Assembly (NCBI RefSeq): GCF_013402875.1
Contig: NZ_CP058579.1
Span: 558,001-622,000 of the forward strand
Reading direction: 5' to 3'
Length of the DNA stretch: 64,000 bases
DNA from: Halorarum salinum
GTDB lineage: Archaea; Halobacteriota; Halobacteria; Halobacteriales; Haloferacaceae
A model generated the notes under the pieces. It was given only the letters and a program-made list of their open reading frames with translations. It had not been told where the DNA came from and did no database searches. Position 1 is the stretch's first letter. Every line of letters begins with the position of its first letter. The position numbers and the translations under genes are program-made. This document shows positions 1 through 64,000 of the stretch, one piece after another.

Positions 1-2
1 TA

Positions 3-212
3 CTCGACGTGCTACACGCGGTGGCCATCGAGGAACTGTACGACGTGGAGGGGATCCGGGACGACCTGAAGGAGAACCAGTTGCTGTACGAACTCGGCGA
101 GCGCCCGCAGGCGGAGTACGAGCGGCGCAAGGCCGAACTGGAGGCGGAACTCGACGCGGCCGAGGCGGCCCGCGAACAGCTGCGGAACAAGCAGGTGGAG
201 GTGCAGGGATGA
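3..212 (+). CDS. gvpG: Gas vesicle protein GvpG, 5' end cut by the window
   Basis: This is a minor gas-vesicle assembly protein, needed together with GvpF, H and J-M for vesicle formation in haloarchaea. The visible 69 residues include ELYDVEGIRDDLKENQLLYE and LGERPQAEYERRKAELEAEL, a charged helical pattern typical of GvpG. The frame stays open to the window edge and the residues before the first GTG (LDVLHAVA) still look like GvpG, so the true start lies upstream. Its last four bases overlap the next start (ATGA), which indicates translational coupling in the gvp operon. Confidence 0.9.
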   Translation, partial: LDVLHAVAIEELYDVEGIRDDLKENQLLYELGERPQAEYERRKAELEAELDAAEAAREQLRNKQVEVQG

Positions 213-874
213 CCGACGACGCCGACCGCGACGGGGACGACCGAAACGGTCGGGACGTCGACCGCGGCGAGGACGCCGGCAGCCGTGACGAGGACGTCGA
301 GCGGGAGGAGGACCACGTCGAGCGGGAGGGTGAGGACGACGTCGGTCGGGAAGCGGACGACGGCGACCGAGACGACGTCGAGCGCGCCGACGACCCCTCC
401 GGGGACGAACCGGTCGACGACGGGCCGCGTCGGGAGGGCGTCGACCGAAGGCCCGACCGGGAACGGTCGCTCCCCGAACGCCTGCACGAACTGGCCGAGG
501 ACCTCCTCGACGCCGGATCGATCGGCGGCGAGGGTCGAGCGGGACGGATCAGCTACGGCTACACGGCCCGGACCGGTCCCGGCGGCCCGCCGTCGGCGAG
601 GCGTCGCCGCGGGGCTCGCCGGACGTCCCCCCGGGCCGACCGTCCCGACGTCCACTCGACCGTCGAGCGGGACGGCGACGACCTCCGCGTCGTCGCGGAC
701 CTGCCGGGCGTCGACGTCGAGGAACTCACCGTCGGCGTGGACCAGGAACGGGACGAACTCGTGGTCGCCGTCGCCGACCGAGTGCTCACCCGCGTCCCCC
801 TCGAGGGCGCGGACACCTTCGTGAACGCCTCGCTCAACAACGACGTACTCACCGTACGCCTCACCAGACAATGA
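209..874 (+). CDS. gvpH: Gas vesicle protein GvpH (Hsp20-like)
   Basis: The 221-residue protein has a highly charged Asp/Glu/Arg-rich first half and a C-terminal alpha-crystallin/Hsp20-like domain from about residue 150, containing [20 protein letters not shown] and ending [12 protein letters not shown]. Haloarchaeal GvpH proteins share this Hsp20-like domain and are thought to act as chaperone-like accessory factors binding other Gvp proteins. The gene sits between gvpG and the gvpI position, overlapping each neighbour by four bases. The N-terminal low-complexity segment is longer than I would expect for GvpH. Confidence 0.88.
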
Positions 875-1734
875 CCGACACAGCCAAGCGACCGACGGAC
901 GACGACCTCGCGGATCGCCTCGGCAGCCTCGACGATCTCGCCCGAGAGGGGCTGTTTCGACTCCACGACCACCTCGACGAGGTCGACGACTTCCTCTCGT
1001 GGCTCCGCGAGGAGATCCCGTCCGACGGGGACGGGATCGTCGCGGAGATCCACGACCTCGTCGAGGCCGTCGACGAGTTCGAGGACATCGTCGCCGAACT
1101 GGACCCGGAGGCGCTCGCCGAGGCGATCGACCTCGACGAGATCGACGCCGAGGACGTTCGGGCCGTCATGGACTCCGAGGAGGACCTGGACCTCCGGGAC
1201 TTGCTCGCTGTCCTCGACCTCGAGGGGCTCTGGCACGCGACCGACGTCCGCGACCTCTGGACCGAGATACGGAAGTTCCAGGAGGAGGCCGACGACGTCG
1301 ACTTCGGGGGCGACGACGGGGAGGCCGACGGGGACGGCGAGGGGGACGGTCTCGACGTTCCCGGCGTCGACACGGACGACGTCGGCATGGACGACGTCCC
1401 CACGGACCTGGCGGACGACCTCTCGGAGAAGCGCATCCAGTCGACGGTGATGGACGGCGTCGAGGAGTTCCGCTCGTCGGTGCTGGCCGCCCGCGCGGAA
1501 CTGAAGGAGGTGGTCGAGGAGAACCGGGAGCGGGCGGAGGACCGGAGCCGGGAGGTCCACTCGCGCAACCCGACCGCGGTGTCGACGCTCCCGCGGTCGC
1601 GCTCGACGACGCGGTTCGTCGGCCGGTTCTCGACGGTTCCCCGGGAGACCAGGTACTCCTCGGCGGAGAACAAGCGCCGGCTCTACGGCCGGCGGCTCGA
1701 GAGGGAGACCGAGGAGGTGGCGGAGGATGCCTGA
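871..1734 (+). CDS. Putative GvpI-like gas vesicle protein with a long acidic N-terminal extension
   Basis: The 287-residue product occupies the gvpI position between gvpH and gvpJ. Residues 1-190 are very acidic and predicted helical, with repeated Leu-Asp-Asp heptad-like stretches. The last 55 residues switch to a basic Ser/Thr/Arg-rich tail ([17 protein letters not shown], then [13 protein letters not shown]), which resembles the basic C-terminal end I associate with haloarchaeal GvpI. GvpI proteins are usually much shorter, so this may be GvpI fused to an extra acidic domain, or a different accessory protein. It overlaps gvpJ by eight bases. Confidence 0.55.
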
Positions 1735-2143
1735 CGCGCGACCGACGCGGACCCAGAGCGACCTCGCGGACGTGCTCGAACTCCTCCTCGACAAGGGGGT
1801 CGTCGTCAACGCCGACGTGGTGGTCTCGATCGGCGACACGGAGCTGCTGTCGGTCGAACTGCGCGCGGCCATCGCCTCCTTCGACACGGCCGCGAAGTAC
1901 GGGCTCCAGTTCCCCGCCGGCACCGACACCGACCGGCTCGCGGCCGCCGCCGGCGTCCCGGAGATCCGACACACTGCGGACGACCAGACGACGCTCGGCG
2001 ACCTCGACGACCTGGAGGCGGCCGGCGAACTCGAGGGGGAGTCCGAATCGAGGGAGGAGGAGGCGGAGTCCGCCGAGACGGACGACGAAAACGCGACCGC
2101 CGACGAACCGGAGGAGGTGGCCGAGGCGGATGACCAGGATTGA
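1727..2143 (+). CDS. gvpJ: Gas vesicle protein GvpJ (GvpA family)
   Basis: Residues 9-65 carry the GvpA-type fold signature ([20 protein letters not shown], then [20 protein letters not shown]), the amphipathic helix-strand pattern of the vesicle shell protein family. GvpJ is a minor GvpA paralogue required for assembly rather than bulk shell. The C-terminal 65 residues form an acidic Glu/Asp/Ala tail that GvpA itself lacks. The ATG overlaps the end of the preceding gene, and the 3' end overlaps gvpK by 14 bases. Confidence 0.92.
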
Positions 2144-2489
2144 ACTCGACGGCGAGGAAGGGAACGCGGGCGACGGGCTGACGGCGCTCGTCGTCGCGGT
2201 CGTCGAGGTCCTCGTGGAGGCGCTCCAGCGCGAGGCGGTCCGCCGGATGGAGGGCGGCCGGCTCACGGACGAGGAGATCGAGCGGCTGGGCGCCCAGCTC
2301 GCGGCGATCGAGGAGGAACTGGACGACCTGAAGGAGACGCAGGGGATCGAGGAGGAGGTCGGACGGCTCCGCGGCGACCTCGACTCGCTCGTCGGCGACG
2401 CGGTCCGGTCGCTGGCCGACGAGCCGACCGGCGACGGGTCGCCCGAGGAGCGCCCCGCGACCGACGGGGGACCGGAGGCCGATGACTGA
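2130..2489 (+). CDS. gvpK: Gas vesicle protein GvpK
   Basis: A 119-residue acidic helical protein beginning [20 protein letters not shown]. The segment [20 protein letters not shown] followed by [20 protein letters not shown] is the characteristic GvpK core. The start was chosen at the ATG inside the end of gvpJ (gcggATGACC) because the frame remains open much further upstream, where the translation is Arg/Gly-rich shadow sequence. The stop overlaps the gvpL start by eight bases. Confidence 0.9.
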
Positions 2490-3267
2490 CGCGGACCCGG
2501 CGGAGGGTCGCTACCTCTACTGCGTCGTGGACGCGGATCGCGGCGACCCGGACTCGTTCGCGGCCGACGGCATCGACGACGGCGAGCCGTACGTGGTCGC
2601 GTCCGACGGGGTCGGCGCCGTCGTCCAGCGGCGCGCCGAGCCGTTCGACAGCGACGACCTCTCGGAGGTGAAACGGTGGCTCGTCTCCCACCAGCTGGTC
2701 GTCGACGCCGCCGGCGAGACGTTCGGCACGCCGCTCCCGTTCCGGTTCGACACCATCCTCCGGGGCGACGACGACGCCGTCCGGGAGTGGCTCGCGGCCG
2801 AGCGGGGGACGCTCCGCGAGCACCTCGACGCGTTCGCCGGGAAGTGGGAGTACCGGGTGACCCTCTCGACGGAGGGGGAGTTCTCGCCGGAGGGCGACGA
2901 GCGGCTGGCGGACCTCGAGGAACGGATCGCGGACGCGGGCGAGGGAACGGCGTACCTGCTGGAGAAGCAGCGCGAGCAGCGCCGCCGGGAGCTCGAACGC
3001 GAGCGCGACGAACTGCTGGCCGCCGACCTCCGGGAGCGGCTCGAACCGCTCGTGGACCGGATCGAACCGATCGACGCCGCGGACCCGTTGCGGGAGGGGA
3101 ACCCGTCGAACCGCGTCGCCGGCTTCACGCTGCTTGCCGGGCGCGACAGCGAGCCCGACGTCGGCGCGGCGCTGGACGCGGTCGCCGCCGACGGGGACGT
3201 CGAGGTGGAGTACACGGGGCCGTGGCCGCCGTACTCGTTCGCGCCCGAACTGGAGGGGGAACCGTGA
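2482..3267 (+). CDS. gvpL: Gas vesicle protein GvpL (GvpF/L family)
   Basis: The 261-residue product opens with the GvpF/L signature [13 protein letters not shown] and contains the second conserved block [21 protein letters not shown] charged helical central section ([20 protein letters not shown]) and the end [20 protein letters not shown] match the two-lobed ferredoxin-like GvpF/L architecture. These proteins are accessory assembly factors found at low level in vesicles and can contact several other Gvp proteins. It overlaps gvpK by eight bases and gvpM by four. Confidence 0.93.
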
Positions 3268-3788
3268 GGCCGAGGAAGGACGAGGGCGCCCTGACCGACC
3301 TGGTCGACGTGCTGCTGGACGAGGGCGTGGTGCTGCAGGCCGACGTCGTCGTCTCCGTCGCCGAGGTTCCCCTCGTCGGCGTGAACCTCCGGGCGGCCGT
3401 CGCCGGGATGTCGACCATGACCGAGTACGGCTTCTTCGAGGAGTGGGACCGCCGGCACCGCGAGCGGTCGGACTCCGGCGGGCTGGAGTCCACCGGTGAC
3501 GGTCCGGTGGCCGTCGACGCCGGGCCGGCGGACTCCGGGTCGGCCGCCGCCGAACCGTCCGACGCCGTGCGCTCGGAGCCGGCGGGCTCCCGCCGTTCGG
3601 AGCTGCGCCCCGCCGGGATTCCGGACTCCCGGCCGAAGGCGCCGGCGGCCGACCCGGGCCGTCACCGCCCGGAGGACCCCGTCGTGCCGGTCGACGAAGG
3701 GAACGACGACGACGCGGACGAAGCCGACGTCGAAGACGACGTACGCGACGCCGGAAGCGCGGGCGACCCCCCCGACTCCGAACGCTGA
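3264..3788 (+). CDS. gvpM: Gas vesicle protein GvpM (GvpA family), long C-terminal tail
   Basis: The GTG start at the gvpL stop (accGTGAgg) gives a 174-residue protein whose residues 8-60 are a GvpA-like domain (LTDLVDVLLDEGVVLQADV, VSVAEVPLVGVNLRAAVAGM). It continues MTEYGFFEEWDRRHRE, as expected for GvpM. About 100 residues of Pro/Ser/Asp-rich low-complexity tail follow, roughly doubling the usual GvpM length. This is the last gene of the operon; the next gene follows 54 bases later with its own promoter-like sequence. Confidence 0.88.
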   Translation: MRPRKDEGALTDLVDVLLDEGVVLQADVVVSVAEVPLVGVNLRAAVAGMSTMTEYGFFEEWDRRHRERSDSGGLESTGDGPVAVDAGPADSGSAAAEPSDAVRSEPAGSRRSELRPAGIPDSRPKAPAADPGRHRPEDPVVPVDEGNDDDADEADVEDDVRDAGSAGDPPDSER

Positions 3789-3842
3789 CCGCCGGGGGGC
3801 GCTATCGAAACCCTTAGTGTCGGACTCCGCCAAGCCCGGCCC

Positions 3843-4109
3843 ATGCAGAAGCTCATCGTCCACGGCGACCCCGGCATCCGGACGGGCGCCGTCATCGACT
3901 ACGGGGGCGAGGAGATGGTCGTCTTCGCGCTCCAGCGGCAGGGCGAGTGGCACGGTCCGGACGAGCCCCAGCTCTGGTGTACCATCGGCACCGAGGACGA
4001 GCGCGAGGCGTTCGAGAAGCGCGAGTACGTCCCCCACTGGCTCGAGGTCGAGAGCATCGACGCCGAGGCGCTCGACGTCGTGAAGGCGAAGGGCGACCTC
4101 GCGGTCTGA
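3843..4109 (+). CDS. HAH_0734-type small conserved haloarchaeal protein
   Basis: An 88-residue acidic protein with a compact beta-rich pattern (MQKLIVHGDPGIRTGAVIDY, then EEMVVFALQRQGEWHGPDEP, QLWCTIGTEDEREAFE). I recognise it as the small haloarchaeal family represented by HAH_0734, of unknown function. A TATA-like ccttagtg about 28 bases before the ATG suggests a separate, nearly leaderless transcript. It converges with the phosphodiesterase gene downstream. No catalytic motif is evident. Confidence 0.75.
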   Translation: MQKLIVHGDPGIRTGAVIDYGGEEMVVFALQRQGEWHGPDEPQLWCTIGTEDEREAFEKREYVPHWLEVESIDAEALDVVKAKGDLAV

Positions 4110-4183
4110 GCGGTCCGCGAGCGGTTTCCCCCGACGGGCGGCCCGTCCCTTTGTTCGACCACCCGTCGACCCCCGTCGTTCGA

Positions 4184-4981
4184 CTACCCGTCGAGGACGT
4201 CCCAGCGGTCGACGATGAGCCCGTCGACGCCGGCCTCGACCAGCTCTCCGGCGGTTTCCGCGCCGTCGACGGTCCACGCGTTGACCGCGAACCCGTCGTC
4301 GTGGGCCGTCGAGACGAGGTCGGACCCCGGGACGAGTTCGTGGTCCGGGTGGACGGCCTCGCAGCCGAGTTCGCGGGCGAGCGAGAGCCGCTCCTCGGTC
4401 GAATCGGAGAACACGGGCGCGAGCGCGGCGTCCTCGGACTCCGCCCGCAGTTCCCGGAGCGCGTCCGCCGAGAACGACGAGAGGAGGACCTCGTTCTCGA
4501 CCCCCTCGACGGCCGCGAGCACGTCGGCCGCCATCCCCTCGTGCTTGAGCTCGACGTTGACGCCGGTGTCCGGCGGCACCGCCGCGAGCAGGTCCGAAAG
4601 CAGCGGGATCGGCTCCCCCGAGTCGAGGACGGTCAACTCGCGGAGCGTCCCCCAGTCGGTGCTGGAGACGGTCCCCGCGCCGTCGGTCAGCCGGTTCAGT
4701 TGGTCGTCGTGGAAGACGACGAGCTCGCCGGAGCCGCATCGCTGGACGTCGACCTCGACCACGTCGACGTGGGGAGCGGACTCCTCGACGGCGAGAACGG
4801 TGTTCTCGGGGTACTGGTCGGCACAGCCCCTGTGGCCGATGAGACGGACGTCGGCCGCCGTCGCGTCGGGCTCGCCCGACCGATCCCCCGGCGATCCGGA
4901 ACAGCCGGCGAGCGCGACCGCGCCGCTCGCGCCGACCGCCGCCAGCAACTCCCGCCGCGTGCGTCCGCCTTCCGCGCTCAT
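4184..4981 (-). CDS. Exported glycerophosphodiester phosphodiesterase lipoprotein
   Basis: The 265-residue protein starts with a twin-arginine signal (TRRELLAAVG) and a lipobox (VALAGCSGS), so it is probably a Tat-exported lipid-anchored protein. The mature part is a GDPD TIM barrel: IGHRGCADQYPENT is the catalytic His-Arg/Glu motif, VEVDVQRCGSGELVVFHDDQ carries the metal and second His residues, and VNVELKHEG and the terminal VDGLIVDRWD complete the barrel. It would hydrolyse glycerophosphodiesters to glycerol-3-phosphate and an alcohol. Start at the ATG preceding the Tat signal. Confidence 0.88.
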   Translation of the reverse strand: MSAEGGRTRRELLAAVGASGAVALAGCSGSPGDRSGEPDATAADVRLIGHRGCADQYPENTVLAVEESAPHVDVVEVDVQRCGSGELVVFHDDQLNRLTDGAGTVSSTDWGTLRELTVLDSGEPIPLLSDLLAAVPPDTGVNVELKHEGMAADVLAAVEGVENEVLLSSFSADALRELRAESEDAALAPVFSDSTEERLSLARELGCEAVHPDHELVPGSDLVSTAHDDGFAVNAWTVDGAETAGELVEAGVDGLIVDRWDVLDG

Positions 4982-5069
4982 ACTGGCGTTCCGACACGAC
5001 GGCCCGTAATCGTTCTACCGGTCGCGGGAGGGCGTCCGATCCGACAGGCGTCCGCCGCCGCCGTCCGGT

Positions 5070-7463
5070 CTACTCCGGGAGCTCCGTCCGGTCGACCCGG
5101 TACAGCGTCACTTCCGACGTCTCCACCACCGGCTGGACGCCGGGAATCTCCCCGAACGCGACGGTGGCGTCGCCGTACCGGATCCGCTCGCCGGGACCGA
5201 CCCAGACGTACTCCACGTCGTACTCGCGGAGCACCCGGACCGTCTCGTCGCGGTCGGTGTAGGCGTCGTCCACGTCGCGCACGCGGTCGAAGTAGGCGTC
5301 CTCCCCGCGGTAGCCGACCTCGTGGTGCCAGCCCGCGACCGTCGCCACCCCGGTCAGGCTCGCGGCCGGACTGGCCTCCCACCGGTACATGCCGGGGCCG
5401 TGCCCGTACCGGCTCTCCGCGCCGGGGTAGACGCCCGTCGCTGGCGCCGAGAGCATCGTCGGCTGGCCGGGTCGCTCGTCGAGGTACTGGATGGCGCGGG
5501 CCTCCTCGGGGTGGTGGGTCTCGACGAACCGCGTCGCGTCCAGCGTCGGCCCGCCGGCCGGTTCCCGGTCCACGTGGGCCGGCAGCGCGAAGGCGGCGTA
5601 CGCGCCGGTCGAGACGAGCAGCGCGGCGACGAACACCGACGCCGCGATCCGCCGCCACTCCCGATTCGGCCAGAGGGTCCCGCGCGAGGGCGGGTCGAGC
5701 AGCGCGCCGAGCGCGACGCCCGCCGCGGTCGCCCAGAGCGGCCACACCTGCGCGTACGTCTTGAACACCGTGTTCATCCGTCCGGGACCGGCCTCCTCGG
5801 CCAGGTAGACGAGTTCGACGAGCAGCACCAGGCCCGCGCCCGCGACGATCAGCACCGCCTCGAAGCCCGCCCGTTCGGTCCGCAGGGCGACCCAGCCGAC
5901 GACGAGCAGCGGGGCCAGCAGCGCGAGCGCCGGGAAGCCGATCACGAGCGCGACCGCCGCGAACCCGACCGTCGCGGCCGCGACCTCGACGGGCCGGTCG
6001 CGCCCGACGCGCCCGAACAGGAGGGCGGCGAAGGCGGCGACGAAGGCGCCGTGGACGCCGAGCAGGCCGGGGAGCCCCGAGCGCATCTCCGGGGTGAGCA
6101 GTTCGACGCTGCGACTGCTCCCGCCGCCGGTAGCGATGCCGAGCAGGAACGGCGCGGCGACGACGACGGCCAGCACCCCCGCGCCGGCGACGAGGACGCC
6201 GGCGACGACCGGACGGGCGAGTTCGGCCGCGAGCCGGGAGTCGCCGGTCGCCCGGTCGACGCCCCGCCGGAGCGGCCCGGGGAGGAGCGTCCGCGGGGGC
6301 GTCGGGGCGAGCGTCAGGCCGAGCCACGCCAGCCCGAACACGCTGGGGAAGCTCCAGGTGTTGACGACGGCCTGGAACCCGCCGAGGACGGGCACCGCGC
6401 CGAACAGCAGCAGCCGTCGGCGCCGCGTCGCCGGCACGTCGGTCGCGGCGTGGGTGGCCGACTCGGGGTCCGCGGCGTGGGTGCCGGAGCCGAACCCGCC
6501 GTCCGTCCGCGACCCGGCTCGGTAGAGGGCGAACGCGAGGGCGGCGGCGAGGAGCAGGAACGGCGTGTCGGTCATGTGGGCGTGGAGGTCGCCGTTGAGC
6601 CACGCGAACAGGGGGAACTCGTTGATCGTGCCCTCGATGACCCGGCTCGCGGTCCAGTAGGAGAACTCGCGGGCCGCCTCGCCGGTGTGGTCGAACCCGA
6701 GGGCGTCGCCCAGGCTCGCCTGCAGATCGGGCGGGAACAGCCGGAACACCGCCCAGCCGGCGGTCACGAGGTTCGAGCCGACGCCGACGAGGAACGCCGC
6801 CAACGCGCCGGCCCGCCGCCGGTCGCCACCCCTGCTCGCGGCCACCGCCCCGGCGAGGTCGAACGCCGCGGCGACGAGCATGGCGAAGAAGCCCGCCAAC
6901 GCGACGTTGTACGCGAAGTCGGCCGTGGTCCCCGTGAGGGTCGCCAGCAGCGCCGTCAACAGGTGGCCGCCGTAGTAGTACTGGACCGCCTCGCCGGCGA
7001 ACCACACGTCCCGTGGCGGCAGGACCTCGGCCCGGAGCAACGACTTCAGCAGGCCGAAGTCGAGGAACTTCTCCCCGGCCAGCGGGTCGACGGCCGGGTC
7101 GAAGCCCCGGATGACGACGACGAGCGCGAACGCGACGAGGAAGACGACGGCCGTGTCGAGGACGGCGTCCCGGTTCACGGGAACCGCGGGCTCGAACTCG
7201 CCCCGCCGGAGCGCGTCCCGGTCGAAGGCGGCGAGCGCCGAGAGCGCGACGAGGACGGCGAGCGAGGCGACGAGCGCCGGAACCCCGAACGCGACGCGGC
7301 CGACCCAGAAGGAGACGACCCCGAGCACCAGCAGCGAGGTCGGGAGCGCGAAGCCGGCGCCCCGCGAGGCCGAGCGGGGGAACAGCCGGGCTGCGAGCGG
7401 GAGCCCCAGGGCGGCGAGGGCGGCGTAGGCGAGGAGCCAGACCGCGAGAAGACCGTACTCCAT
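5070..7463 (-). CDS. DUF2298 (YYY-family) polytopic membrane protein
   Basis: The 797-residue protein has many hydrophobic segments and the two signature blocks of the archaeal DUF2298 family: AVQYYYGGHLLTAL (around residues 160-175) and FAWLNGDLHAHMTDTPFLLL (around 285-305). Its multi-pass, mixed-loop architecture resembles lipid-linked-sugar glycosyltransferases of the GT-C type, but the activity is inferred. The start was placed at MEYGLLAVWLL, where the first membrane helix begins; upstream in-frame sequence is non-hydrophobic. It is divergent from the glycosyltransferase/GtrA pair. Confidence 0.85.
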   Translation of the reverse strand: MEYGLLAVWLLAYAALAALGLPLAARLFPRSASRGAGFALPTSLLVLGVVSFWVGRVAFGVPALVASLAVLVALSALAAFDRDALRRGEFEPAVPVNRDAVLDTAVVFLVAFALVVVIRGFDPAVDPLAGEKFLDFGLLKSLLRAEVLPPRDVWFAGEAVQYYYGGHLLTALLATLTGTTADFAYNVALAGFFAMLVAAAFDLAGAVAASRGGDRRRAGALAAFLVGVGSNLVTAGWAVFRLFPPDLQASLGDALGFDHTGEAAREFSYWTASRVIEGTINEFPLFAWLNGDLHAHMTDTPFLLLAAALAFALYRAGSRTDGGFGSGTHAADPESATHAATDVPATRRRRLLLFGAVPVLGGFQAVVNTWSFPSVFGLAWLGLTLAPTPPRTLLPGPLRRGVDRATGDSRLAAELARPVVAGVLVAGAGVLAVVVAAPFLLGIATGGGSSRSVELLTPEMRSGLPGLLGVHGAFVAAFAALLFGRVGRDRPVEVAAATVGFAAVALVIGFPALALLAPLLVVGWVALRTERAGFEAVLIVAGAGLVLLVELVYLAEEAGPGRMNTVFKTYAQVWPLWATAAGVALGALLDPPSRGTLWPNREWRRIAASVFVAALLVSTGAYAAFALPAHVDREPAGGPTLDATRFVETHHPEEARAIQYLDERPGQPTMLSAPATGVYPGAESRYGHGPGMYRWEASPAASLTGVATVAGWHHEVGYRGEDAYFDRVRDVDDAYTDRDETVRVLREYDVEYVWVGPGERIRYGDATVAFGEIPGVQPVVETSEVTLYRVDRTELPE

Positions 7464-7570
7464 CGCGTGTGAGAGTCGGCCGACGGGGTAAGTTCCTTTT
7501 GGACTGTGCCGACCGCCCCTCGCCGGTCCCGTCGACCACGGCCCCCCAACCGCGCCACGGTTCCGCACGG

Positions 7571-7579
7571 CTTTTACCC
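7571..7579 (+). promoter_or_regulatory. TATA-like box for the glycosyltransferase gene
   Basis: The string cttttaccc is centred about 28 bases upstream of the ATG at 7602. This is the spacing of a leaderless haloarchaeal transcript and supports choosing that ATG over upstream in-frame starts. Confidence 0.5.
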
Positions 7580-7601
7580 GCGCCGGGGAAACTGGGGCCA
7601 A

Positions 7602-8396
7602 ATGTCGCCGTCCGTCGGCGTCGTCGTCCCCGCCTACGACCCCTCGCCCGAGCGGTTGCGCGCCTACCTCCGGGACGTCCGGGACGTGCTCGACCCGGAC
7701 GAGCTACGGGTCGAACTCGACGCGCCCGCGCCCGGCCAGCCCGCGTCGCTCGACCTGCCGCCCGACGTGGACTGCGCCGTCGCCGGCCGCCGCCGCGGGA
7801 AGGGCGCGGCCGTGACGGCCGGGTTCGAGGCGCTCTCGACCGACGTGCTCGCGTTCGCCGACGCCGACGGCGCGACGCCGGCCGCGTCGCTCTCCGACGC
7901 CGTCTCGCGGGTGACCGCCGGCGACGCCGACCTCGCAGTGGGTTCCCGCCGCCATCCGCACGCGGACGTGCGGTCCCACCAGACGTTCGCCCGGCGCTTC
8001 CTCGGCGACGGCTTCGCCTGGGTCGCGCGCCGCCTGCTCGAAGCCGAGCTGTACGACTACCAGTGCGGCGCGAAGGCGATCACCGCCGACGCGTGGGTCC
8101 GCATCCGGAACCACCTGTACGAGCCCGGGTTCGCCTGGGACATCGAACTCGTCGCGGTCGCCGCCGCCCTGGACAACGAGGTCGCGGAGGTGCCGGTGAC
8201 GTGGGAGGACCAGCCGGGTTCGACGGTCGCGCCCGTGCGCGACACCCTCGACATGGGCCGGGGGCTGCTCGTCGCGCGCCACCGAGCGCGGCTCATCCGG
8301 AACGACCGACTGCACCGCCTGCTGGACCGCGAGGGCGCCATCGCGCTCGTCGAGCAGTCGGGCGAGGACCCCGACCCGGGGAGCGACCCGCGATGA
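7602..8396 (+). CDS. GT2-family glycosyltransferase (dolichyl-phosphate sugar synthase type)
   Basis: The 264-residue GT-A enzyme contains VGVVVPAYDPSPE (nucleotide-binding strand), CAVAGRRRGKGAAVTAGFEA, the DxD-like FADADGATPA, and the acceptor block LYDYQCGAKAITADAW typical of DPM1/DPG synthase-like enzymes. It lacks C-terminal membrane helices, so it would act at the cytoplasmic face. The next gene, encoding a GtrA-like flippase/anchor protein, overlaps by four bases; such pairs load a sugar on a polyprenyl phosphate and move it across the membrane. The exact sugar cannot be told. Confidence 0.83.
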   Translation: MSPSVGVVVPAYDPSPERLRAYLRDVRDVLDPDELRVELDAPAPGQPASLDLPPDVDCAVAGRRRGKGAAVTAGFEALSTDVLAFADADGATPAASLSDAVSRVTAGDADLAVGSRRHPHADVRSHQTFARRFLGDGFAWVARRLLEAELYDYQCGAKAITADAWVRIRNHLYEPGFAWDIELVAVAAALDNEVAEVPVTWEDQPGSTVAPVRDTLDMGRGLLVARHRARLIRNDRLHRLLDREGAIALVEQSGEDPDPGSDPR

Positions 8397-8950
8397 CCGG
8401 CGACGGGGACCGCGGCGGCGGCGGGAGCGGCGAGGGGGTCGGCGACGGGGGCACCTCGACCGTCGGGGGCGACGGCCGCGTCGAGGACGGCACCTCGCGC
8501 GCGCTCGCGACGCTCGCCTCCCGGGCCCGCATCGGCCAGTTCGTCTCGGTCGGGGTCGCGGGCGCGACCGTCGAGACGCTCGTCGTCGCGGTGCTCACCG
8601 CGGGGGTCCTCGCCGGCCTCGCCGTCGCGCCGCTGGCGGCCAAGGCCGTCGGCGCGGAGGCGTCCATCACGCTGATGTTCCTGCTGAACGACCGCTACAC
8701 CTTCTCGGGGGAGGGTGCGGCGGGCCTAGCCGCGGTCGGCCGCCGGTGGGCGCGCTCGCACCTCGTCCGGCTCGGCGGGCTGACGGTCGCGTTCGTCGTG
8801 CTCTGGCTGCTGACCGCCCGGACGGACGTCAGCCTCGTCGTCGCGGGCGCGGACTTCTGGCCCACCGTCGCAAACGCCGTCGGCATCGGCACCGGCATGG
8901 TCCTCAACTACGTCGCCGAGAGCGTGTTCACCTGGCGCGTGCTCGACTGA
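8393..8950 (+). CDS. GtrA-like membrane protein
   Basis: A 185-residue protein with a Gly/Asp-rich N-terminus followed by four predicted membrane helices. Residues 45-70 (IGQFVSVGVAGATVETLVVA), FLLNDRYTFSGEG and the final GMVLNYVAESVFTWRV match the GtrA/DPMS_TM family, whose members help translocate polyprenyl-linked sugars or anchor the synthase. Translation is coupled to the upstream glycosyltransferase by the ATGA overlap. Confidence 0.82.
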   Translation: MTGDGDRGGGGSGEGVGDGGTSTVGGDGRVEDGTSRALATLASRARIGQFVSVGVAGATVETLVVAVLTAGVLAGLAVAPLAAKAVGAEASITLMFLLNDRYTFSGEGAAGLAAVGRRWARSHLVRLGGLTVAFVVLWLLTARTDVSLVVAGADFWPTVANAVGIGTGMVLNYVAESVFTWRVLD

Positions 8951-9025
8951 CCGTGGGGCAGAGTCGCATACGGCGCCGCCCCGGGAAACACAACCCTTAC
9001 AAGCGGCGACCGTGTTCGATTCGGT

Positions 9026-9100
9026 AGCGGGATGGGATAGCCAGGAGATTCCGCCGGGCTCATAACCCGGAGATCGGTAGTTCAAATCTACCTCCCGCTA
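9026..9100 (+). tRNA. Initiator tRNA-Met (CAT)
   Basis: A complete cloverleaf is visible: acceptor AGCGGGA pairs with TCCCGCT (9093-9099) with discriminator A at 9100; the anticodon arm is CCGGG-CTCATAA-CCCGG with CAT at 9061-9063; the T arm is GGTAG-TTCAAAT-CTACC. The A1:U72 pair and the run of three G:C pairs below the anticodon loop are hallmarks of archaeal initiator tRNA. No intron is present and CCA is not encoded. Confidence 0.95.
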
Positions 9101-9324
9101 TTCTGTGACGGCACGCAACCGACGAGCGTCGAGTGCAACGGGACGCGAGACCCACGCGCCGTCGAATTCACCTCCCCCCACGTTCCGTCGACGACCACCG
9201 CGCGAGGAACGGCGGCTTCGCCGTTCCGAGCGCCGTCGCCGACCTCGTGCCGGCCACGGCGAACGACGAGCGGAGCGAGCCGTGAGCGGGGCGGTACGGG
9301 TCGAAGGTCCACACCGACGAGTCA

Positions 9325-9603
9325 CTACGCCGGGTTCTCGAGCACGGAGTCGACGACGAGGTAGCCGCCGGCGAGAACGAGCGATCCACCGAGCACGTCG
9401 ATCGGCGTGAACGGGGTCGCCAGAAACACTCCGAGTCCGAGCAGGGTGAGCCACGTCCCGTTGACGGCCCGATGAACGTCACGAATGCGCTCCGTCGTGG
9501 CCTCGCGTTCGGAGGGCTTCGTGGGGTCCGTCGACGCTCGATTCCCGTAAAAAACTCTAGCCCGTCCGCTCCCGTCGCGGGACGCCCCTACGGCGGTCGT
9601 CAC
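9325..9603 (-). CDS. Small hypothetical membrane protein, start uncertain
   Basis: The supported part is the C-terminal 65 residues: a charged segment (PTKPSEREATTERIRDVHRA) followed by two hydrophobic helices (WLTLLGLGVFLATPFTPIDV and GGSLVLAGGYLVVDSVLE). The given start is the nearest upstream GTG. A TATA-like TTTTTTA on this strand at about 9549-9555 lies inside that frame, suggesting a shorter product with a non-obvious start. I do not recognise a family. The 224 bases between it and the tRNA show no gene. Confidence 0.4.
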   Translation of the reverse strand: MTTAVGASRDGSGRARVFYGNRASTDPTKPSEREATTERIRDVHRAVNGTWLTLLGLGVFLATPFTPIDVLGGSLVLAGGYLVVDSVLENPA

Positions 9604-9728
9604 CCATCGGGACGGGTTCTGCGCCGCCGAACGACGCGGTCCGCCCGCCGCGGGGTAGCGCCGGATTACCCCGGCAGCCACGCCGTCTCCCCCGATCTCG
9701 ACGCGGCGGGCCGGGGATTGGGGGCCGA

Positions 9729-9736
9729 TTAATTAT
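9729..9736 (+). promoter_or_regulatory. TATA-like box for the GH5-like gene
   Basis: ttaattat is centred about 29 bases upstream of the GTG at 9762. An ATG at 9735 lies inside this box and would give nine extra residues, so the GTG directly before the Tat signal is preferred. Confidence 0.55.
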
Positions 9737-9761
9737 GGGGCATGGCGACGTTCGTGGCCCC

Positions 9762-10961
9762 GTGACGAACCACAGCCGTCGTCGGTTTCTCGCCGTCGCA
9801 GCGGCAGTCGGCGCGAGTGGCTGTTCCACGCCGCTCGGCGGGATGGGGGGCGGGGACTCGGAGGACCCGGCCGGCGGTTCGGGGACGGAAACCCCGACCG
9901 ATCTCCCCCGGCGGACGACGTCCGCCGGGACGCCCGAACCCCCGTCCGGGACCGTCGACGTTCGCGGGGCGATCTACCTCCCCGCCAGGGCGTTCAACAG
10001 CTACCAGATGTGGAGCGACTACGACCGCGAGGTGATAGAGCGCGACCTCGGCTACGCCGCCTCGGTGAACCTGAACGCCGTCCGGACGTGGCTCTGTTAC
10101 GAGCACTGGCTGGAGGACCCCGAGGCCCACGGCCGGGCGCTCGAGCACTTCCTGCGTGCCGCGGACGAACGGGACATCCGCGTCCTGCTCGGGGTGTTCG
10201 AGGGCGTGGGCGAGCCGCCGACCGAGGAGAACCTGGAGAACACGAACCCGGTCGACGCCGTCGGCGTCTTCTCGCCGTCCGGGGACGTCGTCCGCAACCC
10301 CGACCTGTGGGACCGACCCCGCGAGTTCGTGCGGTGGGTGATGGACCGCCACCGCGACGACGACCGCCTGCTGGCGATCGAGATCATGAACGAGCCGGGG
10401 TGGACCATCCAGAAGTCGTTCGCCCGCGGGATGCACGAGACCCTCCGGGAGGAGCGGGGCGACGTCCCGCTCACGGTCGGGTCGACCAGCCTCGCGAACA
10501 ACACCGACTACGCGGAGTGGGGGGTCGACGCGCTCCAGTTCCACTACAACTTCCCGTCGAACGCGGCGATCCTGAACGACGTGCTCGACCAGGCGACGTC
10601 CATGCAGGAGGCGACCTCGAAGCCCGTCTGGTTCGCGGAGTGGCAGCGCATCCGAACCGGGCGCGGGTTTCACTCGAAGGTCGAGGGCGACGAGTGGCAA
10701 CCCGACTACTCGTCGATGGCCCCGCACATCCACCGGGCCGGCGTGGGGAACTTCTTCTGGACGCTCATGGTCCAGCCGGCCTACACCGTCGCCCAGCGGA
10801 AACAGGGCGTCCTCGTCGGGCTGTTCCACGAGGACGGCGCGGTCTGGGACCTCGAGGACGCCCGGTCGATCAAGGCCATGTCGGGGGACCCGTCCGTCGA
10901 CCACCTCGAGGAACGGAAGGAGTGGCCCGAGTGGGCCGCCGCCGCGGAGGGCGGCACCTGA
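9762..10961 (+). CDS. Exported GH5-like (cellulase/mannanase fold) glycoside hydrolase lipoprotein
   Basis: The 399-residue protein has a Tat signal (SRRRFLAVAAAVG) and a lipobox ending at Cys21, then a Gly/Pro/Thr-rich linker to about residue 65. The TIM barrel shows NLNAVRTWLCYEHWLE, the acid/base block IEIMNEPGW (Glu211) and a late-strand KPVWFAEWQ (Glu293) as likely nucleophile, as in clan A glycosidases including GH5. The substrate, probably a beta-linked polysaccharide, is inferred. It converges with the beta-helix gene 13 bases downstream. Confidence 0.75.
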   Translation: MTNHSRRRFLAVAAAVGASGCSTPLGGMGGGDSEDPAGGSGTETPTDLPRRTTSAGTPEPPSGTVDVRGAIYLPARAFNSYQMWSDYDREVIERDLGYAASVNLNAVRTWLCYEHWLEDPEAHGRALEHFLRAADERDIRVLLGVFEGVGEPPTEENLENTNPVDAVGVFSPSGDVVRNPDLWDRPREFVRWVMDRHRDDDRLLAIEIMNEPGWTIQKSFARGMHETLREERGDVPLTVGSTSLANNTDYAEWGVDALQFHYNFPSNAAILNDVLDQATSMQEATSKPVWFAEWQRIRTGRGFHSKVEGDEWQPDYSSMAPHIHRAGVGNFFWTLMVQPAYTVAQRKQGVLVGLFHEDGAVWDLEDARSIKAMSGDPSVDHLEERKEWPEWAAAAEGGT

Positions 10962-10974
10962 CTCGGCCGGCCGA

Positions 10975-11610
10975 CTACGCCGTCTCGTTCCCGTCCGTCT
11001 CGTTCCCGTTGACGTCCGCGAGGTAGTTCCCGTCCACGCGGTTCCCGTCGAGTTCGACGCCGGTGTTCGACCCGTCCAGGTCGACGCCGATCATGTTCCC
11101 CGAGACGTCGTTGTCCTCGAGCGCGACGTCGGCGGAGCGGTCGAGATCGATCCCGAACCCGTTGGCGGTGGCGTTCACGCCGCTGATCGTCCCGCCGGAG
11201 ACGTTCCTGTAGTAGAGCCCGCGGTCCCAGTCCGAGACGGTGAGGTTCCGAACGGTGACGTTCGCCCCGGTCGCGGTCACCCCGCGGGTGTCGCTGATTC
11301 CCCTGCCGTCGACGAGGTGGCCGTCGCCTTCGAGCACCACGTCGTCCGCCGCGATCCGGATGCACGTCTCCGAGAGGCGCGTCGACTGGTCGTCCTCGAC
11401 GTCGGTCGTGAGGACGTACACGCCCGGTTCGGTGATCCTCGTACACTCGTCGATCCGCGTCACGTCGGCCCCCGCCCCCGCCGCGTCGGACCGTGAGGAC
11501 GTGTCGAGCGGCGCGTCCACCCGTGACGGGGCCGGGTCGAGCGCGACGGCCGACCCGACCAGCAGCACGCTCACGACCACCACAGTAACGGCAATCTGTC
11601 CACGGTGCAC
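10975..11610 (-). CDS. Secreted right-handed beta-helix protein (NosD/pectate-lyase-like fold)
   Basis: The 211-residue protein begins with a hydrophobic signal-like segment (IAVTVVVVSVLLVGSAVAL). The rest shows parallel beta-helix periodicity: CIRIAADDVVLEGDGHLVDG, GVTATGANVTVRNLTVSDWD, GGTISGVNATANGFGIDLDR, DVALEDNDVSGNMIGVDLDG. This pattern is that of NosD/PbH1-repeat proteins, often surface carbohydrate-binding or cleaving. Several N-X-S/T sequons suggest glycosylation. It is short for an enzyme and no catalytic residues are assignable. Confidence 0.65.
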   Translation of the reverse strand: MHRGQIAVTVVVVSVLLVGSAVALDPAPSRVDAPLDTSSRSDAAGAGADVTRIDECTRITEPGVYVLTTDVEDDQSTRLSETCIRIAADDVVLEGDGHLVDGRGISDTRGVTATGANVTVRNLTVSDWDRGLYYRNVSGGTISGVNATANGFGIDLDRSADVALEDNDVSGNMIGVDLDGSNTGVELDGNRVDGNYLADVNGNETDGNETA

Positions 11611-11727
11611 GCCACGACCGTACGGCCGGTACGGCCTAAACTAATACCTCCCTAGGGGGGTTCGAAGACCGTCGGACGGCGGTAACCCGAGCGTTCTCGG
11701 GGGTCGGACCGTCCCGGCGCCCGACGG

Positions 11728-13353
11728 TCACAGCAGGCCGACGAGCGGGAACACGAGACCGACGATCCACGAGGTCGCCCCGAGCAGCCGGAGGGGCCGT
11801 CCCGACTCCCCGCCGTGTGCGGTTCCGGCGGCGATGAGCCCGAGCGCGACGAGGAGCCCGAACCGGTGAAGGACGAGGCCGATCGGGACCGCGGAGATGC
11901 CGATCACGCCGAAATCGAGGACGAAGGCCGCGCCGACGCCGAGGAAGACGAGGAGGAACGCCGCGCTCGGGTCGGTTTCCCGGCCGAACCAGTCGGTTGC
12001 GGAGACGGTCGGCAGTCCGATCGCCAGGATCGGGTACAGCACCGCGACGATGAGCTTCGGGTGGACCGCGGGGAACGTGGTCTCGATGACGATGCCGCCG
12101 ATGCGGACCGCGAGTACCAGCCCACCGAGCACGCCGGCCAGCATGAGTCCCCCTCGCTGTCTGTACACGTCCTGCCGGATCCACTCCAGGGCACGCTCGG
12201 TGGCCGCCTGCGTCTCGGTCGATACCACGCCGAGCAGGGCGAGCGTCCCGGCCGCGGCGACGCCGGTGAGGCGTGTGAGGACGACCGGGACCGTGGGGGC
12301 GAGTTCGACCTCGGACAGCCACCCGTCGGTTCTCCCGCCCTGGATGCCGTAGTACGTCCGGGTGACGTCGCCGACGTACGGCCTTCCGATGAAGTTGGAC
12401 TCGACGGTCCGTGCGGCTCCCTCGGTCTCGGAGACCGTGTGCCTGAGGCGGAACCAGTCCCAGTAGTCCTGGTGGACCTGGAGCGCCGTCCAGTCGTCGG
12501 ACGGCGACGCGTACGCCCGGATGTGTAGGCGCGAACCGAGGTAGGGTCCCGAACGGAGCTGGTAGGTTTCCCTGATCCACTGCCCGCCGCCCTCGCCGGG
12601 CGACGTATCGACGTACGTGTAGCGGACGGCGCCGTGAGCGTCCGTCCACTGGATCCCGGAGTCCCTGATTTCGACCACCTGACTCTCGTTGTTGGCCTCG
12701 CGGTCGGTCTCGTTGGCCTCCGACTCGTTGGGCGTGAGCGTCTCGTTGGGCGTCGTGGTCTCGTCCGGCGTGGTGGTCACGCCCGGAGTACCCGTCGTCT
12801 GGTTCGCCAGGTCGTCGTCGGAGCCGGTTCCGGCGTTCGGGTCGGTCTCGTTGCCCGAGGTCGATCCGTTCGTCGGTGCCGACCCGTTCTCGGGAGCCGA
12901 CCCGTTCTCGGGAGCCGACCCGTTCTCGGGAGCCGACCCGTTCTCGGCGTCGCCGTCGCCGAAGAGCGTCCCGTCGTCGCTCCCGTTCTCGTGGCCAGTG
13001 CCGTTCTCCGTGCCGTTCTGGGTCCCGTTCTCGGTGGCCGTCGCGTTCTCCCCCTCGTGTTCGACCGGCTGGAACTCGAGGTCACCCTGCTTCGTCAGGG
13101 TTCGCCGGACGTTCTCGTCGGAGCCGTAGACGACGATGTTGATCGCGAGGGTTCGCTGGTTGACGGTCTTCCCGCTGCTAGTGTAGGGCCAGAGCGCACT
13201 CCCGTCGCCGTTGGGCCGAATGAGTCGCTCCTCCTCGAGGCGCTCCGTCTCCGCAGTGCCGCCTTCCCGGGACTCGAAGAATCCCGAGGCCCCCCACATC
13301 GCCGCCGTGATGAGCAGTAGCGTTGCAACGGCCGCCCGCCGACGGGATACCAT
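11728..13353 (-). CDS. Membrane protein with sequon-rich extracellular linker (possible LssY_C-like domain)
   Basis: The 541-residue protein has an N-terminal membrane helix, a soluble segment (TLAINIVVYGSDENVRRTLT), and then a 110-residue linker made almost entirely of Asn-Gly-Ser/Thr and Asn-Glu-Thr units (about 16 N-glycosylation sequons, including an exact repeat). A second folded part (GSRLHIRAYASPSDDWTALQ, HQDYWDWFRLRHTVSETEGA) and about six C-terminal helices follow. The folded blocks resemble the LssY C-terminal domain, but this is a weak recollection. Function unknown; probably surface-exposed and heavily glycosylated. Confidence 0.6.
   Translation of the reverse strand: MVSRRRAAVATLLLITAAMWGASGFFESREGGTAETERLEEERLIRPNGDGSALWPYTSSGKTVNQRTLAINIVVYGSDENVRRTLTKQGDLEFQPVEHEGENATATENGTQNGTENGTGHENGSDDGTLFGDGDAENGSAPENGSAPENGSAPENGSAPTNGSTSGNETDPNAGTGSDDDLANQTTGTPGVTTTPDETTTPNETLTPNESEANETDREANNESQVVEIRDSGIQWTDAHGAVRYTYVDTSPGEGGGQWIRETYQLRSGPYLGSRLHIRAYASPSDDWTALQVHQDYWDWFRLRHTVSETEGAARTVESNFIGRPYVGDVTRTYYGIQGGRTDGWLSEVELAPTVPVVLTRLTGVAAAGTLALLGVVSTETQAATERALEWIRQDVYRQRGGLMLAGVLGGLVLAVRIGGIVIETTFPAVHPKLIVAVLYPILAIGLPTVSATDWFGRETDPSAAFLLVFLGVGAAFVLDFGVIGISAVPIGLVLHRFGLLVALGLIAAGTAHGGESGRPLRLLGATSWIVGLVFPLVGLL
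12876..12947 (-). repeat. In-frame 18-bp tandem repeat encoding a glycosylation-sequon unit
   Basis: The 18-base unit ccgacccgttctcgggag is repeated nearly exactly about four times and encodes tandem Glu-Asn-Gly-Ser-Ala-Pro units, each containing an Asn-Gly-Ser sequon. Imperfect units on either side suggest growth by slippage or unequal recombination. Confidence 0.85.
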
Positions 13354-13464
13354 TCAGGTGGTGCTTAACGGCTCCACGTCCATAAGCCGTACTGCCGAAA
13401 CGTCGCCCTGTCGGCCGCGTAGGTGACGGTTATCTGACTCTCGGGGCGCCGTTCCGCCGTCGAC

Positions 13465-13893
13465 TCACGACCCCGTGAAGTCGATGCGACCCCCGGCGGT
13501 CCCGTTCGAGTCGGCGCCGTGGCCGCCGAGGTGGTCGAACCGGTAGCCCTCCTCGGCGAGCAGCACCGCGCCGTCCTCGACCCTGACGTCGAGCGTCCCC
13601 AGCGTCGATCCCTGGCAGGGGCCGAAGTCGCAGTATCCGGTGTCTAACTGGAACGTGGCGCCGTGTTTCTGGCAGACGACCTCGCCGTTCCGGACCAGCG
13701 CGCCCTCACCCCTGTCGAGGGGGACGTCGGTCCAGTGCGGGCAGACGTTCCGGTACGCCACCACCGTGCCGTCCCCGAGTCGCGTGAGCAGCGCCTCCGT
13801 CGGTTCGCCGTCGGGGTCGCGCACCGTGAACAGCAGCGTCGAGTCGTCTGGAACCGCCTCGACTCCGGCGATCCGTGCGGTGTCGTCGGTCAC
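13465..13893 (-). CDS. Rieske [2Fe-2S] ferredoxin-like protein
   Basis: A 142-residue soluble Rieske domain protein. Cys51-Pro-His53 and Cys74-x-x-His77 (CPHWTDVPLD and VVCQKHGATFQL) supply the two Cys and two His cluster ligands. There is no membrane anchor or catalytic oxygenase domain, so it probably carries electrons for an unlinked redox enzyme. The GTG start was chosen because it begins the coherent acidic N-terminus (VTDDTARIAGVEAV); the frame upstream reads as Arg/Gly-rich noise. It lies 280 bases downstream of pabC. Confidence 0.82.
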   Translation of the reverse strand: MTDDTARIAGVEAVPDDSTLLFTVRDPDGEPTEALLTRLGDGTVVAYRNVCPHWTDVPLDRGEGALVRNGEVVCQKHGATFQLDTGYCDFGPCQGSTLGTLDVRVEDGAVLLAEEGYRFDHLGGHGADSNGTAGGRIDFTGS

Positions 13894-14003
13894 TGGGGGA
13901 CGTGAGGGGTCGGGGGGTCGTACGTCGTTCGGTTTCGGTTCGATCGGGGCGCGTCCGCGAGTCGACCCGCAGCCGACGAGGCCACGACCGACGGGAGGGT
14001 CCA

Positions 14004-14037
14004 CGAAAGCACCCGCCGTCCCTTTCATTCCCGCCCC
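14004..14037 (+). repeat. Degenerate copy of the cgaaag...cctttca intergenic repeat
   Basis: The string from cgaaagcacccgccg through tccctttcattcccg resembles the core of the copies near 32763, 35345 and 57909. It lies in the 281-base intergenic region between pabC and the Rieske gene, which shows no other feature. Confidence 0.45.
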
Positions 14038-14174
14038 CTCGACCGGCCGGCCGAGCGGGGCCGCGGGCTTCGGGCACCTCCCGGGGAACGCGCCCCCCGT
14101 CGTCGCCGGCGGACGCTCGGTTCGCGCCGCCCGTGGGTCGGACGGTCGTCGCCGACCGGCGGACGTGTTCGCCG

Positions 14175-15140
14175 TCAGTCGGCTGCCGGGTCCTCCCCCT
14201 CCCGGTCGGTCCCGTCGCCCCCGCGTTCGCGCTCGCCCTCCACGTCGCCGTAGCACTCCCGCTCGACGCGGTCGGCGTACAGCCTCGAGAGCAGGCTGGT
14301 GACCGGCCCGCCGCCGATTTCGACGCCGTCGACGGTCGCCACCGGCCGGATCTCGCGTACCGATGAGGTGAGGAACGCCTCGTCGGCCCGGCGAACGTCG
14401 TCCGGGGCGTAGGTCCCCTCCTCCACGGGGAACCCCTCCCCCGCCGCGACGTCGAGGACCTCCGCGCGGGTGACTCCGGGGAGGACCGGACCGTCGAGCG
14501 ACGGGGTGCGGATGGCGTCGTCGGCGACGAAGAAGACGTTCGCCGTGGCGCACTCGGCGACGGCCCCGTCGGCGTCGAGCATGAGGGCCGCGTCCGCGTC
14601 GGTGACCCGCGTCTCGATCCGCGCGAGGACGTTGTTCAGGTAGTTGTGCGTCTTGGCGTCGCTCGGCAGCGACCGGTCGGGAATCCGTCTGGTCTTCACC
14701 GTCTGGACCGTCGCCGGTTCGTCCCATCCCGGCTTCCCGCCGCGGTCCGCCCGGCCGCCGCGCGCGAGCGGTTTCACGACCACGACGACCGTCGGATCGG
14801 TATCGGCCGCCGCGGGCGGCGCGAAGCCGGCGTCGACCCCTCGGGTGACCGAGAGGCGGACGTACGCGTCCCCGAGGTCGTTCGCGGCGAGGGTGTCGCG
14901 AACGCGGGCACGGAGGTCGATGGCCGAGAGGCCCAGGTCCTCGGCCGGCATCCCGAGCGCCTCCAGCGTGTCGAACAGGCGCTCCACGTGGGCGTCCCAC
15001 CGGAACACCGTACCGCCGTAGGCCCGCATCGTCTCGAACCCCGCGTCGCCGTAGCGGAACCCCCGGTCGCGAACCGACACCGAGGCCTCGTCGGCCGGGA
15101 CCAGGTCCCCGTCGACGTGGTAGCGGAGCGCGTCAGTCAT
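14175..15140 (-). CDS. pabC: Class IV aminotransferase / aminodeoxychorismate lyase
   Basis: The 321-residue PLP enzyme has the class IV pattern: VSVRDRGFRYGDAGFETMRA near the N-terminus, SDAKTHNYLNNVLARIE containing the Schiff-base Lys, ATANVFFVADD, and EAFLTSSVREIRPVATVDG. Its overlap with pabA (eight bases) in a pabB-pabA-pabC order points to 4-amino-4-deoxychorismate lyase making p-aminobenzoate for folate/pterin synthesis. A branched-chain or D-amino-acid aminotransferase of the same fold cannot be fully excluded. The C-terminal 35 residues are an acidic tail. Confidence 0.82.
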   Translation of the reverse strand: MTDALRYHVDGDLVPADEASVSVRDRGFRYGDAGFETMRAYGGTVFRWDAHVERLFDTLEALGMPAEDLGLSAIDLRARVRDTLAANDLGDAYVRLSVTRGVDAGFAPPAAADTDPTVVVVVKPLARGGRADRGGKPGWDEPATVQTVKTRRIPDRSLPSDAKTHNYLNNVLARIETRVTDADAALMLDADGAVAECATANVFFVADDAIRTPSLDGPVLPGVTRAEVLDVAAGEGFPVEEGTYAPDDVRRADEAFLTSSVREIRPVATVDGVEIGGGPVTSLLSRLYADRVERECYGDVEGERERGGDGTDREGEDPAAD

Positions 15141-15729
15141 CGTCGGCCGACCGGTCCTCGCACAGGCGGATGAAGCTTCGGACCATCGCCTTCCCGTCCG
15201 CGGTGAGGATGCTCTCGGGGTGGAACTGGACGCCGACGTGGGGGCGGTCGCGGTGCCGGACGGCCATGACGACCTCGCGCTCGTCCTCGGTACGGGCGGT
15301 CTCGGCCAGGACGTCGGGGACGTCCTCCCGCTCGACGCACAGCGAGTGGTAGCGCCCGACCTCGATCCGGTCCGGCAGGTCGGCGAACACGCCGCGCCCG
15401 TCGTGGGTCACCCGGGAGGGTTTCCCGTGGACCACGTCGGGCGCCCGTACGACCGGCGCGCCGTTGGCCGCACACAGCGCCTGGTGACCGAGACAGACCC
15501 CGAGCGTCGGGTACGACAGCTCGCGGAAGATGGAGACCGACACGCCCGCCTCCGCGGGGGTTCCGGGGCCGGGCGAGACGACGACGCCGTCCGGGTCGAG
15601 GTCGCGGACCCCTTCGACGTCGACGCGGTCGTTCCGCCGGACGACGACGGAGTCCGCGAGTTCGCCGACGTACTGCACGAGGTTGTAGGAGAACGAGTCG
15701 TAGTTGTCGACGACGAGGATTCGGCTCAC
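15133..15729 (-). CDS. pabA: Glutamine amidotransferase subunit of aminodeoxychorismate/anthranilate synthase
   Basis: The 198-residue class I glutaminase shows [34 protein letters not shown], the nucleophile elbow [11 protein letters not shown] and the catalytic His/Glu in VGVQFHPES. It releases ammonia for the synthase component encoded immediately upstream; the GTG start overlaps the pabB stop. Sequence alone does not separate PabA from TrpG, but the neighbouring pabC favours PabA. The long overlap with pabC supports one transcript. Confidence 0.86.
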
Positions 15730-17252
15730 TCCTCCACCTCCATCTCCCCGGCCTCCAGCGCCTCGTCCACGGCGTTCACCAGCGCGCGGGCCTTGTCCAG
15801 CGTCTCCTCGTACTCGGCCTCGGGCACGGAGTCGTGGACGATGCCGGCGCCGACGCGGAGGTGGTACCGGTCGCCGGTCCGGACGATCGTCCGGATGACG
15901 ATGTTGAGCGTCGCCCGGCCGTCGAAGCCGAACGCCCCCATCGACCCGGTGTAGGGCCCCCGGCGGGTTCCCTCGAGTTCGTCGATGATCTCCATGGTCC
16001 GGGGCTTGGGGGCGCCCGTGACGGTGCCGCCGGGGAACACGGCCGCGACGACGTCGGCCAGCGTCCGGTCCGGCCGCTCTACCCCCTCGACGAGCGAGAC
16101 GAGGTGCATCACCTCGGAGTAGCGGTCCACGCGACGGTACTCGGGGACCTCGACGCTCCCGTACTCGCACACCTTCCCGAGGTCGTTACGTTCGAGGTCG
16201 ACGAGCATCGCGTGTTCGGCCCGCTCCTTGTCGTCGCCGGTCAACTCGGCCTCCAACGCGGCGTCCTCCGCCGGGTCCGCGCCACGGGGGCGGGTGCCGG
16301 CGATCGGTTCGGTCTCCAGGCACGTCCCGTCGTCGTCGGGCCGCCTGTCGAGCAGGAGTTCGGGGCTGGCGCTCACGAGGTCGACGCCAGGGAACTCGAT
16401 TAGACCGGAGTACGGCGCCGGGTTCACTTCGCGCAGTGCGGCGTACGCCTCGACCGGATGGACCGCCGCTGGCGCCGAGAGCCGCTGGCTCACGTTCGCC
16501 TGGAACGTGTCGCCGGCCCGGACGTACTCCTTCACCCGCCGGACCCGGTCGGCGTACGCCTCCCGGGTGCAGTCGCTCTCGAAGGTCGCGCCCTCGGCGT
16601 CGACGGACGGCGGCCCGACCGCCGGGTTACCCTCGGTGGCGCGCGTCGCCAGGTCGCGGGCGGCCGCGAGCGCGCCGTCGTACAGCGCGTCGAGCGCGTC
16701 CTCATCCGCGTCCGACGGCACCCGCGGGCACGAGGTGATCCGCAGGAGTGCCTCGGAGTCCCGGGACTTCGTCCACGACGCCAACGTCTCGAAGACGGCG
16801 ATCTGGAGACGCGGGAGCCCGCGGTCGTCGACCGCCTCGCTCGGCACGTCCTCCAGTTCGCGGGCGACGTCGTAGGAGAGCCAGCCGAGCGCGCCGCAGG
16901 GGTACGGGACGTCGCAGTCGCCCCGGACGAGCGTCTCGCCGTCGAGCAGTCCCTGGAGGGCGGCGAGCGAGGGGGAGGGGTCCGCGTAGTCGCCGTGGCC
17001 CGGGTGCTCCGGGTCGCGGGTGACGGCGTTGGGGGCGACCGTCAGCCGCTCGGCCGCGTCGACGCCGAAGACGCCCCAGCCGGGCTGGCCGCCGGTCGTC
17101 TCGTAGAAGACGCCGCCGGGGCCTTCACGGGCGCGACGGTAGGCGTCGAACGGGTCCGGCACGTCGACGCGAACCTCGACGGGGACCCGGGAGCCCGGTG
17201 GCGCCTCGGCCGCGAGCCGCTGGAGCGCCCCGCGGTCCGTGACCGTCTGCAT
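15726..17252 (-). CDS. pabB: Aminodeoxychorismate synthase component I (TrpE/PabB family)
   Basis: The 508-residue chorismate-binding enzyme has the C-terminal catalytic core with [76 protein letters not shown] and [20 protein letters not shown]. It aminates chorismate using ammonia from PabA. As the first gene of the pabBAC operon it is more likely PabB than TrpE. Start at the ATG ([14 protein letters not shown]). Confidence 0.86.
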
Positions 17253-17348
17253 ACGCCCGGCGAGGCGCCCGGGCAGGAAAAGGCGTTCCCTTCGGGTGGT
17301 CGTCGGTCGATCCCGGTCGTGTCGGTCCGGCCCGCCACGGGCCGTGAG

Positions 17349-18056
17349 CTACTCCCGGTCCTCGTTCGCGCGGTCGATCCACCGCCGGACGCGGGACTCC
17401 GAGGCGGTCGTCTCCGCGGCGATCTCGGCGGCGTCCGCCGCCGCGAGGTCGGCGACGGTCTCGATGCCGATGTCGGCGAGTTGCTCCGCGTAGGCCGGCC
17501 CGATCCCCTTGATCTCCTCGACCGGGACGCCGGCGCCCGACGGCGCCTCGTCGGCCTCCGGCGCGGCGTCCTCGGCTTCGGGCGTGCCCTCGTCGACGTC
17601 GGTCGAGACGTCCTCCGTCTCCGGGCCGGCCGCCTCGCCGGGTTCGGCTCTCGCGGCCGCCTCCTCGTTCGCGGCCTCCTCGTCCAGCATCGACTCGGTG
17701 GAGGCGGCCGCGTCCGTCTCGGCCGCGACCGGTTCGTCGACCTCCTCCTCGTCCGTCTCCTCTTCGATCGCTTCCTCCTCGTCCGTCTCCTCTTCGCCCG
17801 CACTCTCCTGGCCCGTCGTCTCGTCCTCGACGTCCTCGCCGGCCGTCCCGGCCTCGACGTCGGTCTCTCCCGCGCCCTCGTCGTCCTCGGAACCCGCCTC
17901 GTCGGCCGTCTCGGCCCCTTTCACGGCGGCTTCCGACTCCGCATCGGGCTCGACACCGGTCCCCCGCTCCCGTTCGACGGTCACCGACGTCTCGTCCGAC
18001 GGCCGGTCCTCGGACGAGCGCCCGATGCCCAGCAGGCGCTTGATTTTCCGTAGCAT
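17349..18056 (-). CDS. Acidic protein with C-terminal helix-hairpin-helix domain
   Basis: The 235-residue product has a short basic N-terminus (MLRKIKRLLGIG), about 150 residues of very acidic low-complexity sequence, and a folded C-terminus from about residue 178: VEEIKGIGPAYAEQLADIGI, TVADLAAADAAEIA, ASESRVRRWIDRA, a helix-hairpin-helix as in DNA-binding and repair proteins. The HhH suggests nucleic-acid contact while the acidic stretch may be a flexible tether. Function unknown. It lies between pabB and aroE on the same strand. Confidence 0.75.
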   Translation of the reverse strand: MLRKIKRLLGIGRSSEDRPSDETSVTVERERGTGVEPDAESEAAVKGAETADEAGSEDDEGAGETDVEAGTAGEDVEDETTGQESAGEEETDEEEAIEEETDEEEVDEPVAAETDAAASTESMLDEEAANEEAAARAEPGEAAGPETEDVSTDVDEGTPEAEDAAPEADEAPSGAGVPVEEIKGIGPAYAEQLADIGIETVADLAAADAAEIAAETTASESRVRRWIDRANEDRE

Positions 18057-18080
18057 TTCGTGGGGTGAAACGATGCGACT

Positions 18081-18090
18081 ATTTAAAAAA
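18081..18090 (-). promoter_or_regulatory. TATA box for the helix-hairpin-helix gene
   Basis: On the minus strand TTTTTTAAAT is centred about 29 bases upstream of the ATG at 18056, fitting a leaderless transcript. It also marks the gene as separately transcribed from aroE. Confidence 0.6.
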
Positions 18091-18105
18091 CCAGCGCCCT
18101 TCGGG

Positions 18106-18963
18106 CTACAGTTCGGCCCGCAGCGCGGCGTTCATGGCCTCGACCGGGGCGTCCTCGCCCGTCCACAGCTCGAACGCCTCGACGCCCTGGTAGAGGAGCA
18201 TCCACGCGCCGTCCACCGTTCTCGCGCCCGCGTCGCGGGCCTCGCGGAGGAGTCGGGTGTCGAGGGGGCTGTACACCGCGTCGAGCACCGCCAGGTCCGC
18301 GTGGAGCAGGCCGGCCGGGACGGGCGTCTCGTCGGACTCCATCCCGACGCTCGTCGCGTTCACGAGCACGTCGGCGCCCGGAACTCGGTCGTCCAGCGTC
18401 CCCAGGCCGCCCGAACTCACGGTCGTGGGTGCGGTCGGCCCGTCGCTCGCCGACCCACTGGAGTCCCCGACGGTCGCCCCGGCGTCCCGAACGTCCGCCG
18501 CGAGCCGTTCCGCGCGCTCGGGCGTCCGGTTCGCGACGTGGAGCGAGGCGACCGTCCCGGCGAGCGCGAACGCGGCCGCCCTGGCCGCGCCGCCCGCGCC
18601 GACGACGACCGCCGCCGCGCCGTCGAGCGGGACGCCGTGGTGGTCGAACGCGCGCGTCACGCCGGCGACGTCGGTGTTGTGGCCCGTCGGCGGGTCCGTC
18701 GAGAGGTCGACGGTGTTCACCGCGCCGACGCGGGCGGCCAGGTCGTCCGGGTCGACCGCCGCGAGCGCGTCCTCCTTGAACGGCACCGTGACGTTCAGCC
18801 CGGCGACGCCGAGGGCGGCCGCCCCGCTGACGGCCGCCGCGGCGTCGGTCGGCTCGAAGGTGACGTAGCGGGCGTCGAGCCCGAGCGCCTCGAACCCCGC
18901 CTCGTGCATCGGCGGCGACAGCGAGTGTTCGACGGGCCGCCCGATGAGGCCGTACACGTCCAT
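18106..18963 (-). CDS. aroE: Shikimate dehydrogenase
   Basis: The 285-residue enzyme has the substrate-binding N-domain ([20 protein letters not shown], then [12 protein letters not shown] with the catalytic Lys), [16 protein letters not shown] with the catalytic Asp, and the NADP Rossmann motif [17 protein letters not shown] followed by [11 protein letters not shown]. It reduces 3-dehydroshikimate to shikimate in aromatic amino-acid and PABA precursor synthesis, matching the pab genes nearby. Start at MDVYGLIG; in-frame sequence further upstream is unrelated to AroE. Confidence 0.93.
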
Positions 18964-19072
18964 GTCGCCCGATTCCCGCGGGGACGGATAAATCCGCGTC
19001 GGTCGCGGGGCGGAATCAGGGCTGATACTCGGGGGCGGACGCTTATGTGGGTGGTTCGGCTCCACCGTTCGC

Positions 19073-20200
19073 ATGTACGACCTCTCGGCCGCGACAGCGG
19101 CCGCGACGCTGGAGGTGAACACCGGCTGGAACTGGCTCGCGACCGCGGCGACGAGCGAGTCCGCCCTCGTCACCCTCGTCGGGGTGGTGTTGCTGTACCT
19201 GGGGGCGGAGTCGCTCGTCAAGGGGGCCTCGGGACTCTCGTCCGACCTCGGGATGCGGGCGGCCGTCGCGGGCGTGACGGTCGTCGCGTTCGCCACGACC
19301 GCGCCGGAACTGGTCGTCGGAGTCCTGAGCGGGCTGGACTACGGCGCGACGCTGGGGCTCGGCGCCATCATCGGCTCGAACGTCGCCAACATCGGGCTGG
19401 TGCTCGGCCTCTCCGCGCTGGTCCGCCCGATGGACGTGTCGGGGGAGACGCTCCGGCGCCACGTCCCGTTCATGGCGCTGGCGGCGCTGCTGCTCGTCGG
19501 CCTCGGACTCGACGGGACGCTCGACCGGGTCGACGGCGCGCTGTTCCTCGTCGTCCTCGGCGGGTTCACCTACGTGCTGCTCAACGCCGCCGACGACCCC
19601 GGCGCCGCGCCGACGGACGCGGACCGCGTGGCCGCGGACGGCGGGTCGCCGGACGACGTGGCCACCGACGGGGGTTCGTCCGGGAGCGACGGCGCCCTCG
19701 CCGGCGGGCCCGCCGCGCTCGACCGGCTGACCGCTCCCGTCCCGGTCGCCGGACGGCGCGTCCGGCCACTCGACCTCGTCCTGGTGCTCGTCGGACTGGT
19801 CCTGCTCGTCGCGGGCGCCCAGCGGCTCATCGAGGGCGGGCGGACGACCCTCTACTACCTCGGGGCGACGGACCGCTTCGTCGGGCTGACCGTCCTCGCG
19901 TTCGGCACGTCGCTGCCCGAACTCGCGGCCTCGCTGATCTCGGCGGCGCGGGGGGAGGCGGAGTTCAGCGTCGGCAACGTCGTCGGCTCGAACATCTACA
20001 ACGTGCTCGCCGTCCTCGGCGTGCTCGCGCTCCTGACGCCGGTGGCCGTTCCCGCGTCCACCGGCGCGTTCGACTTCCCGATGCTGCTCGCGTTCACGGT
20101 CGGCGCGATCGCGCTCATGGCCCGCGGGTCGCGGGTGACGCGCCTCGACGGACTGGTGCTCGTGGTCGCGTACGTCTGCTTCTTCTCGCTACTGTTGTAG
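19073..20200 (+). CDS. Sodium/calcium exchanger-family antiporter (CaCA)
   Basis: The 375-residue protein has about ten membrane helices and two inverted alpha-repeats. Repeat 2 is canonical ([15 protein letters not shown] ... [17 protein letters not shown], near residues 275-310). Repeat 1 ([15 protein letters not shown] ... [16 protein letters not shown], near 65-105) has Ala-Thr-Thr in place of Gly-Thr-Ser. A 50-residue acidic Gly/Ser loop joins the halves. It would exchange Na+ or H+ for Ca2+ or another cation across the cell membrane. Confidence 0.87.
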
Positions 20201-20291
20201 CCCGTACCGGCCGTTATCGGTCGAGACGGCGAGTTCGGACCCCCGGACGAAAGCACAAGAGTAAGGCACGCGCGTCTGCTCGGCAGGGGTA

Positions 20292-21614
20292 ATGAGTTCA
20301 CGCCTTCGGCACCCCCTCGTCGCGCTGTTCGGGGGGGTGCTGTTGACCCTCCCGTGGGTGTACATCTGGGCGAGCGGGGCGGTCGGCGCGCTGGGGACGC
20401 TCCCCCGCGTCACCGTCAGCGGCGTCGCCGTCCTCGGCGCGTCGTTCCTCCTCGCGTGGGGCGCCGAGACGGCCGAGAAGGACGTGCCGCGGGCGTTCGC
20501 CATCGCGGTGCTCGCGGTGCTCGCGGTCGCACCCGAGTACGCCGTCGACGCGCTGTACGCCTGGCAGGCCGGCGCGGGCGACCCGGCGGCGGGCAACCTC
20601 GCGGTCGCGAACATGACCGGAGCGAACCGCATCCTCATCGGCATCGGCTGGTCGGGCATCGCGCTGTTCTCCATCTACCGGGCCTACGGCGGGAGCGACG
20701 ACGCCAGCGTCGTGAACACCGACCGAGTGCTGGGCGACTACGTCAGGCTCGATCGCAGCATCGCCCTCGAGATCCTCTTCCTCTTCGCCGCGACCGTCTA
20801 CGCGTTCTTCGTCCCGCTCGGCGGCGGCATCGGCGCGATGGACACGCTCGTGCTCGTCGGCCTCTACGTCGCCTACATCGCCGTCATCGTCCGGGGCGAC
20901 GTGGAGGAGATCGAGGACCAGGTCGGCGTCCCCGCCTACCTCCAGAAGCGGATCAGGAACGTCCGGGTTCCCGCCGTGCTCGCGCTGTTCGGCTTCTCGG
21001 GCTTTCTCATCTTCACGGCCGTCGAGCCGTTCGCCCACGGGCTGGAGGACCTGGGGCTCCGGTACGGCATCCCCGAGTTCTTCATGATCCAGTGGATCGC
21101 GCCGCTGGCGAGCGAGAGCCCGGAGCTCATCGTGACGGCCTACCTCGTGAACAAGGCGCGGTCGACGGCGGCGTTCAACGCGCTCATCTCCTCGAAGCTG
21201 AACCAGTGGACGCTGCTCATCGGGACGCTCGTGGTCGTGTACAGCATCTCGCTCGGGAGCTACGGCGTTCTGGAGTTCGACCCGAAGCAGGCGGCCGAGA
21301 TCTGGCTCACGGCCGCGCAGAGCTTCTTCGCGCTGGCGATCCTGCTGAACTTCCGCATCTCCGTCCGCGAGGCGGTCGTGTTGCTCGTCCTCTTCCTCTC
21401 GCAGGTGTTCATCGAGTTCGCCCTCATCCGGACGTACTCGGAGGCGCTGGCCGAGCAGTACTCCATCTACCTGCTGCTTGCGTACACCGCCGTCTACGTC
21501 GTCGCCACGCTGGGCCTGCTGGCGACCCGCTGGGGGGACCTCCGCGAGATCGTCTCGATCACGCGTACCACGGTCCGCGAGGCCTGGGTCGGCTCGGGGC
21601 AGTCGGCGGACTGA
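20292..21614 (+). CDS. Divergent CaCA-family cation antiporter
   Basis: A 440-residue polytopic membrane protein 91 bases behind the first exchanger. The alpha-repeat equivalents are VLAVAPEYAVDALYAW ... ANMTGANRILIGIGWS (about residues 76-120) and WIAPLASESPELIVTAYLVN ... ISSKLNQWTLLIGT (about 267-315). These retain the Pro-Glu and Asn positions of CaCA transporters but differ strongly from the GSN consensus, so the transported ion may differ. A charged cytoplasmic loop (EEIEDQVGVPAYLQKRIRNV) separates the halves. Confidence 0.78.
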   Translation: MSSRLRHPLVALFGGVLLTLPWVYIWASGAVGALGTLPRVTVSGVAVLGASFLLAWGAETAEKDVPRAFAIAVLAVLAVAPEYAVDALYAWQAGAGDPAAGNLAVANMTGANRILIGIGWSGIALFSIYRAYGGSDDASVVNTDRVLGDYVRLDRSIALEILFLFAATVYAFFVPLGGGIGAMDTLVLVGLYVAYIAVIVRGDVEEIEDQVGVPAYLQKRIRNVRVPAVLALFGFSGFLIFTAVEPFAHGLEDLGLRYGIPEFFMIQWIAPLASESPELIVTAYLVNKARSTAAFNALISSKLNQWTLLIGTLVVVYSISLGSYGVLEFDPKQAAEIWLTAAQSFFALAILLNFRISVREAVVLLVLFLSQVFIEFALIRTYSEALAEQYSIYLLLAYTAVYVVATLGLLATRWGDLREIVSITRTTVREAWVGSGQSAD

Positions 21615-21666
21615 ACTCGGCGGCTTGGCCGCGTTGACCGACGTACGATCCGAACCGGCTTTCGGA

Positions 21667-21909
21667 TCAAACGACCTGCTCGCCGTCGTCGTCGTACAGC
21701 CTGATGGCGTCCACCGGGCACGTCCGCGCGGCGAACTTCGCGTCCAGTTCCTCGCCTTCGGGCACCTCCAGCGAGAAGACGTCCTCCCCGATCTCCTCCC
21801 CGCCACGCAGATCCGCCTTCCCGTCGTCCACGTTCCTCTCGAACGCGTCCCACTCCGCGACGCACTGGAACATCCCGACGCAGGTGTCGCGGTCGAACTC
21901 GATCCTCAT
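21667..21909 (-). CDS. Small [3Fe-4S]/[4Fe-4S]-type ferredoxin
   Basis: The 80-residue acidic protein has Cys10, Cys16 (DTCVGMFQCVAEWD) and Cys64 (TCPVDAIRL). The gap between Cys10 and Cys16 lacks the middle Cys of a classical CxxCxxC motif, so it probably binds a single [3Fe-4S] cluster or uses a non-Cys ligand. It would serve as a soluble electron carrier. The ATG is exactly 26 bases from a TATA-like box, supporting a leaderless message. It converges with the second antiporter gene. Confidence 0.83.
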   Translation of the reverse strand: MRIEFDRDTCVGMFQCVAEWDAFERNVDDGKADLRGGEEIGEDVFSLEVPEGEELDAKFAARTCPVDAIRLYDDDGEQVV

Positions 21910-21930
21910 TGCCGCCCCTAGGCGGGAGGG

Positions 21931-21940
21931 ATACAATAAC
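21931..21940 (-). promoter_or_regulatory. TATA box for the ferredoxin gene
   Basis: On the minus strand GTTATTGTAT is centred 26 bases before the ferredoxin ATG at 21909, the standard distance for a leaderless haloarchaeal transcript. Confidence 0.55.
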
Positions 21941-22119
21941 GGTGCGCTCCGCCGCCGCGATCCGCCGTCGGCGCGCCCACGGTCGCGGTGAAGACCCGCC
22001 CCGCGACGACCCGCGTCGCGAACGGCGGGCGGGAGCGTGGGGGACGACACCGCATGCCATGTTTGAGGGGAATAGTCACGACATCTTTAATTCTCTCAGG
22101 TTATTACCGGGGCGTACAC

Positions 22120-23577
22120 GTGCCGTCGCTCACCCTCGAACCCCGCACGTACGAGGACGTCGCACCGGAACGGCGCCCGAGCCTCCGCCAGGCGCTCGTG
22201 CCCGTGCTCGGCGTGGTGCTCTTCCTCGGCGTAGGGTCCGGCTACCTGCAACTCGACCCGCACGGCCCGCTGCTGTGGAGCGCCGTCCTGACCGGCCTCG
22301 TCGGCAGATACTGGCTCGGCTTCACCTGGGACGACCTCTACGAGGGGATGGCCGACAGCCTGCTCATGGGGCTGCAGGCGATCCTCATCCTGTTCGTCAT
22401 CTACGCGCTCATCTCGACGTGGGTGAGCGCCGGAACCATCCCCGGGCTGATGTACTACGGGCTCTCCGTGCTTCGGCCGGCAGTGTTCCTCCCGGCGACG
22501 GCGCTGCTCGCGTTCGTCGTCGCGTTCTCCATCGGCTCCTCGTGGACCACCGCGGGGACGCTCGGAGTGGCGTTCGTCGGCATCGGCTCGGGGCTCGGGA
22601 TCGCGGCGCCGATGACCGCCGGCGCCGTCCTCAGCGGCGCCTACGCGGGCGACAAGCAGTCGCCGCTCTCGGACACGACGAACCTCGCGGCCGCGGTGAC
22701 GAACACCGACCTCTACGACCACATCCGCGCGATGCGGAACGGGACGCTGATCGCGTTCGGCCTCTCGGTCGCGCTGTACGCCGTCCTCGGCCTCGGCGCC
22801 GGCGACGCCGTCGCGGCGGGCCGGATCGCGGAGATCCAGGGCGCGCTCGCGGGCACCTACGACCTGTCCGCGCTCGTCTTCCTGCCGCTCGTCGTCACGT
22901 TCGGCCTCGCGCTGGCCGGCTACCCGGCGCTCCCGACGCTCGTGGCAGGCGCCATCGCCGGAACGGCGACGACGAGCCTGGTCCAGGGCGAGTCGTTCAC
23001 GGCCGCGTGGGGGGTGTTCCTCGAAGGGACCAGCCCCGAGACGGGCGTCGCGCTGGTGAACGACCTGCTCGCCAGCGGCGGGGTCGCCGGGTCCGCCTGG
23101 ACCGTCTCGGTCGTCGTCGCCGCGCTCGCGCTCGGCGGCCTGCTCGAACGGACCGGCGTGCTGGCGGTGCTGGCCCACCACCTCGCGGGCGCCGTGCGCG
23201 GGACGACCGGCCTCGTGGTCGGCACCGGGGCGTCGGCCATCGCGGTGAACGTCCTCTCCGCCCAGCAGTACATGAGCATCGTCGTGCCGGGCATGACGCT
23301 CCGGAACCTCTACGACGAGTACGGCCTCGAGGGCGAGGACCTCTCGCGGGCGATCGAGTCGGCCGGGACGCCCACCGGCGCACTCGTCCCGTGGCACGCC
23401 GGCGGCGTCTACATGGCCGGCGTGTTCGGCGTGAGCACGCTCTCGTACGCCCCGTTCTACTTCTTCGCGTTCCTCTCGCCGCTCGTGCTGTTCGCGACGG
23501 CGCTCGTCGGTCGGGGGTTCTCGGGGAGCGACGCCGCCCGCGAGGGCGCAAACGCGCCCGCCGCCACCGACGACTGA
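22120..23577 (+). CDS. nhaC: NhaC-family Na+/H+ antiporter
   Basis: The 485-residue membrane protein shows NhaC-type blocks: SLLMGLQAILILFVIYALIS, VAFSIGSSWTTAGTLGVAFV, SGAYAGDKQSPLSDTTNLAA (the conserved GD-x-x-SP region) and NVLSAQQYMSIVVPGMTLRN. It exports Na+ in exchange for protons, apt for a halophile, and lies beside two calcium-exchanger genes. The GTG start (VPSLTLEPRTYEDV) was chosen because a TATA-like ctttaattc lies about 30 bases upstream. Codons upstream remain open but non-homologous. Confidence 0.87.
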   Translation: MPSLTLEPRTYEDVAPERRPSLRQALVPVLGVVLFLGVGSGYLQLDPHGPLLWSAVLTGLVGRYWLGFTWDDLYEGMADSLLMGLQAILILFVIYALISTWVSAGTIPGLMYYGLSVLRPAVFLPATALLAFVVAFSIGSSWTTAGTLGVAFVGIGSGLGIAAPMTAGAVLSGAYAGDKQSPLSDTTNLAAAVTNTDLYDHIRAMRNGTLIAFGLSVALYAVLGLGAGDAVAAGRIAEIQGALAGTYDLSALVFLPLVVTFGLALAGYPALPTLVAGAIAGTATTSLVQGESFTAAWGVFLEGTSPETGVALVNDLLASGGVAGSAWTVSVVVAALALGGLLERTGVLAVLAHHLAGAVRGTTGLVVGTGASAIAVNVLSAQQYMSIVVPGMTLRNLYDEYGLEGEDLSRAIESAGTPTGALVPWHAGGVYMAGVFGVSTLSYAPFYFFAFLSPLVLFATALVGRGFSGSDAAREGANAPAATDD

Positions 23578-23773
23578 CGGCGAGTCCCTCGTGTACCAGG
23601 CTGATCGGGGGTGACGCGGTGGATCGAGCCACGGAAGCGTGCGGGCGGCGGTTCGTGGGACGGTTCATCGGTCGGCGTTCGGGCCGACACGGCTGTCACG
23701 GACGGCGAACGTCGTACCGTCGGTGGGGTCGACGGGTGTCACGTGGCCGCGGGGCGTCCGCCGTCGCGTCCGG

Positions 23774-24127
23774 TCACACGTCGGGTTCAGTGACGTCCAT
23801 GTGCGTCCGGGCCCACGCGTCGAGTTCGGCGAAGACCGCCTCCAGCGCCTCCCCCTCCTCCGTGAGCCTGTAGTAGACGGCGATCGGCGACGCTCGTTCC
23901 GACCGTTCCGCGACCAGTCCGTACTCCTTCAGGGTGTCGAGCGTCTGTGAGAGCGTTCGCGAACTCGCGCCGGTCGACTCCTTGAGTTCGTTGAACCGCT
24001 TCTCCCCCTCCTGGAGGTCGTACAGGACGTTCAGCCGCCACTGGGTCCCGATGACGTCCAGCGACTCCACGGTCGGACACGCCTCCGGGTTCAGTTCGGC
24101 GAGCCCGTCGTCACCACTGGAATCCAT
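23774..24127 (-). CDS. HxlR-family winged-helix transcription regulator
   Basis: The 117-residue protein contains the HxlR pattern: CPTVESLDVIGTQWRLNVLY, EGEKRFNELKESTGASSRTL, SQTLDTLKEYGLVAERSERA, VYYRLTEEGEALEAVFAELD. The Cys near residue 17 is the usual redox- or electrophile-sensing Cys of the family. It is transcribed divergently from the DoxX/DsbA/glutathione-transferase-like genes and probably regulates them through the palindrome between the two promoters. Confidence 0.87.
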   Translation of the reverse strand: MDSSGDDGLAELNPEACPTVESLDVIGTQWRLNVLYDLQEGEKRFNELKESTGASSRTLSQTLDTLKEYGLVAERSERASPIAVYYRLTEEGEALEAVFAELDAWARTHMDVTEPDV

Positions 24128-24202
24128 CGTTGGTGGGTTCTCCCGCTCGAACAAATAGATGGGCCCCCGCGGGGGATCGGTTCGCGCGCCGACCGCCCGG
24201 TA

Positions 24203-24212
24203 TACCGCGGTA
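24203..24212. promoter_or_regulatory. Palindrome between divergent HxlR and DoxX promoters
   Basis: taccgcggta is a perfect 10-bp palindrome, lying between a minus-strand TATA-like box for the HxlR gene (about 24151-24160) and a strong AT-rich promoter (24239-24266) for the forward genes. It is a candidate operator for the HxlR-family protein; binding is inferred from position only. Confidence 0.4.
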
Positions 24213-24238
24213 CACCCGGTTCCCGCGACTTCCCCCGA

Positions 24239-24266
24239 TAAAATATAATATACTTTATACTTTATG
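24239..24266 (+). promoter_or_regulatory. Strong AT-rich promoter element
   Basis: These 28 bases are nearly all A and T in a roughly 70% GC surrounding, with a tandem tatactttatacttta. They lie upstream of the DoxX/DsbA/transferase genes and would hold the TATA box and possibly a regulator site. Confidence 0.55.
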
Positions 24267-24293
24267 TGGGCGGCGTCCCTCCCTCCGACCGTG

Positions 24294-24368
24294 ATGTACG
24301 CGAAGTACACGCGACACGAGCACGGTTCGAACGGACGATCACGAGCGGATCCGGTGGTGAGCGGCTGA
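24294..24368 (+). CDS. Possible 24-codon leader ORF ahead of doxX
   Basis: An ATG 28 bases after the AT-rich promoter opens a 24-residue frame (MYAKYTRHEHGSNG...), whose TGA overlaps the ATG of the DoxX gene (cTGATGg). Such an overlap suggests translational coupling. It could be a regulatory leader peptide, the remnant of a longer N-terminus, or chance. No homologue is recognised. Confidence 0.3.
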   Translation: MYAKYTRHEHGSNGRSRADPVVSG

Positions 24369-24787
24369 TGGCGTTCGAAGCGGCGGGAACCGCGGAGGCG
24401 TTGCTGGTCGGGCGCGTTCTGTTCGCCGCCGTCCTCGGGTACCTCGCGCTCGGAAACCTGCGGGACCGTTCGGGGACCGTCGCGTACGCCGGGAGCGAGG
24501 GGGCACCCGTGCCGAGGCTGACGGTGCCGTCGACGTCGCTCGCGTTGCTCGCCGGCGGGGCCGCGATCCTCGTCGGCGCGTACCCCGTCCTCGGATCGCT
24601 GGCGATCGTCGCCTTCATGGTCGGCGTCACGCCGGTGATGCACGACTTCTGGAACGAGGAGGGGATGGAACGCGATAACCAGCGGTTCCACTTCCTGAAG
24701 AACGCGGGGCTGGCGGCGGGCGCCGTCGTCTTCCTCGCGCTGTCGAGCACGCCGTGGCCGTACGCGCTCAACGTGGGGCTCTGGTGA
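24368..24787 (+). CDS. DoxX-family membrane protein
   Basis: A 139-residue protein with four hydrophobic helices (for example VGRVLFAAVLGYLALGNL, SLALLAGGAAILVGAYPV, AGLAAGAVVFLALSS) and the DoxX motif VTPVMHDFWNEEGMERDNQR before the last helix. DoxX-like proteins are membrane subunits associated with quinone or thiol redox chemistry and oxidative stress. It heads a coupled group with the DsbA-like gene (four-base overlap) and the hydroquinone-reductase-like gene. Confidence 0.82.
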   Translation: MAFEAAGTAEALLVGRVLFAAVLGYLALGNLRDRSGTVAYAGSEGAPVPRLTVPSTSLALLAGGAAILVGAYPVLGSLAIVAFMVGVTPVMHDFWNEEGMERDNQRFHFLKNAGLAAGAVVFLALSSTPWPYALNVGLW

Positions 24788-25611
24788 TCCCCGTGCGAGC
24801 GACCCTCACCGAGTTCACGGATCCGTTCTGCACCTGGTGCTGGGGCGCCGAGCCCGTCCTGCGGCGCGTCGAGGAGACGTACGGCGCTCAGGTCGGGGTC
24901 GAGTTCGTCATGGGCGGACTCGTCGCCGACTTCGAGTCGTTCTCCGACGCGGCCAACGGCGTCACCGATCCCGCCGACGTCGCACCCCACTGGGAGGCCG
25001 CGTCGGCCCGTCACGGGATGCCGGTAGACTCGGCCGTCTGGACGACCGATCCGCCCCGCTCGTCGTACCCGGCGTGCATCGCCTACGAGGCCGCCGAGTT
25101 CCAGGGAACGGAGGCCGCACGCCGCTACCTCCGTCGCCTCCGCGAGGCGCTCGCGACCGAGCGACGAGACGTCGGCGACCGCGAGGTGCTCGTCGAGCTG
25201 GCCGCCGAGGCGGGCCTCGACGTCGAACGGTTCCGGGCCGCGCTCCACGGCGACGGAGCCCGCGCAGCGTTCGAGGAGGACCGGAAGCACGCCCGCGAAC
25301 GCGGCGTCACGTCGTTCCCGACGTTCCGGGTCACGGCGGGCGACGACGAACGGTGGCTCGCCGGCTCCCAGCCGTTCGACGCGCTCGCCGGCGCACTGGA
25401 GGCGGTCGAACCCGACCTCGACCGCCGGTCGCCACGGCCCCTCCCGGAGTTCGTCGAGCACCACGGCCCGGTAGCCACCCGGGAGGTGGCGGAGGTGTAC
25501 GGACTCGACGACGACGAGGCGGGACGGCGGTTGAACGAACTCGCCGCCGCTGGAACGGTCAGCGAATCCGAGCGCGGGACCGGCTCGCTGTGGCTCGCGG
25601 GCGGGGACTGA
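24784..25611 (+). CDS. DsbA-family thioredoxin-fold protein with C-terminal winged-helix segment
   Basis: The 275-residue protein starts with a thioredoxin-fold strand and a CxxC active site (TDPFCTWCWGAEP, Cys16/Cys19), then the helical insertion of DsbA/FrnE-like oxidoreductases, and the cis-Pro region GVTSFPTFRVT. The last 60 residues (EFVEHHGPVATREVAEVYGL, DDDEAGRRLNELAAAGTVSE) look like a winged-helix unit, an unusual addition. No signal peptide is seen, so it acts in the cytoplasm. The GTG start overlaps the doxX stop. Confidence 0.82.
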   Translation: MIPVRATLTEFTDPFCTWCWGAEPVLRRVEETYGAQVGVEFVMGGLVADFESFSDAANGVTDPADVAPHWEAASARHGMPVDSAVWTTDPPRSSYPACIAYEAAEFQGTEAARRYLRRLREALATERRDVGDREVLVELAAEAGLDVERFRAALHGDGARAAFEEDRKHARERGVTSFPTFRVTAGDDERWLAGSQPFDALAGALEAVEPDLDRRSPRPLPEFVEHHGPVATREVAEVYGLDDDEAGRRLNELAAAGTVSESERGTGSLWLAGGD

Positions 25612-25666
25612 CGGGAATCGAGACGAAATCGAACCGACGCGACTGAACCGCAGCACTCACGCGACC

Positions 25667-26638
25667 ATGGGACGACTCATCGACGGAACGTGGCGAACCG
25701 ACGTTACGAACGAGGCGACGGCCGACATCGACTACGAGGGGACGGAGTTCCGCGGCGAACTGGGGGAGGACGGCCCACACCCCGCCGATCCGGGACGGTA
25801 CCACCTCTACGTCTCGCGGGCCTGCCCGTGGGCACACGGGGCGGTACTCGTCCGAACCCTCCTCGGACTGGAGGACGCGATCACGATGGACGTCGTCGAT
25901 CCCCACCGCAAGAACGACGGCTGGGAGTTCACCCCCGGGAAGGACGGCTGCACGCCGGACACCGTCGGCGGAAACGGGTACCTCCGGGAGGTGTACACGG
26001 CGGCGGACCCGACCTACACCGGGAGGGTTTCGGTTCCGGTCCTCTGGGACGCGGAGGCGGACACCGTCGTCAACGACGAGTCCGTCGAGATCATGCGAAC
26101 CCTGGCCGACGCGTTCGCCCCACGTCGGGGGCCGGACCTCTACCCCGAGCGGCGTCGCGACGCGATCGACGAGGTGATCGACGCGATCCACGAACCGCTC
26201 AACGAGGGCGTCTACAGGGCCGGGTTCGCCTCCACGCAGGAGGAGTACGAGGCGGCCGCCGCGGAGGTCTTCGGCGCGCTCGACCGCTGGGAGTCGGTTC
26301 TGGCCGATCGTCGGTTCCTGCTGGGGGATCTGACGCTCGCGGACCTGCGCCTGTTTCCGACGCTGGTACGGTTCGACGCCGTCTACCACACGCACTTCAA
26401 GCTGAACGCCCGTCGGCTCGTCGATCACCCGAACCTCTGGGCGTACGTGCGGGACATCTACCAGCAGCCTGGCGTCGCTGAAACGGTCAACGTGGCTCAC
26501 ATCGAGGAACACTACTACCGGAGCCACGATGGGATCAACCCGGCGGGATTCGTTCCCGTCGGCCCGGACCTGGACTTCGAGGCGCCGCACGACCGAAACG
26601 AACTCCCGGGAGCGGTTCCCGACGGCCGGCGCCGATAG
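25667..26638 (+). CDS. Glutathionyl-hydroquinone-reductase-like (YqjG/Ecm4) transferase
   Basis: The 323-residue protein has the Ecm4/YqjG layout: a thioredoxin-like N-domain with the catalytic Cys in VSRACPWAH (Cys53), the VDPHRKNDGWEFTP loop, VPVLWDAEADTVVNDESVEI, and an all-helical C-domain with LTLADLRLFPTLVRFDAVYH and FKLNARRLVDHPNLWAYVRD. Family members reduce glutathionyl-hydroquinones; haloarchaea use gamma-glutamylcysteine rather than glutathione, so the natural thiol here would differ. It lies 55 bases behind the DsbA-like gene and probably shares its transcript. Confidence 0.87.
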   Translation: MGRLIDGTWRTDVTNEATADIDYEGTEFRGELGEDGPHPADPGRYHLYVSRACPWAHGAVLVRTLLGLEDAITMDVVDPHRKNDGWEFTPGKDGCTPDTVGGNGYLREVYTAADPTYTGRVSVPVLWDAEADTVVNDESVEIMRTLADAFAPRRGPDLYPERRRDAIDEVIDAIHEPLNEGVYRAGFASTQEEYEAAAAEVFGALDRWESVLADRRFLLGDLTLADLRLFPTLVRFDAVYHTHFKLNARRLVDHPNLWAYVRDIYQQPGVAETVNVAHIEEHYYRSHDGINPAGFVPVGPDLDFEAPHDRNELPGAVPDGRRR

Positions 26639-26939
26639 GAACCGCGCCTGCCGTCGACCTCCCTCTCGACGACGGTTCCGCCCCGACGTTCGATCCGGCA
26701 GACCCCGGCGAAGGGGCGGGCAACCGCTCCGCGAACGCCGCACCCTCCCCGGCCGGCCCGTCGGGTTCTCACGGTCACTCGGCAACCCGTCGTTCTCGTG
26801 GTCGCTCGGCGACCCGGTCGTCCCCCGCGTCCAACCGCTCGTGGACGCGGCGCGAGCGAACGCGCCACGACGGTCGGCTGCCACGGTGCGGCCCCGGATT
26901 CCCGTCAACGCTTTCCCCCGGGACCGAGACGGGGCGCGC
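26639..26939. other. Intergenic region with a degenerate tandem repeat
   Basis: No gene is supported in these 301 bases. It contains two neighbouring, roughly 80% similar 27-28 base units (about 26766-26792 and 26793-26820, each beginning ttctc and ending near cggtcg/ccgtcg). The rpiA start follows at 26940. Confidence 0.5.
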
Positions 26940-27632
26940 ATGAAGAACACCGACGGCACCGGGGCGGGAAAGCGCGCCGCGGGCGAGTCGGCCGCGGACC
27001 TCGTCTCCGACGGCGACCTCGTCGGCCTCGGCACGGGCAGCACGGCCGCCCACGCCATCCGCCGACTCGGCGCGCGGGTCGACGCGGGGCTCGACGTTCG
27101 GGGCGTCGCCACCTCCTACCAGTCGCGCGACCTCGCCCGCGAGGCGGGGGTTCCGCTCGAGTCGCTCGCGGACGTCCGGCGGGTCGACGTCGCCATCGAC
27201 GGCGCCGACCAGGTCGCGGACGGCGACCTCGTGAAGGGCGGCGGCGCCGCCCACGCCCGCGAGAAGGTGGTCGATTCGGCGGCCGACCGCTTCGTCGTCG
27301 TCGCCGACGACTCGAAGCTGGCGGACGCGCTCTCGCACCCGGTCCCGGTCGAGGTGCTGCCCGACGCCCGTGCGACCGTCCGGGAGGCCCTACGGGACGC
27401 GGGCGGGGAGCCCGAACTCCGCGCGGCCGAACGCAAGGACGGCCCGGTCGTCACCGACAACGGGAACCTCGTGTTCGACTGCGCGTTCGGGACGATCGAG
27501 GACCCCGGCGGGCTGGCACGGGACCTCTCGACGGTCCCCGGCGTCGTCGAGCACGGGCTGTTCGTCGGGCTGGCCGACGAGGTGCACGTGGGGACCGCCG
27601 ACGGCGGCGTCGCTACGCGGTCGGTTCGATAA
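26940..27632 (+). CDS. rpiA: Ribose-5-phosphate isomerase A
   Basis: The 230-residue enzyme shows DGDLVGLGTGSTAAHAIRRL, VDVAIDGADQVADGDLVKGG, GGAAHAREKVVDSAADRFVV and DNGNLVFDCAFGTIEDPGGL, the RpiA active-site blocks (Asp pair, Lys and Glu). It interconverts ribose-5-phosphate and ribulose-5-phosphate for nucleotide precursor supply. Start at the ATG after a long intergenic stretch (MKNTDGTGAGKRAA). Confidence 0.94.
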   Translation: MKNTDGTGAGKRAAGESAADLVSDGDLVGLGTGSTAAHAIRRLGARVDAGLDVRGVATSYQSRDLAREAGVPLESLADVRRVDVAIDGADQVADGDLVKGGGAAHAREKVVDSAADRFVVVADDSKLADALSHPVPVEVLPDARATVREALRDAGGEPELRAAERKDGPVVTDNGNLVFDCAFGTIEDPGGLARDLSTVPGVVEHGLFVGLADEVHVGTADGGVATRSVR

Positions 27633-27655
27633 AGAAGTGGAGGTGGGTCGCCTGG

Positions 27656-27823
27656 TTACAGGTCGCGCGGCTGGACCGTCTTTCGGTCGTTCTCCTCCGC
27701 GCGGCGGGCGGCGTCCTCGAGCAGCTCCGACACTTCGCCGTCGAGCGCGTCGTAAAAGTCGGACGCGACGTTCTTGTCGTTCAGGTACTCCTTGACGGCT
27801 GCCTTGACGATGAGGTCTGCCAT
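27656..27823 (-). CDS. DUF1931-type small histone-fold protein
   Basis: A 55-residue protein (MADLIVKAAVKEYLNDKNVA ... LLEDAARRAEENDRKTVQPR) that I recognise as the haloarchaeal DUF1931 family. The terminal AARRAEENDRKTVQPRDL mimics the loop and last helix of histone-fold/NF-Y-like proteins, suggesting DNA or chromatin association. Function is unproven. It converges with rpiA, 23 bases apart, and has its own promoter. Confidence 0.82.
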   Translation of the reverse strand: MADLIVKAAVKEYLNDKNVASDFYDALDGEVSELLEDAARRAEENDRKTVQPRDL

Positions 27824-27847
27824 GCAGGCGGTTTTTTTCCGTCCCTC

Positions 27848-27856
27848 CTTATAAGA
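27848..27856 (-). promoter_or_regulatory. TATA box for the DUF1931 gene
   Basis: On the minus strand TCTTATAAG is centred about 29 bases from the ATG at 27823, consistent with leaderless initiation. Confidence 0.55.
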
Positions 27857-28098
27857 TTTCCCAAGTAGCGGCGAAGCCAACGGCTCTCGCGGCCGTTCGC
27901 GGGGGGTTCGCCCCGAATCAACCCCGGCTCGCCCCGGTCGAGCCGTCGCGGCCGGATCGGACCTCGCCCGCGTTCTCTCCCCCGCTAACCCCCGATCTCC
28001 CGGGTCGACGGGTTCGATCGGCCGCGTCGTTCGATCCGCTACCGGCCGTCCGCCGCCATACCGACGGGTTCGAGTCGCTCCGGCCCCCACCGTCGGCC

Positions 28099-28971
28099 AT
28101 GAGGGACACGCTCGACGCGCTGGCCGCCGGGGAACTCACGCCCGCGGAGGCCGAGGCACGGCTCCGCGGGTACGCCACCGCCGACCTCTCGGCGGGGGAA
28201 CCGGGGGCTTCCACGGGGTCCGACGCGAACGGCGAGGCGGACGAGGCGACCGCGAACGGGGGCGACCCGCGGAGCGCGCTGTTCGACGCGAGCAGGGAGC
28301 GCCGCCGCGGCATCCCCGAGGGCATCCTGGCGGAGGGGAAGACGCCGGCCGAGGTCGCGGCGCTGGCCGACACCGCGCTGGAGACGACCGGGCGCGCGCT
28401 CGTCACCCGCGCGGACGACCGGACGGCGGACCGGGTCCGGACGTACCTCGACGAGAAGCGGCCGGGAGCGGCCGTCGAGCAGGACGCGCGCGCGCGGACG
28501 CTCGTCGCCCGAACATCCGAGTTCGAGCGTCCGGCAGTCGACGCGACCGTGGGGGTCGTCACCGGCGGCACCGCCGACGCCGAGGCCGCCGGCGAGGCCG
28601 CGGTCGTGGCCCGGGAGGCCGGCCCCTCCGTCGAACTCGTGGAGGACGTCGGCGTCGCCAACCTCGACCGGCTCCTGGACGCCGTCCCGAAGCTCCGAGG
28701 TGCGGACTGTCTCGTCGTCGCCGCCGGCCGGGAGGGGGCGCTCCCGACGGTCCTCGCCGGGCTGGTGGACGTGCCCGTCATCGGGCTCCCCGTGTCGTCG
28801 GGCTACGGCGCCGGCGGTGACGGGCTCGCCGCCCTGCTCGGGCTGCTCCAGTCGTGTACGGTGCTCTCGACGGTGAACGTCGACGCCGGGTTCCTCGCCG
28901 GGTCGCAGGCCGCGCTCGTCGCGCGGCGCGTGGCCGACGCGCGGGCCCCCGCCGACCCCGCGAAACGATGA
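28099..28971 (+). CDS. larB: LarB-like nickel-pincer cofactor biosynthesis protein
   Basis: The 290-residue protein has a variable acidic N-terminus followed by the PurE-like LarB core: RRRGIPEGILAEGKTPAEVA, VGVVTGGTADAEAAGEAAVV, PSVELVEDVGVANLDRLLDA, CLVVAAGREGALPTVLAGLV and VPVIGLPVSSGYGAGGDGLA. LarB carboxylates and hydrolyses nicotinic acid adenine dinucleotide in the first step of the nickel-pincer cofactor of lactate racemase. No larC or larE is in this window, so the pathway link depends on genes elsewhere. Confidence 0.87.
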   Translation: MRDTLDALAAGELTPAEAEARLRGYATADLSAGEPGASTGSDANGEADEATANGGDPRSALFDASRERRRGIPEGILAEGKTPAEVAALADTALETTGRALVTRADDRTADRVRTYLDEKRPGAAVEQDARARTLVARTSEFERPAVDATVGVVTGGTADAEAAGEAAVVAREAGPSVELVEDVGVANLDRLLDAVPKLRGADCLVVAAGREGALPTVLAGLVDVPVIGLPVSSGYGAGGDGLAALLGLLQSCTVLSTVNVDAGFLAGSQAALVARRVADARAPADPAKR

Positions 28972-29023
28972 TTTCCCGGCGTAGAGCCAGAATAAAGCCC
29001 GATTAGCGGCGGATTTGTGAAAG

Positions 29024-29031
29024 AGTATATG
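29024..29031 (+). promoter_or_regulatory. TATA box for the zinc-ribbon gene
   Basis: agtatatg lies about 55 bases before the ATG at 29083, predicting a transcript start near 29053 and a leader of roughly 30 bases, longer than for most genes here. Confidence 0.45.
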
Positions 29032-29082
29032 GGGCAGGCAGCCGTACGGACATCCACCGGCTACGGTGGATGCCGGACGACA

Positions 29083-29235
29083 ATGCCACGCTGCGACCAC
29101 TGCGGGTCGCACATCTCGGACCGTTTCGCCCGCGTGTTCAGTGACGCGAACGGGCGGCTCAACGCCTGCCCGTCGTGCTCGGCGAACGCGGGGATCGCCG
29201 AGGCGGCACGAGAGCGGACCCGCGCAGACGACTGA
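29083..29235 (+). CDS. DUF7563-type small zinc-ribbon protein
   Basis: A 50-residue protein with two CxxC knuckles ([16 protein letters not shown] and [14 protein letters not shown]) able to bind one zinc. It belongs to the small CPxCG-related zinc-finger proteins abundant in haloarchaea, several of which affect motility, biofilm or stress phenotypes; the role of this one is unknown. The in-frame sequence upstream of the ATG lacks conserved character. Confidence 0.75.
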
Positions 29236-29431
29236 ACCGTCATCCGACCATCCCCACGACGCGGCCAGACCTCCACGTCGCCCTCCGACCCGTCGGTCGG
29301 AACCCGGACGGGTCGGCGAGGGAGCCGACGAGAGCCCCGTACCCCGACGGTCGGGGAGCCGACGCCGGCGTGCCGCGGACCGACGGGTCGCGGTCGGCTG
29401 TTTTATCCCGGGGGCACGCCATCGGGCGAGC

Positions 29432-29737
29432 GTGAGCGAGCACTTCGTGTACGTCCTCGAGTGTGCCGACGGGAGCCTCTACACCGGCTACACTACCGAC
29501 GTCGACCGCCGCGTCGCGGAACACGACGCGGGCGAGGGCGCGAAGTACACCCGCGGACGGACCCCCGTCGAGCTGGTCCACGTCGAGGCGTTCGGGTCGC
29601 GGTCGGCCGCGATGAGCCGGGAGCACGCCGTGAAACAGCTCTCGCGGGTCGAGAAGGAGCGGCTGGTCGACGGCGGGGCCGGCGACTCCGCGGGGACCGG
29701 CGACTCCGCGGCGCGGTCGCCGACTTCGGTGGAGTGA
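29432..29737 (+). CDS. GIY-YIG domain protein (UPF0213/YhbQ-like)
   Basis: The 101-residue protein contains the GIY-YIG fold in [40 protein letters not shown]-type order: Tyr-Val-Leu, Tyr-Thr-Gly-Tyr, conserved Arg and His, and the later Glu in [18 protein letters not shown]. Stand-alone members are small DNA endonuclease-like proteins proposed in DNA repair. The GTG start directly precedes SEHFVYVLE. It converges with the flavin reductase gene through a hairpin at 29811-29828. Confidence 0.85.
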
Positions 29738-29810
29738 CATGGCTTCGGGGTGCGGCCGTCGGGCCGTCGGGCCGTCGGAAGGGGTTTCGGAGGGCCGGTC
29801 CGTGGGGGCT

Positions 29811-29828
29811 GGCCTCCGATCGGAGGCC
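29811..29828. terminator. Perfect 18-bp palindrome between convergent genes
   Basis: ggcctccgatcggaggcc is a perfect inverted repeat at the end of the flavin-reductase reading frame and downstream of the GIY-YIG gene. Its place between two 3' ends suggests a shared transcription-termination or mRNA-stabilising hairpin. Confidence 0.45.
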
Positions 29829-30433
29829 TACGGGACGTCCATGAACTCGTCCTTGTGGCCGGCGTAGTGGGCGACCCGGCGGCCGAGCTTCAGGGTCCGC
29901 TCGCACAGCGCGTCGTCGACGAACTCGTAGCGCGACTCGGCGCCGATCCCCTCGCCGGGCCCCTCGCGCCGCTCGAAGCGGTCGCGGGCGTTGCGGAGGC
30001 CGACCTGGAGCGGCACGGTCCAGCCGTGGACGCCGCGGACGGTCGCGCGCATGTGCGCCAGCGTCGACTCGTAGGAGCCGCCCCCGGCCGTGGCGAACAG
30101 GCCGACGACGGTGTCCTCGTACTCGTCGAAGCCGCACCAGTCGTGGAAGCTCCGGAACGTCGAGGAGTAGGAGCCGTGGTACACCGGCGAGCCGAGCAGG
30201 ACGCCGTCGGCCGCGCGCATCCGTTCGAGGAGGGCCGCGACGTCGCCGGCCTCGGCGACGTCCGCGTCGGGGTCGTACAGCGGGACGTCGAGCGCGGCGT
30301 CCCCGAGGTCGATGTAATCCGTCTCGGCGCCGGCCTCGGCCGCGGCGTCGAGCGCGTAGTGGAGCGTCGCGCGCGTGTAGCTCCCCTCGCGGCGGGAGCC
30401 GCAGACCGCAACGACGCGGGGTACCTCTGCCAT
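29828..30433 (-). CDS. NADPH-dependent FMN reductase / flavodoxin-fold quinone reductase
   Basis: The 201-residue protein has the flavodoxin-like phosphate loop CGSRREGSYTRATLHYAL, the LGDAALDVPLYDPDADVAEA segment, and LLGSPVYHGSYSSTFRSFHD W-type isoalloxazine-binding loop followed by VVGLFATAGGGSYES. It would bind FMN and use NAD(P)H to reduce flavin, quinones or similar acceptors. Start at MAEVPRVVAVCG. It is transcribed towards the GIY-YIG gene. Confidence 0.83.
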   Translation of the reverse strand: MAEVPRVVAVCGSRREGSYTRATLHYALDAAAEAGAETDYIDLGDAALDVPLYDPDADVAEAGDVAALLERMRAADGVLLGSPVYHGSYSSTFRSFHDWCGFDEYEDTVVGLFATAGGGSYESTLAHMRATVRGVHGWTVPLQVGLRNARDRFERREGPGEGIGAESRYEFVDDALCERTLKLGRRVAHYAGHKDEFMDVP

Positions 30434-30581
30434 CGGTACAGTTCGGACGGGGGGAGCGAAAAACGCGGCGATGGTCCCTCGGCCCGCGACGTGGCGGCGG
30501 AAGCCGCCCGGGGTCGCCGACTCGGCCCGGCGCGTCCGGCCCCGGCATCGGCTTTTTCTCCCCCGGCGGCGACCTCCGCGT

Positions 30582-31973
30582 ATGGACACCGACCCCATCT
30601 CCTTCGGCACGGACGGCTGGCGGGCGACGCTCGACGAGTTCACCGACGAGCGGGTCCGCGCGGTCGGTCAGGCTGTCGCGGACTACCTCGGCGAATCCGC
30701 GGACGGAGCCGCAGAACCCGACCCGGTCGTCGTCGGCTACGACGCCCGGCCGACGAGCGAGGGGTTCGCCGAGTCGCTCGCCGAGGTGCTGGCCGGCAAC
30801 GGCTTCGACGTGCTCCTGCCGGAGCGTGACTGTCCGACGCCGCTCGTCGCCCACGCGGTCGTCGAGCGCGGCGCCGCGGGCGCGATGATGGTGACGGCCT
30901 CGCACAACCCGCCGGAGTACAACGGCGTGAAGTTCATCCCGGGCGACGGCGCGCCCGCGCTGCCCGAGGTCACCGAGCGCATCGTGGCGAACCTCCGCGC
31001 GGCCGAGCCGGCGGCGACCGACGAGTGGGGCGACGTCGAGCGGGCCGACCTCGTCGCGCCCCACGCCGAGCACGTCCGCGACCTCGTGGGCGCCGACCTC
31101 TCCGGGCTGACGGTCGCCTACGACGCCATGCACGGGAGCGGCCGCGGCGTCACCGACGCCCTCCTCGAGTCGGCCGGCGCGGAGGTGGTCCGCCTGCGCT
31201 GCGAGCGCGACGCCGAGTTCGGCGGGTCCTCGCCCGAGCCGAGCGCCGGGAACCTGTCGGAACTGGCGGAAGCCGTCGAGCGCCGCGACGCGGACCTGGG
31301 CATCGCAAACGATGGCGACGCGGACCGCCTCGCGGTCGTCACCCCCGGGCGCGGCTTCCTCGACGAGAACCTCTTCTTCGCGGCGACGTACGACGGCCTC
31401 CTCGAGGAGCAGTCCGGCCCGGCGGTCCGGACGGTCTCCACGACGTTCCTCATCGACCGGATCGCGGAGGACCACAGCGAGACCGTGTACGAGACGCCGG
31501 TCGGGTTCAAGTGGGTCGCCGAGGCGATCGGCGAGCACGACGCGCTGATCGGCGGCGAGGAGTCGGGCGGGTTCACGATACGGGGGCACGTCCGCGAGAA
31601 GGACGGCGTGCTGATGGCGCTGCTCGCGGCTGCGACCGAGGCCGACGAGCCGTACGACGAGCGCGTGAGCCGGCTGGAGGCCGAACACGGCCGCATCGTC
31701 GCCGACAAGGTCAGCCTCGACTGTCCGGACGCGGAGAAGGCGCGGGTCGTCGACGACCTGGAGAACCACATCCCCGACGAGGTCGCGGGTCAGGCCGTCG
31801 CCGACGTGGTGACGGTGGACGGCTTCAAACTGCTCCTGGAGGACGGCTCGTGGATGCTCGTCCGCCCGAGCGGGACGGAGCCGAAGATGCGCATCTACGC
31901 CGAGTCGGGGTCAGAGGAACGCTCGCGTGCGATCCTCGCCGACGGACGGAAGCTAGTCGAGCCCCTGGTGTAG
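30582..31973 (+). CDS. Phosphohexomutase (phosphoglucomutase/phosphomannomutase/phosphoglucosamine mutase)
   Basis: The 463-residue alpha-D-phosphohexomutase shows FGTDGWRATLDEFTDERV, the phosphoserine loop MMVTASHNPPEYNGVKF, the Mg site LGIANDGDADRLAVVTP, the sugar loop IGGEESGGFTIRGHV and the phosphate site VRPSGTEPKMRIYAE. It interconverts hexose 1- and 6-phosphates for glycan precursors; which sugar is preferred cannot be read. A TATA-like gctttttctc about 26 bases upstream supports the ATG start. Its 3' end overlaps the convergent acetyltransferase gene by 21 bases. Confidence 0.9.
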   Translation: MDTDPISFGTDGWRATLDEFTDERVRAVGQAVADYLGESADGAAEPDPVVVGYDARPTSEGFAESLAEVLAGNGFDVLLPERDCPTPLVAHAVVERGAAGAMMVTASHNPPEYNGVKFIPGDGAPALPEVTERIVANLRAAEPAATDEWGDVERADLVAPHAEHVRDLVGADLSGLTVAYDAMHGSGRGVTDALLESAGAEVVRLRCERDAEFGGSSPEPSAGNLSELAEAVERRDADLGIANDGDADRLAVVTPGRGFLDENLFFAATYDGLLEEQSGPAVRTVSTTFLIDRIAEDHSETVYETPVGFKWVAEAIGEHDALIGGEESGGFTIRGHVREKDGVLMALLAAATEADEPYDERVSRLEAEHGRIVADKVSLDCPDAEKARVVDDLENHIPDEVAGQAVADVVTVDGFKLLLEDGSWMLVRPSGTEPKMRIYAESGSEERSRAILADGRKLVEPLV

Positions 31974-32378
31974 GCGGCCGCGGAGGTGGTCGACCCCCTC
32001 GGTCCCCCCGTTCCCGTCGTTCTCCGCCTCCTCGACCTCGAACCCCAGCGACTCGTAGAACGGTCGGACGTCCGGCCGGAAATCGGCCGCCAGCGGCCCG
32101 TCGACCCGTTCTGCCGCCGCCGCGACCAGTTCGCTCCCGATGCCGTTCCCGCGACGTCGCGGCCGGACCGCGACCGCCTCGACGCGGCTCCCGTCGAGCA
32201 CGAGCGCCCCGGTCACGGCCCCGTCGTCGGTCGAGACGAGCACCTCCCCCGCGCGGATTCGTTCGTCCAGTTCCTCGGGCACCTCCAGCAGCGCGCCGTC
32301 GAGGACGCGCCGGACGTCCAGCGCGTCGTTTCCGGCGGCCTCCCGGACCTCGATGCGTCTCCCGGCGCCCCCGGTCAT
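31953..32378 (-). CDS. GNAT-family N-acetyltransferase
   Basis: The 141-residue protein has the GNAT acetyl-CoA motif A (VEAVAVRPRRRGNGIGSELV, with the R-x-x-G-x-G/A loop) and the terminal beta-bulge FRPDVRPFYESLGFEVEEAE. The substrate is unknown. It is translationally coupled to samp2: its ATG overlaps the samp2 stop (four-base overlap), so the acetyltransferase is made from the same message as the ubiquitin-like modifier. Confidence 0.83.
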   Translation of the reverse strand: MTGGAGRRIEVREAAGNDALDVRRVLDGALLEVPEELDERIRAGEVLVSTDDGAVTGALVLDGSRVEAVAVRPRRRGNGIGSELVAAAAERVDGPLAADFRPDVRPFYESLGFEVEEAENDGNGGTEGVDHLRGRLHQGLD

Positions 32379-32575
32379 CCGCCCTTGACGAGTCGGAGCA
32401 CCTTCACCCGGGTCGCGTCGACGGCGCGGTCGTCGGGGACCGGCGAGCCGTCGACCAGCGCCGTCACCTCGTGCGGGGAGTAGCCGACCGCCCGGCAGAG
32501 GTCGGCGTACGTCGCGTCCTCGGCCAGGGACACCTCCTCGGCCCCCTCGCCGACGACCTCGACGGTCACGTCCAT
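32375..32575 (-). CDS. samp2: SAMP2-type ubiquitin-like small archaeal modifier protein
   Basis: A 66-residue beta-grasp protein (MDVTVEVVGEGAEEVSLAED, AVGYSPHEVTALVDGSPVPD) ending in the diglycine VKVLRLVKGG. It closely resembles Haloferax volcanii SAMP2, which is activated by the E1-like UbaA, conjugated to lysines of target proteins and also used as a sulfur carrier for tRNA thiolation. Lys58, the position used for SAMP2 chains in H. volcanii, is present. It is cotranscribed with the GNAT gene. Confidence 0.92.
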   Translation of the reverse strand: MDVTVEVVGEGAEEVSLAEDATYADLCRAVGYSPHEVTALVDGSPVPDDRAVDATRVKVLRLVKGG

Positions 32576-32956
32576 GCCCGTCGTCGGCGGGCCGCGGGTT
32601 TCAGCGTTTGCTCTCCGGTTCGGAGTTGATTCGGGCGTCGGGGAGCACTCCCCGAGAGCCCCCGCGCGCTCGGCTTCGAGGTCGGGCCGGTCGCCGTGGC
32701 ACGGTCGTCGAAAGCCACCGCGCGTCCATCGTCGGTCGATTCGTGTGGCGTGACCTCGTTCCCGAAAGCCCCGCGGCCCCTTTCAGTCCCACCCGACCGC
32801 ACCTCGTCCTCCCCAGCCTCCTGCGCGCCTCGCGTTCGCTCCCTCCGGTCGCTCACGCTCCGGTGCTCGTCCCTCGCGCGCGTCCGGCGGGCACGGAGGC
32901 CCGCCGGCACGCGCCACGTGGTACGACCGGCGAGCGAGGTGAGCAGGACTCCGGGC
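32576..32956. repeat. Intergenic region carrying repeat copy 1 (core about 32763-32925)
   Basis: No gene is supported here. From 32763 the region holds cgaaagccccgcggcccc, tttcagtcccacccgacc, cctccccagcctcctgcg and ggtgctcgtccctcgcgc in order, a block repeated at 57909-58165 and, in part, in reverse at 35341-35400. The block ends with a hairpin-forming segment (cggcgggc...gcccgccgg near 32889-32911). Confidence 0.75.
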
Positions 32957-34039
32957 TCACAGTGGGCGGATCCGCGGCGCCGCGGCCCCGGCGCCCCAGA
33001 GCGCGAGCGCGAGGACGGCGAGCGGGCCGACCGCGGAGAGGGTCGCGACGAGCGCCGCGAGGACGGCGACGGCGACGGTCCAGACGGCCGCGGAGGTCGG
33101 GAGCCTGGCGGCCGTGGCGGCGCCCGCGGCGCGGGTCGCGACGGCGAGCGAGAGGAGGAACCCCGCGGCCGCGACCGGGACCAGCAGGCCGAGCAGGGGG
33201 AGGCCGACGACCGTGGCGGCGACGAGCAGGGTGCCGAGGAGCGCCCCGACCGCGAGGCCCGCGCCGCGGGCCAGCGTCCGACCGGGGGCGTCGCGGGCCC
33301 GCGTCGCCAGCGCGTCCGTCCGCGGGTCCGCGCGGGCGAGCGCGACCCCCAGCGGCCCGGCCAGCAACGGGAGCAGGACGGGCAGCCGGCCCCCGAGTCG
33401 GAGCGCGGTTCCGGCGGGGCCGAGCAGCGCGTCGGTCGGCCGGCGCTCGCCCGTCACGGCCCCGCCTCGGTCGTCGAGTCGGGCGTCGTACTCCAGGTCC
33501 CCCTCGACGGTCGCGCCCGCGGCCAGCACGACCGTCGCGCCGAGCACCGTCGCGTCGCCGACCTCGCCGGCCAGTCGGACCGTCTCACCGCCGGCGTTCA
33601 CCTCGCGGGTCGTCCCGGTCTCGGCGACCGTGACGGTTCCGCCGTAGGCGATGGCGGGGCCGCGGAGGTCGCCCGCGAGCACCACCCTGCCGCCGAACGC
33701 CTGCACCTCGCCGGTCACGACGGCGTCCTCGGTCAGGACGACGGTGCCGCCGTAGGCGTGGAGGTCGCCCTCGACGGTTCCGGCGACGACGACCCGGCCG
33801 TCCGCGGCGGTCACGGGCCCCTCGGCCGTCTCCCCGGGCGAAACCGCGACGGTCGTGAACGGACCCGAGGGGACCGCGTCCGCGCTCGATGGCCCGCCGC
33901 TCGCGACGGGGCCGACGAGCGCCCCGCCCGCGAGGAGCGCACAGAGCGCGACGGCGAGCGCGACGCGAGTGGCTCGAGCGGCGCGTGTGGCCCATTCGGC
34001 CCGTTCGACGCGTGCGGTGCGTGCGGCGCGGGACGACAC
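32957..34039 (-). CDS. Bactofilin-like beta-helix domain joined to membrane helices
   Basis: The 360-residue protein has a signal/anchor helix ([18 protein letters not shown]), then residues about 65-185 with short repeating Gly-Thr-Val units ([60 protein letters not shown]), the periodicity of polymer-forming bactofilin/DUF8173-like beta-helices. Four hydrophobic helices follow. The domain lies outside the cell if the N-terminal helix is a signal. The GTG start is about 20 bases below a TATA-like box. Function unknown; possibly cell-surface scaffolding. Confidence 0.68.
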
Positions 34040-34055
34040 GGGAGCGGGTTCCGTT

Positions 34056-34063
34056 CCGCCGGA
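34056..34063 (-). promoter_or_regulatory. TATA-like box for the bactofilin-like gene
   Basis: On the minus strand CTATATCC lies about 20-24 bases from the GTG at 34039, which decides between that start and the other upstream in-frame possibilities. Confidence 0.5.
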
Positions 34064-34146
34064 TATAGGTCTCGTGGTCGGCCGAACCGGCGCGAACGGG
34101 GGACGAGCGTGGCGGGGCGGCCCGACGGGCGTCGCCGTCTCGGGGC

Positions 34147-34153
34147 GTTTATG
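34147..34153 (+). promoter_or_regulatory. TATA-like box for rfcS
   Basis: gtttatg is centred about 28 bases before the ATG at 34178. An in-frame ATG at 34151 falls within it and is therefore unlikely to be the start. Confidence 0.5.
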
Positions 34154-34177
34154 CCGGCGGGCCACCCACTCCGGGAC

Positions 34178-35167
34178 ATGAGCGAGGCCGACGCCGAGGA
34201 CGGGGGGGCCGCGCCGGGCCGGGAGGTCTGGATCGAGAAGTACCGGCCGGAGACCCTCGACGACGTGAGCGGGCACGAGGACATCGTCTCGCGCCTGCGG
34301 AGCTACATCGAGCGGAACGACCTGCCGCACCTGCTGTTCGCGGGGCCGGCGGGCGTCGGGAAGACGACCTGCGCGGTCGCCATCGCCCGCGAGATCTACG
34401 GCGACGACTGGCGGACGAACTTCCTCGAACTGAACGCCTCCGACCAGCGCGGCATCGACGTCGTCCGGGACCGCATCAAGAACTTCGCGCGCTCGTCGTT
34501 CGGCGGCTACGACTACCGGGTCATCTTCCTCGACGAGGCCGACTCGCTGACCGACGACGCCCAGTCGGCCCTGCGCCGGACGATGGAGCAGTTCTCGGAC
34601 AACACGCGCTTCATCCTCTCGTGTAACTACTCCTCGAAGATCATCGACCCCATCCAGTCGCGCTGTGCCGTCTTCCGCTTCTCGCCGCTCTCGGACGAGG
34701 CCGTCGAGGAGCAGGTCCGGAAGATCGCCGGGATCGAGGGCATCGAACTCACCGACGACGGGCTCGACGCGCTCGTCTACGCCGCGAACGGCGACATGCG
34801 CCGGGCGATCAACTCGCTCCAGGCGGCCGCGACGACCGGCGAGGTCGTCGACGAGGAGGCCGTCTACCAGATCACCGCGACGGCCCGTCCCGAGGAGATC
34901 GAGGCGATGGTTGAGGACGCGCTCGAGGGCGACTTCTCGAAGTCGCGCGCGACCCTGGACACGCTGCTGACGGAGACGGGGATGGCCGGCGGCGACGTCA
35001 TCGACCAGCTCCACCGCTCGGTGTGGGACTTCGGGCTGACCGACCGGGAGGCCGTCCGCCTGATGGAGCGCATCGGCGAGGCCGACTACCGCATCACCGA
35101 GGGCGCGAACGAGCAGGTGCAACTGGAGGCGCTGCTCGCGTCGCTGGCGCTCGATTCCGAGGAGTAG
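34178..35167 (+). CDS. rfcS: Replication factor C small subunit
   Basis: The 329-residue clamp-loader ATPase shows [20 protein letters not shown], Walker [33 protein letters not shown], Walker [11 protein letters not shown], sensor 1 [19 protein letters not shown] with the arginine finger in SRC, and the C-terminal helical collar. It loads the PCNA sliding clamp. No intein interrupts Walker A. The gene lies upstream of the PPC-domain and polC genes, forming a replication neighbourhood. Confidence 0.96.
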
Positions 35168-35518
35168 GCGTCGTTCGTGGGGTGGGGCGTTATCGTCGGT
35201 TTTCGGGGAGGAGCGACTGCTTCGGCGAGCGAACGCGGTCGTTTGGTCCGGATTTCGCTCGATTCGGGTGGTGTGGGAAGCACACCACTACTGTTTGCCC
35301 ACCGGCGTCCACCAGTTACCTCGGAGCTCGCTCCGAGGTACGGGAGGGTGAGGCCGCGGGCGGGCGGGACTGAAAGGGGCCGCGGGCGCCGCTCCACGAC
35401 GACCAACCAATCCGGAACGACCAACCGATCGAGAAGCCGAGCACCACGGAGCGTTCCGGAACTGTACCCCGACGACACGAGAGCAAGGCTTTACTCGCAT
35501 ACGACCGACGGAACGGGC
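35168..35518. repeat. Intergenic region carrying repeat copy 2 in reverse and a 24-base hairpin
   Basis: No gene is supported. At 35317-35340 tacctcggagc and gctccgaggta form a perfect 11-bp stem with a two-base loop. Immediately after, cgggagggtgagg and gggactgaaaggggccgcgg (to about 35389) are the reverse complement of the core of the repeats at 32763 and 57909. A TATA-like aggctttac about 30 bases before 35519 probably serves the next gene. Confidence 0.7.
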
Positions 35519-35938
35519 ATGGACTATCGCGAGGTCGAGGTCGAGGGCGAGTACCTCGCGCGCCTCGAGACGGGGAGCGACTGGCGCGCCGAGATCGAGG
35601 CCCTGGCCGACCGCGTCGGCGTCGACGCGGGCTGGTTCACCGCCATGGGCGCCGTGCGGGACGCCGAGGTCTGGTACTACGACCAGGAGGGGACGGAGTA
35701 CCGCTCGGTGACGTTCGACGAACCGCTCGAGGTCGCCGCCTGCGTCGGCAACGTCTCCCTGCTCGACGGCGAACGGTTCGCCCACACCCACGCCGTGTTC
35801 TCCCGCCGGAGCGGCCAGGCGGTGGCGGGTCACCTCGACTCGGGGACCGTCTTCGCGGGGGAGGTGTACCTCCGCGCGTTCGAGACCCCCCTGGAGCGGG
35901 AACGCGACGAGGTCACCGACCTCGACCTCTGGCTCTGA
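35519..35938 (+). CDS. PPC (DUF296) domain protein
   Basis: The 139-residue protein has the PPC fold: YLARLETGSDWRAEIEALAD, DAGWFTAMGAVRDAEVWYYD, VAACVGNVSLLDGERFAHTH and the glycine-rich end VAGHLDSGTVFAGEVYLRAF. The His-x-His of FAHTHAVFS and the later His can bind metal, as in archaeal and bacterial members; plant homologues bind AT-rich DNA. Its cellular role in archaea is unknown. It precedes polC on the same strand. Confidence 0.85.
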   Translation: MDYREVEVEGEYLARLETGSDWRAEIEALADRVGVDAGWFTAMGAVRDAEVWYYDQEGTEYRSVTFDEPLEVAACVGNVSLLDGERFAHTHAVFSRRSGQAVAGHLDSGTVFAGEVYLRAFETPLERERDEVTDLDLWL

Positions 35939-36124
35939 GCGGGGGGAGGGTCCGACCGTCCCCGTTTCGGCCGGACGATCGACGGGCGGACGAACGGATT
36001 TATCTCCCTCCCCGACACACCGCATTGACGTGCATCGACGACCCCCGCGAGCCGTCAGCCAGGCCGGTCGCCCCGCGGCCGCGACGGGGCGGGGGTCGTC
36101 ACCGACGCCGACGGGAGGGACGAG

Positions 36125-39100
36125 ATGAGACCGGACGACGAGCGCTACTTCGCCGGCATCGAGGAGCGACTCGACGAGGCGTTCGAGCGCGCCGAGGCCG
36201 CGAAGGCGCAGGGGAAGGACCCCGAGACCGAGATAGAGATTCCGGTCGCCCGCGACATGGCCGACCGCGTCGAGAACATCCTCGGCATTCCCGGCGTCGC
36301 CGAGCGCGTCCGGGAGCTGGAGGGCGAGATGTCCCGCGAGGAGGCCGCCCTCGAACTGGTGACCGACTTCGTCGACGGCGAGGTCGGCGACTTCGACTCC
36401 CGCGAGGGGAAGATCGAGGGGGCGGTCCGGACCGCGGTCGCGCTGCTCACCGAGGGCGTCGTCGCTGCCCCCATCGAGGGCATCGACCGCGTCGAACTGC
36501 TGACGAACGACGACGGGACGGAGTTCGTGAACGTCTACTACGCCGGCCCGATCCGCTCGGCGGGCGGGACCGCGCAGGCGCTCTCGGTGCTCGTCGCCGA
36601 CTACGCCCGGTCGCTGCTCGACGTCGAGGAGTACGCCGCGCGGAGCGACGAGGTGGAGCGGTACGCCGAGGAGGTCGCGCTGTACGACAAGGAGACCGGC
36701 CTCCAGTACACGCCGAAGGACGAGGAGACGAGGTTCATCGCGAAACACATGCCGATCATGCTGGACGGCGAGGCGACCGGGGACGAGGAGGTCTCCGGCT
36801 TTCGCGACCTCGAGCGAGTGGACACGAACTCCGCCCGCGGGGGGATGTGTCTCGTCATGGCGGAGGGCATCGCGCTGAAGGCGCCGAAGATCCAGCGCTA
36901 CACCCGCCAGCTCGACGAGGTGGACTGGCCGTGGCTCCAGGACCTCATCGACGGCACGTACTACGAGAGCGACGGCGCCGAGGCGGACGGGGCCGACGGC
37001 GACGACGCCGGCGACGGAGACGGGGACGGGGACGAAGAGGCCGCCGCCCACGCCGAGAGCGACGGGAGCGGAGACGACGGCCCCGTGGACGACTCCCCGG
37101 ACGGCCCGAACCGCGTCGAGCCGGCCTCGAAGTTCCTTCGGGACCTCATCGCCGGCCGGCCGGTGTTCGGCCACCCCTCGGAGGCGGGGGGGTTTCGTCT
37201 ACGCTACGGCCGTGCACGCAACCACGGGTTCGCGACCGCGGGCGTCCACCCGGCGACGATGCATCTCGTCGACGACTTCCTCGCGACCGGGACCCAGATC
37301 AAGACCGAGCGGCCGGGGAAGGCCGGCGGGGTCGTCCCCGTCGACTCCATCGAGGGGCCGACCGTTAGGCTGGCCAACGGCGACGTGCGACGGGTCGACG
37401 ACCCGGCGGAGGCGCTGGAAGTGCGGAACGGCGTCGAGGAGATCCTCGACCTGGGCGAGTACCTCGTGAACTTCGGCGAGTTCGTCGAGAACAACCACCC
37501 GCTCGCGCCCGCCTCCTACGTGCGGGAGTGGTGGGAGCAGGACGTCGCCGCCGCCGGCGCCGACCTCCAGGCGCTCCGGGACGACCCGCGGCTGGACCTG
37601 ACGGACCCGGACGCCGAGCGGGCGCTCGCGTGGGCCGAGGAGTACGACGCCCCGCTCCACCCGGCGTACACGTACCTCTGGCACGACGTCTCGGTCGAGG
37701 AGTTCGACGCGCTCGCGGACGCGGCGGCGGCCGGTGACGTCACCGGCGACGTGCTGGCGATCGAGAACGTCGACGGCGTCCGGCGGACGCTCGAGACGTT
37801 GCTCGTCGAGCACACCCAGACGCCGGACGCCCTCCGAGTCCCCGACTTCCGCCCGCTGCTCCGACAGCTCGGCGTGACCGACGGACTGAACCGGGAGTGG
37901 GAGCTCTCGGACCTGACCGAGGAGGCCCGCGAGTGGGCCGGCGGCGACGACGCCGTGAAGGCGGTGAACGAGGTGGCGCCCTTCGAGGTGCGCGAGCGGG
38001 CGCCGACCCGCATCGGGAACCGGATGGGCCGCCCGGAGAAGTCCGAGAGTCGCGAACTGTCGCCCGCGGTCCACGCGCTGTTCCCCATCCGCGACTTCGG
38101 CGGCAGCCAGCGCTCGGTGGGCGAGGCCGCCCGCGAGCGGACCGACCACGGGCGGGGAACCTTCGACGTGCTCGTCGGCGAGCGCGCCTGCCCCGACTGC
38201 GACGAGCACACCTACGAGAACCGGTGTCCCGAGTGCGGGACCCACACCGAGCCGCACTTCGAGTGCGAGGACTGCGGGACGACCTGTGAGCCCGACGAGT
38301 CCGGCCGCGTCGAGTGCCCGCGCTGCGAACGGGAGGTCGAGAGCCCCGGCTGGCGACGGCTCGACCTCAACTCGACGTACCGGGACGCCCTGGAGGCCGT
38401 CGGCGAACGCGAGGGGAGCTTCGAGATCCTGAAGGGGGTGAAGGGGCTCACCTCCGCGAACAAGACGCCAGAGCCCCTGGAGAAGGGCGTGCTGCGTGCG
38501 AAACACGGCGTCTCCGCGTTCAAGGACGGCACCGTGCGCTACGACATGACCGACCTCCCGGTCACGTCGGTCCGGCCCGAGGAACTGGACGTGACCGCCG
38601 AACACTTCCGCGAACTCGGCTACGAGACCGACATCGACGGCGAGCCGCTGGTCCACGACGAGCAGCTGGTCGAGCTGAAGGTGCAGGACATCGTGCTTTC
38701 GGACGGCGCCGCCGAGCACATGATGAAGACGGCCGACTTCGTCGACGAGCTGCTGTCCGACTTCTACGGGCTGGAGCCGTTCTACGAGGTGAACGAGCGC
38801 GACGACCTCGTGGGGGAACTCGTGTTCGGGATGGCGCCCCACACGAGCGCGGCGGTCGTGGGGAGAGTCGTCGGATTCACGTCGGCCGCGGTCGGGTACG
38901 CTCATCCGTACTTTCACGCCTCGAAACGGAGGAACTGCGACGGCGACGAGGACTGCGTCATGCTCCTCATGGACGGACTCCTCAACTTCTCGAAACAGTT
39001 CCTCCCCGACAAGCGGGGAGGGAGAATGGACGCGCCGCTGGTGATGTCCTCGCGCATCGACCCCAGCGAGATCGACGACGAGGCGCACAACATGGACGTC

Positions 39101-39688
39101 GTCAGGCAGTACCCGCGGGAGTTCTACGAGGCGACCCTGGAGATGGCCGACCCCGGGGCGGTCGAGGACCTGATCCGGCTCGGCGAGGACACGCTCGGCA
39201 CCGACGACGAGTACCGGGGGTTCGAGCACACCCACGACACCTCCGACATCGCGCTCGGCCCGGACCTCTCGGCGTACAAGACGCTCGGGTCGATGATGGA
39301 GAAGATGGACGCCCAGCTCGAACTCGCCAGAAAGCTCCGCGCGGTCGACGAGACGGACGTCGCCGAGCGGGTCATCGAGTACCACTTCCTGCCGGACCTC
39401 ATCGGGAACCTCCGGGCGTTCTCCCGACAGGAGACGCGGTGTCTGGACTGCGGGGAGAAGTACCGCCGGATGCCGCTCACGGGCGACTGTCGGGAGTGTG
39501 GCGGCCGGATGACGCTGACGGTCCACCAGGGGTCGGTGAACAAGTACATGGACACCGCCATCCGGGTGGCCGACGAGTTCGACTGCCGGGAGTACACCAA
39601 ACAGCGCCTGGAGATCCTGGAGCGGTCGCTGGAGTCGGTGTTCGAGAACGACAAGAATCGGCCCTCGACCATCGCCGATTTCATGTGA
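36125..39688 (+). CDS. polC: DNA polymerase D (Pol II) large subunit DP2, intein-free
   Basis: The 1187-residue catalytic subunit of archaeal PolD shows VYYAGPIRSAGGTAQALSV, KIQRYTRQLDEVDWPWL, the active-site HPYFHASKRRNCDGDEDCV with Asp939 and Asp941, four-Cys zinc knuckles around residues 690-740 (CPDCDEHTYENRCPECG, CEDCGTTCEPDESGRVECP), and a C-terminal one (CLDCGEKYRRMPLTGDCREC). A roughly 50-residue Asp/Gly-rich insert lies near residues 278-330. In some haloarchaea an intein occupies the site before CDGDED; here it is absent. The exonuclease subunit is not in this window. Confidence 0.97.
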   Translation: MRPDDERYFAGIEERLDEAFERAEAAKAQGKDPETEIEIPVARDMADRVENILGIPGVAERVRELEGEMSREEAALELVTDFVDGEVGDFDSREGKIEGAVRTAVALLTEGVVAAPIEGIDRVELLTNDDGTEFVNVYYAGPIRSAGGTAQALSVLVADYARSLLDVEEYAARSDEVERYAEEVALYDKETGLQYTPKDEETRFIAKHMPIMLDGEATGDEEVSGFRDLERVDTNSARGGMCLVMAEGIALKAPKIQRYTRQLDEVDWPWLQDLIDGTYYESDGAEADGADGDDAGDGDGDGDEEAAAHAESDGSGDDGPVDDSPDGPNRVEPASKFLRDLIAGRPVFGHPSEAGGFRLRYGRARNHGFATAGVHPATMHLVDDFLATGTQIKTERPGKAGGVVPVDSIEGPTVRLANGDVRRVDDPAEALEVRNGVEEILDLGEYLVNFGEFVENNHPLAPASYVREWWEQDVAAAGADLQALRDDPRLDLTDPDAERALAWAEEYDAPLHPAYTYLWHDVSVEEFDALADAAAAGDVTGDVLAIENVDGVRRTLETLLVEHTQTPDALRVPDFRPLLRQLGVTDGLNREWELSDLTEEAREWAGGDDAVKAVNEVAPFEVRERAPTRIGNRMGRPEKSESRELSPAVHALFPIRDFGGSQRSVGEAARERTDHGRGTFDVLVGERACPDCDEHTYENRCPECGTHTEPHFECEDCGTTCEPDESGRVECPRCEREVESPGWRRLDLNSTYRDALEAVGEREGSFEILKGVKGLTSANKTPEPLEKGVLRAKHGVSAFKDGTVRYDMTDLPVTSVRPEELDVTAEHFRELGYETDIDGEPLVHDEQLVELKVQDIVLSDGAAEHMMKTADFVDELLSDFYGLEPFYEVNERDDLVGELVFGMAPHTSAAVVGRVVGFTSAAVGYAHPYFHASKRRNCDGDEDCVMLLMDGLLNFSKQFLPDKRGGRMDAPLVMSSRIDPSEIDDEAHNMDVVRQYPREFYEATLEMADPGAVEDLIRLGEDTLGTDDEYRGFEHTHDTSDIALGPDLSAYKTLGSMMEKMDAQLELARKLRAVDETDVAERVIEYHFLPDLIGNLRAFSRQETRCLDCGEKYRRMPLTGDCRECGGRMTLTVHQGSVNKYMDTAIRVADEFDCREYTKQRLEILERSLESVFENDKNRPSTIADFM

Positions 39689-39755
39689 GACCAGCAGAGG
39701 ATGGACTCACACCTGCAAGAGAACCCGCACGGAAAATCCTCCACGTGATTCTGAG

Positions 39756-40012
39756 TCACTCCGCGTTCTCCGACGTGTCGAAGCCGTGGAACGGCCGTCC
39801 TCGTTCCGTACTGAGGATATCGAGTCCGGCCGAGGATCCCATGCCGACGGAGATCGCGACCTGGATCCCGTCCTTTCGCGCGATCCACCCGCCGGCATGG
39901 ACGTTTTCGACCGTGGTTTCCCCGTCCTCGTCGAGGCTAACCGTTCCGTTCTCGTCGAACTCGCAGCCGAGCGAATCGGCGATGTCGCGCGACCGTCCCG
40001 TGGGTGTAGTAA
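39756..40012 (-). pseudogene. Remnant of a thioredoxin-reductase-like flavoprotein (C-terminal end)
   Basis: The reading frame ends TVENVHAGGWIARKDGIQVA, ISVGMGSSAGLDILSTERGR, PFHGFDTSENAE, which matches the C-terminal FAD-binding end of haloarchaeal thioredoxin-reductase-like NAD(P)/FAD proteins. The NAD domain and N-terminal FAD domain are missing, no plausible start codon precedes the homology, and the usual Ala-Gly-Asp of the FAD site reads Gly-Gly-Trp. It is a truncated, decayed gene lying just downstream of polC and overlapped by nothing functional. Confidence 0.7.
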
Positions 40013-40068
40013 GATGAACGATACGAATCTCGACGACGGTACGGACTTCGCCGATACGGAGCGAGCAA

Positions 40069-40446
40069 CTATCGTTCGTCGACGGCTTCGATGAGGGACA
40101 GCGCACGTTCGACCCGGTCGGTCGGTTCCGATGCCCGAGTCAGGTTACGGTCCCGATCGTATTCGACGGCACCCGCATCATCCAGTTTCGGGAGATGAAC
40201 GTGGTGGAGCGACAGTTGGATCGTTCGCACCTCCGCGTTCGGAACCTCCGTTAGTGAGCCTTCGTTCTCACGGGCGGCGATGTCCTCGGCCAGCTCGGTC
40301 AGCGGTATTGACTGTGTGCTTCCCTCCAGACACGCAAGGACGTCCCGACGGCGTTGATCGGCGAGGAGGTCGAGAACGACATCGGCCGATCGTTCGTCCG
40401 AGCCACCGCGTCCTGCCACACCCGCGTTTGGGGAATACCCAGCCAT
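40069..40446 (-). CDS. DUF7344-type winged-helix regulator
   Basis: The 125-residue protein shows the haloarchaeal DUF7344 pattern: ADVVLDLLADQRRRDVLACL, PLTELAEDIAARENE, VRTIQLSLHHVHLPKLDDAG, AVEYDRDRNLTRASEP. This is a winged-helix fold close to ArsR-type regulators. Target unknown. It is in a three-gene reverse-strand regulatory patch with the HalOD1 and Lrp-like genes and lies upstream of the flavoprotein remnant, which it may once have controlled. Confidence 0.75.
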   Translation of the reverse strand: MAGYSPNAGVAGRGGSDERSADVVLDLLADQRRRDVLACLEGSTQSIPLTELAEDIAARENEGSLTEVPNAEVRTIQLSLHHVHLPKLDDAGAVEYDRDRNLTRASEPTDRVERALSLIEAVDER

Positions 40447-40564
40447 ATCCGCTAGTAGGGGCCATGGATGGAAGGAGCCCGTGGAAATCAGTGCTTCGTA
40501 CGCTGGGGATTAAACAGCGTAGGGGTGAGAACGTGGAGAATCCACAGTCCACAGGTACGCCCGA

Positions 40565-40852
40565 TCAGGTGTCGACCGGTTCCTCCCTCGACGACTCGTC
40601 CGTTTCCGCCCCCGGTGGCTGCTCGTCGATGAAAACGCTCCCGCTCCCGTCGACGGTGACTGCGTACCCGTAGAACGCGAACCGGACGCGGAGGTGTGCC
40701 CGTGGGTGTCGATCGCCAGGACCGTTCGTGAGCGCTTCGAGCGCGTCCGTATCGATCGCCTCGTACAGCGGAACGTCGAGGTCGACCGGGTCAACACCTT
40801 CACGCGTAGCGATTCGCTCGACGATCTCGGTGGAAACCCGTACTGATTCCAT
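40565..40852 (-). CDS. HalOD1 output-domain protein
   Basis: The 95-residue protein contains the HalOD1 domain: VRVSTEIVERIATREGVDPV, DLDVPLYEAIDTDALEAL, and VRFAFYGYAVTVDGSGSVFI. This domain occurs alone or at the end of haloarchaeal signalling proteins and is presumed to be an output or regulatory module. No receiver or kinase domain is fused here. An inverted repeat immediately upstream of the start may regulate it. Confidence 0.8.
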   Translation of the reverse strand: MESVRVSTEIVERIATREGVDPVDLDVPLYEAIDTDALEALTNGPGDRHPRAHLRVRFAFYGYAVTVDGSGSVFIDEQPPGAETDESSREEPVDT

Positions 40853-40878
40853 TACCCCCTCTTACAGATACGGGGGTA
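40853..40878. promoter_or_regulatory. Inverted repeat just upstream of the HalOD1 gene
   Basis: taccccc (40853-40859) and gggggta (40872-40878) form inverted arms separated by 12 bases directly before the HalOD1 ATG on the minus strand, at a promoter-proximal position where an operator would lie. Confidence 0.4.
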
Positions 40879-40957
40879 TTCCCCTGTTGGTTCCTGTGCT
40901 TCAATCGATAGTGACTGTTTATTCAGCAGTATTTGGAATGATATCCGTGACGAGTGG

Positions 40958-41431
40958 TCAATCCTGGACCACGTCAGCTCCGAAGTGGTTGAACGGTTGG
41001 GTGTGCAGATCCTTGATGATCTGTGTGGACACGATTTCGAGATCGGTGAGGTTCTCGATTCCCGCGCGGGCCTCGTCAGCGGCGTCGGAATCGACGGCCA
41101 CCAACTCGATGTGGATGTTGTGGCCGCCGGTCGTCATCTCGCGGACGTTGATCACGCCGGGAAGTTCCAACGCCCTCTCGGCCAACTCGGTTCGTTTCGC
41201 TGTCGGCGCTCGACAGACGATGAAAAGGTGGAGCTCGAACCCTGCCTCCCTGTAATCGAGTTCGGGATGGTAGCCGCGAATCACGCCCTCCTCGAGGTAC
41301 TCGATACGGTTTCGCACCGTGCTTGCCGAGGTTCCGACCATGTGGGCAATGTCCGCGGCCGTCGCGTTCCGTGCGTTCGCCTGGAGAGCATGGAGAATAC
41401 CTCGGTCGACGTCGTCGAGGTCGTGAACCAT
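40958..41431 (-). CDS. Lrp/AsnC-family transcription regulator
   Basis: The 157-residue protein has an AsnC helix-turn-helix (LDDVDRGILHALQANARNAT, IAHMVGTSASTVRNRIEYLE) and a C-terminal RAM/ACT-like domain (FELHLFIVCRAPTAKRTELA, LPGVINVREMTTGGHNIHIE). Such regulators usually sense amino acids. The start is the ATG before VHDLDDVDRG; a further in-frame Met upstream belongs to non-homologous sequence. It is in a lower-GC patch with other regulators. Confidence 0.87.
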   Translation of the reverse strand: MVHDLDDVDRGILHALQANARNATAADIAHMVGTSASTVRNRIEYLEEGVIRGYHPELDYREAGFELHLFIVCRAPTAKRTELAERALELPGVINVREMTTGGHNIHIELVAVDSDAADEARAGIENLTDLEIVSTQIIKDLHTQPFNHFGADVVQD

Positions 41432-41598
41432 CCTGTAGAGGACGGGGAATACAGGCAAAAAGGTACTGGCGCGGTACGGTGTTCGACGAGAACGAGCGGA
41501 GCGGCATCGCGGACTTCGTGTAGGTCGGCGACCCGACTCGGCTCCGCCACCCTGGATTCGCCGGCGGAGTTAATCGCTCAGACGTGTTACAGGGACAC

Positions 41599-41892
41599 AT
41601 GAGCGACGAGTCACTCAACGTCGGCGTCGGCCAGCCGGTCTACACGGAATCGGGGCGAAAGCTCGGCACCGTCCGCGGCTTCGACGAGGGGGGATTCTAC
41701 GTGACGACGCGGGAGGGCATCGTCTCGCTGTCGATCGAACACGAGCGCGCCGGCCACGAGGTCGGCGAGGGCGAACTGATGTGGCGCTGTAGCGACTGCG
41801 GCGAGATGGGCGACCTCGACGACGAGTTCCCCGAGGCGTGTCCCAACTGCGGCGCGCCCCGCGAACACGTCTACTACTGGACCGAGGATTGA
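41599..41892 (+). CDS. DUF7130-type rubredoxin-like zinc-ribbon protein
   Basis: The 97-residue protein has an N-terminal beta-barrel-like segment (VGQPVYTESGRKLGTVRGFD, EGGFYVTTREGIVSLSIEHE) resembling a PRC-barrel, and a C-terminal zinc ribbon with CSDCGEMGDLDDEFPEACPN CG-type spacing. The two CxxC pairs would hold zinc or iron. Function unknown; the family is common in haloarchaea. Start at MSDESLNVGVGQPV. Confidence 0.8.
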   Translation: MSDESLNVGVGQPVYTESGRKLGTVRGFDEGGFYVTTREGIVSLSIEHERAGHEVGEGELMWRCSDCGEMGDLDDEFPEACPNCGAPREHVYYWTED

Positions 41893-42010
41893 GGACCCGC
41901 TACCGAACCGAGGATCGAGAACGCCGACGAAGAAAATCGATAGACTGCGACTGGAATCGGAGACGCGGGAGGACCGAACCGCTCTTTTCGCTCCTCCCCC
42001 ACCCCCGCAC

Positions 42011-42937
42011 ATGGACGTCCTCGTCTTCGGCGCCGGCGCGCTCGGGAGCCTCGTCGGGGGCCTGCTCGCCCGCGAGCACGCGGTGACGCTCGTCGGGCGC
42101 GACCCGCACGTCGGGCGAATCCGCGAGGACGGGCTCCGCATCTCGGGGGAGTTCGACGCGCACGTCGGCCCCGAAGCGGCGAGCGAGGTCGACGGGCTCT
42201 CGGCCGACCTCGCGCTCGTGACGGTGAAGGCGTACGACACCGCCGCGGCGGCGGCGGCGCTCTCGGGCGAGGGGGTGGACATCGACCTCGTCTGCTCGCT
42301 CCAGAACGGGCTCACGGAGGGGGAGCTCCGGGCGGCCCTCGGCGACCGCGTGCTCGCGGGGACCGCCACCTACGGCGCCGAACTCGTCGATCCGGGCCGC
42401 GTCCGCTGTACCGGCGTCGGCCGGGTCCACGTCGGCGAACTCGACGGCGGGGAGAGCGACCGTGCCGAGCGCGTGGCGGCCGCGTTCCGCGAGGCGGGCC
42501 TCGACTGCGAGGCCGACCCCGGGATGCCCCGGCGGCGGTGGGAGAAGCTGGCGGTCAACGCCGGCATCAACGCCGTGTCCGCGCTCGCCCGGGTTCGAAA
42601 CGGCGCGCTCGCGGAGCCGCCGGCCGCCGACGTCGCGGAGCGGGCGACCCGCGAGGCGGCCCGCGTCGCACGTGCGGAGGGCGTCGACCTGACCGGCGGG
42701 GACGCCCGCGCGGCGCTCCGGACGGTCGTCGGGGAGACGGCGGGCAACCGCTCGTCGATGTTCCAGGACGTGCGGGCCGAGCGCCGGACCGAGGTGGACG
42801 CGATCAACGGCGCCGTCGTCGAACGGGGCCGAAAGCACGGGCTGGAGACGCCGACGAACCGGACGCTCGCCGAACTGCTGGGAGCGTGGGAGACCGCTCG
42901 CGGCCTGCGGCCGGCCGACGGCGACCGGAACCGGTAG
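42011..42937 (+). CDS. panE: Ketopantoate reductase (2-dehydropantoate 2-reductase)
   Basis: The 308-residue NADPH enzyme starts with the Rossmann loop MDVLVFGAGALGSLVGGLLA, then LALVTVKAYDTAAAAAAL, CSLQNGLTEGELRAAL, and the C-domain with the catalytic Lys in WEKLAVNAGINAVSALARVR and SSMFQDVRAERRTEVDAING. It reduces ketopantoate to pantoate in coenzyme A synthesis. Start at the ATG after a clear intergenic gap. Confidence 0.91.
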   Translation: MDVLVFGAGALGSLVGGLLAREHAVTLVGRDPHVGRIREDGLRISGEFDAHVGPEAASEVDGLSADLALVTVKAYDTAAAAAALSGEGVDIDLVCSLQNGLTEGELRAALGDRVLAGTATYGAELVDPGRVRCTGVGRVHVGELDGGESDRAERVAAAFREAGLDCEADPGMPRRRWEKLAVNAGINAVSALARVRNGALAEPPAADVAERATREAARVARAEGVDLTGGDARAALRTVVGETAGNRSSMFQDVRAERRTEVDAINGAVVERGRKHGLETPTNRTLAELLGAWETARGLRPADGDRNR

Positions 42938-43051
42938 CGATCCCACCGATCGCCTCCGATACTGCTCGCAGTACGGTGGTTTTCGAAAGAACAGTCGACG
43001 GTCGACTAACGCGAGACCGTAGTTGATATCGGAGAGAAGCAGTCGTTCGAC

Positions 43052-44608
43052 TTACTCCACGTAGCCGAGGTCGCGGAGCCGCTCCTTCGCCTCGTCGTCC
43101 ATCCCGTCGAGCGAGTCGTCGCCGACCTCGTCGTCGACCGCGTCGGTCCACGCGCCGCCGCCGGCGGATTCGAACGCGCCGAGCGTCGACTCGGCCGCCT
43201 CGATCCGGTCGTCGCCGGCGCCCGCGAGGTCGTCAGTCTCCCCGGGGTCCTCGTCGACTCGATACGCCTCGTCGGGGATGCGGTCGATCCGGACGTACTT
43301 CGCGTCCGTGCCCCGGGCCGCGCGCATCCGGCTGTAGAACCGGGAGTCCTCGGGGAGGTCGATGCCGGCCGCGGCGGCCTTCTCCTCGAGCTGGTTCAGC
43401 TCGACGACGGGTCGGGAGTACTCGACGAACCCGAACTCGCCGTCCGGGTCCGCGGCCTGTCCGGGGTCCGGGTCGTTCGCGTCGGCGAACGCCCGGTACG
43501 AGGCGGAGAGCAGCGAGCGGGTCCGATCGAGGCCGATCGCCTCCTCGCCCGGGGCGGCCGGTTCGCCGCCCTCCACGTCGAGCGCGTCGAGCACGGTGTG
43601 ATAGAGATCCAGCAGTTCGACGGTGTCCTCGCGGCGTCCGCCGTCGAGGTCGGGATGTTTCACGAGCAGCGGGACGTTCACGAGCGGGTCGTACAGGCAG
43701 AACTCGTGGCCGTAGAGGTCGTGTTCGCCGTGGAGTTCGCCGTGGTCCGCACAGACGATCACCGTCGTCTCGTCCCACCGGTCGGTCTCCTTCAGCCAGT
43801 CGAACAGCCGGGTGAGCTGGTCGTCGATGTGGGCGATCTCGGCGTCGTAGAGGTTCCGGATGTCGGCCCACTCCCCGTCGTCGATGTCGCGTGCGCCCGC
43901 GTTGAACTCCTTCGAGTTCTGGCACACCTCGGTGGAGTCGACGCCCGGCGCGTACTCGTCGGCGTACTCCCGGGGCGGGTGGTACGGGAGGTGGGCGTCC
44001 ATCAGGTTGATGAACGCGAACCAGTCGTCCCCCCGGGCGTCCGCGTCGTCGACGAACGACCGCGTCCGGTCGATCACCGCGGGCGTCTTGGAGTCGGCGC
44101 CCTCCCCCGACGCGAGGCGTTCGTGGGCGAGGTTGCCGAGCGAGACGAGTTTGTCCGCGACCGCCCGGAGCGTCTCGCTGTCGTTCATCGTCTTCCAGGC
44201 CCGCGCGAGCGGCCCCGAGAGGAAGTCGCCGGGCATCACCTCGAAGAAGTTGTCCTGATCGTCGAAGCCGTCCGTGAGGTGGGTGTACGGCGTGATCCAC
44301 GCGTTCGATGAGTAGCAGGCGGTCTCGTAGCCGGCCGCCGACAGCGTCTCCGCGAGCGTCGTCGCCCCCTCCAGATACGGGTTCTCCTGGTCGGCGCCGT
44401 GCCGGTGGGGGTACATCCCCGTGAACAGCGAGGCGTGGACGGGGAGGGTCCACGGCGCCGGCGCGACGGCGTTCTCGAAGACGGTGGCCTCCTCCACGAA
44501 CGCGTCGAGCCCCGGCGTCGTGTTCCGATCGTATCCGTACGGGCCGAGTCGGTCCTTCCGGACCGTGTCGAGCACGACGAGGAGGACGTTCCCGGGCTCC
44601 TTGCTCAT
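43052..44608 (-). CDS. Sulfatase / alkaline-phosphatase-superfamily protein
   Basis: The 518-residue protein has the superfamily core: NVLLVVLDTVRKDRLGPYGY (metal Asp14), APWTLPVHASLFTGMYPHRH, INLMDAHLPYHPPREYADEY, and VIVCADHGELHGEHDLYGHE. At the nucleophile position, where type I sulfatases have a Cys or Ser in C/S-x-P-x-R, Thr54 is found, so it may not be a classical formylglycine sulfatase and could hydrolyse another sulfate or phosphate ester, or transfer a phospho-group. No signal peptide is evident. Start at MSKEPGNVLL. Confidence 0.85.
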   Translation of the reverse strand: MSKEPGNVLLVVLDTVRKDRLGPYGYDRNTTPGLDAFVEEATVFENAVAPAPWTLPVHASLFTGMYPHRHGADQENPYLEGATTLAETLSAAGYETACYSSNAWITPYTHLTDGFDDQDNFFEVMPGDFLSGPLARAWKTMNDSETLRAVADKLVSLGNLAHERLASGEGADSKTPAVIDRTRSFVDDADARGDDWFAFINLMDAHLPYHPPREYADEYAPGVDSTEVCQNSKEFNAGARDIDDGEWADIRNLYDAEIAHIDDQLTRLFDWLKETDRWDETTVIVCADHGELHGEHDLYGHEFCLYDPLVNVPLLVKHPDLDGGRREDTVELLDLYHTVLDALDVEGGEPAAPGEEAIGLDRTRSLLSASYRAFADANDPDPGQAADPDGEFGFVEYSRPVVELNQLEEKAAAAGIDLPEDSRFYSRMRAARGTDAKYVRIDRIPDEAYRVDEDPGETDDLAGAGDDRIEAAESTLGAFESAGGGAWTDAVDDEVGDDSLDGMDDEAKERLRDLGYVE

Positions 44609-44989
44609 ACCCCTGAATCCCACCCGCGCCGAATACGTTTTCTGGTCTCTCGGCGGTTCGCTGGCCCGCTCCCTCGACTGAGTGGGCGCTCGGATCGGGT
44701 GGCACGACCGTCCGCCGTTACGGGGGAACTCGCTCGGAGAGCACGACCGGAGGGGGGTTCAGGCCCGTGGACCCGTTCGAGGCGGGATGGCGTCCCGGTC
44801 GAGGCGTGGGCGCCCGGAGCAGCATTCTATATCGCGAGATTCTGTTTATTCCGCCGTGATCGTGGGAGCGTCGGGACTAACCGGATCGTTGCCGAGAGCG
44901 GCGCTCGACCGCGATATCCGGCGTTCGGCTCGAAACGCGGGCGGCGCCGCCGCTGGACGGGCGGAAAACGGAGGAGAACGGGGCCGGAA
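44609..44989. other. Intergenic region with an AT-rich patch
   Basis: No gene is supported in these 381 bases between the sulfatase start and the NifU-like stop. The segment 44823-44850 (cattctatatcgcgagattc then tgtttatt) is unusually AT-rich and could be a distant promoter or a small-RNA promoter. Confidence 0.4.
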
Positions 44990-45376
44990 CTAGAACGGGG
45001 CCTGCGGCCCTTCGTCGGACTCGCCGTCGTCGTCGCCGGACTCGCCCGGGAACGACGGGGACATCCCGCCGTCCGAGTGGCCCATCCCGCCGAGGTCGCC
45101 GTCGGCGCCGCCGCCCATGCCGGTGTCGGCGTGGACCTGGGTGATCTCGGGAATCTCCTTGGTCATGCGCGACTTGATGGCCTGGATGGTCATCGGGGAG
45201 ATGCCACAGCCCGAACACGCGCCGCCGAGCGCGATGTGGATCTCGCCGGTCTCCCGGTCGAGGTGCTGGATGGCCGCGCTGCCGCCGTGCATCTGGATCT
45301 GCGGGAAGTTGCGCCGCAGGAAGTTCGTGACCCGCTCGCGCAGGTCGTCGTCGGCCTCCTGAGAGTCGGTGCTCAT
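44990..45376 (-). CDS. NifU C-terminal-domain iron-sulfur scaffold protein
   Basis: The 128-residue protein has the Nfu domain: RVTNFLRRNFPQIQMHGGSA, ETGEIHIALGGACSGCGISP with Cys54 and Cys57, and MTIQAIKSRMTKEIPEITQV. Paired CxxC motifs of a dimer hold a labile cluster for delivery to apoproteins. A Gly/Asp/Ser-rich tail of about 40 residues follows. Start at MSTDSQEADD. Confidence 0.89.
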   Translation of the reverse strand: MSTDSQEADDDLRERVTNFLRRNFPQIQMHGGSAAIQHLDRETGEIHIALGGACSGCGISPMTIQAIKSRMTKEIPEITQVHADTGMGGGADGDLGGMGHSDGGMSPSFPGESGDDDGESDEGPQAPF

Positions 45377-45446
45377 TACAGGTTGGTTGGGAGCACGTCG
45401 GTTTATGCCTTGCGCCCGCCGGGGCGATTCCGGGTGTGTCGACCCG

Positions 45447-45785
45447 CTACACGCCGTCAGCCGGCGGTTCGACGTCGAACACGCGGTACAGTTCGGCCTC
45501 GATCTCGTCGACGTACCGGTCCAGGGTCACCGCGAGCTTCTCGTCGTCGACGACGACCGCCGTGAGCCGGTCGGCCGGGTCCTCCGGGAGTTCGACCCGG
45601 AAGGCCCCCGACTCGGCGTCGTAGAACGGTTCGCTCTCGTTCAGAACCTGCTGGTCGATGCCGTGGATCAGCTGCGAGTCGTACCGGTCGTTCATCGTCT
45701 CGAAGGCGTTCTTGTACGCGCGCTGGAGTTCGGCGAAGTAGTGAACGTACTTGTCCTCGAACTTTTCGGGGTCGAACTCGGCCAT
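45447..45785 (-). CDS. DUF5783-type small haloarchaeal protein
   Basis: The 112-residue acidic protein (MAEFDPEKFEDKYVHYFAEL, QRAYKNAFETMNDRYDSQLI, LTAVVVDDEKLAVTLDRYVD) matches the DUF5783 family as I recall it, a conserved haloarchaeal protein of unknown function. An N-terminal helical pair precedes a short beta-rich part. It lies 71 bases upstream of the NifU-like gene on the same strand. Confidence 0.72.
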   Translation of the reverse strand: MAEFDPEKFEDKYVHYFAELQRAYKNAFETMNDRYDSQLIHGIDQQVLNESEPFYDAESGAFRVELPEDPADRLTAVVVDDEKLAVTLDRYVDEIEAELYRVFDVEPPADGV

Positions 45786-46069
45786 TATCGGGCGGTTTCG
45801 GCGGCGGCGACGTAAGCCCGGCGGTCCGGGACATAAATCACATTACGCGATACGAAATTTCTCCGGCGCAGGGAACGGCGTCGGCCGGGGTTCGGGGTCG
45901 AAACGGGGACGGAAGCCCGAATGCTGTCGATTTCGGGAGAATCGAGGGTGGGAGGTCGGACCCGTCGGTGGCGAGCGTCGCGGGGTCGTCACGAACGAGG
46001 TTCGCAACGAGCGGGACAGCAGTCCCTATCGGGCGGGGTGGCGTCGGGTCACGGAACTCCGTCGTCGGG

Positions 46070-46696
46070 TCAGAAGGTGGTCCAGGCGGTCGCGACCTGC
46101 GAGCGGTCCCGGACGCGGAGTTCGCGAGCACCCTCGTTCTCGCGGGTGTTGACGACGGTGTCGAACGGTTCGTACATCGTGTGGAGCGTCTGCTCGTCGT
46201 GCATCGTCGAGCCGATGACGGCGACGGTGAACCAGCCCTCGCTCTCGGCCTGCTTCGTGAGCACCCGAGCGAACTGGTAGACGTCCTGGGGGTCGAGATA
46301 CATCAGGAGCTCCGAGAGCGAGTGGATCCCCACGCCGACCGGGGGGTCGAACTCCCGGTACACCTCGAAGAGGTCGGTGAACTTCATCCCGATCCCGGTG
46401 ACGTTCTTCGGCGAGGAGACGTACCGGACCCGGTCGGTGACGGGCGTCTCGACGCCCCGCTGTTTCGAGACGCAGTCGACGACGCCCACCTCGTCCGGGT
46501 CGAGTCCGCCGATCTCGGCGAAGTCCGCGCGAACGTCGGCGGCCACGTCGCCCGTCGAGATGACGATCCCCCGCTCGACCGCGTCCCCCAGCAGCCGGTA
46601 CATGAGATCGTACTTGCCGGTCATCGGGGGGCCGGCGATGAGGAGACTCCGCCCCTCGGGAGGCGCGTCGATCGAGAGCGGGGAGTCCTCCAGCAT
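46070..46696 (-). CDS. DUF7504-type RecA/KaiC-like protein with degenerate Walker A
   Basis: The 208-residue protein resembles RecA-superfamily ATPases: RSLLIAGPPMTGKYDLMYRL at the P-loop, where the Ser/Thr after Lys is Tyr, then ERGIVISTGDVAADVRADFA, VGVVDCVSKQRGVETPVTDR and VGVGIHSLSELLMYLDPQDV. Hydrolysis may be weak or absent, suggesting a regulatory partner. The start was set at MLEDSPLSID rather than an upstream ATG because a TATA-like stretch lies about 28 bases ahead. It is last in a cluster with the RAD55 ATPase. Confidence 0.72.
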   Translation of the reverse strand: MLEDSPLSIDAPPEGRSLLIAGPPMTGKYDLMYRLLGDAVERGIVISTGDVAADVRADFAEIGGLDPDEVGVVDCVSKQRGVETPVTDRVRYVSSPKNVTGIGMKFTDLFEVYREFDPPVGVGIHSLSELLMYLDPQDVYQFARVLTKQAESEGWFTVAVIGSTMHDEQTLHTMYEPFDTVVNTRENEGARELRVRDRSQVATAWTTF

Positions 46697-46770
46697 ACGT
46701 GTGAGGTAGCGACGGACGGTCAAAACCTTTGTCCACACGTTCATCGGGGAGCCGCCTCGTAGTCCCCCGA

Positions 46771-47211
46771 TTACGCCCCCTCGTCCTCGGACGGTCGCCG
46801 GAGGAATCGGGGGTACTGGAGTGCGTCGAGGCTGCTGCCGCCCTCGAGGAGGTCGATTCTGTCGAGGCTCTTCGGGCGCCGCTCGGCCGGGCCTCGCTCG
46901 GCGCCCGGATGTGGCGGGGGAGTCGAGGGGGAGTCGGCGGCGCTCTCACGATCGGATCCGACGAGCCGTTCCCAGACCGTCGCCCGGTCGGTCGCCTTCC
47001 CCCGGAGCTCTCGAGCCTTCTGTTTCCCCTCGCGGTGGGAGAGGTCGATGATGCTCCGGTCGTAGGAGCTGTCGAGCGCGGCCCGGAGCCGCGCGAACTC
47101 CTCGCGGTTCTCGTACCCGAAGACGGACGCGACGCCGAGCGCGAACGCCCGGTCGATCGCCTCCCCCTCCGAGAGCGCCTCCCAGTCGGTTCCCAGTCGC
47201 TCCTCGTACAT
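46771..47211 (-). CDS. Uncharacterised partner protein coupled to the RAD55 ATPase
   Basis: The 146-residue protein has a helical N-terminus (TDWEALSEGEAIDRAFALGV, ASVFGYENREEFARLRAALD) and a basic-then-Pro-rich C-terminal part. I do not recognise it. Its ATG overlaps the stop of the RAD55-like gene by one base (TGATG form), implying coupled translation and a related job. It is followed by the degenerate P-loop gene. Confidence 0.65.
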   Translation of the reverse strand: MYEERLGTDWEALSEGEAIDRAFALGVASVFGYENREEFARLRAALDSSYDRSIIDLSHREGKQKARELRGKATDRATVWERLVGSDRESAADSPSTPPPHPGAERGPAERRPKSLDRIDLLEGGSSLDALQYPRFLRRPSEDEGA

Positions 47212-47906
47212 CAGTGGGAGACCGTCCGACCGGCCTCGACGACGAGGCCGTTGTCGGTGAAGCGGGCGTCGTGAATGTCGGTGTCGACGTCCGTCCCGCG
47301 CATCTTGACGACCTGGACGCCGCGGGCCATCCCGTCGCCCTCCATGTAGTTGTGGAAGAACACCACCCCGTGTGCGAGGTAGTGTTCGTCCGCGTACGCG
47401 GACGGGTCGGTCATCTCGGAGATGAGGTACGTCGTCGCGTCCATCCGCTTGAGCGAGGAGAGAAACCGGATCATCGTGTCGTCGGTGTCGTCGAGGAAGA
47501 ACCGCAGGAGCATCGTCGAGTCGATGACGACGCGGTCGACGTCCCGCGAGTCCACGAACGAGACGATCCGGTTCGTGATGTTGTTCGCGTCCCGCCGCTC
47601 GCCCGGGATCCCGAAGAACCGCTTGCCGTCCTTCGAGAAGGCGTCGAGGAACGTCACCTGGCCGGAGTCAAGCGCGTCCTCGAAGCCGAAACCGTACCCG
47701 CTCATGTCGCGCTGGAGGTCCGCCCGGCTCTCGTGCATGCTGATGAAGAGGCACCGGTCGCCGTTGGCGACGCCCTCCGTGAGGAACTGGGCGGAGAACG
47801 TCGTCTTCCCGCTTCCCGGCGGCCCGCAGACGACGTAGAGCCGACCCGCGGGGAGCCCGCCGTCGACGACCCGGTCGAACCCCGGCACGCCGCTCGATAC
47901 TCGCAT
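47211..47906 (-). CDS. RAD55/KaiC-family RecA-like ATPase
   Basis: The 231-residue protein contains GVPGFDRVVDGGLPAGRLYV, an intact Walker A (CGPPGSGKTTFSAQFLTEGV), the KaiC-type CLFISMHESRADLQRDMSGY, and Walker B VDRVVIDSTMLLRFFLDD. Single-domain members of this family include archaellum ATPase regulator ArlH-like and signalling-associated proteins. The gene is first of three on this strand and lies near the chemotaxis genes, so a role in signalling is possible, but only by proximity. Confidence 0.83.
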   Translation of the reverse strand: MRVSSGVPGFDRVVDGGLPAGRLYVVCGPPGSGKTTFSAQFLTEGVANGDRCLFISMHESRADLQRDMSGYGFGFEDALDSGQVTFLDAFSKDGKRFFGIPGERRDANNITNRIVSFVDSRDVDRVVIDSTMLLRFFLDDTDDTMIRFLSSLKRMDATTYLISEMTDPSAYADEHYLAHGVVFFHNYMEGDGMARGVQVVKMRGTDVDTDIHDARFTDNGLVVEAGRTVSH

Positions 47907-48028
47907 ACGTCAGATTCCCCGGAACCGTTCAATAAGGGTTCCCTCCCGAGTATCAGGATGGATAACCGTGTCCGTTCCGGCGCCGGGCGAGCATCCGCGG
48001 GACCGATTTGGCGGACGGGGAGGCGGCC

Positions 48029-50674
48029 TCAGTACGACTTCTCGGCGTGGAGCGTCCCGTCCGGTTCGTACAGGTACACGGTGTCGCCGCCGTCGTTCCA
48101 GACGTACGAGCCCGACCCCCAGTACAGGTTCCCGTCGGTCCCGGAATCGTCGCCGTCGCCCGTGTGTAGGCGCACCGTTCCCCCGGCCGTGAGCGTGTAG
48201 TCGTCCGGGAACTCGTACCGGTAGCCGGCCTCGTCCTCGACGGCCCAGCCGGTCATGTCCCGGTCCGAATCGGCCGTGTTGTCGAACTCCACCCACTCGT
48301 CGTTCAGGCCGCCGCCCGACTCGCTGATCTCGCCGACGCAGATCGTCGAGTCACAGCTCCCGTCGCCGAGATCGTCCGAGGACCGCTCGTCGGCGAGCCG
48401 CCCGTTGTCGTCGTGGACGAACGCCGTGTCGCCGCCGTCGTTCCAGACGCCGATCCCCATCCCCCAGTACAGGTCGGTCGTCGTGTCCTCGCCCTCCCCG
48501 GTGTGGATCCGGACCGTCTCGCCCGCCCCGAGTCCGAACGAGTCCGGGAAGGTGTACGTGTATCCGGCCTCGTCCTCCAGCGTGAATCCGGACGTATCGA
48601 GGATGCTCGACCCCCCGTTCGTGACGTCGACCCACTCCTCCTCGAGGGACATGTCCGTGACGGAGACGTCGTACGGGGCCGGATACGTGTGGTCCCGGAC
48701 GGGGTTCCCCTCGCCGTCGGTGAGAAACGCCGTGTCGCCGCCGTCGTTCCAGACGAAGCTACCCGATCCCCAGTACAGGTCCGTGTCGGTGTCGTCGCCG
48801 TCGCCGGTGTGGAGCCGAACGGAGTCCCCGTCGGCGAGCGTGAACCCGTCGGGGAACCGGTAGTCGTAGCCCGCCTCGTCCTCGACCGTCCAACCGCTCA
48901 TGTCCACGTCCGCGCCCTCGACGTTCCCGAACTCGACCCACTCGTCGTTCAGGCCGTCGCCCGACTCGCTGACGGTCGGGATGATCACGTCGGGGACCGA
49001 CCACGACTCGTCGGCCGCGAGGTCGCCGTCGGCGTCGAGGACGGCACATCGGTCCTCGTCGACGTCCCAGCGGAACGTCCCGGCGCCCCAGTAGAGGTCC
49101 GCGTCGGTGTCGTCGCCGTCGCCGGTGTGCACCCGGACCGTCTCGCCGGCAGCGAGCGTGAACCCGTCCGGGAACGTGTACGCCCGCCCCTCCTCGTTCT
49201 CCACCGTCCAGCCGGTCGCGTCGAGGTCGGCGTCGTCCTCGTTCGTCAGGTCGACGTACTCCTCGTTCAGCGTCGTCGCGTTCCGTTCGACGGTATCGAC
49301 GGAGACGACGTAGCTGGGGGAGGCGGCGTCACCGGAGTACGCGCTCCAAAGCTGGAAGTCCGCCTCGTTGAACGCGGTCGTCGTGAGCAGGTCGGCGTCG
49401 CCGACGTTGTTCGCGTCGTCGGTCACCGCGTCGGAGTTGAGCCGGAGGTCCGAACCGAGGCCGGCCGCGAGGTCGTCGAGGTTCGAGCGCCCCGCGGCCG
49501 TCGACTCGGAACTCCCCAGGAGGACGACCGCCCCGCCGTCGTCGACGAACTCCCGGAGCGCGGTCGTTTCGGCGTCGGTGAAGGCGTTCTCGGGGCTCGT
49601 GACGAGGACGGCGCGGGCGTCCGCGAGCGAGGGCCCGGCGGCGTCGTCGAGCGCGTTGACGCCGGCCAGTTCGATGCCCTGTCCCTCGAGGTACCGTTGG
49701 TAGAACACCGCGTCCTCGCACGAGCAGGCGTGGCCCGCCTCGAACTGGCGGTGGCCGCCGTCCACGAGCACCATCCCCGGCCGGTCCCCGTCGGTTAGGT
49801 GGTCGACGAGGTTCGTCAGGAACACGAAGTGTTCGAGGTGCTCGGAGTCGGCGTCGTGGTCCTCCTGGATCGGTTGCCCGCCGAGCAGCGCCGCGTTGGC
49901 GGCCTCGTCGACGCCGACGAGCGGGACGGGGTCGTCCCCGTAGTCCACCGCGCCGTCCCCCAGCGTCTGGGTCGCCTCCGCCTCGGCCCAGACGGGGACC
50001 CGGGACGGGGGGATGGCTCCGTCGCTCGTCCCGACGCTCGACGTGTTCGGGTGGAACGTCTCGGCCACGTCGTCGTCGCGGACCTCCGGCGTGTTCTCCG
50101 GGTCGCTCCCCGCCCAGAGCCCGACCCCCTCGGCCCGCGCCGCGTTCTCGGCGTCCCAGTACTCGTCGGTGTCGCTCATGCTCGCGCTGTAGACGCGAGC
50201 GTACCCCTCCTCGAGGGCGTACCTGTTGTACACCGTGCCCATCGACCCGGTACCCGTCCGGTCGTATCGGATCTTCGCGAGCAGCCTGTCGTACCGGTCG
50301 ATCTCCTCGGACTCCCCGTCCACGGCGATCCGGCACTCGGTTCCGACCGGCAGTTCGTCCGCCGCGAACGCCGAGGCGTCGTCGCCCCAGTCCGCGAGGT
50401 GGGACTCGTCCTCGATCCCCTCCCACTCCTCGATCCGGTCGTACCTCGTGTAGCCGGACGCCTCCGGCGTGTCGATTCCGAGCGTGCGGACGGTGTACGC
50501 CGTTCCGTCGTCCAGTTCGACGTCGAACGTGTCGCCGTCGACGGCGTCCGTGACGGTCGCGTCGTACCACGTGCCCGGTTCGAGCCCCGAGTCGGCCGCG
50601 ACGGCCGCGTCGACGCCGACCGTCAGCCCGGTTGCCGTTCCCCCCACCGCTTTCAGAAACGTGCGCCGCTCCAT
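48029..50674 (-). CDS. Exported thermonuclease-like protein with four lamin-tail domains
   Basis: The 881-residue protein begins with a Tat signal (MERRTFLKAVGGTATG). Residues 35-190 are a staphylococcal-nuclease domain with all catalytic positions (Arg63, Asp68, Glu71 in TVRTLGIDTPE, and Arg130). Residues about 280-455 resemble a DUF4350/GATase-like region (VLVDGGHRQFEAGHACSCED, AVLVTSPENAFTDAETTALR). Four lamin-tail domains follow, each with EWV-x-x-x-N, GWTVEDEAGY-like, FPDGFTL and the HTGDGDDTDTDLYWG block. It probably degrades or binds extracellular DNA at the cell surface. Confidence 0.82.
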   Translation of the reverse strand: MERRTFLKAVGGTATGLTVGVDAAVAADSGLEPGTWYDATVTDAVDGDTFDVELDDGTAYTVRTLGIDTPEASGYTRYDRIEEWEGIEDESHLADWGDDASAFAADELPVGTECRIAVDGESEEIDRYDRLLAKIRYDRTGTGSMGTVYNRYALEEGYARVYSASMSDTDEYWDAENAARAEGVGLWAGSDPENTPEVRDDDVAETFHPNTSSVGTSDGAIPPSRVPVWAEAEATQTLGDGAVDYGDDPVPLVGVDEAANAALLGGQPIQEDHDADSEHLEHFVFLTNLVDHLTDGDRPGMVLVDGGHRQFEAGHACSCEDAVFYQRYLEGQGIELAGVNALDDAAGPSLADARAVLVTSPENAFTDAETTALREFVDDGGAVVLLGSSESTAAGRSNLDDLAAGLGSDLRLNSDAVTDDANNVGDADLLTTTAFNEADFQLWSAYSGDAASPSYVVSVDTVERNATTLNEEYVDLTNEDDADLDATGWTVENEEGRAYTFPDGFTLAAGETVRVHTGDGDDTDADLYWGAGTFRWDVDEDRCAVLDADGDLAADESWSVPDVIIPTVSESGDGLNDEWVEFGNVEGADVDMSGWTVEDEAGYDYRFPDGFTLADGDSVRLHTGDGDDTDTDLYWGSGSFVWNDGGDTAFLTDGEGNPVRDHTYPAPYDVSVTDMSLEEEWVDVTNGGSSILDTSGFTLEDEAGYTYTFPDSFGLGAGETVRIHTGEGEDTTTDLYWGMGIGVWNDGGDTAFVHDDNGRLADERSSDDLGDGSCDSTICVGEISESGGGLNDEWVEFDNTADSDRDMTGWAVEDEAGYRYEFPDDYTLTAGGTVRLHTGDGDDSGTDGNLYWGSGSYVWNDGGDTVYLYEPDGTLHAEKSY

Positions 50675-50901
50675 GGAGCGGATCGACCAACCGGGGGACG
50701 TCGTAAAAATTTGTTCTAGAACGTCGGTAACATGTCAATGCCCGTCGTCAGATGTCGTATTTATCCGGATGGCAGCCGGTCGCAACTGGCTCCGTTCCGG
50801 ATCCAAGCGGCACTGACGCTCCCGAACGTGGTGCTCACACGGTGTGAAACTGAACGCTAACTTCGCCGATTCGACGTCGCCGGGTCCGGCGGTCCCGACG
50901 G

Positions 50902-51366
50902 CTATTCGGTCCGCGGTTCGACCCAGACGACGAACCGGTCCTCGCCCTTCACGATGCCGCGAACGTCGTCGTCGCCGGCAGTCGTGCCCTCGTCGACCTC
51001 GTCGGGCGCGACGTCGCGGACCTGGAACACCTCGTCGACGACCCAGCCGACGGTGCCGCCGTCGTCCGTCTCCGCCGGGTCGAAGACGATGATGCGCTCG
51101 CGGGGACCCTCCCCGTCGATCCCGAGCAGCGTCTTCGGGTCGATGATCGTCGTCGTCTTCCCGCGGAGGTCCATCACCCCCTCGACGTGTCGCGGCGAGT
51201 TCGGGATCGCCGTCAGGTCGCCTGCGTCGACGATCTCGTCGATGTAGGCGATGTCGAGACAGTACGTCTCCTCGCCCAGCCCAAACTCCAGTACCTGGGT
51301 GATCTCCCCCTCGTCTGCCGACGCGCCGGCGGCCGACTCGTCGGCCCCGTGCTCGCTGCTCGCCAT
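50902..51366 (-). CDS. cheW: Chemotaxis adaptor CheW
   Basis: The 154-residue protein has the CheW beta-barrel pattern: ITQVLEFGLGEETYCLDIAY, VDAGDLTAIPNSPRHVEGVM, DLRGKTTTIIDPKTLLGIDG and VGWVVDEVFQVRDVAPDEVD. It couples transducers to the histidine kinase CheA. It is transcribed away from cheB, with about 140 bases between the two starts, so the promoters of both chemotaxis transcripts lie in that gap. Confidence 0.93.
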   Translation of the reverse strand: MASSEHGADESAAGASADEGEITQVLEFGLGEETYCLDIAYIDEIVDAGDLTAIPNSPRHVEGVMDLRGKTTTIIDPKTLLGIDGEGPRERIIVFDPAETDDGGTVGWVVDEVFQVRDVAPDEVDEGTTAGDDDVRGIVKGEDRFVVWVEPRTE

Positions 51367-51509
51367 ACCTCCTCCGGCCGGCGCGGCGGCCTTAACCGTG
51401 TTCCCCGAACTATCACCGCTGAAATTCGGGACGGAGCCTTGAAGGAACGCGTTTCGGTACGACGCCGTATGACAGGACGGGGGACGCGACCGACGGGAGG
51501 TGTGCGGCG

Positions 51510-52622
51510 GTGACCCGCGCGCCGCGGACGGTCGTCGTCGACGACTCGCGGTTCATGCGGGGACTCATCACGGACGTCCTCGAGTCCGGCGGTATCGAGG
51601 TCGTCGCCGAGGCGGCCGACGGCGCGGAGGCGCTGACCGTCGTCGCCGAGACGGAGCCGGACGTGGTGACGATGGACGTGGAGATGCCGGGGATGGACGG
51701 CATCGAGGCGGTCGAACGGCTCATGCGCGAGCACCCGACGCCGACGCTCATGCTCTCGGCGTACACCGAGGACGGCGCCGAGGAGACGTTCGCCGCGCTC
51801 GACGCCGGCGCCGTGGACTTCTTCGCGAAGCCGGGCGGGGAGGTGTCGATGGGCGTCTCGCGGATGGAGACACAGCTCGTCGAGACCGTCCGCTCGGTCG
51901 CGGGCGCGGACATCAGCGGAGCGGGCGGGACCGGCACGGGAGCGGGAACCGACGCCGGGACGAACGCCGGCGGCGGAGCGGCGACGGCCGCCGCGGCGGG
52001 TCGGGGCGCCGGAACCGCGACGGCGGCGCGGACCGCCGGCGAGGTCGAGCCGAACACCACCGTCGTCGTCGGCTCCTCCACGGGCGGTCCGGACGCGGTC
52101 GAGCGCGTGCTCGCCGGCCTCCCCGGCGACGCGGACCTCCGGGTGCTCGTCGTCCAGCACATGCCCGAGGCGTTCACCGGCCGGTTCGCGGAGCGGCTCG
52201 ACGCCGCCTGTGACCTGGACGTGTGCGAGGCGGCCGACGGCGCGCGGGTCGGCCGCGGCGAGGTGCTCGTCGCACGCGGGGGGAGACATCTGGAGGTCTC
52301 GCGCTACCGGAACGGGCGACTCCGGGTGAGCCTCGTCGACGAGGACCGCGGGCAGAACGTCCGGCCGTCGGTGAACGTGGCGATGGAGTCGGCCGCCCGG
52401 ACCGTCGACGACCCGCTCGTCGCCGTCGTCCTGACCGGGATGGGCGACGACGGCGCCGAGGGCGTCGAGGCCGTCGAACGGGCCGGCGGACGGGTCATCG
52501 CGCAGGACGAGGAGACGTCGGTCGTGTACGGGATGCCCAAGCGCGCGGCCGCGACGGGGCGCGTCGACAGCGTGCTGCCGCTCGAGGATGTCGCCGGCGG
52601 CATCGTCGGGGGTGCCCCGTGA
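51510..52622 (+). CDS. cheB: Protein-glutamate methylesterase CheB
   Basis: The 370-residue protein has an N-terminal receiver domain (VVVDDSRFMRGLITDVL, phospho-Asp56 in VTMDVEMPGMDG, Lys in FFAKPGG), a Gly/Ala/Thr-rich linker, and the C-terminal methylesterase with VVGSSTGGPDAVERVLAG, VVQHMPEAFTGRFAERLD and LTGMGDDGAEGVEAVE supplying Ser, His and Asp. It removes methyl groups from transducers for adaptation. The GTG start is 143 bases from the cheW start, with cheA beginning on its last base. Confidence 0.95.
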   Translation: MTRAPRTVVVDDSRFMRGLITDVLESGGIEVVAEAADGAEALTVVAETEPDVVTMDVEMPGMDGIEAVERLMREHPTPTLMLSAYTEDGAEETFAALDAGAVDFFAKPGGEVSMGVSRMETQLVETVRSVAGADISGAGGTGTGAGTDAGTNAGGGAATAAAAGRGAGTATAARTAGEVEPNTTVVVGSSTGGPDAVERVLAGLPGDADLRVLVVQHMPEAFTGRFAERLDAACDLDVCEAADGARVGRGEVLVARGGRHLEVSRYRNGRLRVSLVDEDRGQNVRPSVNVAMESAARTVDDPLVAVVLTGMGDDGAEGVEAVERAGGRVIAQDEETSVVYGMPKRAAATGRVDSVLPLEDVAGGIVGGAP

Positions 52623-54835
52623 TGTCGGACGCCCACGTTCGGGCGTTCGTCCGCGAGAGCGAGGAGGGGATCACGGAGCTGAACAACTCGCTGCTCGCGC
52701 TGGAGTCGGATCCCGACGACGCGGCGGCGATGGACGCCATCTTTCGGACCGCCCACACGCTGAAGGGGAACGCGGCCGCGATGGGCTTTTCCGACTTCTC
52801 GGGGCTCGCCCACGCGATGGAGGACCTGCTCGACGAAGTGCGGGACGGCGACATCGGGATCTCGCCGGAGCTGATGGACCTGCTGTTCGAGGGCGTCGAC
52901 CACCTCGACGCGATGCTCGGCGAGATCGACGAAGCGGGCGAGACGAGCGTCGACCCGGGCGACACCGAGGACGCGCTCCGAACGCTGGCCGAGGACGGCA
53001 CCGGGGCGCTGGAGTCCGACGACGAGGACGGTACCGCGGAAACCGATTCCGCTTCGGGTTCCGAGGGAACCGCAAGCGGGAACGACGGATCGGAGGACGA
53101 TTCGGCACCCGCCGACTTCGACCACGGGCTCGACCCGGTCGACGACGAGGGCGTCTACCGCGCGGCGGTGACGCTCTCGAAGACGGACATGCCGGGCGTC
53201 GACGCGATGTTCCTCCTGCAGGACGTGGAGAACGCGTTCGACGGGGTGGCGACCGACCCCGACCGGGAGGCCGTCGAGGACGGCGCGGGCGCGGACGGCT
53301 TCGACTGCTACCTGACCGCGCGAAGCGCCGAGGAGGTTCGCGCGGGGCTGGAGGCGACGAGCCAGGTCGAACGCGTCGAGGTGTCGACCGTCGAGGCCGC
53401 CGGCGGCGATCGGGGTGGCGGCCGCGAGGACGACCCGGCCCACGGTTCCGCCGGCCCCGCGAACGAGTCGGTCGACGGCGAGCCGATCGACGACGAGCCG
53501 GTCGACGGCGACGAACCGACCGCCGCCGAACCGAATGACGACGACGGGAATCGGAGCGGCGGTTCCTCGGAGACCATCTCGTCGGTCCGGGTCGACGTGG
53601 ACCAGCTGGACGACCTCTACGGGCTGGTCGAACAGCTCGTGACGAGCCGCATCAAGCTCCGGCGGGAGATGGAGGAGGCCGACATCGACTCGGAGAACCT
53701 CGACGAACTGGACAAGATCAGCTCGAACCTCCAGAACACGGTGATGGACATGCGGCTCATCCCGCTGTCGGCGGTCGTCGACACCTTCCCGCGGCTCGTT
53801 CGCGACCTCGCGCGCGGGCAGGACAAGGAGGTCTCCTTCGACGTCGACGGCCGCGACATCGAGCTGGACAGGACCATCCTCACCGAGATCCGGGACCCGC
53901 TCGTCCACATCCTCCGGAACGCCGTGGACCACGGCATCGAGGACCCCGACGAGCGGGAGGCCGCCGGGAAGGACCGGACGGGGACCATCGAACTGCGCGC
54001 GGACCGCGAGCGGGACCACGTCACCATCGTCGTCGAGGACGACGGCGGCGGCATCGACGCGGACGCCGTCCGCGAGAAGGCCGTCGAGAAGGGCGTGAAG
54101 CGCCGTGGCGAGGTCGAGGCGATGGACGACGACGAGGCGCGCGAACTCGTCTTCCACCCCGGCTTCTCCACCAACGACGAGGTGACCGACGTCTCGGGCC
54201 GCGGCGTCGGCATGGACGTGGTGAAGACGACCGTCAAGGAGCTCGACGGGACCGTCTCGCTCCGCTCGACGCCGGGGGAAGGCACCCGCTTCGAGATCCG
54301 CCTGCCCGTCACGGTCGCCATCGTCCGCGTGATGTTCATCGAGGTGAACGGCGTCGAGTACGGCGTCCCCATCAAGAACATCGCGGAGGTGTCCCGCGCG
54401 GACGGCGTCGACGTCGCCAACGGCGACGAGGTCGTCCGCCACGACGGCGACATCTACCCGGTCGTCCGCCTCGGCGAGGTGTTCGCCGACGCGACCGCGG
54501 GCGCGGACTCGGGCGACGGCTCGGCGGTCGCCGACGGCGGGAACGACCCGCCCGGCGAGGGAACGCCCGACGGGGGAACGACCAGGGACGGTTCGTCCGG
54601 CCGCGCGTCCCCCGGCGACCGGGAAGACCGTACGGACGGGATGCTCCTGCGCATCCGGGAGGACAAGCGGCCCGTCGCGCTCCACTGCGACGAGGTGCTC
54701 CACCAGGAGGAGGTCGTCGTGAAGCCGCTGGAGGGCATCCTCTCGGGGACGCCCGGCCTGTCGGGGACCGCGGTCCTCGGCGACGGGGACGTGGTGTCCA
54801 TCCTCGACGTGGAGACGCTCGGAGGGGGTCGATGA
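52622..54835 (+). CDS. cheA: Chemotaxis histidine kinase CheA
   Basis: The 737-residue kinase has an N-terminal HPt domain with His45 (FRTAHTLKGNAAAMGF), a P2-like region, long acidic linkers, the dimerisation helices (LDELDKISSNLQNTVMDMRL), the HATPase with VHILRNAVDHGIEDPDERE, VEDDGGGIDADAVREKAV and GRGVGMDVVKTTVKELDG, and a C-terminal CheW-like domain (VRVMFIEVNGVEYGVPIKNI). It phosphorylates CheY and CheB. The start codon touches the cheB stop and the stop overlaps cheR by four bases. Confidence 0.96.
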   Translation: MSDAHVRAFVRESEEGITELNNSLLALESDPDDAAAMDAIFRTAHTLKGNAAAMGFSDFSGLAHAMEDLLDEVRDGDIGISPELMDLLFEGVDHLDAMLGEIDEAGETSVDPGDTEDALRTLAEDGTGALESDDEDGTAETDSASGSEGTASGNDGSEDDSAPADFDHGLDPVDDEGVYRAAVTLSKTDMPGVDAMFLLQDVENAFDGVATDPDREAVEDGAGADGFDCYLTARSAEEVRAGLEATSQVERVEVSTVEAAGGDRGGGREDDPAHGSAGPANESVDGEPIDDEPVDGDEPTAAEPNDDDGNRSGGSSETISSVRVDVDQLDDLYGLVEQLVTSRIKLRREMEEADIDSENLDELDKISSNLQNTVMDMRLIPLSAVVDTFPRLVRDLARGQDKEVSFDVDGRDIELDRTILTEIRDPLVHILRNAVDHGIEDPDEREAAGKDRTGTIELRADRERDHVTIVVEDDGGGIDADAVREKAVEKGVKRRGEVEAMDDDEARELVFHPGFSTNDEVTDVSGRGVGMDVVKTTVKELDGTVSLRSTPGEGTRFEIRLPVTVAIVRVMFIEVNGVEYGVPIKNIAEVSRADGVDVANGDEVVRHDGDIYPVVRLGEVFADATAGADSGDGSAVADGGNDPPGEGTPDGGTTRDGSSGRASPGDREDRTDGMLLRIREDKRPVALHCDEVLHQEEVVVKPLEGILSGTPGLSGTAVLGDGDVVSILDVETLGGGR

Positions 54836-55650
54836 GGGCCGCGAGCGACGGCGGGGACGGGTTCGACGGGGTCATCCGCTACGTCGAGGACGAGGTGCCG
54901 TTCGAGCCGGGCTACTACAACGAGGCGTACCTCGGGCGACGCATCGCCGCGCGGATGCAGCGCCGGAAGGCGGCGGACCACGAGGAGTACCTCGGGATGC
55001 TCCGCCGGGACGACGACGAGCGCGAGGCGCTGCTCGACGCGCTCACGATCAACGTCACCGGCTTCTTCCGGGACCCGGACATGTGGGCCGACCTGCGGCC
55101 GGTGCTGCGCGAACTCTCGGCCGACCGGCGCCGGGTGAGCGCGTGGAGCGCCCCGTGTGCGGACGGCCGGGAGCCGTACTCGCTCGTGATGCTCGCGACC
55201 GACGACCCCGAGGTGAACGAGCGGCGACTCGACGTGGCCGCCTCCGACATCAGCGAGGAGGCGCTCGCCGCCGCCCGGGCCGGCGTGTACGAGACCACCC
55301 GAACGACCGACATCGGCGAGGAGCTCGGCCCGCTGTCGACCTACGAGCCGTACGTGGAGGAGGACGGGAACGTGTTCCGGGTCCGCGAGGCGATCAAGCG
55401 GCGGGTCAGCTTCGAGACGCGCGACCTCGTCAGCGACGGGGGCCGCTCGGACGTGGACCTGCTGTTCTGTCGGAACCTCCTCATCTACATCGACGCCGGG
55501 TACAAGGGCCGGCTGTTCGAGACCCTGGAGGCGTCGCTCCGGGAGGGCGGCTACCTCGTGGTCGGGAAGACCGAGACGATCCCGCCGGACAGCCGCGACG
55601 CGTTCGAACCGGTGGCGAAACGGAGCCGCATCTACCGCTACACGGGATAA
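54832..55650 (+). CDS. cheR: Chemotaxis protein methyltransferase CheR
   Basis: The 272-residue SAM-dependent enzyme shows the CheR N-terminal helical domain (GYYNEAYLGRRIAARMQRRK), LTINVTGFFRDPDMWADLRP, the SAM pocket SAWSAPCADGREPYSLVMLA, and VDLLFCRNLLIYIDAGYKGR. It methylates glutamates of transducers. It sits in a tightly coupled cheB-cheA-cheR group and its stop overlaps the start of the HEAT-repeat gene. Confidence 0.94.
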   Translation: MRAASDGGDGFDGVIRYVEDEVPFEPGYYNEAYLGRRIAARMQRRKAADHEEYLGMLRRDDDEREALLDALTINVTGFFRDPDMWADLRPVLRELSADRRRVSAWSAPCADGREPYSLVMLATDDPEVNERRLDVAASDISEEALAAARAGVYETTRTTDIGEELGPLSTYEPYVEEDGNVFRVREAIKRRVSFETRDLVSDGGRSDVDLLFCRNLLIYIDAGYKGRLFETLEASLREGGYLVVGKTETIPPDSRDAFEPVAKRSRIYRYTG

Positions 55651-56876
55651 TGTCGCTCTACCGCCTCGCCCGGGACAACGAGCTGGACGAGCTCTGTGAG
55701 CGGGCCAAACACAGCGACAGCGCGGCGGTTCGGAGACGGGCCGCCCTGATGCTCGGCGACGTGAGCGACCCGGGGGACGACCGGACGATGGACGTGCTCG
55801 TCCACCTCGTCACCGAGGACGAGGACGACGCGGTCCGCGCCGGCGCCGTCGACGCGCTGGACGAACTCGGCACCGACGCCGTCGAACGGCTGCTGGCCCG
55901 GAAGGCCGGCGTGAACCCCGACGGCGCGAACTGGGTCGCCGTCCGGGCGTTCGCGCGGGCACTCTCGGCGGACGTCCCCGAGTTCCGGATGGCCGCCGCG
56001 AACGCGCTGGGCCGCATCGGCGACTCGGACGCCGTCGGCCCGCTGGTGAAACGGCTGGACGACCCGCACCCGCACGTCCGCGAGCGAGCGTGTCACGCGC
56101 TCGGGCGCATCGGCGACCCGCGGCCGGTCGGGGAACTGCAGGGGATGCTGGCGGACGACCACGGGGCGGTGAAGGCCGCCGCCGCGGACGCGCTCGGGAC
56201 CATCGCGTCCGGGCCGGCGCTCGCGGCCCTGCTCGATCTGCTCGAGGACGGGAACCCCTCCATCCGCCGGGTCGCCGCGAGCGCGCTCGGCAACGCCAGC
56301 AGCGCGAAGCCGGTGCCGCGGCTCGCTGCGGCGCTGGGCGACGAACACGACACGGTCCGCAGCGCGGCGGTGTTCTCGATCATCGAGCTGCTCGCGAACG
56401 CGCCGACGAAGCAGTCACACCAGGTCCGCGAGGCCGTCGTCTCCGAACTGCGGGAGGCCGACGACGACACGGTGCTCGGCCCGCTCGTGGAGATCCTCGA
56501 GGAGGCGTCCCAGGCCCGGCAGCGGCGCAACGCCGTCTGGTTCCTCGGGCGCGTCACCAGCGAACGGCCGCCGGACGCGGTGGTCGACGCGCTCGTCGAG
56601 GCGCTCTCGGACGACGATAAGATGACCGCCCAGTTCGCCGCGACGAGCGTCACCGAACTGGAGGGACACGGCGTCGAGTCGGCGCTCGTCGGCCTGCTGC
56701 GCGACGACGAGGCGCCGACGGACGCGCGGGCGAAGGCGGCGTTCGCGCTCGGCGACGTGGGCGGCTCCCGGGCCCGGGAGGAGCTCGACCGGATCACCGA
56801 CGCCGACGACGTGGACAGACGGATCAGGAAACGGGCGTTCGCTGCGCTCTCGAAGCTCGGAGGTGTGAGACGATGA
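55650..56876 (+). CDS. HEAT-repeat protein associated with chemotaxis
   Basis: The 408-residue protein is a solenoid of about ten HEAT/PBS-lyase-type repeats (for example VRRRAALMLGDVSDPGD, VRAGAVDALDELGT, FRMAAANALGRIGDSDAVGP, VRERACHALGRIGDPRPVGE, IRRVAASALGNASSAKPVPR). In Halobacterium salinarum a HEAT_PBS protein adjoining the chemotaxis genes interacts with CheF and the chemotaxis machinery. The overlap with cheR and cheF here fits that. The start is the ATG overlapping the cheR TAA. Confidence 0.87.
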   Translation: MSLYRLARDNELDELCERAKHSDSAAVRRRAALMLGDVSDPGDDRTMDVLVHLVTEDEDDAVRAGAVDALDELGTDAVERLLARKAGVNPDGANWVAVRAFARALSADVPEFRMAAANALGRIGDSDAVGPLVKRLDDPHPHVRERACHALGRIGDPRPVGELQGMLADDHGAVKAAAADALGTIASGPALAALLDLLEDGNPSIRRVAASALGNASSAKPVPRLAAALGDEHDTVRSAAVFSIIELLANAPTKQSHQVREAVVSELREADDDTVLGPLVEILEEASQARQRRNAVWFLGRVTSERPPDAVVDALVEALSDDDKMTAQFAATSVTELEGHGVESALVGLLRDDEAPTDARAKAAFALGDVGGSRAREELDRITDADDVDRRIRKRAFAALSKLGGVRR

Positions 56877-57748
56877 ACGACGGGAACGACGGGGAGTACA
56901 AGGTCGCGGACACCCACGGCCGGTTCGCACAGGCGGTCAAGAACGGCAGAAAGATCAACGACGTGAGCTGGACGAACGGTCGCATCATCCTCTCGAACCG
57001 GCGGATCGTCCTCGTGGGCAACGGGGGGAAACGGACCATCGCGCTCTCGGAGGTCGAGGGGATCGGCGGCCGGTACGACGCCAGCCAGGACATCGCGCGC
57101 GTCTCCAACTACGTGAGCCTCCGGCTCGGCGAGGAGGTGTTCCTCCTCACCTCGGAGGACCACGAGGCGTTCCGGACGGACCTCTACCGGGCGTTCCTCG
57201 ACCGCCGGGTCGTGTACGCCCGCCACCCGGCGGTCGCCGGCGGCGTCGTGCAGGACACCGAGTGGGAGCAGGCCCGCGTGAAGGTGGAGGCCGACGGCAT
57301 CAGCGTCGCCCAGCAGAGCGGCGCGTTCGTCAGGCTCGAGCTCGACGACATCGGCACGCTGGAGGAGGCCGAACGCACCGTTTTCGACGAGAAGCGGACC
57401 GTCATCGAGGCCGAGCACACCGACGAGGACGGCACCAGCGTGCGGACGTACCTCTCGGGCGAACCGTGGCACGTCGCGGTCATCAAGTCGTACCTCCGGC
57501 AGGGCCAACGGCAGGCCGAGGGCTCGGTCGAGTTGAGCGAGGCCGAACGCGAGGTGCTGATGGCGCTGTACTCGGGGGTCTCCTCCTTCGAGGTGCCGAA
57601 CTTCCTCGGCATGGACGTCGACCGCGTCGAGGAGACGTTCGAACGGCTCATCGAACTCGATGTGCTGGAGGAGGTGCGGACGCGACGGGAGGTGAACCTG
57701 ATGCCGCGGGGACGGAACATCGCGAGCGAGGCGATGAACGAGCAGTGA
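56873..57748 (+). CDS. cheF1: Chemotaxis-archaellum adaptor CheF (DUF439)
   Basis: The 291-residue protein (KVADTHGRFAQAVKNGRKIN, GRIILSNRRIVLVGNGGKRT, EVEGIGGRYDASQDIARVSN, ending DVLEEVRTRREVNLMPRGRN) matches the CheF family, which links phosphorylated CheY to the archaellum motor. The C-terminal 80 residues look like a winged-helix unit (SEAEREVLMALYSGVSSFEV). It overlaps the HEAT-repeat gene by four bases. A second paralogue lies at 60693-61559. Confidence 0.86.
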   Translation: MNDGNDGEYKVADTHGRFAQAVKNGRKINDVSWTNGRIILSNRRIVLVGNGGKRTIALSEVEGIGGRYDASQDIARVSNYVSLRLGEEVFLLTSEDHEAFRTDLYRAFLDRRVVYARHPAVAGGVVQDTEWEQARVKVEADGISVAQQSGAFVRLELDDIGTLEEAERTVFDEKRTVIEAEHTDEDGTSVRTYLSGEPWHVAVIKSYLRQGQRQAEGSVELSEAEREVLMALYSGVSSFEVPNFLGMDVDRVEETFERLIELDVLEEVRTRREVNLMPRGRNIASEAMNEQ

Positions 57749-58183
57749 TTTCGTGGGGTCGTGCGTTTTCGTGGTCGAGTCGACAGTTTCGCGAGTAGCG
57801 CTCTTCTCGGCGGCCTGGACCAGTGGACCGTGACAGAACCTAGTTCCCGAAAGTCCCCGCGGCTGTCGAGTCCGGAATCTGCCCGGTCGTCGGGGGACGG
57901 TTTCCGAAAGCCCCCGCGGGTGTCGGCTCGCGCGGCCGGCTGCGCTCCTCGCGCTCGTTACACTCGCGCTGCGGTGCTTGACCGCCCGTGCATCGCCGAC
58001 ACCCGCGGCCCCTTTCAGTCCCACCCCGCACCGCAAACCGCACCTCACCCTCCCCAGCCTCCTGCGCTCCTCGCCTCGGTCGTTCACTCCGTTCACTCCC
58101 TCTGCTGCGGTGCTCGTCCCTCGCGCGTCGTCGGCCGCGCACAGGGCGCGGCCGCCGCGCGCCAACCGGCTGATTCCCACCGC
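57749..58183. repeat. Intergenic region with repeat copy 3 and an internal inverted repeat
   Basis: No gene is supported in these 435 bases. From 57909 it repeats the block found at 32763: cgaaagcccccgcggg, then (from 58001) acccgcggcccctttcag, cctccccagcctcctgcgct and ggtgctcgtccctcgcgc. A 14-bp inverted repeat, ccgcgggtgtcggc (57914-57927) and gccgacacccgcgg (57995-58008), encloses about 67 bases absent from copy 1. A further partial cgaaagtccccgcgg starts at 57846. Confidence 0.75.
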
Positions 58184-58777
58184 TCAGCGATCCACCGACC
58201 CCTCGCCCGTCGCCACCGCGTCGTCGAACCACGGCTCCCGGCGCGCGTCGGCGAACGTCGTCGGCGGGTCCGGGTCGTCGGCGTACTCGCCGACCGACAG
58301 GTGCCACCAGCGCACGTCGCGCCACTCGCCGTGCTTGTACCCCACGCGCTCGAAGGTCCCCACCGGATCGAACCCCATCGCCTCGTGGAAGCCCGTGCTC
58401 GCTGGGTTCGGGAGCGCCGTCACGGCGTAGACGTTCCGGAACCCCTGTCGTCGGAGCACGGCGAACAGCGACTCGTACAGCCCCCGTGCGACCCCGGCGC
58501 GGCGCGCGTCCTCGCGGACGTACACCGAACTCTCGACCGACCAGCGGTACGCCCCCCGCCCCCGGTGCTCGTGGGCGCAGGCGTAGCCGAGAACCGAACC
58601 GTCGTCGCGGACGAGCCACGGGAGCCGGTCGACCGTGTCGGCGATCCGGCGGCGCATCGCCGCCTCGTCCGGCGGTTCCTCCTCGAACGAGACGCTCGTC
58701 TCCCCGACGAACGGCGCGTAGATGTCCCGGATGGGGGCGGCGTCGGCCGCGGTCGCGGGGCGGATGTTCGGGGACAC
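58184..58777 (-). CDS. GNAT acetyltransferase, phosphinothricin-acetyltransferase-like
   Basis: The 197-residue protein shows NIRPATAADAAPIRDIYAPF, TSVSFEEEPPDEAAMRRRIA, YRWSVESSVYVREDARRAGV (acetyl-CoA loop), VYAVTALPNPASTGFHEAMG and FDPVGTFERVGYKHGEWRDV, the pattern of the Pat/YncA-like GNAT subgroup that acetylates amino-acid-like toxins or methionine derivatives. The GTG start is preferred over an upstream ATG because a TATA-like TTTTTC lies about 26 bases above it. Confidence 0.84.
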   Translation of the reverse strand: MSPNIRPATAADAAPIRDIYAPFVGETSVSFEEEPPDEAAMRRRIADTVDRLPWLVRDDGSVLGYACAHEHRGRGAYRWSVESSVYVREDARRAGVARGLYESLFAVLRRQGFRNVYAVTALPNPASTGFHEAMGFDPVGTFERVGYKHGEWRDVRWWHLSVGEYADDPDPPTTFADARREPWFDDAVATGEGSVDR

Positions 58778-58966
58778 GTCCGTCGGTGGCGGCCGGGAGA
58801 GAAAAAGCCGCCCCCCACGTCCGATTCCGTCCGTCACCCCGTCAGAATCCATGAGTCGCCCCCACCTGTCGCTCGCAACGGATGCGACGCCCTCCGGTCG
58901 CGCGACGGTACGCCGTCGCCGTTCGTCCTTGGCCACTTCGGAGTCCGGTTCGGAGGGGTGGGACGA

Positions 58967-59070
58967 CTACGTGTTCACCGACTCGATGCGCTGGCTCACG
59001 GCGAGGCGACCCTTCGCGGTGAGCCCCGTCCCGGTCCCGGCGTCCACGAACCCGTCGGAAGTCAGTCGGG
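58967..59070 (-). pseudogene. Remnant of a CheF-family 3' end
   Basis: On the minus strand this stretch reads LTSDGFVDAGTGTGLTAKGR then LAVSQRIESVNT and a TAG stop, clearly homologous to the last residues of the full cheF at 60693 (GIVVDTETGTELTAKGRVVV, GQRLESVNT, stop). No further CheF homology continues upstream. It is therefore a detached, diverged 3' end of a cheF gene lying on the far side of the carotenoid oxygenase gene and in the same orientation as the intact copy. Confidence 0.8.
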
Positions 59071-59205
59071 GCATCCCGGGTACAACCACCGATGTCGGTG
59101 GACGACGCAGAACCGATAGCGCTCGCACGAGGGAGGCGACGTCACCGTGCCCATCGACGGAGTCGAGGGCAGCAACTTGATGGAGCGAGACGACGAAAAC
59201 CGGGC

Positions 59206-60630
59206 ATGTCGGCGCCCTACGCTCCGGGGTTCCGTTCGTTGACGAACGAGGTCACCGACCACCGCCCCCCGGTGGAGGGATCGATCCCCGAGTGGCTCTC
59301 GGGGACGCTCGTTCGCAACGGACCCGGTCGCTTCGACGTCGGGTCCGAACGCCTCACCCACTGGTTCGACGGGTTGGCGATGCTCCGTCGCTACGCCTTC
59401 GACGACGGCGAGATCACCTACTCGAACAGGTTCCTCCGGACGAACGCGTACGAGGACGCGTTGCACGGGACGCTAACCGGGCAGTTCGCCACCGACACGC
59501 GCGGCTGGCGGAAGGTCCTCTCGTGGCTCCGGTCGCTCGGGCCGCCGGACAGCACGGACAACGCGAACGTCCACGTCGCCCGTCTCGACGGCGAGTACGT
59601 CGCGCTCACCGAAGCCCCGCGCCGGGTCGCCTTCGATCCGCGGACGCTCGGAACGCGCGGGGAGTTCACGTTCGAGGACGAACTGACCGAACACGTCGCG
59701 ACCGCGCATCTCGTCGACGACCCCCACCGCCGGGAGTGGGTGGGGTTCGCGACCCAGTTCGGGCGGCGGCCCCGGTACCACCTCTACCGGATTCCCGTGG
59801 GGAGCAGGTCGCGTGAGGTGATCGCGTCGATCGACGCCGACGGGCCGGCGTACGTCCACGATTGCAGCGTCACTGCCGACCACGTCGTCGTCGTCGAGAC
59901 GCCGCTGGTGATCTCCGTGCTGCGGGCGCTCAGCCCGTTCTCCGAGGGTGTACTCGACGCGTTCGACTGGCGGCCCGAGCGGGGGACGCGCGTGCTGGTC
60001 GTCGATCGGGAGACCGGCGACCTGGTGGCCGACCCGACGCTCCCGCCCGCGTTCGTGTTCCACCACGTCAACGCCTACGCCGACGGCGACACGGTGGTAC
60101 TGGACCTCGTCGAGTACCCGAACGCGGACGTCGTCGAGGCGATGCGGCTGGACCGTCTCGCCGGTGACGGGTCCGATGCCGTGTCGGGGTTCCCGGACGT
60201 TCCGGACGGGTACCCGGTACGGTATCGAATCGACACGCGACGCGGCATCGTCGATCGCGCTCGACTCCATCCGACTGGGATGGAGCTGCCGCGCGTCCCA
60301 CGTCGCGTCGTCGGCCGCCGGCATCGCTACGCGTACGGTCAGGGGACGGACCGCGACGGCGCGAACGGCCTCGTGAAACTCGACTGCGAGGCCGGAACGA
60401 CGCGCGAGTGGTGGGAGCGGTCGGTGTTCGTGGAGGAACCGGTTCCCGTACGGCGACCGGGCGGGACCGACGAGGACGACGGCGTGGTGGTGGCGACGGC
60501 GCTCGACGCCGACCGCGAGCGGACGCTCCTCCTCGTCTTCGACGCCGCGACGCTCGACCTCCTGGCCCGGACGGTCCTCCCGCACGCGGAGCCGTTCGGC
60601 TTCCACGGCCGGTTCTTCGCGGAGGCGTGA
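59206..60630 (+). CDS. Carotenoid cleavage oxygenase-family protein
   Basis: The 474-residue protein has the RPE65/carotenoid oxygenase pattern: SLTNEVTDHRPPVEGSIPEW, LSGTLVRNGPGRFDVGSERL, THWFDGLAMLRRYAFDDGEI, TDNANVHVARLDGEYVALTE, PAYVHDCSVTADHVVVVETP, FVFHHVNAYADGDTVVLDLV and the final HAEPFGFHGRFFAEA. His residues in the four blades (for example ATAHLVDD, VHDCSV, FHHVNA, PFGFHG) could hold the catalytic iron. It may cleave a carotenoid, for instance to retinal. The start at MSAPYAPGF follows a noncoding gap. Confidence 0.85.
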   Translation: MSAPYAPGFRSLTNEVTDHRPPVEGSIPEWLSGTLVRNGPGRFDVGSERLTHWFDGLAMLRRYAFDDGEITYSNRFLRTNAYEDALHGTLTGQFATDTRGWRKVLSWLRSLGPPDSTDNANVHVARLDGEYVALTEAPRRVAFDPRTLGTRGEFTFEDELTEHVATAHLVDDPHRREWVGFATQFGRRPRYHLYRIPVGSRSREVIASIDADGPAYVHDCSVTADHVVVVETPLVISVLRALSPFSEGVLDAFDWRPERGTRVLVVDRETGDLVADPTLPPAFVFHHVNAYADGDTVVLDLVEYPNADVVEAMRLDRLAGDGSDAVSGFPDVPDGYPVRYRIDTRRGIVDRARLHPTGMELPRVPRRVVGRRHRYAYGQGTDRDGANGLVKLDCEAGTTREWWERSVFVEEPVPVRRPGGTDEDDGVVVATALDADRERTLLLVFDAATLDLLARTVLPHAEPFGFHGRFFAEA

Positions 60631-60692
60631 TTCCCGATCGGGGCGGTCCGCTCGCCGATGGAACGGAACCTGCGGACCGGAGTCCGGACACC

Positions 60693-61559
60693 TCAGGTGT
60701 TCACCGACTCCAGCCGCTGGCCCACGACGACCCGGCCCTTCGCGGTCAACTCGGTCCCCGTCTCCGTGTCCACGACGATTCCCTGCTCGGCGAGGCCGTT
60801 CAACAGCATGGTGAGCCGCTGGGGGTCGATGTCCACGATGGCCGACAGCGAGACGCCCTCGCCCGCCGAGTAGAGCGAGACGAGCACCTCCAGTTCGTCC
60901 TCGCCGAGGCTGACGTCCTCGAGTTCCTCCTTCACGTCGGCGTACCGGAGCCGGATGTACCGCCCGAGCAGGTTCGTCTTCCGCCCGGAGCCGATGCCGA
61001 CCTCGGAGGTGACCGCGGTGCCGTCGTCGATGTGCCGGAAGGTGACCACCGGGCGCGGGCCGTTGCCGAGGTCGCGGTCCTCGCGCTCGACGGCGACGAC
61101 CGTCTCCAGGTCGACCGTGAACGGGTCCGTCTCGCGGACGAACGTGAGTTTGCCGTGTTCGAGTCGGAGCGACGCCCGCTCGGAGGACGCGTCCGTGACC
61201 CGACCGCCCCGCCGCGCCGGGTGGCGAACGAGCGCGGGCGTCTCGTTGAGCAGCACCTTGAACAGCACCGTGGCGAACCGGTCGATGTTCGTGTCCGAGC
61301 CCTCGACGGCGGCGACCCGCCGCTCGTCGTCGACGCGGTAGGCGAGGGTGACGGTGTCGTCGAAGTAGGGCGCCATCTCCGGGGGGACCTGCCCCACCTT
61401 CACGTCGAACACCGACGAGAGGGGGACCGTCTCCCGCAGGTCGTCGGTCGCGAGCACGAGCCGTCGCTCGCTGAGCAGGATGCGGCCCGTCGGGGGCTCG
61501 CCCGCGACGCCGGCCGCGAAGAAGCGGCCGACGAAGTCCGCGACGACCGACTCGCTCAT
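60693..61559 (-). CDS. cheF2: Second CheF-family chemotaxis adaptor
   Basis: The 288-residue protein is a CheF paralogue of the product at 56873: VADFVGRFFAAGVAGEPPTG, RILLSERRLVLATDDLRETV, PLSSVFDVKVGQVPPEMAPY, the middle VSLGEDELEVLVSLYSAGEG and the end LTMLLNGLAEQGIVVDTETG, then TELTAKGRVVVGQRLESVNT. The two CheF proteins in Halobacterium salinarum both connect the chemotaxis system to the archaellum, though one is dominant. It is transcribed opposite to the carotenoid oxygenase and hisA genes. Confidence 0.86.
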   Translation of the reverse strand: MSESVVADFVGRFFAAGVAGEPPTGRILLSERRLVLATDDLRETVPLSSVFDVKVGQVPPEMAPYFDDTVTLAYRVDDERRVAAVEGSDTNIDRFATVLFKVLLNETPALVRHPARRGGRVTDASSERASLRLEHGKLTFVRETDPFTVDLETVVAVEREDRDLGNGPRPVVTFRHIDDGTAVTSEVGIGSGRKTNLLGRYIRLRYADVKEELEDVSLGEDELEVLVSLYSAGEGVSLSAIVDIDPQRLTMLLNGLAEQGIVVDTETGTELTAKGRVVVGQRLESVNT

Positions 61560-61716
61560 ACACCCCGCTACGAGTCGGATTACTTCACAGTTTCGCACGG
61601 CGTATTCATCCGAACATCGGGGACGGCGCGGCGTTCGAGGGGAGTCCGCGTCGCCGTCGTAGACTGCCGCCATCACGAACCGTTTTCCCCCTGCCCGGGC
61701 TACCGCCGGTGTCCGA

Positions 61717-62445
61717 ATGACGCAGTTCCCCGAGTTCGAGGTCGTTCCGGCGGTGGACGTGAAGGACGGCGAGACCGTCCAGCTCGTCGGGGGCGAGCCG
61801 GGAACCGGCTCGCGCCACGGCGACCCGGTCGAGGTCGCCGAGCGCTGGGTCCGGGAGGGCGCGCGGACGCTCCACCTCGTCGACCTCGACGGCGCGTTCG
61901 TCGGCGAGCGGGAGAACGCGCCCGCACTCGAGGCCATCGTCGACGCCGTCGGCGACGAGGTCGGCCTCCAGGTGGGCGGCGGCATCCGCTCGGCGGGCGA
62001 CGCGGCCGCGCTGCTCGACCGCGGCGTCGACCGCGTGATCCTCGGCACCGCCGCGGTCGAGAACCCCGACGTCGTCGCCGAGATATCGGCGGAGTACCCG
62101 GGGAGCGTGATGGTCAGCCTCGACGCGAAGGACGGCGAGGTCGTCGTCTCCGGCTGGACCGAGGGCACCGGGCTCGACCCCGCCGAGGCGGCGGGCCGCT
62201 ACGAGGAGCTCGGCGCCGGCGCCGTCCTCTTCACCGACGTGGACGTCGAGGGACGGCTCGAAGGGGTGAACCGCGAGGCGGTCGAGCGCGTCGTCGACGC
62301 CGTGGAGATCCCGGTCGTCGCCTCCGGCGGGGTCGCCTCGCTGGCGGACGTGCGGGAACTGCGCGAGGCCGGCGCCGCCGCGGTCGTGGTCGGCACCGCC
62401 CTGTACGAGGGGCGGTTCACGCTCCGCGAGGCGCTGGACGCCTGA
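61717..62445 (+). CDS. hisA: Phosphoribosylformimino-5-aminoimidazole carboxamide ribotide isomerase
   Basis: The 242-residue TIM barrel shows FEVVPAVDVKDGETVQLVGG, LHLVDLDGAFVGERENAPAL, VGLQVGGGIRSAGDAAALLD, RVILGTAAVENPDVVAEISA, GAVLFTDVDVEGRLEGVNRE and PVVASGGVASLADVRELREA. The N-terminal Asp of VPAVDVKDG and the Asp of FTDVDVEG are the catalytic acid/base pair. It performs the fourth step of histidine synthesis. Histidine gene hisB follows 392 bases downstream. Confidence 0.95.
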   Translation: MTQFPEFEVVPAVDVKDGETVQLVGGEPGTGSRHGDPVEVAERWVREGARTLHLVDLDGAFVGERENAPALEAIVDAVGDEVGLQVGGGIRSAGDAAALLDRGVDRVILGTAAVENPDVVAEISAEYPGSVMVSLDAKDGEVVVSGWTEGTGLDPAEAAGRYEELGAGAVLFTDVDVEGRLEGVNREAVERVVDAVEIPVVASGGVASLADVRELREAGAAAVVVGTALYEGRFTLREALDA

Positions 62446-62511
62446 CGACGTCCGGGGAAGGCGGGTCCTCCCGCCGGTCGCCGACCGACCTCCGGACCCG
62501 CCGCCCCGACC

Positions 62512-62664
62512 TCACTCGCCGAGGAACCGCGAGAGCGACGCGACGGCGAAGGTCGTCGAGAGCGCGACGAGCGTGACGCCCGCGACGACGCCCAGCGCCG
62601 TCGCCGAGGCGATGGAGACGGACCCGCCCGCGAACGCGAGCAGCGCGGGGAACTCCGATTGCAT
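62512..62664 (-). CDS. Small single-span membrane protein between hisA and hisB
   Basis: A 50-residue frame on the reverse strand (MQSEFPALLAFAGGSVSIAS, ATALGVVAGVTLVALSTTFA, VASLSRFLGE) forms one or two hydrophobic helices with a short charged end. The hydrophobicity and good codon positions make it a believable small membrane protein rather than a shadow, but no family is recognised. Confidence 0.5.
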   Translation of the reverse strand: MQSEFPALLAFAGGSVSIASATALGVVAGVTLVALSTTFAVASLSRFLGE

Positions 62665-62837
62665 GGACCCGACCGACGGGCCCCGACGTCATGAACCCCG
62701 AGCAGACGGCCGTCTGACGTGTCTGACGGGTGACGGACGGGCGGGGGTGGCACCCGCGGCGGCGTCCGCCAGCCGGGTGCGGGAACCGCACCCACGGTTC
62801 CGCAACCGTCTTGGCGGGTCCGCCCCGAGGTCCGCCC

Positions 62838-63428
62838 ATGAGCGACCGTACGGCCGCCGTCACGCGGGGGACGGCGGAGACGGAGATCGAACTCACGCTG
62901 GGGGTCGACGGCGACGGCGACCACGAGGTCGACACCGGCGTCGGCTTTCTGGACCACATGCTCGCCGCGCTGGCGAAACACGGCCTGTTCGACCTGACCG
63001 TCCGGTGTGACGGCGACCTGGAGGTCGACGACCACCACACCGTGGAGGACGTGGCCATCGTGCTCGGCGAGGCGTTCGACGAGGCGCTCGGCGACCGGCG
63101 CGGCATCCGCCGCTACGCCGACCGCCGGGTGCCGCTGGACGAGGCCGTCGCGAGCGTCGTCGTGGACGTGTCCGGCCGGCCGCACTTCGAGTGGTCGGGG
63201 GAGTTCTCCCAGGACCGGGTGGGGGAGTTCACGAGCGACATGGCCCGCCACTTCGCCTACTCGCTGGCGACCAACGCCGGCCTGACGCTCCACGCGTCGA
63301 TCGAGTCGGGCGTGAACGCCCACCACGAGGTCGAGGCGCTGTTCAAGGCGCTCGCGCGGGCGCTGGACGACGCGACGCGGCTGGACGAACGCCGGAGCGA
63401 GGTGCCGAGCACGAAGGGCGACCTCTGA
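62838..63428 (+). CDS. hisB: Imidazoleglycerol-phosphate dehydratase
   Basis: The 196-residue enzyme shows [71 protein letters not shown] and [19 protein letters not shown], with paired His-x-x-x-Glu metal sites. It dehydrates imidazole glycerol phosphate in histidine synthesis. Start at [14 protein letters not shown]; the frame upstream is open but unlike HisB. Confidence 0.96.
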
Positions 63429-63461
63429 GCGGAAGTCCGTCGCCGGGGCGCCGACGACGGG

Positions 63462-64000
63462 TCAACTCGGCAGCCGACCCGTTCGCTCGAGGAACACGAG
63501 GACGACGATGGAGGCCCCGAGGAGGAGCGCCGCGCCGCCGAACACCGAGTCGTAGGAGTACCCGCGCTCGACGAACAGACCCAGGGCGTACGAGCCGAGC
63601 GCCTGCGTCAGCATCCACGTGGAACTGAACGCGGCGTAGGCGCTACCCCGCGTCGAGTCCGGGAGCGTGTCGAGGAGGTAGGTGTCCACCGCCGGGAACA
63701 GCGCGTGGACGACGAAGCCGACGACGGCGGTGATCACGACCAGCGGAAGCAGCCCTTCCGCCATCGTCAACGCGAGCAGGCTGGCGGAGAACGCGCCGAC
63801 GATCCCGAGCAGGTACGGGACGTGGGGGAGCCTGTCGGCCAGGTCGCCGCCGAAGTAGAACGCGGGGACGCCGGCGGCGAAGACGATCGTGAGCATCGCT
63901 CCCGCCGCCCGGTCGGAGAGCCCCTTCGACTGCATGTACAGTTCGTAGAAGTTGAACACGCCCTGCCAGACGAACACCGCCGCGCCGACGATCGCCAGCG
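63462..64000 (-). CDS. Major facilitator superfamily transporter, N-terminus beyond the window
   Basis: The visible roughly 178 residues are the C-terminal half of an MFS permease with six hydrophobic helices and the cytoplasmic loop FYFGGDLADRLPHVPYLLGI; TLPDSTRGSAYAAFSSTWML is the typical second-half conserved loop. The frame continues to the window edge (LAIVGAAVFVWQGVFNF), so the start is outside. Substrate unknown. It converges with hisB, 33 bases away. Confidence 0.83.
   Translation of the reverse strand, partial: LAIVGAAVFVWQGVFNFYELYMQSKGLSDRAAGAMLTIVFAAGVPAFYFGGDLADRLPHVPYLLGIVGAFSASLLALTMAEGLLPLVVITAVVGFVVHALFPAVDTYLLDTLPDSTRGSAYAAFSSTWMLTQALGSYALGLFVERGYSYDSVFGGAALLLGASIVVLVFLERTGRLPS

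What the first reader, a model, noticed from the sequence alone, without database searches (positions are those of the whole stretch)
58967..61559. Carotenoid oxygenase gene bracketed by two cheF 3' ends
A diverged fragment of the last 30 or so codons of cheF (58967-59070) lies in the same orientation as the intact cheF2 (60693-61559), and the carotenoid oxygenase gene (59206-60630) sits exactly between. Seen directly: both ends encode ...LTAKGR..V.QR.ESVNT then stop. This looks like either insertion that duplicated or displaced a cheF end, or replacement of an older cheF by a newer copy together with the oxygenase. Carotenoid cleavage yields retinal, the cofactor of sensory rhodopsins that signal through the chemotaxis genes next door, so linkage may be functional.
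Basis: partly seen in the sequence, partly recalled or inferred. Interest (0 to 1): 0.6.

Follow-up and report, generated by a model that had tools for sequence, protein, structure and literature searches.

The report
Gene-insertion scar beside archaeal taxis genes
A carotenoid-cutting enzyme gene that has moved recently between related salt-loving archaea sits in a gap between two chemotaxis genes, and a decayed spare end of one of those genes marks the scar; there is no sign that it feeds a light-sensing rhodopsin, because none was found in this genome.

Summary
Window 58967-59070 (minus strand) is a decayed copy of the cheF2 3' end: 80% identity over 79 ungapped bp, the only other match to a cheF2-tail profile in the window (E 5e-11). 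It lies beside a GNAT gene, where relative G022 has its intact cheF2 end, so the order cheF1> <GNAT <cheF2 is inferred ancestral. The carotenoid oxygenase (CCO) unit, 59153 to about 60683, is a recently exchanged block: synonymous divergence from congener G103 is 0.07, against 0.32-0.50 for six neighbouring genes, and the tract ends at the cheF2 stop codon (60659-60705). The intact cheF2 has ordinary within-genus divergence, so it is not a new copy that came with the CCO from a G103-like donor. The junction of the convergent cheF1 and cheF2 is a variable cargo slot in relatives. The retinal/sensory-rhodopsin idea fails here: the 99.8%-complete genome has no detectable rhodopsin, Brp/Blh or CrtY. 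Best reading: an accessory CCO gene inserted in a permissive slot, leaving a displaced or duplicated cheF2 end. How the scar formed is inferred, and the 81-bp remnant cannot settle it. Ordinary mosaic genome evolution; modest interest.

The parts
56873..57748 (+). cheF1, left border of the slot; convergent with cheF2
   Evidence: PF04283 CheF-arch, 232 bits; order cheR-HEAT-cheF1 as in relatives
58184..58852 (-). GNAT acetyltransferase, close to ArsN1b-type N-acetyltransferases; inferred older resident of the slot
   Evidence: PF13420/PF00583; NF040504 205 bits, just under its 210 cut-off; ortholog in the same place in G022 (68% aa; dS 0.51, like its neighbours); of the other five genomes searched only G103 gave a match, weak and 28% identical
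58967..59070 (-). decayed copy of the cheF2 3' end (27 codons firm, up to about 35), ending in TAG
59071..59152 (.). junction of unknown origin between the remnant and the CCO block
   Evidence: no convincing match in ten searched genomes; fold no better than shuffles
59153..60683 (+). exchanged CCO block: 53 bp upstream, CCO gene, and most of the spacer up to the cheF2 stop
   Evidence: homology to G103 begins at 59153; change-point 60683, interval 60659-60705, 2 delta lnL 68.6
59206..60630 (+). carotenoid cleavage oxygenase gene, RPE65 family, 474 aa, four metal-ligand His conserved (168, 218, 286, 467)
   Evidence: PF03055 377 bits; best solved relative 6vcf; His positions
60693..61559 (-). 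intact cheF2
   Evidence: PF04283 196 bits; dS 0.31-0.38 to congeners; normal position in the gene tree
61717..62445 (+). hisA, right-hand conserved neighbour used as a divergence yardstick
   Evidence: dS 0.50 to G103

Best explanation
The junction between the convergent genes cheF1 and cheF2 is a permissive slot where haloarchaea of this family gain and lose single accessory genes. The inferred ancestral order here was cheF1> <GNAT <cheF2. A carotenoid cleavage oxygenase unit (its own upstream stretch, gene and short 3' spacer) entered immediately downstream of the cheF2 stop codon. The most likely route is homologous pairing of incoming DNA on the cheF2/hisA side, with a non-homologous join on the other side inside or near the old cheF2 3' end. 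That left about 100 bp of a cheF2 end stranded between GNAT and the oxygenase, where it is decaying. The oxygenase unit has been exchanged among species of the genus much more recently than the flanking genes diverged. The enzyme is probably an apocarotenoid or carotenoid cleaver unrelated to rhodopsin in this organism. Shown: remnant, synteny, younger age of the CCO block, its right edge, slot variability, absence of detectable opsins. Inferred: the recombination route, the order of events and the substrate.
For: Remnant homology. GNAT-cheF2 order in G022, with GNAT at vertical divergence. CCO dS 0.07 and third-position identity 94.5% to G103, against dS 0.32-0.50 and 68-79% for cheR, HEAT, cheF1, cheF2, hisA and hisB. 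Left edge of shared homology at 59153, right change-point 60659-60705 at the cheF2 stop. The CCO/cheF2 junction is shared by G000 and G103, while the left flanks differ. The slot is empty (19-103 bp) in seven relatives tabulated; others carry GNAT, a PHO4-type transporter, DUF7504 proteins or a small secreted-looking protein. CCO is absent from G102, G022, G016, G010 and G014. Recombination between species is described as frequent in haloarchaea (review PMC4500145). Homology-facilitated illegitimate recombination as a model that leaves displaced 3' ends (PMC5361080).
Against: The remnant is no closer to the present cheF2 tail than to those of G103 or G102, and 81 bp cannot place it (R+G000 p-AU 0.275). 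The cheF2 tail of G000 shows no excess similarity to G103, so a donor tail from a G103-like source is not seen. G103 has no GNAT in the slot and no remnant, which needs a further deletion or an independent insertion. The CCO dN/dS of 0.42 is high for a gene under steady purifying selection.
Confidence: 0.6

Rival explanations
1. Single old insertion: the CCO entered the slot in the genus ancestor and duplicated the cheF2 end; G103 later deleted GNAT and remnant, G102 lost the CCO, and the CCO block alone was later homogenised between lineages by homologous replacement.
For: The CCO/cheF2 junction is shared by G000 and G103; the remnant is about equally distant from all three congeners' tails.
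Against: Needs several extra losses; the 53 bp upstream and probably the 3' spacer are young too.
Confidence: 0.25
2. Replacement: CCO and cheF2 (or its tail) arrived together from another congener, and the remnant is the end of the native cheF2.
For: The remnant lies in the native position beside GNAT; third-position difference from G102 rises from 0.14-0.26 to 0.36 in the last 36 codons of cheF2.
Against: The tail is the most variable segment at third positions in most pairs; cheF2 is at ordinary divergence and the CCO tract ends at its stop codon.
Confidence: 0.2
3. Functional linkage: the CCO makes retinal for sensory rhodopsins that signal through the adjacent che genes.
For: Across 170 family genomes CCO and rhodopsin co-occur more than expected (76 of 88 against 51 of 82, Fisher P 4e-4, not corrected for kinship). 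A CCO is convergent with a cheF gene in Halonotius A07HN63 and about 4 kb from cheW in Halohasta salina.
Against: No microbial rhodopsin, Brp/Blh or CrtY found in this genome; no rhodopsin or Brp/Blh in either congener. Eleven CCO-bearing genomes lack both rhodopsin and Blh. Nearly all other CCO loci compared have no che gene in the held flanks. The related Nitrosotalea enzyme is reported inactive on beta-carotene (PMC9227343).
Confidence: 0.04

Closest known systems
Displaced 3' ends left by gene-module insertion (V. cholerae T6SS effector modules and Rhs loci; PMC5361080)
   Same: An incoming module anchored in homologous sequence pushes back or strands the old 3' end beside it; proposed route is homology-facilitated illegitimate recombination.
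   Different: Here the stranded end belongs to a chemotaxis gene next to unrelated cargo, only about 100 bp is left and it is decaying; the homologous anchor was not demonstrated.
Interspecies homologous replacement in haloarchaea (PMC4500145)
   Same: A short block with much lower divergence than its flanks, exchanged between species.
   Different: The block is an accessory gene in an indel slot rather than a core allele.
Carotenoid cleavage dioxygenase of Nitrosotalea devanaterra (NdCCD, 6vcf)
   Same: Closest solved sequence, near full-length match (346 bits), four His ligands aligned.
   Different: About 38% identical at the Nitrosotalea devanaterra locus (L156); substrate of the haloarchaeal enzyme unknown.
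cheF pair of Halobacterium salinarum (OE2402F/OE2404R; PMC2666748)
   Same: Adjacent cheF homologues next to a HEAT-repeat gene in the che region; deletion of the second homologue has a weak phenotype.
   Different: There the two genes are adjacent; here a GNAT, a remnant and a CCO lie between them.

Membership tests
RPE65 / carotenoid cleavage oxygenase family | Full-length PF03055 domain | tested here: met
   377 bits, profile 1-468 of 469
RPE65 / carotenoid cleavage oxygenase family | Four conserved metal-binding histidines | tested here: met
   His 168, 218, 286, 467, aligned with 6vcf
RPE65 / carotenoid cleavage oxygenase family | Cleavage of a carotenoid or apocarotenoid | not testable with these tools
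   needs an enzyme assay
Retinal supply for sensory rhodopsin | A rhodopsin in the same genome | tested here: not met
   PF01036 not found in G000, G102 and G103, found in 127 of 170 family genomes; the heliorhodopsin search was negative but had no positive control
Retinal supply for sensory rhodopsin | Beta-carotene precursor route (CrtY) | tested here: not met
   CrtY of G010 finds orthologs in rhodopsin-bearing relatives, none in G000; only a UbiA-Lycopene_cyc fusion is present
Stranded 3' end by homology-facilitated illegitimate recombination | Truncated duplicate 3' end beside an inserted module | tested here: met
Stranded 3' end by homology-facilitated illegitimate recombination | Homologous anchor at one edge with donor sequence in it | tested here: inconclusive
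   CCO tract ends at the cheF2 stop; tail shows no excess similarity to G103
CheF-arch | PF04283 domain in the intact gene | tested here: met

The most novel reading that the evidence does not exclude
The oxygenase makes an apocarotenoid that acts as a taxis cue or modulates the chemotaxis machinery without any rhodopsin, and its neighbourhood to cheF, seen also in a Halonotius lineage and, more loosely, in Halohasta, is selected.
Probability: 0.05. Interest if true: 0.65.

Novelty: new member of a known kind. Interest (0 to 1): 0.27.

Why it matters
It is a readable example of how an accessory gene enters and moves among species at a fixed chromosomal slot in haloarchaea and leaves a scar in a chemotaxis gene. 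It also shows that RPE65-type oxygenases occur in haloarchaeal genomes with no detectable opsin, so their role there is not simply retinal supply: a testable open question.

Tried and rejected
Remnant as chance similarity: rejected. cheF2 as a new copy from the same donor as the CCO: rejected for a G103-like donor. Retinal and sensory-rhodopsin linkage: rejected for this genome. Repeat or hairpin at the junction as a mobile-element end: no direct repeats, fold z-score 0.03, and no strong second copy of the junction in ten genomes. Placing the remnant on a tree: unresolved. CCO near che genes in other genera: two further clear cases among roughly 80 named loci; by my rough reckoning near the chance level, not formally tested.

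Full report
What was checked. The finding says that a fragment of a cheF 3' end lies at 58967-59070, in the same orientation as the intact cheF2 at 60693-61559, with a carotenoid oxygenase gene between them. All three parts are there. Both cheF ends are on the minus strand and the oxygenase is on the plus strand. The two ends align without gaps over 79 bp with a score of 78, while the best of 500 random window segments scored 44. A profile made from 16 cheF2 tails finds only cheF2 and the remnant among 918 frames of the window. The firm part is the last 27 codons.

Where the window lies. It belongs to a 4.26-Mb, 99.8% complete genome, G000. Oxygenase sequences of several relatives in the same family are identical to those of named Halorubrum, Haloplanus, Halonotius and Halalkalirubrum records, so the family is Haloferacaceae (inference). 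The genus was not named; two congeners are held, G102 and G103.

Synteny. In G022, of a neighbouring genus, the order is cheF1> <GNAT <cheF2 followed by hisA. In G016 and similar genomes it is cheF1> <cheF2. In G103 it is cheF1> CCO> <cheF2, with no GNAT in the slot and no remnant; G102 has no CCO and its cheF2 is not next to cheF1. In the window it is cheF1> <GNAT <remnant CCO> <cheF2. The remnant therefore occupies the place, beside GNAT, where G022 keeps its cheF2 3' end. The GNAT gene is at a synonymous distance of 0.51 from its G022 ortholog, while the neighbouring genes are at 0.36-0.52, which fits an old resident. That the G022 order is ancestral is inference from synteny.

Age of the oxygenase block. 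Between G000 and G103, synonymous divergence is 0.35, 0.37, 0.38, 0.38, 0.50 and 0.32 for cheR, the HEAT gene, cheF1, cheF2, hisA and hisB, but 0.07 for the CCO. Shared homology starts at 59153, 53 bp before the CCO start. A change-point analysis on third positions and spacers puts the right edge at 60683, interval 60659-60705, which spans the cheF2 stop codon. The block was therefore exchanged long after the flanking genes diverged. cheF2 groups with its congeners in a normal gene tree, so it did not come with the CCO from a G103-like donor. The remnant (81 bp used) falls with the genus without firm support and is otherwise unplaced; grouping it with the present G000 tail is not rejected (p-AU 0.275).

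The slot. The junction of cheF1 and cheF2 differs among relatives: 19-103 bp and without a gene in seven of those tabulated; a GNAT in G022; a PHO4-family transporter in G017; a small secreted-looking protein in G013 and G015 (no Pfam match for the one scanned); related-looking proteins of 272-284 aa in five genomes of the Haloplanus group, DUF7504 in the two scanned; a CCO in G103. A gap between two convergent genes is a place where inserts disrupt neither gene, which by itself can explain why the CCO is next to cheF.

How it most likely arose. Incoming DNA with the CCO paired with the recipient on the cheF2/hisA side and was joined without homology on the other side, stranding a cheF2 end. 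This is akin to the model proposed for displaced 3' ends in Vibrio T6SS clusters (PMC5361080), and haloarchaea are described as recombining readily between species (PMC4500145). The step itself is not shown: the cheF2 tail carries no detectable donor signature, and the 82-bp junction has no identified source. An older single insertion followed by deletions and later exchange of the CCO remains a serious rival, as does replacement from a third congener. These three share the main claim (an accessory CCO block in a permissive slot, with a stranded cheF2 end) and differ in the order of events.

Function. The CCO is a full-length RPE65-family protein with all four metal-ligand histidines and is closest among solved proteins to the Nitrosotalea enzyme, reported to have no activity on beta-carotene (PMC9227343). 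This genome and both congeners have no detectable microbial rhodopsin and no Brp/Blh. CrtY was not found in G000, whose only lycopene-cyclase-like domain is fused to a UbiA domain. The heliorhodopsin search was negative but without a positive control. Across the family the CCO co-occurs with rhodopsin more often than expected, but eleven genomes carry it with neither rhodopsin nor Blh. So in this organism the enzyme does not serve a recognised sensory rhodopsin; cleavage of an acyclic carotenoid or apocarotenoid is the likelier role and is untested.

Counter-evidence kept in view. A Halonotius lineage has a CCO convergent with a CheF1-like gene, and Halohasta salina has one about 4 kb from cheW. 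Most other CCO loci compared show no che gene in the held flanks. Co-selection is therefore not excluded but is not needed.

Noticed in passing
window 57749-58183; also 32778, 35363, 14020: Non-coding stretch after cheF1 holds CCCTTTCAGTCCCACC, a 16-mer found 4 times in the window with up to 2 mismatches (0.01 expected) and also in a congener locus, L033: a dispersed repeat.
   Followed up: partly
L095 6001-7374 and 7456-8319: In uncultured archaeon A07HN63 (Halonotius group) a CCO is convergent with a CheF1-like gene: an independent CCO-cheF neighbourhood.
   Followed up: partly
L088 1811-2275 and 5986-7419: In Halohasta salina a CCO lies about 4 kb from cheW and cheB.
   Followed up: partly
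L164 532-1806 (G000:C1 near 1487258): UbiA-like prenyltransferase fused to a lycopene-cyclase domain, the only such domain found in this genome.
   Followed up: partly
L039 (G000:C1:3957330-3957746): Third CheF-type match elsewhere in the genome, covering profile positions 2-152 in a 464-aa frame.
   Followed up: no
L167 8339-9733: G103 has a second, highly diverged CCO (38% identical) at another locus.
   Followed up: partly
L033 4491-6176: In G102 cheF2 is followed by a PAS/MCP transducer gene instead of cheF1.
   Followed up: no
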